Positions 1 to 33,023 of a stretch of DNA of 33,023 nucleotides are shown here, piece by piece. The notes beneath the pieces are model-generated. The model did no database searches and was not told the DNA's origin. It saw only the letters and a program-made list of their open reading frames with translations. Positions within the stretch are counted from its first letter, which is position 1, and each line of letters opens with the position of its first letter. The DNA is from Treponema sp. (lineage in GTDB: Bacteria; Spirochaetota; Spirochaetia; Treponematales; Breznakiellaceae), in assembly GCA_009777995.1 (NCBI GenBank), contig WRKT01000026.1:1-33023 (forward strand), given 5' to 3'. A program made the position numbers and the translations under genes.

Positions 1-2
1 CC

Positions 3-584
3 CAACCGGAATTCCCATACGAGGCCCCCTTCTCCATCACCCTAACCCTTAGCCGCATCATTGCATATACCTTACCCGCCCTCGCCCTTCTTTGGTTCGT
101 AGTCTTGGACAAAAATGACCTTCCCTTTCTGCTCAAGAAGAAACCGGATAAACCCGACCTTCTTACATTCACCATCGGCCTTGCAGGCCTTGTGACCATA
201 GGTTTTAGCATTTCCATTATTTTGATGATAATTTCAAGGTATTACGGACTTCCGATACCCCCAAGAGTATCATCACCCGATAATTTAATAGGAAATCTAG
301 TGATGATACTCTCATGCCTCGGTACAGGTTATCTCGAAGAGACATTTTTCAGGTATTATCTGCTCATAAAATACGAAAACCACAGTATGACGAGCAAGAT
401 TATCTTTTCTACTTTGCTTTTTTCCCTAAGTCACGCTCATGACGGCCCCTGGGGGATCATAAACGCAATGCTTGCGTCCATATTTCTCTCCCTGCTCTTC
501 CTGCGCTATAGATCCTTACACGGAATCGCCCTATCTCATGGCTTTTATAATATCTTTGTCTATACAATCAGTGCAATTTTATAG
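3..584 (+). CDS. CPBP-family intramembrane metalloprotease, 5' end outside the window
   Basis: The frame is open to the left edge of the window, so the gene is 5'-truncated by the window; the TTG at 105 is unlikely to be the start. The visible 193 residues are strongly hydrophobic with several membrane segments. Three CPBP (Abi/CAAX protease-like) motifs are seen in order: EETFFR (from 336), an SHAHD motif, and a closing SHGFYN motif. In this family the glutamates and histidines bind the catalytic metal inside the membrane. Bacterial members act in prenyl-protein processing, bacteriocin self-immunity or unknown roles; nothing here points to a substrate. The gene converges with the Na/Pi symporter gene, with only 10 bases between the stop codons. 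Confidence 0.85.
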   Translation, partial: QPEFPYEAPFSITLTLSRIIAYTLPALALLWFVVLDKNDLPFLLKKKPDKPDLLTFTIGLAGLVTIGFSISIILMIISRYYGLPIPPRVSSPDNLIGNLVMILSCLGTGYLEETFFRYYLLIKYENHSMTSKIIFSTLLFSLSHAHDGPWGIINAMLASIFLSLLFLRYRSLHGIALSHGFYNIFVYTISAIL

Positions 585-601
585 CAGTGCAATTTTATAG
601 C
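570..601. repeat. 16-bp perfect tandem duplication spanning two convergent stop codons
   Basis: The unit AGTGCAATTTTATAGC occurs at 570-585 and again at 586-601. The first copy holds the stop codon of the plus-strand protease gene, the second the stop codon of the minus-strand symporter gene. The duplication therefore makes up the whole intergenic space and looks recent. Confidence 0.9.
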
Positions 602-2310
602 ATTTTCCCAAGGGTATTGGAAATATCAAAGCAGAAATCCCCGAGTTTTTCGATACGCCTAACCAAATCGATGAAGAAAAGCTCTCTCTTTACGTCCTTC
701 CCAGCCTCAATTCGCTTCCTTCCGATTTTTTGCAGCCTTTTTCTCGATTTATTTATTTCAGCCTCAAGCTCCTTACTGCGTATTGTGAGCATTTTGGTAT
801 TTTCACCCAATTGCTCATGCACAAGTTCAAGGAATTCCTGGACCAGATTAAGATAGGGAATCAAATTCTCCATCTCCTTTTGACTGAATATGCGGTTTTT
901 ACGGACACTTTTCTCAAGATGAAGGCTTATGATATAACAGGCATCACTCATTTCTTCGATATGGCCCACAACCCTGAGCAATTGGGAAACCCTGCGCTTC
1001 GAGCGGAAGTTCAACTGTGCCCTGCTGCATTCAATAAGGAAGGCAGTAAGAGCCTCCCTCATCTCATCAGTATAATCCTCTTTTTCCTTTAAATCCTCGC
1101 AGAGCTTTACGGCACCCCCCTCCTTATCCGGCATTTGGCGCAGATCTTGCAGAAAACTGCTGAAGCGGGCATACATGGAGGAGGTAATACCTGCCATATC
1201 GCGAATTTCCTTCTCTGCCCGTACGATATTTAGCTCGGGGCTCCCTGCTTTAATCCCTGAAAGGTAAGAAAATGAATAATGCCCCCTCTCTTCTTCAGTC
1301 TTTTTTTCCCGGATAAGGACGGTTACAAGGGCGGCAAATTGATTCACAAAGGGCAGAAACAGTGCAGTATTCATCATCTTAAACAAGGTAGTAAACATTG
1401 CAAGATGCGTTGTGGCATTATGCCCTAAGGATTCACCTAAGGTCCAAGACCTTGCAACTTCAAGCATCCCCTGTCCCGGCATAATAAAGTCGATTAAGCG
1501 GAGCAGGGGGATTAGGAGGGGAAGGGCCCAGCAGGCGCCCAGCACATTAAAAAGAACGTGAACAAGGGCCGAGCGTTTTGCCGCAGTTTTTGCACCGATT
1601 GCGGCAAGGGAGGCATCGATTGTGGTCCCGACATTTGCTCCAAGGATCATTGCGGCACCCATTGTATAACTTACAACCCCGCTGAATGCCATAGTCAGGA
1701 CTATGGCAATTGTTGCGCTGGATGAATGGATAAGGATGGTCATTAAAAGACCTGCGCCTGCCCCTATTAAGATTGATAAGACTCCCATTTCAGTAAAGCC
1801 TGAAAGGGCTTCAAAGTTGATTATTTCGTTAATACCGCTCAATTCTTGGGTAAGATAGTGAAGCCCAAGGAATAATAGACCAAACCCCATAAGGAAATTA
1901 CCGAGGCTCCTATGTTTCCATTTAATTACACTTAAAATAAAGCCAATACCGACTGAAGGGAGGGCCATACTTGAAATATTAAGGGAAAAGCCAAGAAGAG
2001 ATACAATCCAAGCTGTTACGGTGGTGCCGATATTAGCACCGAAGATCACCCCGACAGACTGTACCAGGGTTAAGAGCCCCGCATTCACAAAGGAAACCAC
2101 CATGACAGTGGTGGCAGAAGAAGACTGAATAATCCCTGTAACAATAAAGCCGGTTAGAAGCCCTGCGAAACGGTTGCCTGTCATGAAATTGAGCGTACTT
2201 CTAAGGCGATCACCTGCACTCTGCTGAAGGCCATCGCTCATAATTTTCATGCCAAAGAGGAAGAGACAGAGCCCGCCAATCAAGTTCATGGCCAGGGAGA
2301 GTACTACCAT
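595..2310 (-). CDS. Na/Pi cotransporter family protein with C-terminal PhoU-like domain
   Basis: A 571-residue inner-membrane protein of the Na/Pi-cotransporter (NptA/PNaS, TC 2.A.58) family, expected to move phosphate or a related anion with sodium. Residues 1-330 hold the two inverted transport repeats, each with the hallmark motif: QSSSATT near residue 62 and HSSSATI near 196. After about residue 350 the protein becomes a soluble alpha-helical region rich in charged residues, as in the PhoU-like tail of bacterial members. The gene lies 29 bases downstream of the flgJ-like gene on the same strand and may be partly cotranscribed, but it also has its own promoter-like sequence ending 6 bases before its ATG. 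A second paralog lies at 9697-11451. There is no Shine-Dalgarno before the start. Confidence 0.92.
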   Translation of the reverse strand: MVVLSLAMNLIGGLCLFLFGMKIMSDGLQQSAGDRLRSTLNFMTGNRFAGLLTGFIVTGIIQSSSATTVMVVSFVNAGLLTLVQSVGVIFGANIGTTVTAWIVSLLGFSLNISSMALPSVGIGFILSVIKWKHRSLGNFLMGFGLLFLGLHYLTQELSGINEIINFEALSGFTEMGVLSILIGAGAGLLMTILIHSSSATIAIVLTMAFSGVVSYTMGAAMILGANVGTTIDASLAAIGAKTAAKRSALVHVLFNVLGACWALPLLIPLLRLIDFIMPGQGMLEVARSWTLGESLGHNATTHLAMFTTLFKMMNTALFLPFVNQFAALVTVLIREKKTEEERGHYSFSYLSGIKAGSPELNIVRAEKEIRDMAGITSSMYARFSSFLQDLRQMPDKEGGAVKLCEDLKEKEDYTDEMREALTAFLIECSRAQLNFRSKRRVSQLLRVVGHIEEMSDACYIISLHLEKSVRKNRIFSQKEMENLIPYLNLVQEFLELVHEQLGENTKMLTIRSKELEAEINKSRKRLQKIGRKRIEAGKDVKRELFFIDLVRRIEKLGDFCFDISNTLGKML

Positions 2311-2316
2311 GGCCTA

Positions 2317-2345
2317 ATGTTAAATTTTTGTTAAATTAATTACAA
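2317..2345 (-). promoter_or_regulatory. Candidate promoter of the first Na/Pi symporter, leaderless geometry
   Basis: Reading the minus strand, TTGTAA (2345-2340) is followed by 17 nt, TAACAT (2322-2317) and 6 nt before ATG 2310. The -35 overlaps the last codon and stop of the flgJ-like gene. The predicted transcript would begin at or next to the start codon. Confidence 0.45.
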
Positions 2346-2756
2346 GGTCTGAGGCAGTCCCGACAGCTCCCTATAGGCCATTTCCGCAAAGCCTAAGCTC
2401 GCATTTCGAGCCATCATCTTCGCATACTCATCGTAGAGCATATCTTCGTAAATTTCGCCTGCAAAGCCTGTTTCAATAAGATTGCTCTTCATTATGGTGC
2501 TTCTCATGCCTGTAAGAAGGTTCTTAATAAGGATGGTTTCAAGTTCAAGACAAACTTCATAGAGCTCAGGGTCCTTCACGACAGGAGGGAGGCCCGCACT
2601 CACTTGGGTGCCCGAGCCGGGCGTGGCCTGTGCCCTTCGCAGTAAATCCTCGAAAGCGGACGGATCAGAAGTTCCTAGCCTCGCATTCCCGGGAGTTGCA
2701 GAAAAGGGATTCTGTACCTGATTTATCTGTAATGCATTAAACATCCCAATATCCAT
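2340..2756 (-). CDS. flgJ: FlgJ-like flagellar rod-binding protein, no muramidase domain
   Basis: A 138-residue protein matching the rod-binding (FlgJ N-terminal, PF10135-type) domain. The core is a helical region with LLTGMRSTI, AGEIYEDMLYDEYAKMMA and the closing GFAEMAYREL segment. Gammaproteobacterial FlgJ carries a C-terminal peptidoglycan hydrolase domain; this one stops after the rod-capping part, which is usual in spirochaetes. It follows flgG by 4 bases, with its ribosome site (GAGGT) inside the flgG stop region, so translation is probably coupled. Role: periplasmic capping and assembly of the rod of the periplasmic flagella. T. pallidum has the same gene order beside its flgG-like pair, as far as I recall. 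Confidence 0.85.
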   Translation of the reverse strand: MDIGMFNALQINQVQNPFSATPGNARLGTSDPSAFEDLLRRAQATPGSGTQVSAGLPPVVKDPELYEVCLELETILIKNLLTGMRSTIMKSNLIETGFAGEIYEDMLYDEYAKMMARNASLGFAEMAYRELSGLPQTL

Positions 2757-2760
2757 TTAA

Positions 2761-3558
2761 TTACCTCTTTAATGTAGTAGCAGTGCCAAGCATATTATCT
2801 GTGGTCTGAATGGTCCTTGAATTAAACTCATAAGCTCTCTGGGCAATAATTAAATCAACCATTTCGCGCACCACTGAGACATTTGACATTTCAAGGAACT
2901 TATGGGCAATCTGGCCCATCCCGTCAAAACCGGGTCTTCCTGCAATCGGATCACCTGAGGCGGCAGAAGTCTTAAAAAGATTCTCCCCGATTGCGCTAAG
3001 GCCCACCGGGTTCGGGAAGCGGTAAAGTTCCATCTGTCCGATTTGAATCGGCTCTTCATCAATTTGGGGGACTATGACAGAAATTCTCCCGTCCTGGGAG
3101 ACAGTAATCGAGTTCGGGAGGAAGTTTTCGGGCATGATCACATCGGGAAGCACCCAATAGCCGTTATTTGTAACAAGGCGGCCGGTCTCATCAACCTTAA
3201 AACTGCCGTTCCTCGTATAAGCCCAGGAGCCGTCATACATCTGAACTCGGAAGAAACCCTCGCCCGTGATCGCGACATCTGTGGGGACTTCGGTGTTCTG
3301 CAGGGACCCTTGGGAGAATACCCTCTGGGTAGCTGCGAGCTTAACGCCGTGGCCCATCTGTATGCCGACAGGAGTCACAGTATCTTCAGTAGCAGGGGTA
3401 CCGGCAAGTCTTACAGTCTGGTAAATAAGGTCTTCAAAATCGGCTCTCTGTCTCTTATAACCTGCTGTGTTTACATTCGCAAGGTTATTTGAAATTGTAT
3501 CGATATTGTGCTGTTGTCCAATCATGCCGGATGCCCCGGTCCATAAGCTTCTTACCAT
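2761..3558 (-). CDS. flgG: Flagellar distal rod protein FlgG
   Basis: A 265-residue axial protein. The N-terminal rod motif reads MVRSLWTGASGM, followed by NNLANVNTAGYK, typical of rod and hook proteins. The central domain has GEGFFRVQ and YTRNGSFKVD, and the C-terminal helix ends in REMVDLIIAQRAYEFN and SRTIQTTDNMLGTAT. Length is close to that of other FlgG proteins (about 260). It builds the distal rod of the basal body in the periplasm. A strong GAGGAG ribosome site lies 8 bases before ATG 3558. It sits between the flgF-like gene (23 bases) and the flgJ-like gene (4 bases), forming one operon. Confidence 0.95.
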   Translation of the reverse strand: MVRSLWTGASGMIGQQHNIDTISNNLANVNTAGYKRQRADFEDLIYQTVRLAGTPATEDTVTPVGIQMGHGVKLAATQRVFSQGSLQNTEVPTDVAITGEGFFRVQMYDGSWAYTRNGSFKVDETGRLVTNNGYWVLPDVIMPENFLPNSITVSQDGRISVIVPQIDEEPIQIGQMELYRFPNPVGLSAIGENLFKTSAASGDPIAGRPGFDGMGQIAHKFLEMSNVSVVREMVDLIIAQRAYEFNSRTIQTTDNMLGTATTLKR

Positions 3559-3581
3559 TATTTACTCCTCATTCCCGATCT

Positions 3582-4433
3582 TTACCCGACTCTTGCAACT
3601 TGATTTATCAAAACACCAAGCATAGTGTCATGGCTCTGTATTGCCTTCTGATTAGCCTCGTAGGCCCTGTTCACTTCTATCATTTGAATCATTTCGCGTA
3701 CCGGCTCTACATTTGCAGCCTCAACGAAGCCCTGTAAAACCGCCGGTCTGTTTACGTCCATAATCATCGCAGGACCTGAAATTTCAGTATCTCTAAAAAG
3801 GCTTGAGCCCTGCTTTCGAAGATATCTGTCAAGTTCAAACTCAACGACCTTTAGGGTGTCAATCAAAATAGGCTCTGCCCAGGTATTTCTTTCACGCGAT
3901 ATAAGCACATTCGGGTCATCAAGGTCGTATTCGGCATTAACCCAGACCCTGCCTTCCTTATCTATCTGAAAATTATTCTCTTTAATTTGAATCGGCCCAT
4001 TCTCTCCAAGCACCTGATAACCCTCTTTGGTCAAAAGGAAGCCCTCAAGGCCAAGATGAAAGGAGCCGTTACGGGTATATCTCTCGCCATAGGGGGTGGA
4101 AACGGCAAAAAAGCCGTGTCCGTCAAGGGCAAGGTCGAAATCGCTGAAGGTTTCCTTCAAAGCGCCCTGCTCAAAGGAGACATAAAGCTCGTTAAACTCT
4201 ACGCCTGTACCGAGTCTCCCGATAATCGGGGCTACATCTGCAGAGCCAAAGGGATGACGGTATACCCCGTCATCACTCATACGGCGAATTAAAAGCTCAG
4301 GGAAGGCCTTAAAAGAAGCCTGCTCCCTCTTATACCCGTCTGTATTGACGTTTGAAAGATTGTTTGCAACAGAATCCAGCCGCCATTGCTGGGCCCTCAT
4401 CCCGCTTACTGCGGTATACCATCCACGCAACAT
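3582..4433 (-). CDS. flgF: Flagellar proximal rod / hook-basal body protein, FlgF-like
   Basis: A 283-residue axial protein with the same layout as FlgG: MLRGWYTAVSGM and NNLSNVNTDGYKREQ at the start, GHGFFAVS and YTRNGSFHL in the middle, and a C-terminal REMIQMIEVNRAYEANQ helix ending near DTMLG. It is first in the flgF-flgG-flgJ unit and is the more divergent of the two rod proteins, which fits FlgF; some spirochaete annotations call it a second FlgG. It is longer than FlgG because of an insert (about residues 45-75) after the N-terminal motif. The start has no clear Shine-Dalgarno. A TATAAT-like box about 30 bases upstream lies in the short divergent region shared with the EamA gene. Confidence 0.88.
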   Translation of the reverse strand: MLRGWYTAVSGMRAQQWRLDSVANNLSNVNTDGYKREQASFKAFPELLIRRMSDDGVYRHPFGSADVAPIIGRLGTGVEFNELYVSFEQGALKETFSDFDLALDGHGFFAVSTPYGERYTRNGSFHLGLEGFLLTKEGYQVLGENGPIQIKENNFQIDKEGRVWVNAEYDLDDPNVLISRERNTWAEPILIDTLKVVEFELDRYLRKQGSSLFRDTEISGPAMIMDVNRPAVLQGFVEAANVEPVREMIQMIEVNRAYEANQKAIQSHDTMLGVLINQVARVG

Positions 4434-4449
4434 AATATAAGCATCGGCA

Positions 4450-4478
4450 TTTACAAAACCTTAAATTATATCTATTAA
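4450..4478 (+). promoter_or_regulatory. Candidate promoter of the EamA transporter gene, leaderless geometry
   Basis: TTTACA (4450-4455), 17 nt, TATTAA (4473-4478), then 6 nt to ATG 4485. The predicted RNA would start on the first codon. Confidence 0.45.
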
Positions 4479-4484
4479 TAAGGA

Positions 4485-5357
4485 ATGGGAATAAAAATGC
4501 TGAAAGAACATCCTTCGATGGGGCAGCTTGCCATCCTTCTTACTGCTATTTTGTGGAGTTCAAGCGGCCTCTTCGTTAAATTGCTCGAATGGCACCCCGT
4601 GGTCATAACCGGAGTCAGAAGCTATATCGCAGTCATTTTCCTCCTTGTTTTGCGCTTTATTTCCCCTCCAAAAACTAGTGTAAAGAACGCAGCCCTCCCC
4701 CTATGGATAGGTGCCTTAGCATTTTCGTTTACAATGATCAGTTTTGTTATTGCAAACCGGATTACAACCGCGGCAAATGCCATTATGCTCCAGTACTCTG
4801 CCCCGATTTGGGCAGCCTTCCTAGCCTGGTGGCTATTAAAAGAAAAGCCAAGGTGGGAGCATTGGGGAGCATTGGTGCTGGTCTTTTGCGGCCTGCTCCT
4901 CTTTTTTCGCGGGGGCCTTGGCTCAGGTGCTCTTTTAGGGGACATTCTTTCGGTTGCATCAGGCATATCCTTCGGCCTTTATACGATCCTATTAAGGAAG
5001 ATAAAAGAGGGAAATCCAAGGGATATAATGCTCCTTGGCCACGCAATAAGCGCCTTTTTAAGCATCCCCTTCATAATTCTCTACCCTCCGACATTAAACG
5101 CCACATCGGTCTCAATAATTTTCTATATGGGGATAATCCAGATTGGCCTTACATCGGTATTGTTTGCATACGGAATGAAGAGGGTTAGGGCAATACAGGC
5201 AATGCTAATTGCGACAATTGAGCCGATCCTTAGCCCGGTCTGGGTTTTCATTGTCTTACGGGAGACCCCCACCCTTACAGCCCTTGCAGGAGGCACTGTA
5301 ATAGTAGCAACGGTCTTGGTTTCTTCCATAATAGGATGGAGGAGAGAGGAGATATAG
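4485..5357 (+). CDS. EamA/DMT-superfamily membrane transporter
   Basis: A 290-residue polytopic protein with about ten hydrophobic helices in two EamA repeats (roughly residues 14-140 and 152-285). Features seen are AILWSSSGLFVK at the start, NAIMLQYSAPIWAAFLAWWLLKE at the end of repeat 1, and a matching AMLIATIEPILSPVWVFI segment in repeat 2, all typical of drug/metabolite exporters. Substrate cannot be read from sequence. Two starts are possible: ATG 4485, which fits a leaderless transcript from the promoter just upstream, or ATG 4497, which has GGGA six bases before it. The downstream alkyltransferase-like gene begins 2 bases after the stop, so the two form an operon. Confidence 0.9.
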   Translation: MGIKMLKEHPSMGQLAILLTAILWSSSGLFVKLLEWHPVVITGVRSYIAVIFLLVLRFISPPKTSVKNAALPLWIGALAFSFTMISFVIANRITTAANAIMLQYSAPIWAAFLAWWLLKEKPRWEHWGALVLVFCGLLLFFRGGLGSGALLGDILSVASGISFGLYTILLRKIKEGNPRDIMLLGHAISAFLSIPFIILYPPTLNATSVSIIFYMGIIQIGLTSVLFAYGMKRVRAIQAMLIATIEPILSPVWVFIVLRETPTLTALAGGTVIVATVLVSSIIGWRREEI

Positions 5358-5359
5358 GA

Positions 5360-5659
5360 GTGACCGAAACTACCTCTCGCATTATCAGCCTAATTAAGGC
5401 CATCCCCCGGGGGAAGGTTTCGTCCTACGGCAGGATAGCCCTCGCAGCAGGACTCCGTAATGGCGCAAGGCAGACTGTTCGGGTTCTTCACTCAATGTCA
5501 GAAAAGCATGACCTCCCCTGGCACAGGGTCATCCGCTCAGACGGCAGTATAGCCTTGCCCGAAGGCGCAGGTCGTGAGCTGCAGATAGCGCTGCTTCAAG
5601 AAGAAGGCGTTGAAGTTTCGGAAGATGGCAAGGTTGATATGAGACGCTTTGAGGTTTAG
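5360..5659 (+). CDS. Alkyltransferase-like protein (ATL), MGMT fold without the acceptor cysteine
   Basis: A 99-residue protein (from GTG 5360) with the O6-alkylguanine DNA-alkyltransferase C-terminal fold: IPRGKVSSYGRIA, then the helix-turn-helix GLRNGARQTVRVL, then PWHRVIR. In true methyltransferases the motif is PCHRV; here Trp54 replaces the acceptor cysteine, as in E. coli Atl (YbaZ) and yeast Atl1. Such proteins cannot take the alkyl group but bind O6-alkylguanine, flip the base and pass the lesion to nucleotide excision repair. GTG 5360 is chosen because it follows the EamA stop and has GGAG upstream; an ATG at 5336 would overlap the EamA gene by 22 bases and add residues not typical of the family. 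Confidence 0.9.
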   Translation: MTETTSRIISLIKAIPRGKVSSYGRIALAAGLRNGARQTVRVLHSMSEKHDLPWHRVIRSDGSIALPEGAGRELQIALLQEEGVEVSEDGKVDMRRFEV

Positions 5660-5673
5660 CCCTGCAGCAAACA

Positions 5674-5718
5674 GCTCTTCTGTGTTAAACCTGCCCGGGT
5701 GCGATTGACCCGAAGAGC
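5674..5718. terminator. Stem-loop between convergent genes
   Basis: GCTCTTC (5674-5680) pairs with GAAGAGC (5712-5718), and an inner CGGGT (5696-5700) pairs with ACCCG (5708-5712); the two stems share one base so only one forms fully. It lies between the ATL stop (5659) and the stop of the minus-strand gene at 5722. No T-run follows, so a terminator role is only likely. Confidence 0.4.
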
Positions 5719-5721
5719 ACT

Positions 5722-6372
5722 TCACCACTCTCTTGGACTAAAGCCCTCGGGGACATTGATCCGCACGGTATCACCGGTTTGCTCTATTAAATAAAAGCCC
5801 TGCTTTAGGATATATCTGCGAAGTGCATCATCGATTATTGCCACGGCTATTGCTCCATGGTGCCTGCGTTTATCGCTGCGCAAATCAGCGTCCAAGCGTA
5901 ATATCTGCATACGCTCAATATGCTTTTTTACATCTTTCTGTCTTATTTTTGCCTTTACCTCAACAGCAATTACGGTTTCGCCGTTTTCAAGAAGGATATC
6001 GATTTCGGTTATATCATCCTTCGTTCCGGGCTTTTTGATCCTGACATTCGGTCCATATCTATGAAAATCAAACCCGAGCTCATTGAATTTCTCTACAATA
6101 CTTGGTGCGACAAGATGCTCCACCATTTCACCGAAACTATTGTTAAGGCCGCCCATTTGCTCCCGGAATATCTTCATCTGCCTATCATTTTCCTTTGTCT
6201 GTAGGTCGAACTCTACCCGCCTTTTTTCCATGAGTTCTCTTTCTTCCATCAGTGCCGCCCAGACTTGCTCGAAGGTAATACCTCTGGGGTAATCCGGAAG
6301 GGAGCCTCGGCTCTTTTGAGCATCGGTTGAAGTTTCAGACGCAAGGTTTTCCTGTGTGTTTGTATCTGACAT
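5722..6372 (-). CDS. DUF3782-like protein with PD-(D/E)XK nuclease-type core
   Basis: A 216-residue protein. Residues about 20-45 hold the EQVWAALMEERELMEK segment, followed by a charged helix likely to form a coiled coil. The second half has TEIDILLENGETVIAVEVKAK: an acidic residue, then E-V-K on the next strand, the signature of the PD-(D/E)XK nuclease fold. It ends in the family-typical QGFYLIEQTGDTV and a terminal PREW. Start: ATG 6372 has a very good ribosome site (GGAGAGG) 5 bases upstream; an in-frame ATG at 6417 has none. Such genes are common in treponemes and their function is unproven; DNA cleavage or mobile-element biology is an inference. The 3' stump of a close relative lies at 29831-29977. 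Confidence 0.7.
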   Translation of the reverse strand: MSDTNTQENLASETSTDAQKSRGSLPDYPRGITFEQVWAALMEERELMEKRRVEFDLQTKENDRQMKIFREQMGGLNNSFGEMVEHLVAPSIVEKFNELGFDFHRYGPNVRIKKPGTKDDITEIDILLENGETVIAVEVKAKIRQKDVKKHIERMQILRLDADLRSDKRRHHGAIAVAIIDDALRRYILKQGFYLIEQTGDTVRINVPEGFSPREW

Positions 6373-6717
6373 TTCCCTCTCCTCTATAAATAGTGTAACC
6401 GAAAATTTACGGTTCATCTATATACGGTGTAAAAATGGGTTTTTACTTTAAAATTTTAGAAAAATAATTGAAAAGATAGATGTAAGTGACTTGAGGTCGC
6501 AAATTGCGACCTTTACCCATGAAAAAGCCAAGCTAACAGAGGCCACAGGGGCGAGGTGAAGAAATTTTGAAAAACCTACCCCCGCTCTGTGACCTTCATA
6601 GCTTATCTGTATAACTCGCCCGGGTGCGAAATCCCCTTCAGTTGGGCTCCCGCCTTCAGGGTATCTCGCCCCCGGGCGATCGGAACAGTTAAAGCAATCG
6701 TTTGTGGCTTTCCCCGA
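6373..6717. other. Gene-free stretch with hairpins and a degenerate repeat element
   Basis: No convincing gene. It holds an AT-rich hairpin (GTAAAAA 6429-6435 with TTTTTAC 6440-6446) near the nuclease-like gene, a perfect hairpin AGGTCGC/GCGACCT (6494-6500 with 6506-6512), and at about 6531-6596 an imperfect palindrome containing CACAGGG and CTCTGTG that looks like a decayed copy of the CACRGAG elements. From 6618 a GC-rich part contains CCCGGGTGCG, a word also found near 5694 and 8279. An 80-residue minus frame at 6603-6845 is not supported. Confidence 0.5.
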
Positions 6718-7866
6718 TCAAGTCCCCGGGCCGGTGCCCTCAAACCCTGACCGGTTGGAAGCGCCGATAGTGCCGCCTGTCTTGGTGTGGTTTGCTGCAT
6801 TAAAATCTTGAAACCGAACATCCATGGGATTACCACTCTGTCCAATGTTGCCGGTAATACTGCCCCCGCTCATGGTGAAAGTAGCAGTAGTTTCAGATAA
6901 ATACACGCCACCGGTACCACTGCCTCCTCCGTTACCACCGGTGTTTCCGGTAATCGTGCCGCCGCTCATGATAAAAGAAGAATTCGCGTATACATGAACA
7001 GCCGCAGTATGATTGCCTGATCCCCCGGTTGTATGAGCTGTATGAGTCACCCCGGTAATTTTAGAACCGTCAAGCATGGTAAGACTACCGCCGTTCTCTA
7101 CCCTAATTAAAGAATCGCTAGGAACTGATATGCCCTGCAAAGTGATATTATTCCCCAGTGTGAGGCTTACACCGCCGGCGCTAAGATAAAATAACCTCCT
7201 GGTAGAACTACTTGAGGACATAAGTATGGTTCTCTCCGCGCCCAAACCGATGATGGTCAGTCTCATATTGGCAGTATTAAAATTTTGATACACTGTATTA
7301 ATAGGAGTATCTGAATCAAGCAGCAGGGTGTATTCACCTGCGGAAGCATTACTTCTGACATAGTTAACGGCGAGGTCAACTCTGTTAACGGCAACGCTTG
7401 CAATGCGGGGGGCAAGTGCCCAATGGGCTGTCAGAGCGATGTCGGCAGTAATGGGGGTATTATTAAAATCAAATGCCGAAGTTCCACCCGGAGCCCGCCA
7501 TTCGACAAAGACTTGAGCCATTGCAACAGGGTCAGACGCACCGGTTCCGCGATAAAGCCCCGCTGTTGTGGGCAGGGTGGTAGTAGTTGCGGTGGTAGTA
7601 GGTATTACCCCCGGGTCATGCGCATTTTCGTCTTTTTTTACATTATAGCTAGAAACCGTACTGCCGCCCGCACCGGTATTAAAGCTTACGATAAAGACAG
7701 GGTCTTCTGTCCATATAGCCTTCAGGGTGATATTGCCGGTTACCGTATTGGTGGCAAAGTTCCATTCGTTATCATTTGCTGCATTTGCCCAATATAGAAA
7801 ATTCCAGCTGCCTGCTCTTGTGGGCTCAGCGACCGGGGTCATTTTAAAATTTAGCGATATTACCAT
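6718..7866 (-). CDS. InlB-repeat / beta-helix surface protein, 5'-truncated (likely a gene remnant)
   Basis: A 382-residue product. Residues about 10-52 and 56-150 match InlB B-repeats (Listeria-Bacteroides repeat): PTRAG, NFLYW, ATNTVTGNITLKAIW, then a second unit ending ITADIALTAHW. From about 160 the protein turns into a low-complexity parallel beta-helix with repeated MSGGTITGN and MSGGSITGN turns, as in extracellular adhesin-like proteins. No signal peptide is present, and the reading frame begins inside the first InlB repeat, before its usual VTFDSNGG strand. No Shine-Dalgarno precedes ATG 7866, and the XRE gene starts 12 bases away on the other strand. I infer that the original 5' end was lost, so the gene may not be expressed or exported. 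Confidence 0.65.
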   Translation of the reverse strand: MVISLNFKMTPVAEPTRAGSWNFLYWANAANDNEWNFATNTVTGNITLKAIWTEDPVFIVSFNTGAGGSTVSSYNVKKDENAHDPGVIPTTTATTTTLPTTAGLYRGTGASDPVAMAQVFVEWRAPGGTSAFDFNNTPITADIALTAHWALAPRIASVAVNRVDLAVNYVRSNASAGEYTLLLDSDTPINTVYQNFNTANMRLTIIGLGAERTILMSSSSSTRRLFYLSAGGVSLTLGNNITLQGISVPSDSLIRVENGGSLTMLDGSKITGVTHTAHTTGGSGNHTAAVHVYANSSFIMSGGTITGNTGGNGGGSGTGGVYLSETTATFTMSGGSITGNIGQSGNPMDVRFQDFNAANHTKTGGTIGASNRSGFEGTGPGT

Positions 7867-7868
7867 AC

Positions 7869-7874
7869 TATAAT
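7869..7874 (+). promoter_or_regulatory. Perfect -10 box just before the XRE gene
   Basis: TATAAT at 7869-7874 ends 4 bases before ATG 7879. No good -35 is seen 17 bases upstream (AAAATT). The 12-bp gap is shared with the opposite-strand start at 7866. Confidence 0.35.
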
Positions 7875-7878
7875 AAAT

Positions 7879-8250
7879 ATGGTTGAGACCGGGGATTTAC
7901 GCAAAATACTCTCCCAAAACATTAGAAATGCCCGCTCGTCTCTTCATATAAGCCAGGCAAAGCTAGCAGAATCTGCGGGGATTTCATTTTCTCATATGTT
8001 GGATATTGAATATTGCAAAAGCTGGGTCAGCGAAAAAACCTTGGCAGGGATAGCCGATGCATTGAGCATGGAACCTTACGAACTTTTAATACCTGAAAAA
8101 ACGGAAAAAAACGGTAAATCAAAACGAAATAATACGAATTTACAAAAAACGGCAGAATTGATCAAAGAAAAAAAGAGAGAATTAAGAAAAACCACAGGTG
8201 AAGCGATGGACAGCCTGATTCTTGAAATAATTAAACTAAACGGTAACTAA
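7879..8250 (+). CDS. Small XRE-family helix-turn-helix regulator
   Basis: A 123-residue cytosolic DNA-binding protein. Residues about 9-65 form a Cro/C1-type HTH: ILSQNIRNARSSLHISQAKLAESAGISFSHM, then an ETLAGIADAL-like helix (here KTLAGIADALSMEPYELL). The tail (from about 75) is lysine-rich and helical. This form, with the sequence SQAKLAE followed by the recognition helix, is very common in treponemes as single, unattached regulators. No Shine-Dalgarno precedes ATG 7879 while a perfect TATAAT lies 4 bases upstream, so the mRNA may be leaderless. The divergent neighbour is a truncated surface gene, so the target is unknown; autoregulation is plausible. Confidence 0.85.
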   Translation: MVETGDLRKILSQNIRNARSSLHISQAKLAESAGISFSHMLDIEYCKSWVSEKTLAGIADALSMEPYELLIPEKTEKNGKSKRNNTNLQKTAELIKEKKRELRKTTGEAMDSLILEIIKLNGN

Positions 8251-8261
8251 CCCCCGATAAA

Positions 8262-8291
8262 GGCCGCCCGGGGGCTCACCCGGGTGCGGCC
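8262..8291. terminator. GC-rich stem-loop between convergent genes
   Basis: GGCCGC (8262-8267) pairs with GCGGCC (8286-8291), with an inner CCGGG/CCCGG stem (8268-8272, 8279-8283). It sits between the stops at 8250 and 8303. No T-run, but the stem is very stable; it probably ends both transcripts. Confidence 0.55.
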
Positions 8292-8302
8292 CGGAGGAAA
8301 AG

Positions 8303-8866
8303 CTAAAATTTAAGGGTCACGCCAAGGCTTGCGAAATTCAGGCCGCTGTATCCGAGTTCCAGGTATGCGCCAAGATTACTCGTAAAGAAGTATCTTGCTC
8401 CGATATTGGAACCCCAAAGAAAGAATGAGGAGCCGGGATATCCTGTATACCCGGCTGTTGCAGTCCTGGTTTGAATAACATAACCCAGGGTAAGCCCTCC
8501 ATAAACATCCAGATTTTCAACTAAGTTAAAATGATACATACCCCTGGCTCCAATACCAATATTGGTATAGGTAATATTATATCTTTGTGAATCATAATAA
8601 GAATACGGAGTATACTTCCAGGTACTGAAAGTCCCGACAGCACCGACTGTAATCGGTAATTCAATGGGCAGTTTATAATCGAGGATTAAGGAAATAGGGG
8701 GAATACCCATACTGTAACCGCCTGTAGGACCCATGCCAATGCCTGCATTTACAAAGAAATTATTATCGCGCAATCCCGGCGCATAACTGTCCCACCAGGT
8801 TTCTGCGAAAACTCCTCCTGTAGCAAGAAACACAAGAACCAATACTAAAAAAATCTGCCTTTTCAT
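8303..8866 (-). CDS. Small outer-membrane beta-barrel protein
   Basis: A 187-residue exported protein. Residues 1-21 are a clear Sec signal peptide (MKRQI then a hydrophobic stretch ending VFA before Glu22). The mature part alternates hydrophobic and polar residues with many Gly, Tyr and Thr, for example NNFFVNAGIGMG, YTNIGIGARGMYHF, YGGLTLGYVI, GSNIGARYFF and AYLELGYSG, and ends in LGVTLKF with the terminal Phe recognised by BAM. This is the pattern of an eight-stranded barrel of the kind often seen in Treponema. A near-perfect ribosome site, AGGAGGG, precedes ATG 8866. The function is unknown; porin, adhesin or lipid-barrel roles are all possible. Confidence 0.85.
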   Translation of the reverse strand: MKRQIFLVLVLVFLATGGVFAETWWDSYAPGLRDNNFFVNAGIGMGPTGGYSMGIPPISLILDYKLPIELPITVGAVGTFSTWKYTPYSYYDSQRYNITYTNIGIGARGMYHFNLVENLDVYGGLTLGYVIQTRTATAGYTGYPGSSFFLWGSNIGARYFFTSNLGAYLELGYSGLNFASLGVTLKF

Positions 8867-8937
8867 CTTTCCCTCCTAATGCGGAAAATAAATATTTCAT
8901 AATAGTATCATACAAATATAAAAAAACTGAAGCTAAA

Positions 8938-8966
8938 TTGACATTTGTCATATTTCCTGCAATAAT
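8938..8966 (+). promoter_or_regulatory. Strong promoter of the phosphatase gene, leaderless geometry
   Basis: TTGACA (8938-8943), 17 nt, AATAAT (8961-8966), then 5 nt to GTG 8972. A TGACA/TGTCA inverted repeat (8939-8943, 8946-8950) overlaps the -35 and could be an operator. Confidence 0.65.
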
Positions 8967-8971
8967 TGGCA

Positions 8972-9691
8972 GTGACCTACTGCATTGCAGACATACACGG
9001 CTGTTTCCGCGAATTCATGGAATTGCTCGAAAAAATCAAGTTTAACGATGCAGATACCCTCTATATACTTGGGGATGTCACCGACCGTGGCCCAAAAATT
9101 ATTGAATGTTATGAATATATTTTTTCAAGGCCAAATATCATCTGCTTAATGGGTAACCACGAAGATATGATGTTTAAGTATTTCCCCGGGCCCGGGGAAA
9201 TAAGAAACAGGCATTGGCTCACTCAGGGCGGAGATCTGGCCCTCAAGGAGATTAGTAGGGCAAATAAAAAGAAGGAGAGCAAAGAGAAATGGGAGGAAAT
9301 GTTCAATAAAATTAAACAATGGCCCCTATACATCGAAACAGAGGTAAGGGGAAAAAAGTACTTCCTTTCCCATGCAGGGCTTGATTTAACGAAAACAAAC
9401 TCAAGGGATCTGCATGAAATTATTTTATGGCAGGAAGATGAAGACTTTTTCTGGACAAGAAGAAATTTTTACGAAAGAAGAGGCCCCGAAAATTACCATT
9501 GCATATTCGGACATACCCCAACAACCTATATAAGAGGTAATGATGATTGCCGCATTTGGACATCCCCCATACATTACGATAAAACCTGTATAGACTCAGG
9601 CTGCGTTTATGGAGGCGCCCTCGCCGCCTATCGCCTTGATGACGGAGAGGCTTTCTACGTAAAATCTCGCACAGGTAGTGTAAATGGATGA
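8972..9691 (+). CDS. PP1/ApaH-like serine/threonine phosphatase or symmetrical metallophosphoesterase
   Basis: A cytosolic metallophosphoesterase of about 239 residues. The metal-binding motifs are in order: ADIHG (near residue 8), GDVTDRGP (near 35) and GNHE (near 63), then a LSHAG motif near 135 and FGHTP near 180. This order is that of the bacterial PrpA/PphA and ApaH group, which removes phosphate from proteins or cleaves diadenosine tetraphosphate using two metal ions. The start is taken as GTG 8972, because the TTG at 8966 lies inside the -10 box of the upstream promoter. The downstream Na/Pi symporter begins 5 bases after the stop, so both are probably one operon, tying a phosphate-releasing enzyme to a phosphate transporter. 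Confidence 0.9.
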   Translation: MTYCIADIHGCFREFMELLEKIKFNDADTLYILGDVTDRGPKIIECYEYIFSRPNIICLMGNHEDMMFKYFPGPGEIRNRHWLTQGGDLALKEISRANKKKESKEKWEEMFNKIKQWPLYIETEVRGKKYFLSHAGLDLTKTNSRDLHEIILWQEDEDFFWTRRNFYERRGPENYHCIFGHTPTTYIRGNDDCRIWTSPIHYDKTCIDSGCVYGGALAAYRLDDGEAFYVKSRTGSVNG

Positions 9692-9696
9692 TCTAA

Positions 9697-11451
9697 ATGG
9701 ATAGAATATACGATTTCCTCTCACTTTTTATCGGAGTCGGAATTTTCCTTGTAGGCACCACAATGCTCAGCGAGGGCCTTGGAAGAAATGCATCAAGGAG
9801 TAAGAGTGCTCTTTTCAAGAAGATAGGTGATAATCGCATCGTAGGTTACGGAATCGGCGCCCTTGTAACAGCCATAATTCAAGCCTCTGCCGCCACAATA
9901 ATAACAGTGGTTGGCCTTGTTAACGCGGGGATTCTTACTGTATTGCAGGCCTCCGCAATAATACTTGGCGCACATATCGGCACAACAAGCACCCTCTTCC
10001 TTGTATCCCTTTCCTTTTTTGATATCAAATATCTTTTCATGATAATGGGATTCGTCGGTATATTAATGAAGATATTTTCCAAAAAGGAAAAAACAATCGG
10101 GATTGCAAATATCCTTATAAGCTTTGGGGTTCTATTCGTGGGCCTAAACCTTATGAGTAATGCCCTAAGGAATAATATCGAACTGCGGGAATTCTTTATT
10201 TATATATTCGGAGTACTTGAAAACCCGCTTCTCCTGATTCTTGCAGGATTCCTTTTTACCCTTCTGCTTCAATCCTCCACCGCATCCACTTCTCTTTTTT
10301 TAATGATGATAGGAGAAGGGCTTTTATCTTTTGAATATGCAATGTTTCTGAGCATGGGCGCAATAATCGGAACATCCTTTACCCCTATGATTGCAGCTCT
10401 CCCTGCTAAAACAAGGGCAAAACAGGCAGCCCTCCTTAATATACTTTTCAGCCTAATAGGGACAGCCGGTTTCACATGTATTGCATGGCCCTTTAGCCGG
10501 AATATAGCATACTTTTTTGAGAACCATATTCCGCTGACATGGAGATACCCCGTATTTTTGTTTTCTTATCATCTTATTGTCGCTTTAATTCTTATCTGGT
10601 TCTTAAAACCCCTTAGCAGACTCGTAACTATAATTCTTAAGCAGAAACCAAAAAAGGAAAAAAAGAAGGCACAAACCACTGTTTACATAAACGACCTTCT
10701 GCTGGAAACTCCTTCTTTAGCAGTCGAGCAGACAAAGAAGGAAATTCTATACATGATGGATAAAACAAAGGCTAATTTATCAGGGGCCTTTAATGCCTTA
10801 ATAAATCAAGACCTAAAGAAAAGAAAAAAAATTAAGAAAGAAGAGAATCTTATTGATAGTCTAAACAGCGCGATTTCAAAGTTTATAGTGATGCTTTCAG
10901 GCTGTGATATCACCGAAAAAGAAAAAATCCTTCTTGGACATTACGGTTATATTGCAAATGATATTGAGCGCGTTGGCGACAATGCATATAACCTGGCCAA
11001 GGCAGCAAATCGCATGAGGAAAAATGATTATAAGTTTTCGAAAAAACCTGCATCCCAATTGCAGGAACTCTACGATAAGGTATTTAACCTATTTGATGTA
11101 TGCGTGGAAATCTTCGAAAAAGGCGATCTAAAAAAACATAAAGAAATTAAGACTATTAGAGATGAAATTGATTTGCTTAAGTCAAAAATGACTATGGGGC
11201 AGATAATGTGGTTCAAGGCAGGGCAGTATATTTCGGCAGGAGGGCAATACTTTTACTCCGCAGTTTCTGAGTTAAAAAGCATGGCAGACCATCTTGGAAA
11301 CATTGCCCAAAGTGCGACCTCAATTTATGACAGAAGGGCATACGACAGGGACGAGGCGGAAATCGAAGCAGAGGGCGATGTTGAAGAAGCTGAAGAGGCT
11401 GAAGAAACCGAAGAAGATGTTGATCTTATTGAAATTCCAAAGGAAACCTAG
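9697..11451 (+). CDS. Second Na/Pi cotransporter family protein with PhoU-like tail
   Basis: A 584-residue paralog of the protein at 595-2310. It has two transport repeats (to about residue 310), then a soluble helical PhoU-like domain (about 340-550) and an acidic tail of Glu, Ala and Asp ending DLIEIPKET. The signature motifs deviate: the first is QASAAT rather than QSSSAT, the second QSSTAS. These positions form the ion and phosphate site in characterised members, so specificity or coupling may differ from the other copy. ATG 9697 lies 5 bases after the phosphatase stop, indicating coupled expression. An 11-bp repeat array separates it from the convergent regulator gene. Confidence 0.9.
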   Translation: MDRIYDFLSLFIGVGIFLVGTTMLSEGLGRNASRSKSALFKKIGDNRIVGYGIGALVTAIIQASAATIITVVGLVNAGILTVLQASAIILGAHIGTTSTLFLVSLSFFDIKYLFMIMGFVGILMKIFSKKEKTIGIANILISFGVLFVGLNLMSNALRNNIELREFFIYIFGVLENPLLLILAGFLFTLLLQSSTASTSLFLMMIGEGLLSFEYAMFLSMGAIIGTSFTPMIAALPAKTRAKQAALLNILFSLIGTAGFTCIAWPFSRNIAYFFENHIPLTWRYPVFLFSYHLIVALILIWFLKPLSRLVTIILKQKPKKEKKKAQTTVYINDLLLETPSLAVEQTKKEILYMMDKTKANLSGAFNALINQDLKKRKKIKKEENLIDSLNSAISKFIVMLSGCDITEKEKILLGHYGYIANDIERVGDNAYNLAKAANRMRKNDYKFSKKPASQLQELYDKVFNLFDVCVEIFEKGDLKKHKEIKTIRDEIDLLKSKMTMGQIMWFKAGQYISAGGQYFYSAVSELKSMADHLGNIAQSATSIYDRRAYDRDEAEIEAEGDVEEAEEAEETEEDVDLIEIPKET

Positions 11452-11460
11452 ACTTGTCAT

Positions 11461-11515
11461 CATATATGCGCCATATAAGCGCCATATATGCGTCATATAT
11501 GACGCATATATGGCG
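11461..11515. repeat. Five tandem 11-bp units forming a 36-bp perfect palindrome
   Basis: Units CATATATGCGC, CATATAAGCGC, CATATATGCGT, CATATATGACG and CATATATGGCG follow without gaps. Positions 11480-11515 read the same on both strands around a TCATATATGA centre. The array fills almost the whole space between the symporter stop (11451) and the regulator stop (from 11516). In RNA it would give a very long hairpin from either strand, so a bidirectional terminator or processing site is possible; the 11-bp period could also matter for DNA bending. Confidence 0.9.
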
Positions 11516-12589
11516 TCAAATGCTCCCCGCTATCTTCTCGAACTCCGGTTTAATCTTCTTAAAGGCATCTACAAGGACAGGGTCAAAATGGGTGCCCGAG
11601 CCATCCTCGATGATCTTGCAAGCCTCTTCGTGGGAAAAAGCCTTCTTATAAGGGCGAACCGTAATAAGGGCATCGTAGACATCGGCAAGGGCCATGAGCC
11701 TCCCCTCAAGGGGGATATTCTTACCCTTAAGCCCTGCAGGGTAGCCGGACCCGTCCCATTTTTCATGATGGGTTCCCGCAATTAAAAAGGCATGGTTTAA
11801 AAAGGCATGCTCATAAGTCAGTTTCATTATTCTTTCAATCGCATCAACCCCGACACTGACATGGGTTTTCATAATTTTTAATTCTTCTTCATCAAGTTTG
11901 CCCGGCTTATTCAAAACAAGATCGCTTATCGCAATTTTACCCACGTCGTGAAGCTGGGCCGATGAAAGGAAGAACTCTAAATCCCAGTCTTCCATCTCCT
12001 TTGCATAGACCCCTTCCCTCTTTATCTCTTCGATCAGGGCCTTCATGTAAAGTCGAGTTCGATGAATATGCCCTCCTGTCAGCTCATCGCGGAACTCGAC
12101 AAGGTCTGCAACAGTTGAGAGCACAGCGTTTTGTAAGTTTAAAACCTCGTCGGTTTTTTCCTTCACCCTCTCTTCAAGGTTTTCCGCATAGTCTTTAAGA
12201 TCATTTCTCTGCTGCTCTATTAAAAGATGATTCGCAATTCGCTTTAATAATAGGGGCACCGAAAAGGGCTTAGAAATATAATCGACCGCTCCAAGGTCTA
12301 ATCCCTCAAGCTCACTCTGCTCATCATCTTTGGCAGTAAGAAAAATAACGGGGATATTCTTAAAGCGATCATCAGCCTTCATTTTTTTTAATGCGGCATA
12401 ACCTGACATCTCGGGCATTTCCACATCGAGTAAGACCAGATCAGGGATCACGTTTTCCAAAATCTCAAAGAGCTTTTCTCCTGATGGAGCAGGATATACC
12501 TCATAGAAGGTCTTGAGCATGCTCCTCCCAAGATCAAGGTTCGTCATATTATCATCAACAAGGATAATCCTCTGCCTGCTCTTTGTCAT
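11516..12589 (-). CDS. Response regulator with HD-GYP cyclic-di-GMP phosphodiesterase domain
   Basis: A 357-residue cytosolic protein. Residues 1-120 form a receiver: acidic pair Asp12/Asp13, phosphorylation site Asp55 ([11 protein letters not shown]), a TAK motif near 87 and Lys107 (SKPF). A coiled-coil linker (about 120-160) leads to an HD-GYP domain: HIHRTRLY, His214-Asp215 ([10 protein letters not shown]), the [16 protein letters not shown] motif and [16 protein letters not shown]. All metal and GYP residues are present, so it should break down cyclic di-GMP when phosphorylated. It starts 5 bases after the kinase gene, which should phosphorylate it. The pair links a sensed signal to the second messenger that governs motility in spirochaetes. 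Confidence 0.93.
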
Positions 12590-12594
12590 TAACG

Positions 12595-15558
12595 CTAAAC
12601 CTCTTTAAGTCTTTCGATTATCTGCATAAAGTTCATCCTGCTTACGTTTTCGCGAAGCCACTTTACAAGACCGTCATCTGCCGTATACTCAAAGCTCTCA
12701 ATTTCTCCCATAACAGCATCAACATCATCCATATTATACTTTTCGCAGGCAATAAGGAGCCTGTTTAAAAGACCCGGATCAGGAGAATCCTTTTTCGGAG
12801 CCGGATTTACACCCGCATTATCGCCGGAGATTTTATTAAGGTAGGCCTCGATATCGGATATGAGCTTAATTGTATCTTCATAGAAGGAGGCATTTTTTTC
12901 TAAGACAAAGCTGATATTACCATTTTTCGAAGCCATCTCCAATGCCTCTGCCCTGTCTCCCAGCGGATCTGCACCTATCGACCTGTTTGAACTCTTTATT
13001 CCGTGAACATGGATTCCGTAATCACTTAGGTTTTCCAAGCTCACTTCCCGGGTAAGCTCCAATAGGGGCCTAGTATTTGCAACATAGGAGCCAAGCACAT
13101 ATAGATAGGTTTCTTCATTTCCTCCGAATATTTCAAGGCCCTTAACCATATCAATACCTGTTATGGTTTTTCCGAGATTCCGCCTGTCATGACCGCTCCG
13201 CCTTTCAACGGGCTTCCTTCTATCCCTGCCGCTCCTTGCTTCAAGAATGGTCTCCCCGCCAATATCAATCTGCTCCAACTCTTTTTCAAGTTCCTTATCT
13301 CGCACCCATTCCCGAATAACAGAATCAAGCCTGTCTATTTCAATGGGCTTTGAGATAAAGGCCTGAAAGCCCTTGCTTAGAAACATTGCCTCATTCCCGA
13401 CTATCGCATTTGCAGTAAGTGCAATAATAGGAACTGTCTTCGCGTAATTTGTCCCAATATCCGCGCGTATTATCCTTACAGCCTCTATTCCGTCCATTTC
13501 AGGCATCATATGATCCATGAAGACGGCATTATAGCGCACTTTCCCGTCGCGGATTACTTCAATTGCTTCCTTCCCTGAGCTGACGCAGTCAACTTGCATG
13601 TTATAGGGTTTCATCATGCCCCTAGCAACATCAAGGTTAGTCGCAACATCATCTACGACAAGGACCTTCGCATAGGCAAGATTTGCCCTTATCATCTTTG
13701 CATGACGGCGCCTCTTATGATCCGAATAACGGAAGTTCTGCAAATTGCTCACAACCTCGGGGCCTATCTCTGTTTCATTTACAACCAACTGCCGTATAAT
13801 AACCGTAAAGACTGACCCTACCCCGTATTCGCTTTCCACCGAAATTGAGCCGCCCATCATCTCGGCAATCCTCTTTGTGATAGAAAGCCCCAAGCCGGTC
13901 CCTTCGATCTTGCGGTTTGCCTTGGCATCCATCATCGAATAGTCAGTAAAAAGGCGGCCAAGATTTTCCGCCTTAATCCCTGTGCCTGTGTCCCTAACAG
14001 TCGCAGTAAAGATGGCCTCCCCATCCTTTGCCGGCTCGCTTCGAATCTTTAGCTCAACAGTTCCTTCCTTTGTATACTTAAATGCATTTGAAAGGAGATT
14101 ATTCAAAATTTGCTTTACGCGCAGATCATCACCGAATAGGCGGGATGGAAGGGTTTCTTCAATATCAAGAATAAACTTGATGGGCTTCTCTCCAATGCGC
14201 ATAACGCTCTGTGTTATGGCATCGTTTATCAAACTCGGTACATCGTATTCAATGGGAAGGAGCTCAAACTTTCCCGCTTCAATTTTGGAAATATCCAAGA
14301 TATCGTTTACAGTGCTAAGGAGGGTTGCACCTGCATTGCTTATTTTTTCCAGGTTTAAAAGCACTTCCTCGTTTAAGCCCCCTGCCTCCATTATCAGCTC
14401 CGAAAGGCCTATTACCGCATTAAGGGGGGTGCGCATTTCGTGGCTCATATTCGCAAGGAAGCTGGTCTTCGCCCTGCTTGCCTGCCGGAGCTGAAAGGCC
14501 TGATCGTTACGGTTTATCGCACTCACCATCATCATACAGCCCGAGCGCAGGATATCAACTTCCTCCTCGGTGAATGTACGCGCAAAGCGGCAGTCGTCAA
14601 TACAGGCAAAGCCCCAAAGATTATTTTGCAGATGCAGGGGGATCACCACAGTCGATATAAGCTGAAAGGGAGCCAGAAACTCCTGATCCGCCTTTGAAAG
14701 ACTGCTTACAGGGCCGTTCATATGCTCGCCCCGTAAAAACCTCTTATCCCACTTCGGTGTAATGCTGTATGAAAAGGTCGATATTCGCGGATCAGAAAGG
14801 TCTTTTCCAAAGTCGCTTATCCATTTATGTTTCAGGTTTGCATGAAGCTCCCCGTCTTTCATCTCATTCTGCCAGAGCTCGATATAATCCACATCTACAT
14901 ATCGGCCCATAAGATCCAGGCCGTTTTCAAGGGAATACTCGAAGTCCTCCCCCTCATCGGCTGCAAGAATTAAAGAAGCGGCACTGTTAACTACATAGAG
15001 CAGCTCATCCCTTCGTTTTACTTCGTTCATCTGGGTAAGACGATTCACTGTGCTTACTATCATTAGGCCGGCTGAGCGAAGGATATTCAACTCATCTTCA
15101 ATGAAGTTCCTCTCATTATGGCAATCATCAAAAGTGATCATGCCCCAGAAATTATTCTGCACAAGGAGGGGGAATATAAAAGTAGATTTTATTTTGAAGG
15201 GTTCGAGGTACTTCCTGTCTCCATCCGAAAGGCTTTTTACAGGCCCCGATATATATCCGCCATCGGAAAACCTGTCGTACCATCCGGGAGTGGCGTTATA
15301 AGAAACCTTAAATCCCGGATGTGCAAAGGCGGTGTTCTTACCATACTCACTTAACCATTGATGCTTTAGAACAAAGAAATGTTCTTCATCAACCGTTTCA
15401 TTCTGCCATATCTGAAGGCGGTCAAAGTTGAGTGCATTACCGATTATATCCATGCCCTCAAAAAGAGAGGAATCAAGGTCATCACTCCCTTCAACAGTAA
15501 GCAGTGCGGTGGCAGCGCCAATTACCGCATGAAGCAATTCAATTGATTCGTACTTCAT
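12595..15558 (-). CDS. Hybrid sensor histidine kinase: two GAF domains, HisKA, HATPase, REC, Hpt
   Basis: 987 residues from ATG 15558. Two GAF-like domains (about 1-175 and 185-350) share repeated phrases such as LQIWQNE/IELWQNE, KHQWLS/KHKWIS and QNNFWG/QNNLWG, so they arose by duplication. Next come a HisKA domain with His373 ([14 protein letters not shown]), an ATPase domain (N box [29 protein letters not shown]), a receiver ([27 protein letters not shown]), a basic RDRRK-rich linker and a C-terminal Hpt domain ([12 protein letters not shown]). There are no membrane segments, so it senses a cytosolic signal. An in-frame start at 15666 lies inside an intergenic repeat and is rejected; 15558 has a matching promoter just upstream. 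Confidence 0.93.
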
Positions 15559-15564
15559 GGGTTT

Positions 15565-15593
15565 ATTGTAGCATAGAAATAAAAAAAGACCAA
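15565..15593 (-). promoter_or_regulatory. Candidate promoter of the hybrid kinase gene, leaderless geometry
   Basis: On the minus strand TTGGTC (15593-15588), 17 nt, TACAAT (15570-15565), 6 nt, ATG 15558. It lies between the palindromic repeat element and the kinase start. Confidence 0.45.
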
Positions 15594-15604
15594 CTTTAGA
15601 ATTC

Positions 15605-15699
15605 CTCTGTGTTCTCCGTGAGCTCTGTGAGCTCCGTGAGAACCAAAACACCGTGATTTTAATCACACAGAGGACACAGAGAGCACAGAGCTCACAGAG
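15605..15699. repeat. CACRGAG palindromic element, copy A
   Basis: Left arm 15605-15638 has four CTCYGTG heptamers at 9-nt intervals; right arm 15666-15699 has four CACAGAG heptamers at 9-nt intervals. The arms are inverted and could form a hairpin with a 27-nt loop. The element sits between queA and the kinase promoter. Arm order is opposite to copies B and D. Confidence 0.9.
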
Positions 15700-15706
15700 G
15701 AAGAGA

Positions 15707-16774
15707 TTATAAGATAAGGCAGGCGTCTCCGTAGCTATAGAACTTATAACCTTCTGTTATTGCTTCCGCATAAGCTTTTAAGATGAAGTCTCTGCCGGCG
15801 AAGGCGGATACAAGCATCAGTAGGGTGGAGCCGGGGGTGTGGAAGTTTGTGAATAGAGCATCTACTGCTTTAAACTTATAGCCGGGGTAAATAAAGATTG
15901 ATGTCCTTCCGTCCCCCGACTTAATACCGCCGGTGCTCGCTCCGTTAAAACCGGACTCAAGAGTGCGAAGGCTCGTGGTTCCTACTGCAAGAATCGATTT
16001 ACCTGCTGCTCTTGCCCGACCAATTCGGCCGGCTGTCTCTTCATCAATACTGTAAAACTCTTCATGCATCCTATGGTCTTCCACGTTTTCAGTCCTTACA
16101 GGGAGGAAGGTGCCAAGCCCGACATGCAGGGTGATAAAGGCCCGGTCAACGCCCTTCCCTGAAAGTTCAGCCAGCAAGCCCTCTGTGAAATGAAGGCCCG
16201 CGGTGGGAGCGGCAGCAGAGCCGTATTCATCTGCATATACAGTCTGGTACCTTTGTGCATCATCCCCGGTATCTTCACGCTTAATATACGGAGGCAGCGG
16301 CACATGACCGTGAAGATCAAGGTACCCGTCATCGACCTGCCTCTCAAACTCAAGCAGAAGGTCATCCCCGACAGAACCGATAATCTCCCCCCTCACATCC
16401 CCCGGGAAAAGAAAACGACTCCCCTTGCGGCAGCGGCGCGCCCTCCCGGGCAGCACCTTCCAGACATTTCCCTGCATCCTCTCAAGCAACAGGAACTCCA
16501 TAGCAGCACCCACATCCGTAAGCGCACCCTCCTCGGGGCCCCCCTTTAAAGAATATCCATAAAGGCGCGCCTTGCGTACCCTTGAATTGTTAAAAACCAT
16601 TAGCGTCTTTTCGGTCTTATTAAAAAGAATCGAAGGCAGGTCACTGACCATACGGTGTTCAAAACTCTTCGTTTTCCTGTCCATTACAAGGAGCCTGGAC
16701 TGCCCTCTTACAGGGCTTGGATACTTCGCTATGAGTTCAGGGGGAAGGTCAAAGAAGAAATCGGAAGTCTTCAT
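15707..16774 (-). CDS. queA: S-adenosylmethionine:tRNA ribosyltransferase-isomerase
   Basis: A 355-residue cytosolic enzyme that transfers and rearranges the ribosyl part of S-adenosylmethionine onto 7-aminomethyl-7-deazaguanine in tRNA, making epoxyqueuosine. Family motifs are clear: SDFFFDLPPELIAKYP at the start, RLLVMDR, FNNSRV, the GHVPLPPYIKR segment, YQTVYA, then AAPTAGLHFT, THVGLGTF-like LHVGLGTFLPV, MHEE and the closing TNFHTPGSTLLMLVSAF. Length matches the family (about 340-360). ATG 16774 lies 9 bases after ruvB, so the two are one operon, a ruvB-queA link seen in many bacteria. The gene ends just before repeat element A. Confidence 0.97.
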   Translation of the reverse strand: MKTSDFFFDLPPELIAKYPSPVRGQSRLLVMDRKTKSFEHRMVSDLPSILFNKTEKTLMVFNNSRVRKARLYGYSLKGGPEEGALTDVGAAMEFLLLERMQGNVWKVLPGRARRCRKGSRFLFPGDVRGEIIGSVGDDLLLEFERQVDDGYLDLHGHVPLPPYIKREDTGDDAQRYQTVYADEYGSAAAPTAGLHFTEGLLAELSGKGVDRAFITLHVGLGTFLPVRTENVEDHRMHEEFYSIDEETAGRIGRARAAGKSILAVGTTSLRTLESGFNGASTGGIKSGDGRTSIFIYPGYKFKAVDALFTNFHTPGSTLLMLVSAFAGRDFILKAYAEAITEGYKFYSYGDACLIL

Positions 16775-16783
16775 ATTAGGACT

Positions 16784-17854
16784 CTAGTCCGGGAAAAGGC
16801 CGCCCGAGTTCTTCCCCGGGATTTTCAGGTACTCGTAGGCAAGGGAGGTTACCATCCTGCCACGGGGAGTCCTTTGAATAAGACCTGCCTGTATCAGATA
16901 GGGCTCGTAATAATCTTCAAGTGTATCAACCGATTCCCCGATGGAAATTGCAAGGGTCTCTGCACCGACAGGCCCCCCGTTATATCTTTCGATGATAATC
17001 TTTAGGATTTCCCTGTCAAAGCTTTCAAGGCCGAGGGAATCGATTTCAAGACGCTTTAGACTTTGGGCGACAGTCTCGAGTGAAATACTATTTTGGGCCG
17101 ATACTTGGGCATAGTCCCTTACCCTTCTTAAGAGCCTGTTTACAACCCTGGGGGTACCCCTTGAAGACTTCGCAAGAAGGGAAGCCGCGTTATCATCTAT
17201 TTCTATATCCAAAATCCGAGCCGAGCGTTTTGCAATAGCCTCCATGTCTTCATCGGGGTAAAAAGAAAAACGACAGGTTATCCCGAACCGGCTGATAAGG
17301 GGGCTCGAAACATTGCCCGCCTTTGTCGTAGCCCCCACAAGGGTAAAGGGCTGTATCGGGATTCTGATATTTCGGGCATTCGGCCCCTGGCCGATTACCC
17401 AGTCGAGCTCAAAGTCTTCCATTGCAATATAGAGCATTTCCTCGATGGCAGGCTTCAGTCGGTGAATCTCGTCTATAAAAAAAACTGACTTTTCATTTAA
17501 AGTGGTAATAATCCCTGCAAGGTCCTTTGGTTTATCAAGTGCAGGGGCGGAAGTAACCCTGAACTCAGCTCCAAGCTCATTTGCAACCACCTGTGCCAAA
17601 GTGGTCTTCCCGAGCCCGGGGGGACCGGTTAAAAAAAGATGATCGAGGCTCTCCCCCCTCATCTTTGCCGCCCTTATAAAGACAGCAAGATTCTCCTTCA
17701 TCGAGTCCTGCCCGAGAAATTCCCCAAGATTCTTCGGCCTAAGGCTAAGATCCTTATTATCCTCTTCGAGGGGCTCTTCCGGGTGAAGCAGACCTTTGGC
17801 AGCGAGCTCTGAAGGCAAGCCTCCATGCGACTCTTTAGTCTTCATATTGGTCAT
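16784..17854 (-). CDS. ruvB: Holliday junction branch migration helicase RuvB
   Basis: A 356-residue AAA+ motor that, with RuvA, drives branch migration of recombination junctions. Motifs seen: RPKNLGEFLGQ at the start of the core, Walker A GPPGLGKTT (about 76-84), Walker B FFIDEIHRL, GPNARN, sensor 1 VGATTKAG, arginine finger region SSPLISRFG, sensor 2 GTPRVVNRLLRR, and the C-terminal winged helix with GGPVGAETLA and RTPRGR. The N-terminal 30 residues before the core are longer than in E. coli. Starts at 17854 or 17845 are both possible; AGGT lies close to the first. ruvA and ruvC are elsewhere in this window, each at its own locus. Confidence 0.97.
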   Translation of the reverse strand: MTNMKTKESHGGLPSELAAKGLLHPEEPLEEDNKDLSLRPKNLGEFLGQDSMKENLAVFIRAAKMRGESLDHLFLTGPPGLGKTTLAQVVANELGAEFRVTSAPALDKPKDLAGIITTLNEKSVFFIDEIHRLKPAIEEMLYIAMEDFELDWVIGQGPNARNIRIPIQPFTLVGATTKAGNVSSPLISRFGITCRFSFYPDEDMEAIAKRSARILDIEIDDNAASLLAKSSRGTPRVVNRLLRRVRDYAQVSAQNSISLETVAQSLKRLEIDSLGLESFDREILKIIIERYNGGPVGAETLAISIGESVDTLEDYYEPYLIQAGLIQRTPRGRMVTSLAYEYLKIPGKNSGGLFPD

Positions 17855-17968
17855 AATGATACCTATTTATGGCAACTTTGTACAATATCCTGCTCAAGCA
17901 ATATAGCTTTTCGCGGGCATTCTACTTTACTTTTTGCGGGAGCTGTATTATAAATAATGCGGAGAACT

Positions 17969-19207
17969 ATGATAGAAAATTATCCAAGGTGGAGAACTGA
18001 GAGCCTTTTACAGGCATTAGATAATCGCAGGGTCATAATAATAAGTGGAGCTCGCCAGAGTGGTAAAACTACGCTGACTGAGCAAATAAGGAAACCCGGC
18101 TTTGAGTATCGTACCCTTGATGACACGAATTTGCTGGATTTGGCTCTTAACGATCCAAAAGGGTTCGTAAAAACATCATCCGAAACCCTTATTATAGATG
18201 AAATACAGAAAGCTCCAAAACTAATCCCTGAAATTAAAATGGTTGTGGATAAGGATAACCGAAACGGACAATTTATACTCACCGGTTCTGTAAATCTTCA
18301 AACAATGCCCGGGGTTAGAGAGAGCCTTGCAGGCCGTGTGAAAAATATAAGATTGCGCCCGTTGACTATGGGGGAAATTTTTAAGAGAAAGCCGCGATTT
18401 CTGGAATCTGCTTTTGCAGGGAATTTCCCGGAATATTTATACGGCTATGATAAACGTGCTATTTTCGAGCTCGCATTTCGCGGGGGATATCCCGAGGCAA
18501 TCCGTATAAAAAACACTAATGAGGTTCGCGAATGGCATAGGGATTATCTGAAAACATTGATCGAATACGATCTTGTAGATTTCGCTAATATTAGACGTAA
18601 AGACGCCTTGGAAGAACTCCTTCCTGTATTGGCTGCATGGTCTTCAAAATTTATGGATATAAATGCTATTTCGTCATCCTTTTCATTGTCAAAACCAACT
18701 ATAGACAGTTATATTAACTTGATTTTATCCCTTTATATATTTGATAAAGTATCCCCATGGCTCAAAACTGATTATGAGCGGGTTCGACGGAAATCTAAGC
18801 TATTTGCCGGAGACTCAGGGCTTATGACGTCAATCCTTAACTGGCAGATTGATGAAGTAATGCTGAATGTTGACCGTTCAGGTAAGCTCATGGAAACCTT
18901 TGTATATCAAGAACTGGCAGCACAAGTTGATTTAGAAACAAGATATTCGCTATATCAATATAGAGACAGAGAAAAGCGGGAAATAGACTTTATTATAGAG
19001 CGTGATGATGGTGCAATTTTAGGTATAGAAATTAAAGCAGGTCATAATGTATCTAGAGGAGATTTTGCAGCACAGCAGTGGTTTAGAGACAGTTTCATAA
19101 AAGAAAAGAGGCCTTATACAGGAATCGTCCTATATTCAGGCGACAGAACGATATCATATAGTGATAATTTTTTTACAGTCCCGATTTCTGCGCTTTGGAT
19201 GGAGTAA
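17969..19207 (+). CDS. AAA ATPase with C-terminal DUF4143 domain
   Basis: About 412 residues. An AAA_14-type ATPase comes first: Walker A GARQSGKTT (27-35), Walker B TLIIDEIQ (73-80), sensor GSVNLQT, then ESLAGRV and RLRPLTMGE. DUF4143 follows, with a winged-helix-like middle and a C-terminal YRDREKREIDFIIER plus GIEIKAG, a PD-(D/E)XK-like E-x-D/E-x-K arrangement. Proteins of this build are numerous in treponemes and gut bacteria and their role is not settled; defence or mobile-element roles have been proposed. Start: ATG 17969 has GGAG 5 bases upstream; ATG 17957, which lies 5 bases after a TATTAT box, is the alternative. A paralog with the same layout is at 28610-29830. Confidence 0.85.
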   Translation: MIENYPRWRTESLLQALDNRRVIIISGARQSGKTTLTEQIRKPGFEYRTLDDTNLLDLALNDPKGFVKTSSETLIIDEIQKAPKLIPEIKMVVDKDNRNGQFILTGSVNLQTMPGVRESLAGRVKNIRLRPLTMGEIFKRKPRFLESAFAGNFPEYLYGYDKRAIFELAFRGGYPEAIRIKNTNEVREWHRDYLKTLIEYDLVDFANIRRKDALEELLPVLAAWSSKFMDINAISSSFSLSKPTIDSYINLILSLYIFDKVSPWLKTDYERVRRKSKLFAGDSGLMTSILNWQIDEVMLNVDRSGKLMETFVYQELAAQVDLETRYSLYQYRDREKREIDFIIERDDGAILGIEIKAGHNVSRGDFAAQQWFRDSFIKEKRPYTGIVLYSGDRTISYSDNFFTVPISALWME

Positions 19208-19285
19208 TGGGCACATTTCTACTTGACAGCTAGGGCAATATAACCGAAAATTAAAACAAACTACTCCATTTAATAGGTAAATAAT

Positions 19286-21493
19286 ATGAAGATTAAGATT
19301 AAGTTGACAATTATCGGTATTGCGATGACAGTAGTCGTTGCTGTAGTGCTCTCCTTCGTGCTTGCAACCAGAGCCGGAAACATCAGCATGGAATTAAGTG
19401 TTGCCGGCCTTGAGTATTTGAACGACCAGCAGACCGAATACTGGTACGGCAGGGTGAACGGACATCTGCGCGTCCTTCATACCCTTGCAGATACAATGGC
19501 ATCTTATCAGAACTACCCTATTGAGAGCAGGCGGGATATTTTCGATGAAATGATACGGGGAGTCCTTGACGGGGAATACGGTCAGGTCTTCTTTGAAATA
19601 GGCATGGTTTGGAGACCAAATGCCATAGACACCGATGCCTGGTATATAGGCAGGGAGGGCTCTACCCCGACAGGGCAGTATTCTGCGGTTGTTTCAAGAG
19701 ATGAGAATACCGGTGAAATATATATCCGCTCATCAACTGCAATAGACGGCCTAATGGATCACATGAACGGGCCGAATGCAAGAAGGGACAGGATAATGAC
19801 CCCAAACCTTATCCAGAGAAGGGGGGTTGATAACTATATTATATTGATGTCCGTTCCCATTATAAGCAAAGCTACAAATCAGGTTGTCGGCATGCTCTCC
19901 TGTAACCTGGACCTGATAGCCGTGCAGCCGTCGGTAATGGAGATAATAGCAGATCATCCTGATGTTGCGGCAATGTCAATTTACGCAAATGACGGGTTTA
20001 TTATTGCATCCTATATTCCGGATAATGTCGGTTACTATCTGCACGAAGTGCCTACAATGTTCGGAGACAATCTTGGAATGGTCCAGCAGCTAGTACGACA
20101 GGGCGGGAATATGGTTCTTGATGGTTATTCGGCAGCTCTTAATTCTGCCACAATGATAGACCTTAGCTCCTTTACCATAGGAAACTCCGATACCACTTGG
20201 ACAATAATGCTTGCCAAGGCCGAATCGACAATAATGGCACCTGTAAACGAGATGGTCCAGTTTGCTATTATTCTTGCAGCAATTGTTATTGTAGTCGGCT
20301 CAATCATTGCCTTCCTTGTCTACAATGCAATGACCAAACCTATTGTAACTGTCACAGATACCCTTAAAGATATTTCTGAAGGGGACGGGGATCTTACCCA
20401 CCTTATAAGCGTAAACTCAAAAGACGAGATAGGCCTAATGGCCAAGTATTTCAACCTTACAATAGAAAAGATCAAGATAATGGTAAGGCATGTAAGGAAC
20501 GAAACGAAGGTTATTACAGACCTTAGCTCTAATCTTGCAAATGACATGACAGAGACCGCAGCAGCAATGAACGAGATCACTGCAAATATCCAGAGCATAA
20601 AACAGAGGATGATTAACCAGAGTGCAAGCGTCACCGAGACAAGTGCAACAATGGAGCAGATCACCCTAAACATTAATAAGCTGAACGGCCAAGTTGAAAA
20701 GCAGACATCCAGTGTTACCCAGTCCTCATCTGCAATCGAAGAGATGCTCGCAAATATTCAATCTGTAACTCAGACCTTAGTTCATAACTCTGCAAATGTT
20801 GAGAAACTCACCGAAGCATCCGAAGTCGGCCGCACAGGTCTTCAAGACGTTGCCTCCGACATTCAGGAAATTTCCCGTGAATCAGAGGGCCTCCTTGAAA
20901 TTAACGCGGTAATGGAAAGCATAGCAAGCCAGACCAACTTGTTATCAATGAACGCGGCAATCGAAGCAGCCCACGCAGGGGAAGCAGGAAAGGGCTTCGC
21001 AGTAGTCGCCGAGGAAATAAGAAAACTCGCAGAAAGCTCAAGCGAGCAGTCGAAGACCATCAGCGATGTACTCAAAAAGATAAAGAGCTCCATCGACAAG
21101 ATCACCCTTTCAACCGACAACGTTCTAAAGAGGTTCGAGGCCATTGATTCAGGGGTCAGAACAGTTGCCGACCAGGAAGAAAATATCCGGAACGCCATGG
21201 AAGAGCAGGGTCAGGGAAGCAAGCAGATCCTCGAAGCAATCGGCCATCTGAACGAGATAACCCAGCAGGTAAAGGGCGGCTCCCTCGAAATGCTCGAAGG
21301 TGCCCAGGAAGTTATGCGGGAGACCGGAAACCTGGATGCAACGACCCAGGAAATCACGGGCGGCATGAACGAAATGGCAACCGGGGTGGATCAGGTAAAC
21401 GTAGCCGTGAACAATATCAACTCGCTTACCAATAAGAACCGCGATACAGCATCCGCTCTTATGAAGGAAGTCCAGAAGTTTAAGATTGACTAG
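19286..21493 (+). CDS. Methyl-accepting chemotaxis protein with periplasmic Cache sensor
   Basis: A 735-residue chemoreceptor. TM1 is at about 7-28, followed by a periplasmic dCache-like sensor (about 30-315), including the [11 protein letters not shown] segment and MSVPIISKA before [10 protein letters not shown]2 is at about 325-348, then HAMP (about 350-405) and a long signalling coiled coil. The conserved hairpin tip reads [36 protein letters not shown] (about 550-585). No CheR/CheB-type C-terminal pentapeptide is present; the protein ends [12 protein letters not shown]. It would pass a small-molecule signal through CheA and CheW to the periplasmic flagella, whose rod genes are also in this window. 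AGGT lies before ATG 19286. Ligand not predictable. Confidence 0.95.
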
Positions 21494-21504
21494 GAGTCGG
21501 CGGC

Positions 21505-22575
21505 CTAGCGCCAGATTCCGAATAGAGTATCTTTATTATCAACGTTATTGCCCTGAATTAAGTTCAGGGCAATTTCATTTTTGCTTGAGTATTGCAGTAA
21601 ATTGCTCATAAGGGTGGGCCTTAGTTCCAGCTCTTTAAGGAAGATATCGCTGCGTATACCTCTCAAGATCTTCGATGGGGGGCTCATTCCCTTAGGGCTG
21701 AAAACTTCCGTGGCAAAGGTGCTCCTCGCTTCATCGTCAAGGTCCTTATAGACTCGCACAGACACCCCATCACTCTTTAATAAATTACTCCAATCCCTTG
21801 AAAGAGCGGCGAAACCCTTTTCCGCATAATGGTCCTCTATTGCGTTTAGCGTATTCATTATGCTTAAAAACTGATATTCGCATTTTACCGCGGTTTCATC
21901 CATTAGAAGAAGTGCGGGGAGGAAATATGTTTTACAGCCGATACAGTACATCCTGGAATCTTCTCTAAGCTGGGCTTCCCTGCCCTTCTTGAAACCTGCA
22001 TCCGGCCTTGGATTTTGATAATTTTTAAGAAGGTCCTTATAGGAATAAACCTTTCCGCATTTCGGGCATTCTGAATAGTTAACCAATTGCAACTTAGCAT
22101 GCGGAATTATAAAGCTATTATGATTATCAGTCTTATTCTTCTTGATTATTTCATCAAGGGCTTTTTGGCCGTTAGCGGACTTAAAAAAGCTTGAAGAAGG
22201 AGTTACTTCTGCCATGAATCCGTAAGGCTTTTCACCTGCACCCCTATTCAATATGGCTTTTAGAAAGTCATCAAAGGTGTAAAAGCGCGAGAGAAAACGG
22301 AGTTTCCTGTATTCAGGCTGTGCTGCGATAATAGCAAGCACCTTTTCTTGAGCCTTAATCCTCTGTTGTAAGTCTGCATCACTATGCTTAATATCTTCTC
22401 TTAAATTATGCGGATCGTCTGCACCTGTCAGGTTCTTATAAAAGCGCCTTCGAATCTCGGTGCTTTCTCGCTTCAATGCAACAGCAAGTTCTTCCTGGGA
22501 TATTGCTCCGATAATTTTGGCAATAACATCGTCTTTGGCATTAAAAATATCGGAGAAGGTAAATACCGTGCTCAT
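21505..22575 (-). CDS. Unrecognised protein: FliG C-terminal-like domain joined to a zinc-ribbon region
   Basis: A 356-residue soluble protein I cannot name. Residues about 4-85 resemble the C-terminal (torque) domain of the flagellar switch protein FliG: FTFSDIFNAKDDVIAKII aligns with the FliG phrase for the domain start, then ELAVALKRESTEIRRRFYKNL and LREDIK, matching the ALK, RNMS and RDDL positions. The middle has CPKCGK (Cys170, Cys173) and CIGC (Cys211, Cys214), which could form one split zinc ribbon. The last 140 residues show no known motif. A promoter ends 6 bases before the ATG. Its neighbour is an MCP gene, convergent with 11 bases between. A link with motility is an inference from the FliG-like part. 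Confidence 0.5.
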   Translation of the reverse strand: MSTVFTFSDIFNAKDDVIAKIIGAISQEELAVALKRESTEIRRRFYKNLTGADDPHNLREDIKHSDADLQQRIKAQEKVLAIIAAQPEYRKLRFLSRFYTFDDFLKAILNRGAGEKPYGFMAEVTPSSSFFKSANGQKALDEIIKKNKTDNHNSFIIPHAKLQLVNYSECPKCGKVYSYKDLLKNYQNPRPDAGFKKGREAQLREDSRMYCIGCKTYFLPALLLMDETAVKCEYQFLSIMNTLNAIEDHYAEKGFAALSRDWSNLLKSDGVSVRVYKDLDDEARSTFATEVFSPKGMSPPSKILRGIRSDIFLKELELRPTLMSNLLQYSSKNEIALNLIQGNNVDNKDTLFGIWR

Positions 22576-22581
22576 GGTTAT

Positions 22582-22610
22582 AATATAAAGGGAAATTTAA
22601 TGAAAATCAA
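22582..22610 (-). promoter_or_regulatory. Candidate promoter of the FliG-like/zinc-ribbon gene, leaderless geometry
   Basis: On the minus strand TTGATT (22610-22605), 17 nt, TATATT (22587-22582), 6 nt, ATG 22575. There is no Shine-Dalgarno in the 6-nt gap. Confidence 0.5.
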
Positions 22611-22628
22611 GTTTACTATTACCCGTTT

Positions 22629-23219
22629 CTATCCGGATTCAGATAATCGCACAATGGCCTGTCTGAAAAGAAGCTTCTCCTTCTCAGCTTCCCCTGTGCC
22701 CGGGGGCAGTTCCTTCTCGGCTGCAGCCAGGGCGTCGGCCGCAGCCCTTCTTTCATAGCCCATTCCTGCAAGTGCATCAAGTAACTCCTTATAGGGTGTT
22801 TCTGCTTCGCTTGCAGACCTTACGAGTTTTCCCTTTAATGCAAGGAGCATTTTCTGTGCTGTCTTTTTCCCGAGGCCCGGCACTGCTTCAAGCCTTGAGA
22901 GGTCGTCAGTTTCGAGGGCCTTTTCAAGATCGTCCCTGCTTATGCCCCCCATTATTTTAAGGGCAGCCCTCGGGCCTATTCCCTCGACTTTGAGCAGTTC
23001 AAGAAAGGTATGCCGCCCCGCTTCCTCTGCAAAACCATAGAGCTTCATCTGGTCTTCCTTATGGTAAAGCCAGGTGAAGACCCTCCCCTCTTCTCCTATA
23101 TTAGGCAGGCGGCCGAGGTCCATGCCGGGAACTTCGACAATATATTCAATGCCCCCGCATAAAATGCAGAGGGAGTCAATGTTTTTTTCGGTGATAATTC
23201 CCCTTAAACTGTTATACAT
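22629..23219 (-). CDS. ruvA: Holliday junction DNA-binding protein RuvA
   Basis: A 196-residue protein that binds four-way junctions and loads RuvB. Seen: the N-terminal OB-fold MYNSLRGIITEKN with GIEYIVEVPG and the acidic-pin region VFTWLYHKEDQMKLYGF; the first helix-hairpin-helix LKVEGIGPRAALKIM; the second VPGLGKKTAQKMLLALK; and a C-terminal helical domain with LDALAGMGYERRAAADAL that contacts RuvB. Length is normal. It is separated from ruvB by 5 kb here, but ruvC and yebC lie only 1-2 kb away beyond the aldolase gene. A TATATT box lies 6 bases before the ATG, overlapping the promoter of the divergent aldolase gene. Confidence 0.96.
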   Translation of the reverse strand: MYNSLRGIITEKNIDSLCILCGGIEYIVEVPGMDLGRLPNIGEEGRVFTWLYHKEDQMKLYGFAEEAGRHTFLELLKVEGIGPRAALKIMGGISRDDLEKALETDDLSRLEAVPGLGKKTAQKMLLALKGKLVRSASEAETPYKELLDALAGMGYERRAAADALAAAEKELPPGTGEAEKEKLLFRQAIVRLSESG

Positions 23220-23220
23220 G

Positions 23221-23249
23221 AAGACAATATACCACTATTGTAATATAAT
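23221..23249. promoter_or_regulatory. Overlapping divergent promoters for the aldolase and ruvA
   Basis: Plus strand: AAGACA (23221-23226), 17 nt, TATAAT (23244-23249), 5 nt, ATG 23255. Minus strand: TATATT (23231-23226), 6 nt, ATG 23219, with no clear -35. Only 35 bp separate the two start codons, so both RNAs should be leaderless or nearly so. Confidence 0.5.
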
Positions 23250-23254
23250 GGTAT

Positions 23255-24139
23255 ATGGACAAAATTCACGGTGTAATTCCCCCAATGGTAACCCCCTTCA
23301 AAAAAAACGGCGATCTTGATACAGAGGGCTTTGTTTCGAATATTAAGAAGTGGAATGATGATAAACTGGTCGGCTATCTTGTAATAGGCTCGAACAGCGA
23401 GACTGTTTATTTAAGTGATGATGAAAAGCTCGAACTTGTAAGACTTACGGCAGAGCATGCAAAAGAGGGGCGCTTAGTCATGGCAGGATCAAGCCATGAG
23501 TCTGCAAGGGGTACAATCGAGCTTACAAATAAGTGCGCCCGGCTCGGCGCCCACTGTGCCCTGATCCTTACCCCCTATTACTACGGCTCTGCAATGGACA
23601 GTAAGGCAATGATAAGATTTTTTACGGAGGTTGCAGACAACTCTGAGATCCCTGTTTTAATTTACAATGTAAGCAAATTCACGGGCGTCAATATCGGAGC
23701 AGATGCAATTGCAGAACTCAGCAAGCATAAAAACATAGCAGGCATGAAGGACTCTAACGGCGATGTACCCCAGCTCGCAACCTTCCTACGCGTTGCAGAC
23801 CCAAGCTTCCAAGTGATGACAGGCACCTACGGGGCCTGGTACCCCGCCCTTGCAATGGGAATGACCGGCATAGTGTCGGCAATGGCGAATTGCTGCCCGA
23901 ACGAAATTGCCCTTACTCAAGAGCTCTACGAGGCGGGCAAGCAAAAGGAGGCCTTCGAGCTTTACCAGAGGATGTTCCCCGTGAATGCGGCGGTAACAGG
24001 TACTTTCGGGATTCCGGGGCTCAAGTACGCCTGTGACTACCTTGGGTATACCGGCGGTCATGTCCGGAACCCGCTCGCAGACTGCACATCTACTCAGCAG
24101 GAACAACTAAAAATTATTATAGACAAAGCTCTACAGTGA
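23255..24139 (+). CDS. Class I aldolase of the DapA family, closest to 4-hydroxy-2-oxoglutarate aldolase
   Basis: A 294-residue TIM-barrel enzyme. The Schiff-base lysine is Lys165 (AGMKDSNGD) and the catalytic tyrosine is Tyr137 (IYNV). The substrate loop reads GSNSET, rather than the GTTGE of dihydrodipicolinate synthase, and the C-terminal part has NAAVTGTFGIPGLK, then GYTGGHVRNPL. These features resemble mammalian HOGA1 (4-hydroxy-2-oxoglutarate aldolase) more than DapA as I know the sequences. The likely reaction is reversible cleavage or formation of a 2-keto-acid with pyruvate. No pathway gene lies next to it: neighbours are ruvA and ruvC. Leaderless promoter immediately upstream. A DapA role cannot be ruled out without testing. 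Confidence 0.8.
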   Translation: MDKIHGVIPPMVTPFKKNGDLDTEGFVSNIKKWNDDKLVGYLVIGSNSETVYLSDDEKLELVRLTAEHAKEGRLVMAGSSHESARGTIELTNKCARLGAHCALILTPYYYGSAMDSKAMIRFFTEVADNSEIPVLIYNVSKFTGVNIGADAIAELSKHKNIAGMKDSNGDVPQLATFLRVADPSFQVMTGTYGAWYPALAMGMTGIVSAMANCCPNEIALTQELYEAGKQKEAFELYQRMFPVNAAVTGTFGIPGLKYACDYLGYTGGHVRNPLADCTSTQQEQLKIIIDKALQ

Positions 24140-24165
24140 AATCTAATCAACTCTAAATTTATTAG

Positions 24166-24264
24166 CACAGAGCTCACAGAGGCCACGGAGATCACAGAGA
24201 GTTTTTAGAGTGGGCTAAACTCTATATCCTCTCTGTGTCCTTTGTGATCCCTGTGAGCTCCGTG
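24166..24264. repeat. CACRGAG palindromic element, copy B
   Basis: Left arm 24166-24199 has four CACRGAG heptamers at 9-nt intervals; right arm 24231-24264 has four inverted heptamers (CTCTGTG, CTTTGTG, CCCTGTG, CTCCGTG). The 30-nt centre is related to that of copy D. It lies between the convergent aldolase and ruvC genes and could act as a bidirectional terminator. Confidence 0.9.
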
Positions 24265-24300
24265 TTATCAATAACACAGAGTAGTAAGTTAATACAGCAA

Positions 24301-24771
24301 TTAGAACACCGAGTGGGCGGCGCAGATGGCTGCCCCCAGGGCGTCAGCGGCGTGGGCAGGTTTCGGGATCTCCTTTAGGCCGAGGAGCAGGCGAATCATT
24401 TCCTGAACCTGTTTCTTATCTGCCCTTGTAATACCCACAACCCCCTTCTTTATAGAGTTTGGAGTAAGCTCAAGGATGGGCAATCCACGGCCTGCGAGGG
24501 CAAGAAGGAGCACCCCCCTCGCCTCCGCCACGACCATCGCACTTGAGATATTTTTGCCGAAATATAGATTTTCAATTGCGGCTTTCTGTGGTTTATAAGT
24601 ATCGAGGACTTCGAGAAAGGTTTCGTAAATATGATGCAGACGCAGGCCCCGCTCTACATCATTCTTTGTCTCGATGCAGCCGTGGGCAATATAACGCAGC
24701 TTGCCCCTTGAATAGTCCACCACCCCCCATCCGGTAGAGGCGAGACCGGGGTCAACGCCGATAAGGCGCAT
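24301..24771 (-). CDS. ruvC: Holliday junction resolvase RuvC
   Basis: A 156-residue endonuclease that cuts four-way junctions symmetrically. RNase H-fold acidic residues are visible: Asp7 (IGVDPGLASTGWG), Glu67 (AIENLYFGKN) and the last motif HAADALGAA with His140 and Asp143. EARGVLLLA and ELTPNSIKKGVVG are also family features. Length is slightly below E. coli (173). Its ATG overlaps the yebC stop by one base (TAATG), so the two genes are translationally coupled, the common yebC-ruvC arrangement. Confidence 0.97.
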   Translation of the reverse strand: MRLIGVDPGLASTGWGVVDYSRGKLRYIAHGCIETKNDVERGLRLHHIYETFLEVLDTYKPQKAAIENLYFGKNISSAMVVAEARGVLLLALAGRGLPILELTPNSIKKGVVGITRADKKQVQEMIRLLLGLKEIPKPAHAADALGAAICAAHSVF

Positions 24772-25511
24772 TATTCAGGTTCAAACCCGTCAGGGATACT
24801 TATATTGGAATAGACATTCTGAACATCATCATTATCTTCGAGTTTCTCTATGAGCTTTAAGACCTTCGATGTTGCATCATTTTCAAGAGAGACATCAACT
24901 TCGGAAATCATGCTGATTTCAGCACTCATCGTCTCGAATTCCTTTTCGTTAAGGGCATTGACAACAGCCTCGAAGTCTTCCGGAGCAGAAATTACCTGAA
25001 TAATACCGTCAGAGCACGAGACATCATCGGCGCCGCCTTCAAGGGCCACCTCCAGCACCTCGTCTTCGGTATACTTATCCCCGTCAAGGGTGATAAGCCC
25101 CTGGCGCTTAAAGAGGCGTGAAACTGCACCGGCTGTGGCAAGTTGTCCGCCCGCCTTGGTGAGGATACTGCGCACATCGGCGGCGGCCCGGTTCTTATTG
25201 TCGGTGAGTACTTCGATTAGAAGGGCAACGCCGCCCCCTGCATAGGCCTCGTAGGTGAGTTCTTCGTAGCTCACACCCTCGAGTTCGCCCGTGCCCTTTT
25301 TAATGGCCCTGTCAATATTGTCCTTGGGCATATTTGCAGAGCGGGCCTTTAAAATGGCCGTCCGGAGGCGCGGATTGGCATCGGGATTACCCCCGCCCAT
25401 CCTTGCGGAAATCGAGATTTCCTTTATCAATTTTGTAAAAATTTTCCCGCGCCTTGCGTCAGCGGCACCTTTCGCATGTTTAATAGTCGCCCATTTACTG
25501 TGGCCCGACAT
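24771..25511 (-). CDS. yebC: YebC/PmpR-family protein
   Basis: A protein of about 246 residues starting MSGHSKWATIKHAKG, the invariant family opening. Further motifs: GKIFTKLIKEI, ARMGGGNPDANPRLR, NMPKDNIDRAIKKGTGE and YEAYAGGGVALLIE. The family includes PmpR-type DNA-binding regulators and, more recently, ribosome-associated factors that ease stalling at proline stretches; which applies here cannot be told. ATG 25511 is chosen over 25532 because the family starts at this Met and GGAG lies 5 bases upstream. It leads the yebC-ruvC pair. The leader contains a GC-rich imperfect hairpin (GCGC arms). Confidence 0.95.
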   Translation of the reverse strand: MSGHSKWATIKHAKGAADARRGKIFTKLIKEISISARMGGGNPDANPRLRTAILKARSANMPKDNIDRAIKKGTGELEGVSYEELTYEAYAGGGVALLIEVLTDNKNRAAADVRSILTKAGGQLATAGAVSRLFKRQGLITLDGDKYTEDEVLEVALEGGADDVSCSDGIIQVISAPEDFEAVVNALNEKEFETMSAEISMISEVDVSLENDATSKVLKLIEKLEDNDDVQNVYSNISIPDGFEPE

Positions 25512-25571
25512 AGTCACTCCTTCTTCGCGCACCCAGCTCGGGCGCGATAAAAAACTTGAGAGAATTGACTT

Positions 25572-25606
25572 CTAAACCCGCCGGGATTACCGGCGTTAGG
25601 GTTTAG
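25572..25606 (-). terminator. Stem-loop after the small zinc protein gene
   Basis: CTAAACCC (25572-25579) pairs with GGGTTTAG (25599-25606), and the inner GCCGG (25580-25584) pairs with CCGGC (25590-25594), leaving a 4-nt bulge. It overlaps the stop codon at 25603-25605 and precedes yebC on the same strand. Confidence 0.55.
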
Positions 25607-25845
25607 ATTACAATTTTTACGTCTACTTTGCCTTTTTTGATGGACTGTTCTATGCTTTCCTGGTACAACCTATAGAACCAGTTATAGTCGAAGGGTGATT
25701 TGCTGCGGATTACAGGCTTTACGAGATAATCCAGCTTGTCACGACAGGACTCGCAAAGGTCGCGGTGGGCAATATGAAAGTAATTGCGCCGATGAAAGGG
25801 TTCTACAATAACACAGTGGCAAACATCGCAGTTAAGGGTCTTCAT
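25603..25845 (-). CDS. Small zinc-binding protein of unknown function
   Basis: An 80-residue protein with two CxxC pairs, Cys6/Cys9 (plus Cys11) and Cys31/Cys34 (LCESC), which should hold one zinc ion like a treble-clef or ribbon finger. The second half is basic and aromatic (NWFYRLYQESIEQSIKKGK). A GGAG ribosome site precedes ATG 25845. It stands alone, divergent from the NeuB-like gene. I do not recognise a family; regulatory or RNA-binding roles are possible but unsupported. Confidence 0.7.
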   Translation of the reverse strand: MKTLNCDVCHCVIVEPFHRRNYFHIAHRDLCESCRDKLDYLVKPVIRSKSPFDYNWFYRLYQESIEQSIKKGKVDVKIVI

Positions 25846-25926
25846 TTCAAGCTCCTATATTGTTAGATTTTTGTACTCTACCATGATATAATATCGTAAA
25901 ATCAAAAAAAAGTCGAGGGGGAAAAG

Positions 25927-27084
25927 GTGAAAAACGAAAAATTCCCGGTAAATAATATCGAATATAGCCCAAAAAGGGTGATGATTATAGCAGAGTTGGG
26001 AAGCTCCCACGGGGCAGATTTAGGAAAGGCGAATGAGTTGATAGAAGCCGCAGCGGAAGCGGGGGCAGATTGCATAAAGTTCCAGATTATTTATGCGCAC
26101 GAGATACTTCACCCGAATACCGGGATTGTGGACCTCCCCGGGGGCAAAATCAGGCTTTACGACAGATTCAAGGAGCTGGAAGTCCCCCCTTCTTTCTTCG
26201 AAAAACTAAAGGAAAAGGTTGAAAGTAAGGGGCTTTTATTCCTTTGTACCCCCTTCGGCCTTCAAAGTGCTAAAGAATTAAGTGATATTAGCCCGAAATG
26301 CATCAAAATAGCCTCGCCCGAGTTGAATTTCACAGCCCTCTTAAGGGAAGTTGCCTCGTATAAGCTCCCAACCCTGCTCTCATCCGGGGTTGCAAGGCTC
26401 GGGGACATTGAAGAGGCCCTTTCGATCCTGAAAGGCGGCCGTTACACAGGCGCCGATGATGCCGGTGCCGACAGGCCGGCCCCCGTCTGCCTGCTTCACT
26501 GCGTAACAGCCTACCCCGCCCCCGAGGAAGAATATAATCTACGGGTGCTGAAAAGCTTCAATAAGGTCTTCGGGCTTCCCGTTGGAGTAAGCGATCACAG
26601 TCTTGACCCCGAATTGATACCTGTACTCTCTGTCACCCAGGGTGCCTCTGTTATCGAAAAGCATTTCTGCCTAAGCCGTGAGGACTCAGGGCTCGATGAC
26701 CCGATAGCCTTAGAGCCAAAATCCTTTGCAAAAATGGCGGCAGGCGTGCGTTATGCGCAAGGAGCAGACCCGGAAGAGACCCTCGAAACGATGCGCAGGG
26801 AAAGGGGAGATGCTCTTATCGAAAAAATTCTTGGAACCGGGATTAAGAAACTTGCCCCTGCAGAAGAGGCAAACTACGAGCGCACAAACCGTTCGATCCA
26901 TGCTCTAAGGGAAATTCAACCGGGAGATATCATCAAAAATGGAGATATAGCCTGCCTAAGGACTGAAAAGATTCTAAGGCCCGGCCTCCCCCCTTCTATG
27001 GAAGAAAGGGTGATAGGTTGCCGTGCCGCTGCCCATATCCCTTCGGGAGAGGGGGTTCGTTTTGAAGACCTTGTATCCCTTTAG
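25927..27084 (+). CDS. N-acetylneuraminate synthase-like (NeuB) enzyme with SAF domain
   Basis: A 385-residue cytosolic enzyme. Residues about 18-300 are the NeuB TIM barrel: MIIAELGSSHG, AGADCIKFQ, GLLFLCTPFG, KIASPELN, PTLLSSGVA, LHCVTAYP, VGVSDHS and the metal-binding VIEKHFCL. Residues about 325-385 are a SAF (antifreeze-like) domain: NRSIHALREIQPGDIIKN to CRAAAHIPSGEGV. Such enzymes condense phosphoenolpyruvate with a hexosamine to form sialic, legionaminic or pseudaminic acid; which one cannot be decided here. In spirochaetes this often serves flagellin or surface glycan decoration. GTG 25927 has GAGGGGG 5 bases upstream, and TATAAT is at 25887-25892. Sugar-nucleotide partner genes are not in the window; a glycosyltransferase gene lies 270 bases downstream on the other strand. 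Confidence 0.9.
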   Translation: MKNEKFPVNNIEYSPKRVMIIAELGSSHGADLGKANELIEAAAEAGADCIKFQIIYAHEILHPNTGIVDLPGGKIRLYDRFKELEVPPSFFEKLKEKVESKGLLFLCTPFGLQSAKELSDISPKCIKIASPELNFTALLREVASYKLPTLLSSGVARLGDIEEALSILKGGRYTGADDAGADRPAPVCLLHCVTAYPAPEEEYNLRVLKSFNKVFGLPVGVSDHSLDPELIPVLSVTQGASVIEKHFCLSREDSGLDDPIALEPKSFAKMAAGVRYAQGADPEETLETMRRERGDALIEKILGTGIKKLAPAEEANYERTNRSIHALREIQPGDIIKNGDIACLRTEKILRPGLPPSMEERVIGCRAAAHIPSGEGVRFEDLVSL

Positions 27085-27136
27085 ATATTATGACAAAATA
27101 AGTTTTTAATTGTGAGATTAAGGAGATAGAAGGGAA

Positions 27137-27361
27137 ATGCCAACAGATGCCGAAAGAGAATCCAATCGTCTTCGTCAACAACGTTTTCTGGAAAAACACA
27201 GGGATGAAGTCAACGAGAAAAGGCGCGAAAAGTACGCAGAGCGCAAAGAAGAGGGGCGCTGCCCGAGATGCGCTAAGAAAATAAAGCTGAAAAAGAGGGG
27301 GCCTAATCACCTTCTCTGCCCTGCATGTCTCGAAAAAGCCAGGGAGTACAATAAAGGTTAA
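27137..27361 (+). CDS. Small basic zinc-ribbon protein of unknown function
   Basis: A 74-residue protein, rich in Arg, Lys and Glu. Residues about 1-40 form a charged helix (RLRQQRFLEKHRDEVNEKRR). Residues 42-65 hold CPRC and CPAC pairs with a basic loop between, a zinc ribbon. A purine-rich site (AGAAGGGA) lies just before ATG 27137. Its stop codon overlaps the stop of the convergent glycosyltransferase gene by two bases (27358-27361). Similar short proteins with a Leu-Arg-rich helix and a zinc ribbon occur in treponemes; function unknown. Confidence 0.7.
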   Translation: MPTDAERESNRLRQQRFLEKHRDEVNEKRREKYAERKEEGRCPRCAKKIKLKKRGPNHLLCPACLEKAREYNKG

Positions 27362-28488
27362 GACATAGTTTCTCTTATAATTTCCAGTGTATGACTAGTA
27401 CATACATCCCAGGAAAAATTCCTTGCCCTCTCAAGGCCAAGACTCCGGCATTCTCTGTGGATGTCTCTCTTGGTGGTAAGGGTGACCATCCTGTCTGCCA
27501 TGTCTTCGGTGTTTAGAGGGTCGAAGTAGAGGGCCGCATGTCCTGCGGTCTCGGGCAGGGAGCCTGCCCTTGCGCATGCCAGGGGCACCCCGCTTGCCAT
27601 TGCCTCAAGCACTGCAATCCCAAAGCCCTCGTAAAGGGAGGGGACCACAACGAAATCAGCACCCGCATATAACTCAGGTAAGCTTTCTCCGGGGAAATGC
27701 CCCGTGAAGAAAATATCGGTCTTATATGGGGAGGCGGTTGCCGCCTCTTTAATGATATCAGAGTTTTGGCCGTCGGCCCCTGCAAGCACAAGCCTGTGGG
27801 GATACTTTGTCCTCTCTTTAAAGATTCCGAAAGCCTCGATGAGTCTTACATGGTTTTTTAGCGGATGCTCAAGACGTGCCGCATAAAGCACATAGGGCCT
27901 TCTGAAACTAAAGGGCTGGATTAAAAGAACACTCTCTTCGCCCCTTGGCCTCGGATAAAACGCCTGAAAGTCTATGCCGCAGGGAACAACATCAATCATA
28001 CTCTCGTTTATGCCCATTTTATCGATAAGCTCCTGCTTAATGAAGCCGGAAACGGCAATGATACGGTCGAGCTTCCTTATAGCCTTAGGCAGAAATTCTC
28101 TTATAAAGATATTTCCCGGGCTCAGATAGCCCTTCCCCTTCCACCAGGGAACGAGCTTATGAACACTGCCTATAGTAGGACAGGGAGACTTCATTGAAAG
28201 CCTCTCGTGGGCGGCAGGGAAAAAACAGGCATTCCAGGACCTCTGCTCGGCAAGACCCGGGTACCTGTAAAGATGCCACATAGAATTTGCAAGGGGTCCG
28301 CTAACCGAACAGCGGGGGATAAACTCCATATTTGGCGCAGCATCGCTATAGGTATAGCGGTCGTACTCCCAACCAAAAAGCTCAAACTTTTCAGCCGATG
28401 GAGGAATTCGCTTAAGTATATTTAATAAATAGGCCCCTATTGCCGACTTGCCGCTTTGGCAGGCAAAGGTGTCTATCCCAATCTTCAT
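27358..28488 (-). CDS. Glycosyltransferase family 4 (GT-B fold)
   Basis: A 376-residue cytosolic or membrane-associated glycosyltransferase. It begins MKIGIDTFACQSGKSAIGAYLLNIL, an acceptor-binding Rossmann start. The GT4 core features are IAVSGFIKQEL, DVVPCGID, YVLYAARLEHPLKNH, LVLAGADG and the donor site EGFGIAVLEAMASGVP, which holds the E-x7-E pair, then AGSLPETAG and a closing YFDPLNTEDMADRM. It probably adds a sugar to a surface glycan; donor and acceptor are unknown. A promoter-like sequence ends 6 bases before its ATG. It converges with the small zinc-ribbon gene. Confidence 0.9.
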   Translation of the reverse strand: MKIGIDTFACQSGKSAIGAYLLNILKRIPPSAEKFELFGWEYDRYTYSDAAPNMEFIPRCSVSGPLANSMWHLYRYPGLAEQRSWNACFFPAAHERLSMKSPCPTIGSVHKLVPWWKGKGYLSPGNIFIREFLPKAIRKLDRIIAVSGFIKQELIDKMGINESMIDVVPCGIDFQAFYPRPRGEESVLLIQPFSFRRPYVLYAARLEHPLKNHVRLIEAFGIFKERTKYPHRLVLAGADGQNSDIIKEAATASPYKTDIFFTGHFPGESLPELYAGADFVVVPSLYEGFGIAVLEAMASGVPLACARAGSLPETAGHAALYFDPLNTEDMADRMVTLTTKRDIHRECRSLGLERARNFSWDVCTSHTLEIIRETMS

Positions 28489-28494
28489 GATAAT

Positions 28495-28523
28495 AGTTTA
28501 GCAGGTTTGGAGGTAAGGGACAA
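28495..28523 (-). promoter_or_regulatory. Candidate promoter of the glycosyltransferase gene, leaderless geometry
   Basis: On the minus strand TTGTCC (28523-28518), 17 nt, TAAACT (28500-28495), 6 nt, ATG 28488. Confidence 0.4.
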
Positions 28524-28537
28524 GAGATACTTAATTA

Positions 28538-28591
28538 TTGACATTATAACACTGTTCGACTAAAATAAAGTTAGAGTTTAGATTAGTCGAA
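28538..28591 (+). promoter_or_regulatory. Promoter of the second AAA ATPase with a 9-bp inverted repeat over the start region
   Basis: TTGACA (28538-28543), 17 nt, TAAAAT (28561-28566). TTCGACTAA (28555-28563) and TTAGTCGAA (28583-28591) are perfectly inverted and flank the predicted transcription start near 28573, so this may be an operator or a 5' RNA hairpin. The leader is about 37 nt and carries a GAGGAAGAG ribosome site. Confidence 0.6.
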
Positions 28592-28609
28592 ACAAGAGGA
28601 AGAGTTATT

Positions 28610-29830
28610 TTGTATATAAAGCGTGCTATTGAGAATACGATTTTACAGATATCAAGAGATTTTCCCGTATTATTACTGACAGGTCCAAGGCAGGTTGGGA
28701 AAACTACCCTGCTCCGGCATCTTGGAGGAGAAGAACGCAGTTATATTACATTGGATGATCCGGATGCACGAAAGCTGGCAAGAGATGATCCTGCCTTATT
28801 TATGCAGAGATATAAGCCGCCGCTAACAATTGACGAAGCACAATATGCTCCGCAATTATTTCCATATATCAAGATGAGTGTTGACAATTCAGGGAAAAAG
28901 GGAGAGTTCTGGCTTACAGGCTCTCAGACCTTTCACTCAATGAAAAATGTAAGTGAATCTCTTGCAGGAAGGATCGCAATAATGAGCCTTTCACCTCTAT
29001 CAAACAGCGAGATTAGCGGCGTAGATTCAGAACCGTTTACCACTTCCGGCGAACGATTAATCGGGAGGATAAAGAATGTTCCTAAAATGGATCTCTTGCA
29101 GATTTACGAGCGCATTTTTCGAGGAGGAATGCCTGCCTTATATATAAAAGAGGACTTCAATATCCAGGCTTTTTTCTCTTCGTATATATCAACTTACTTA
29201 CAGCGTGATATTCGCGATTTAACTCAAGTAGCCGACGAGATGTCATTCTATAATTTTATGGTTAGTGCTGCGGGAAGAACCGGAAAGCCCCTCAACCTGG
29301 ATGAAATGGGGCGTGAGACCGGTATCAGTGCGCCAACTGCCAAAAAATGGCTTTCCCTGCTGGTATCATCAGGATTAGTTTATCTTTTGCAACCCTACCA
29401 TAATAATATTCTAAAAAGGATGATAAAAACACCGGTACTGCATTTTCTGGATACAGGTCTATGTGCTCACCTCCTGAAATGGAATGACTCAAAAGTTTTG
29501 GAAAGGGGGGCAATGTCAGGTGCCTTCTTTGAGAGCTGGGTTTTTGCGGAAATTTATAAAAGCTATCTAAATGCAGGTAAAGTACCACCTGTTTTTTATT
29601 ATAGAGATAAGGAAAAAAGAGAGATTGACATATTATTACTCGAAAACGGGGTTCTCTATCCGATTGAAATTAAAAAGGCTGCATCCCCCGGAGTAGAATC
29701 AATTAAACATTTTAAGGTGCTTAATAATATAAGTGATATCAAGGTCGGACCCGGAGCAGTGATCTGCATGTCAGGAGATCTGCTTCCGATTGATCGGAAT
29801 AATAATTTTGTCCCCGCGGGGCTGATATAG
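28610..29830 (+). CDS. Second AAA ATPase with C-terminal DUF4143 domain
   Basis: 406 residues from TTG 28610, supported by GAGGAAGAG about 6 bases upstream and by the family-like opening YIKRAIENTILQI. Walker A is GPRQVGKTT (25-33), Walker B PLTIDEAQ (71-78), then the GSQTF sensor, VSESLAGRIA and LSPLSNSE. The DUF4143 part contains a GRTGKPLNLDEMGRETG winged-helix segment and ends in YRDKEKREIDILLLEN followed by YPIEIKK, the PD-(D/E)XK-like residues. Same design as the protein at 17969 but low identity, so the two are not a recent duplication. Its stop codon directly abuts the stump of a DUF3782 gene, suggesting insertion or recombination at this site. Confidence 0.85.
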   Translation: MYIKRAIENTILQISRDFPVLLLTGPRQVGKTTLLRHLGGEERSYITLDDPDARKLARDDPALFMQRYKPPLTIDEAQYAPQLFPYIKMSVDNSGKKGEFWLTGSQTFHSMKNVSESLAGRIAIMSLSPLSNSEISGVDSEPFTTSGERLIGRIKNVPKMDLLQIYERIFRGGMPALYIKEDFNIQAFFSSYISTYLQRDIRDLTQVADEMSFYNFMVSAAGRTGKPLNLDEMGRETGISAPTAKKWLSLLVSSGLVYLLQPYHNNILKRMIKTPVLHFLDTGLCAHLLKWNDSKVLERGAMSGAFFESWVFAEIYKSYLNAGKVPPVFYYRDKEKREIDILLLENGVLYPIEIKKAASPGVESIKHFKVLNNISDIKVGPGAVICMSGDLLPIDRNNNFVPAGLI

Positions 29831-29977
29831 CGGAAGTATTACGGCGCAATAGCAGGAGCTATTATGGAAGAGTCTATTTCAAATACAATCTTGCAAAACG
29901 GGTTTTACCTTATTGAACAAACAGGCGATACCGTTAAACTGAGCACACCTGAGGACTTTGCCCCACGAGAATGGTGA
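29831..29977 (+). pseudogene. 3' stump of a DUF3782-like nuclease gene
   Basis: From the base after the ATPase stop, an open frame of 48 codons runs to TGA 29975-29977. It aligns without gaps to the C-terminus of the gene at 5722: YYGAIAGAIMEES with HHGAIAVAIIDDA, QNGFYLIEQTGDTV with KQGFYLIEQTGDTV, and the terminal PREW. The N-terminal part and the nuclease motif are missing, so this is a remnant. An ATG at 29864 could start 37 codons, but no ribosome site is seen. Confidence 0.85.
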
Positions 29978-30010
29978 CCTGCTTTAAGAAAATCGCTGTG
30001 TTTTGGTACA

Positions 30011-30044
30011 CACAGAGGACACAGAGAGCACGGAGATCACAGAG
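30011..30044 (+). repeat. CACRGAG element, copy C (single arm)
   Basis: Four heptamers (CACAGAG, CACAGAG, CACGGAG, CACAGAG) at 9-nt intervals. Only this arm is present; a CTGTG at 29996 is the sole trace of a partner. It lies between the DUF3782 stump and the end of the toxin gene. Confidence 0.85.
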
Positions 30045-30048
30045 GGTA

Positions 30049-30519
30049 TTAAAGTTGTCCAGCGTTGTTTTCCGGATCAGGTAAGCCAAGCACATTATGG
30101 AAATATTTTAATGAAGAATAGAGGCATAATGATGATACAGGAAGTGAGGGGTTATCAGCACGGCGCTTGATTTCTTTTTTATATCGGGACACATAAGAGG
30201 AGAACTGTCTTTTAATTAAAAACTCTCTTTTTATATAAATTTTATACTCATTTTGCCGGATCGTAACCGGGTTTGTATCAATGTGTTCAGGTTCAGTGAC
30301 TACCACTGCTTTAGAATAATCCAATCCTTTGTTCATTTCATTAGAGTTATCTGCGATAAAACAGTATCTGTGATTGATATTTGATCTAAGAGGAATGGCA
30401 TAAGTTAGGTTATCTAGTTCAAGCAATAAAACATAATACGGTCGATTTTCATTAGTGAGAATCTCTTCGTATTTACTGAACTGCTCGTAAAAAGCCGCGC
30501 TTAAACGATAAAATTTCAT
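30049..30519 (-). CDS. Type III toxin-antitoxin toxin, TenpN/ToxN-like endoribonuclease
   Basis: A 156-residue protein, with the size and phrases of TenpN-class type III toxins: MKFYRLSAAFYEQF at the start, PYYVLLLEL, then LTYAIPLRSNINHRYCF, GLDYSKAVVV, IDTNPVTIRQNEY and a lysine- and arginine-rich FSSYVSRYKKEIKRR helix. Known members are endoribonucleases held inactive by pseudoknot RNAs and act in phage abortive infection or plasmid upkeep. The family call rests on remembered sequence patterns, but the context is decisive: a repeat-containing RNA with its own promoter and terminator ends 10 bases before the toxin ATG. Translation would come from read-through of that terminator, as in ToxIN. 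The ribosome site (AGGT) is weak. Confidence 0.8.
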   Translation of the reverse strand: MKFYRLSAAFYEQFSKYEEILTNENRPYYVLLLELDNLTYAIPLRSNINHRYCFIADNSNEMNKGLDYSKAVVVTEPEHIDTNPVTIRQNEYKIYIKREFLIKRQFSSYVSRYKKEIKRRADNPSLPVSSLCLYSSLKYFHNVLGLPDPENNAGQL

Positions 30520-30529
30520 TATTACCTAT

Positions 30530-30556
30530 AAAAAAACGCCCATTAGGTGGGCGTTT
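30530..30556 (-). terminator. Intrinsic terminator between the antitoxin RNA and the toxin gene
   Basis: On the minus strand a 9-bp stem (AAACGCCCA, 30556-30548, with its complement at 30542-30534 and a 5-nt loop) is followed by seven T residues (30536-30530). It is a textbook Rho-independent terminator that would allow limited read-through into the toxin. Confidence 0.9.
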
Positions 30557-30658
30557 AAAAATAGGGCATTCTTTTGATTTACGTGATTGCGCCCTACAAA
30601 CACATCATCGATCGAACTTTCTTTAGATTTACGTGATTGCGTTCTACAATCACATCAT
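30530..30658 (-). ncRNA. Type III antitoxin RNA with two pseudoknot repeats
   Basis: The predicted RNA starts near 30657 and ends at 30530. It contains two repeats with a 50-nt period; 38-nt blocks at 30658-30621 and 30608-30571 differ at only a few positions. In each copy the arms GUGAUUG/CAAUCAC (first copy) or GUGUUUG/CAAUCAC (second) enclose a 7-nt loop. The loop UAGAAC (first) can pair with GUUCGA at 30617-30612 with one mismatch, and UAGGGC (second) pairs perfectly with GCCCUA at 30567-30562. The distance from stem to tail is 15 nt in both copies. The A-A to G-G change in the loop is matched by U-U to C-C in the tail, so base pairing is conserved while sequence changes. That is the H-type pseudoknot design of ToxI/TenpI antitoxins. 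Confidence 0.85.
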
Positions 30659-30663
30659 GGCTA

Positions 30664-30692
30664 ATTATACAACACTTTAGGAAGGCTGTCAA
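30664..30692 (-). promoter_or_regulatory. Consensus sigma70 promoter of the antitoxin RNA
   Basis: On the minus strand TTGACA (30692-30687), exactly 17 nt, TATAAT (30669-30664). Both hexamers are perfect, the best promoter in the window, in keeping with the need for excess antitoxin RNA. Confidence 0.9.
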
Positions 30693-30712
30693 TTGAGCTA
30701 TGAAAAATAAGT

Positions 30713-30755
30713 CTTTGAATTTTAATTCAAAGTAGACTGAAAGCACGAAGTGATA
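30713..30755 (+). repeat. Hairpin plus left copy of a direct repeat flanking the Rpn region
   Basis: CTTTGAAT (30713-30720) and ATTCAAAG (30725-30732) form a hairpin with a 4-nt loop. From 30724 to 30755 the sequence AATTCAAAGTAGACTGAAAG and onward recurs, with few changes, at 32083-32127 beyond the Rpn genes. Confidence 0.7.
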
Positions 30756-30803
30756 TAAATATATAAAAAAAATCTAAAAAGGCATAAAAATTCAAAGCAA
30801 AAT

Positions 30804-30832
30804 CCATCTCCGCGCAGTATAGGAGATGGAGG
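30804..30832 (+). promoter_or_regulatory. Hairpin over the Rpn ribosome binding site
   Basis: CCATCTCC (30804-30811) and GGAGATGG (30822-30829) are perfectly complementary with a 10-nt loop. The right arm overlaps the Shine-Dalgarno (GGAGG, 30828-30832), 5 bases before ATG 30838. Folding would partly hide the site and lower translation of the nuclease. Confidence 0.5.
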
Positions 30833-30837
30833 AATGA

Positions 30838-31689
30838 ATGAAAACGAATACAAAATTCAAGAGCAGTGTCTTCTCGCTGCTCTTCAGCGACCCGGATGTT
30901 CTTAGAGAGCTATACTGTGCTTTAAAAGGTCTCACTCTGCCTGATGATACTCCTGTTATCATCAATACCCTGGAAGATGCTCTTTTCATGGACCGGGTTA
31001 ACGACATTTCATTTGAAATAGGCGGCAGACTGGTGGTCCTTATCGAGCATCAGTCTAGTATAAACCCAAATATGGCTCTAAGGTTCTTAATGTATATTGG
31101 CAGAATATACGAAAAAATAATTGAAGATAAAAATATTTATTCAAAGAAGCAAATTTCTATCCCTAGACCGGAATTCTTTGTGCTCTATAACGGGACTGAT
31201 TCCTTCCCGGATGAGGATACTTTTAAGCTCTCAGAGTTGTTCATGAGTATAGAACCTCTCGGGCTTCCTGAGATGATAAACCCTCTATTAGAGCTTGAAG
31301 TAAAGGTATTAAACATTAATGAGGGAAGAAACAAAGCGATTCTTAGAAGGTGCAGGTTTCTAAACCAATACAGTGCCTTTACAGCAAAGGTACGAGAGTA
31401 TAAATCCGGTGATGTTAGCTTACAGGAAGCTATTCAAAAAGCTGTTGTTTATTGCCGTAACCATGATATACTAAAGGAGTTCTTGGAGAAACAAGCATCG
31501 GAGGTATTAAATATGCTGATGGTCGAATGGAATATGGATGATGCCCTCGCAGTTCGTTTCGAGGAAGGCGTTGAAGAAGGTCAACAAAAATTACAGAAAT
31601 ATGTCCTTGAACTTATCGATCAAGGCCTGAGTAGAGAAGAAATAAAGAAACGCATAGAAGCCTATTGTAATAAAGCAGGTGGAAATTAA
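30838..31689 (+). CDS. Rpn-family recombination-promoting nuclease / PD-(D/E)XK transposase-like protein
   Basis: A 283-residue protein. The catalytic core (about 50-75) shows Asp56 (RVNDISFE) and Glu70-x-Gln72 (VVLIEHQSS), the D...E-x-Q pattern of the Rpn/PD-(D/E)XK transposase-like family, followed by the typical MALRFLMYIGRIYEKI. Residues about 100-160 (FFVLYNGTDSFPDEDTFKLSELF) are also family features. The tail, from about 226, is helical and charged with an EEGVEEG segment. E. coli Rpn proteins are DNases that promote recombination and act against phages, and their C-terminal part is also made alone as an antitoxin. Here an internal start and a separate tail gene suggest the same. Confidence 0.85.
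   Translation: MKTNTKFKSSVFSLLFSDPDVLRELYCALKGLTLPDDTPVIINTLEDALFMDRVNDISFEIGGRLVVLIEHQSSINPNMALRFLMYIGRIYEKIIEDKNIYSKKQISIPRPEFFVLYNGTDSFPDEDTFKLSELFMSIEPLGLPEMINPLLELEVKVLNINEGRNKAILRRCRFLNQYSAFTAKVREYKSGDVSLQEAIQKAVVYCRNHDILKEFLEKQASEVLNMLMVEWNMDDALAVRFEEGVEEGQQKLQKYVLELIDQGLSREEIKKRIEAYCNKAGGN
31500..31515 (+). promoter_or_regulatory. Internal Shine-Dalgarno and ATG within the Rpn gene
   Basis: GGAGG at 31500-31504 lies 8 nt before ATG 31513, which is codon 226 and in frame. The tail gene downstream has the related GAGG (31702-31705), also 8 nt before its ATG 31714, and the 15 bases from GAGG to ATG are nearly the same. Confidence 0.65.
31513..31689 (+). CDS. Possible internal Rpn short product (gene within a gene)
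   Basis: If translation starts at the internal ATG, the product is 58 residues: MLMVEWNMDDALAVRFEEGV at the N-terminus, then a helical QKYVLELIDQGLSREEIKKR segment. It covers exactly the part that is repeated as a free gene at 31714-31938. By analogy with E. coli RpnS, it could bind and restrain the full-length nuclease. Not proven; the internal ribosome site is the evidence. Confidence 0.45.
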   Translation: MLMVEWNMDDALAVRFEEGVEEGQQKLQKYVLELIDQGLSREEIKKRIEAYCNKAGGN

Positions 31690-31713
31690 GGTCTCGCAGG
31701 TGAGGTAATAAAA

Positions 31714-31938
31714 ATGCTGATGGTCGAATGGAATATGGATGATGCCCTCGCGGTTCGCTACGAGGAAGGCGTTGAGGATGGTCTAGAGAAAGGCATTGAG
31801 ATAGGCGTTGAGAAAGGAATTGAGATAGGCGTTGAGAAGGGTAAACAGGAACTACAGAAATATGTCCTTGAACTTATTGCTCAGGGCCTTAGTAGTGAAG
31901 AGATAAAGAAACGCTTGGAGGCGGGGGTTTCACGGTAA
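31714..31938 (+). CDS. Free-standing duplicate of the Rpn C-terminal tail
   Basis: A 74-residue protein. Its first 17 residues are those of the Rpn tail at codon 226 (MLMVEWNMDDALAVR, then EEGV), and its end repeats QKYVLELI and GLSSEEIKKRLEA. Between them is an insert containing EKGIEIGV twice, encoded by a 24-nt tandem repeat (about 31786-31833). It starts 24 bases after the Rpn stop and keeps the same ribosome site spacing. It is therefore a partial tandem duplication, lacking the nuclease core. It could be an antitoxin-like binder of the Rpn protein, a spare tail cassette for recombination, or a remnant. Confidence 0.65.
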   Translation: MLMVEWNMDDALAVRYEEGVEDGLEKGIEIGVEKGIEIGVEKGKQELQKYVLELIAQGLSSEEIKKRLEAGVSR

Positions 31939-31974
31939 AGACTTACCTTTATAAAATCTCCGTATTTTAGTTCA

Positions 31975-32075
31975 CACGGAGCTCACAGAGAGCACGGAGG
32001 GCACAGAGGGTTTCTAGGGTTTGCCAAAACTTAAAATCTTCCTCTGTGAGCTCTGTGACCTTTGTGAGCTCTGTG
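31975..32075. repeat. CACRGAG palindromic element, copy D
   Basis: Left arm 31975-32008 (CACGGAG, CACAGAG, CACGGAG, CACAGAG at 9-nt intervals); right arm 32042-32075 (CTCTGTG, CTCTGTG, CTTTGTG, CTCTGTG). The centre (about 32009-32041) is alignable with that of copy B, with GTTTCTAGG in place of GTTTTTAGA and a shared CTATATCC-like end. Confidence 0.9.
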
Positions 32076-32082
32076 TTAAAAA

Positions 32083-32127
32083 AATTCAAAGCAGACTGAA
32101 AGCACAGAGTGACTGAAAGCACGGAGT
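32083..32127 (+). repeat. Right copy of the flanking direct repeat, with a 17-bp tandem duplication
   Basis: AATTCAAAGCAGACTGAAAG begins at 32083 and matches 30724 onward with one change in that stretch. GACTGAAAGCACAGAGT (32094-32110) is followed directly by GACTGAAAGCACGGAGT (32111-32127). The left copy near 30735 has one unit only. The rest of the 31939-32228 gap holds element D and the terminator; no gene is seen. Confidence 0.75.
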
Positions 32128-32176
32128 GATAAAATTTCCCTGGAAGCGCTGCTACACGGCATTACGAATCAGAGAT

Positions 32177-32209
32177 AAAAAAAGCGGGTGGTATTTAAAC
32201 CGCCCGCTT
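32177..32209 (-). terminator. Intrinsic terminator of the Ig-like surface protein gene
   Basis: On the minus strand an 11-bp stem (arms 32209-32199 and 32192-32182, one G-T pair) with a 6-nt AT loop is followed by seven T residues (32183-32177). It lies 20 bases past the stop codon. Confidence 0.85.
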
Positions 32210-32228
32210 ATAACTAGTTCCTAGATAA

Positions 32229-33023
32229 CTAGACTAATTCACAGAAGTCACAAGGATCACAATTTGCACCAGTGCATTGATTTTCCTCACATTCATTATC
32301 ACAAGACGTAGGTGAAGGCTCACCATCGTCACAAGCGCAATCGTGATCTGCAACCGTTCCGGTTGAAGCTGTCAACACATTATCACCGGTGTTTGCAAAA
32401 GTGACTGTCACAGTTAAATTTTCTTCAAAATGACCTGGACCAATAGTAATAGTGTCTGTACTACTAAGCACTGTAGTACTTCCGACCAATGTCCAGCGAT
32501 AAGATGGGGTTAATCCATTAACATAACCGGCAGTAAGGGGGGTACCCACTTGGGGTTCATATACAGCCTTTATCTCATCTCCTACTTTAGGTGGTGTACT
32601 GACATCTTCTATTTTTACTTCGCCGGCAGGAAGTGGGTGTAATATAGTGGCTGTAGCTTCACGATAACTAGAATTCCCAGAATATCTTACTCTTGCAATC
32701 AAACCATCTCCACCTATTTCATCTACTGTAGGAGTAAAGGTGGTACCTGTACCTACTTCATCACCGTCAAAGAGCCACACCCAACTAGCGGTACCAGTCC
32801 CATTAAATCCACCGCCAGCGATACTAGCTGTTAACTGTACACCAACTCTCCTATTATCACCAGTGGGAACTATGCTTACAGTGCCAAGGAGCGCGGGTAA
32901 ATTACTTATTTCTACTGTTGCTTCAGCCCATTTAGTAGTATCTGCAGTAGAAGTAGCCCTTACTATAAAAGTACCCACATCTTGATTAGCGTCTACTTTT
33001 AATAAACCTGCAGTTATAGTTGT
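32229..33023 (-). CDS. Ig-like-domain surface protein with Cys-rich C-terminus, 5' end outside the window
   Basis: The frame is open to the right edge; 264 residues are visible. Two or three Ig-like/cadherin-like modules can be seen: one ends near VRATSTADTTKWAEATVEI, the next runs VSIVPTGDNRRVGVQLTASI to YREATATI, and a third runs VKIEDVSTPPKVGDEIKAVY to LTVTVTFANTGDN. These resemble the stretches between Ig folds in large bacterial surface proteins. The last 35 residues hold eight cysteines (CAC, then CDNEC, CTGANC and CDPCDFC) and many Asp and Glu, and the protein ends without an anchor motif. The Cys cluster may hold metal or form disulfides. Product is likely extracellular, but no signal is visible because the start is missing. 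Confidence 0.7.
   Translation of the reverse strand, partial: TTITAGLLKVDANQDVGTFIVRATSTADTTKWAEATVEISNLPALLGTVSIVPTGDNRRVGVQLTASIAGGGFNGTGTASWVWLFDGDEVGTGTTFTPTVDEIGGDGLIARVRYSGNSSYREATATILHPLPAGEVKIEDVSTPPKVGDEIKAVYEPQVGTPLTAGYVNGLTPSYRWTLVGSTTVLSSTDTITIGPGHFEENLTVTVTFANTGDNVLTASTGTVADHDCACDDGEPSPTSCDNECEENQCTGANCDPCDFCELV

Follow-up and report, generated by a model that had tools for sequence, protein, structure and literature searches.

A probable TenpIN type III toxin–antitoxin locus in Treponema, with a 6A-family RNA predicted to form a two-pseudoknot antitoxin

What is encoded by a compact arrangement of a promoter, two RNA repeats, a terminator and a toxin-like open reading frame (ORF) on the minus strand of Treponema sp. 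contig WRKT01000026.1? The window analysed here is the whole 33,023-nt sequence of that contig. An earlier note on this DNA had placed all parts on one strand in the order known from ToxIN, and both strand and positions proved right. On the basis of gene order, toxin family, covarying base pairing and the genomic linkage of Rfam 6A RNA to TenpN, we consider it highly likely that the locus is a TenpIN type III toxin–antitoxin system, comprising a promoter, two pseudoknot RNA repeats that act as the antitoxin, a terminator and the toxin TenpN. TenpIN takes its name from Photorhabdus luminescens; the names of the type III families reportedly go back to a 2012 survey, and the toxins of CptIN (Eubacterium rectale) and TenpIN are treated in the literature as separate sequence families. 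The parts of the locus are as follows.

30687–30692, minus strand: −35 hexamer TTGACA (12/12 jointly with the −10 hexamer)
30664–30669, minus strand: −10 hexamer TATAAT, 6 nt before repeat 1
30608–30657, minus strand: antitoxin repeat 1 (predicted TenpI unit); Rfam 6A, 43.8 bits (gathering score 41.2)
30653–30647 with 30639–30633, minus strand: predicted stem 1 of repeat 1, 7/7 pairs
30644–30641 (GAAC) with 30617–30614 (GUUC), minus strand: predicted pseudoknot helix of repeat 1
30556–30607, minus strand: antitoxin repeat 2 (predicted); Rfam 6A, 40.1 bits, just below the gathering score
30603–30597 with 30589–30583, minus strand: predicted stem 1 of repeat 2, 6/7 pairs
30594–30591 (GGGC) with 30567–30564 (GCCC), minus strand: predicted pseudoknot helix of repeat 2
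30534–30556, minus strand: intrinsic terminator at the antitoxin/toxin boundary, 9-bp stem and T-run
30049–30519, minus strand: TenpN-family toxin of 156 aa, predicted endoribonuclease (ORF and TenpIN profile)

The toxin family is the clearest element. Compared with type III toxin profiles, a check that the earlier note had proposed, the 156-aa protein scored 133.1 bits against the NCBIfam TenpIN model (cut-off 90), and the ORF spans the whole profile. The protein had been described as TenpN/ToxN-like; the first half of that description stands, whereas the second does not, as the match to Pfam ToxN (PF13958) reached 13.3 bits and fell short of the cut-off of 25. The PADLOC AbiQ model also matched weakly, and homologues are annotated by JGI as ‘protein AbiQ’. 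The top five structural matches to the predicted fold of the toxin were all type III toxins, and a ToxN/MazF fold is predicted for it. Sequence searches of solved structures returned no matches with the single protein and, with a 37-row profile, six weak matches (best E 0.14), none of them a type III toxin. Among 15 aligned TenpN proteins, of which 11 come from beyond the close group and some were trimmed to the tblastn match, R26, Y28, I42, P43, R45, G65, D67, K70, E91, I102 and Y113 were invariant, and H50, L66 and L137 were nearly so. The active site of ToxN-Ec, as described in part of a published account, contains Lys33, Thr52, Ser53 and Lys55, with Ala49-Pro50-Leu51 preceding Thr52 (PMC8860590). 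When P43 is set on Pro50 of ToxN-Ec, R26 falls on Lys33 (17 residues earlier in both proteins) and R45 falls on Thr52. If the P-L-x-S motifs are aligned in this way, the chemistry of TenpN may differ from that of ToxN, with an arginine in place of the active-site threonine; we offer the correspondence of R26 and R45 to active-site residues as a lead only, drawn from motif alignment.

Upstream of the toxin, the signals expected of a separate short transcript are present in the sequence. The perfect TTGACA-N17-TATAAT promoter of the earlier note was recovered at 30692–30664 as a 12/12 sequence match. Scanning 29900–30900 gave four promoter-like sites, where shuffled sequence would give 3.1. The remaining three score 9/12; the promoter thus stands out by its perfect score, and the number of sites is unremarkable. 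The terminator, which had been called textbook, is indeed a 9-bp stem followed by a T-run (30556–30534), and the same scan found two terminator-like sites against 0.4 expected. From the promoter position, the RNA start is predicted at about 30657–30658, the first base of repeat 1 or the one adjoining it. The −10 hexamer ends 6 nt earlier, in line with the earlier observation that repeat 1 begins almost at the predicted RNA 5′ end. Across 18/18 spirochaete arrays, the best promoter-like site (9–12 of 12) ends 6–9 nt before repeat 1, a spacing in which some agreement is built in because the best site was picked for each array.

The repeats themselves were largely as first described. There are two of them, beginning at 30657 and 30607 and so spaced by exactly 50 nt, and in each the tail follows the stem after a gap of 15 nt. 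The proposed 7-bp stem is complete in repeat 1 (7/7) and reaches 6/7 in repeat 2, where there is one U-U mismatch. Reading the two proposed loop–tail pairings off the sequence gives 6/6 pairs for UAGGGC with GCCCUA and 5/6 for UAGAAC with GUUCGA; in repeat 1 the stem encloses UAGAACG, the GAAC of which can pair with GUUC. The loop of repeat 2 can still pair with the tail of repeat 1 through G-U pairs. Both repeats match Rfam family 6A (RF02925; E 1.2e-7 and 1.1e-6), and the gathering score was passed by repeat 1 only, also in a scan of the whole window. The consensus structure that cmscan reports for RF02925 differs from our model in being a hairpin without the pseudoknot helix, and the family label is silent on any antitoxin role. 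Pseudoknot-free folding of the whole 134-nt RNA favoured pairing between the repeats and did not return the two-hairpin picture; for repeat 2 alone, it favoured the loop–tail helix over stem 1. Because these energy folds disagree with the two-hairpin picture, the pseudoknot rests on covariation and not on that energy model.

Covariation in homologous loci, another check named in the earlier note, bears on the claim that loop and tail bases had changed together. The set comprised 35 repeats from 18 spirochaete arrays, of which 32 were gap-free and in register, 29 of them distinct; the pair counts omit two repeats from genome G064 and one from G137, which one-base length differences put out of register, and in each of these three the loop–tail helix forms 4/4 pairs by eye. 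The repeats of G513 lay outside the alignment, and by eye the first of them pairs poorly. For the full pseudoknotted structure, 97.8% of cells pair (shuffled mean 89.9), 31 cells show a two-sided change (9.2 in shuffles) and the covariation score is 0.294 (0.148 shuffled; 0.134 for the best slid version of the structure), each of these three values being reached by 0/500 shuffles. For the loop–tail helix alone, the figures are 96.6% against 84.2, 24 two-sided cells against 8.8 and a score of 0.573 against 0.341 (slid, at most 0.306), again with 0/500 shuffles reaching any of them. Two-sided changes were seen in both helices. The rest of the five covariation measures added little or nothing: the number of further pair types was reached by 242/500 shuffles for the full structure, no better than chance, and by 500/500 for the loop–tail helix, and the number of loop–tail pairs with a two-sided change was reached by 39/500, giving little support. 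As relatedness inflates such covariation counts, the result draws its strength from the variety of pair types, which include GAAC/GUUC, GAGC/GCUC, GGGC/GCCC and GGAC/GUCC, and not from the number of sequences. When each of the nine distinct loop–tail pairs found in the 32 repeats was counted once, 33/36 cells paired, a value equalled by 1/10,000 shuffles. An alignment of repeats across phyla (MAFFT) was too poor for pair counting. Joint change of loop and tail therefore holds among the 29 distinct related repeats, and the antitoxin unit is predicted to be an H-type pseudoknot, with two-sided covariation in both helices pointing to that fold.

We surveyed 6A RNA and TenpN across genomes. Within the bacterial family of the window, a 6A match (E ≤ 0.001) occurred in 16/195 genomes (14 over the cut-off) and a TenpN match in 15/195 (10 over the cut-off). 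All 15 genomes with TenpN were among the 16 with 6A and carried the two side by side on one contig; the sixteenth had 6A alone. Because 6A adjoins TenpN in all 15 family genomes that have TenpN, 6A is very probably a branch of TenpI antitoxins. Among 392 genomes drawn from the whole phylum, with G000 and G108 included again, three had 6A and seven had TenpN. In G501, the third of those with 6A and a member of another spirochaete family, the array lies beside an N-terminal fragment of TenpN; G513 has a full TenpN in the same gene order behind a two-repeat array without a 6A match, and TenpN matches in G346, G429 and G544 were weak and fragmentary. Beyond the phylum, the TenpIN repeats of Fusobacterium vincentii scored 62.7 and 63.5 bits against 6A and those of Leptotrichia wadei 35.7 and 36.3 bits, below the gathering score; one Priestia repeat matched weakly (27.0 bits). 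The other distant TenpIN repeats gave no 6A match at E ≤ 1, and their sequences read differently. The window repeats are thus of the 6A type found in Fusobacterium and Leptotrichia and differ from the remaining distant repeats. Neither the name 6A nor its accession was found in the open-access literature, most subscription papers being outside the scope of the search. A 2025 study ran natural type III antitoxins against Rfam and used the matching families, which the available portion of its text leaves unnamed (PMC12804078); others may therefore already have the 6A link in their tables.

Several arrays in this survey stand apart. On contig C4 of G147 (L077:1527–1623), a further 6A array of two repeats is preceded by a promoter-like site, and no TenpN was detected beside it; this genome also holds an intact TenpIN elsewhere, and the C4 array is a possible orphan antitoxin. 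In seven draft genomes (L010, L011, L013, L015, L016, L017 and L048), arrays are kept and TenpN is either broken up (split, truncated or interrupted) or was not found. Loss of the toxin ahead of the array would fit this pattern, with assembly errors and contig ends as other possible causes. A hairpin and T-run follow repeat 2 in 9/10 intact family loci, and there is none in G108 (L078:4845–5400). There, only 8 nt separate the pseudoknot tail of repeat 2 from the likely toxin ATG (4949), and a likely ribosome site, AGAAGG (4932–4937), lies inside repeat 2; by position, folding of this antitoxin could block translation of the toxin.

The earlier note had regarded two repeats as the low end for type III systems. 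This does not hold for the distant TenpIN loci compared here. Single-protein scanning of genome contigs found no relative, and alignment-based scanning gave 13 loci in genome contigs and two in viral contigs. From plasmids, 83 records had a TenpN match, of which seven were fetched; BLASTN of the window array against plasmids gave no match, and that of the Fusobacterium array returned only its own record. In a set of 13 distant TenpIN loci (12 distinct, L072 and L075 being identical), a scripted count over the 420 nt before the toxin found two repeats in 13/13, with a period of 50–57 nt and 28/45 identical positions in the weakest repeat pair. These loci have a promoter-like site of 8–12 of 12, with the −10 lying 5–8 nt before the first repeat by eye. 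Judging from sequence, having two repeats, the first of them almost at the RNA 5′ end, seems to be common in TenpI. The two-unit number is not universal, because Staphylococcus aureus TenpI is predicted to have three repeats, according to part of a published report (PMC4885055). Separately, a 13.7-kb Vibrio phage record (PQ189334.1, 1635–2012) encodes a TenpN relative with 30.5% identity; no other of the 50,697 phage records gave a match.

The two repeats of the window carry different loop–tail 4-mers, as do those of all 10/10 family loci with an intact toxin; in 9/10 of these, GAAC is in the first repeat and GGGC in the second. Identical 4-mers were found in three arrays (G134, G057 and G501), all without an intact toxin. 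In a hand tally over 17 arrays, 4-mer difference against toxin integrity gave a p of about 0.05 only. In the loci of Fusobacterium, Leptotrichia and Pseudomonas fragi, however, where the TenpN matches are uninterrupted, loop and tail do not differ between the two repeats. A general rule of different loop–tail helices in each repeat was rejected in view of these counterexamples, shared descent, G-U cross-pairing and the modest p value.

Against known systems, the locus resembles TenpIN in toxin family, by the curated model, and in gene order, and a promoter-like site, two repeats and a toxin also occur together in Fusobacterium, Leptotrichia, Klebsiella, Pseudomonas, Priestia, Granulicella, Vibrio and Acinetobacter. 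It differs from ToxIN and AbiQ, for which sections of a 2016 review give repeats of 34–36 nt in 2.8 to 5.5 copies, against 50 nt and two copies here (PMC5086642), and its toxin misses the Pfam ToxN cut-off. According to the review, eight phyla each have one or more potential type III systems; it names Firmicutes, Fusobacteria, Proteobacteria and Archaea, and its main text contains neither ‘spiroch-’ nor ‘Treponema’ (PMC5086642). Parts of another study propose an antitoxin role for structured RNAs that precede ToxN in Clostridiales and Leptotrichia; its Treponema structured-RNA candidates precede ribosomal protein genes (PMC8040213).

How such a locus would work can be modelled on ToxIN, CptIN and TenpIN, by analogy with which toxicity, processing, neutralisation and either phage defence or self-maintenance may be expected. 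Transcription from the promoter would begin at, or right beside, the base that opens repeat 1. The majority of transcripts would end at the terminator and supply antitoxin only, a minority would read through into the toxin, and antitoxin RNA would be in excess. TenpN, predicted to have the ToxN/MazF fold and to be an endoribonuclease, would cleave the precursor at the junction of the repeats and remain attached to the folded units as a closed, inactive complex. Were transcription or RNA turnover disturbed, for example by phage infection, the supply of short-lived RNA would be exhausted, and freed TenpN would cut cellular and phage RNA. Available portions of the literature describe type III antitoxins as made in excess, cut by the toxin into units and held in a closed complex (PMC5086642, PMC4627078, PMC5377504). 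As excerpted from one of these, Photorhabdus TenpIN is known to abort phage: in Pectobacterium it reduced plating of phage PhiM1 to 1.1e-2 but left PhiS61 and PhiTE at 0.9 and 0.7 (PMC5377504). A bolder proposal, which we hold to be possible but on the whole somewhat improbable, is that the TenpIN antitoxin always consists of two units and owes its 5′ end to transcription and not to cutting. In this proposal the promoter would put the RNA start on the first base of unit 1, such that one toxin cut would free two pseudoknots, matching a closed 2:2 toxin–RNA complex; that 6A would be the antitoxin across Spirochaetota and Fusobacteriota; and that, in G108, folding of unit 2 would itself shut off toxin translation.

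Could the repeats instead be a free-standing small RNA, or a cis-acting leader of the downstream gene, that binds no toxin? Rfam types 6A just as ‘Gene; sRNA’; no TenpN was detected beside the G057 array (0 tblastn hits, with only 823 nt of contig following the repeats), the C4 array of G147 has one weak TenpN hit (E 0.023, 36 residues, about 1.3 kb downstream), and a ribosome site inside repeat 2, as in G108, would suit a leader. However, 6A adjoins TenpN in 15/15 family TenpN genomes, the order of repeats, terminator and toxin is that of type III systems as sections of the 2016 review describe it (PMC5086642), and arrays with a missing or broken toxin are the expected remnant if the toxin is lost first. 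We therefore judge a small RNA or leader to be quite unlikely. That the locus is a decayed relic making no active toxin seems very unlikely: TenpN is partial, split or stop-bearing in G134, G191, G137, G064, G144 and G501, where draft-assembly errors are possible, and repeat 2 of the window has its stem mismatch, but the window ORF is complete over the profile and retains the residues invariant across phyla, and both the 12/12 promoter and the terminator are present.

A toxin of the ToxN or CptN type in place of TenpN is extremely unlikely. The common fold and the weak hits to Pfam ToxN and PADLOC AbiQ would fit such a toxin, yet the protein is under the Pfam cut-off and far over the TenpIN one. 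A TenpIN locus with an RNA antitoxin thus remains the preferred reading. It ties an Rfam family label without a function, 6A, to the TenpIN toxin family, gives the TenpI antitoxin a pseudoknot model supported by covariation and documents TenpIN in uncultured Treponema-group genomes, which we take to be of termite-gut origin. The layout of two repeats abutting the promoter leads to a simple expectation, open to testing, for the number of antitoxin units made per transcript. The new points are modest: that 6A is linked to TenpI, that the layout is a fixed one of two units, and that one variant lacks the terminator; the kind of system was already known.

The surroundings of the locus offer some further observations. 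A neighbouring glycosyltransferase is 67–70% conserved in the same-genus genomes G192–G194, and an empty-site comparison in the stretches fetched from these genomes found none of the ten other window proteins tried beside it. Upstream of the antitoxin, and divergent from it, 30838–31689 matches PF04754 (YhgA-like putative transposase). Adjoining the toxin is an AAA_14-DUF4143 ATPase gene (28610–29830); a second such gene lies at 17957–19207, and several relatives of the toxin-adjacent ATPase are present in G193 and G194.
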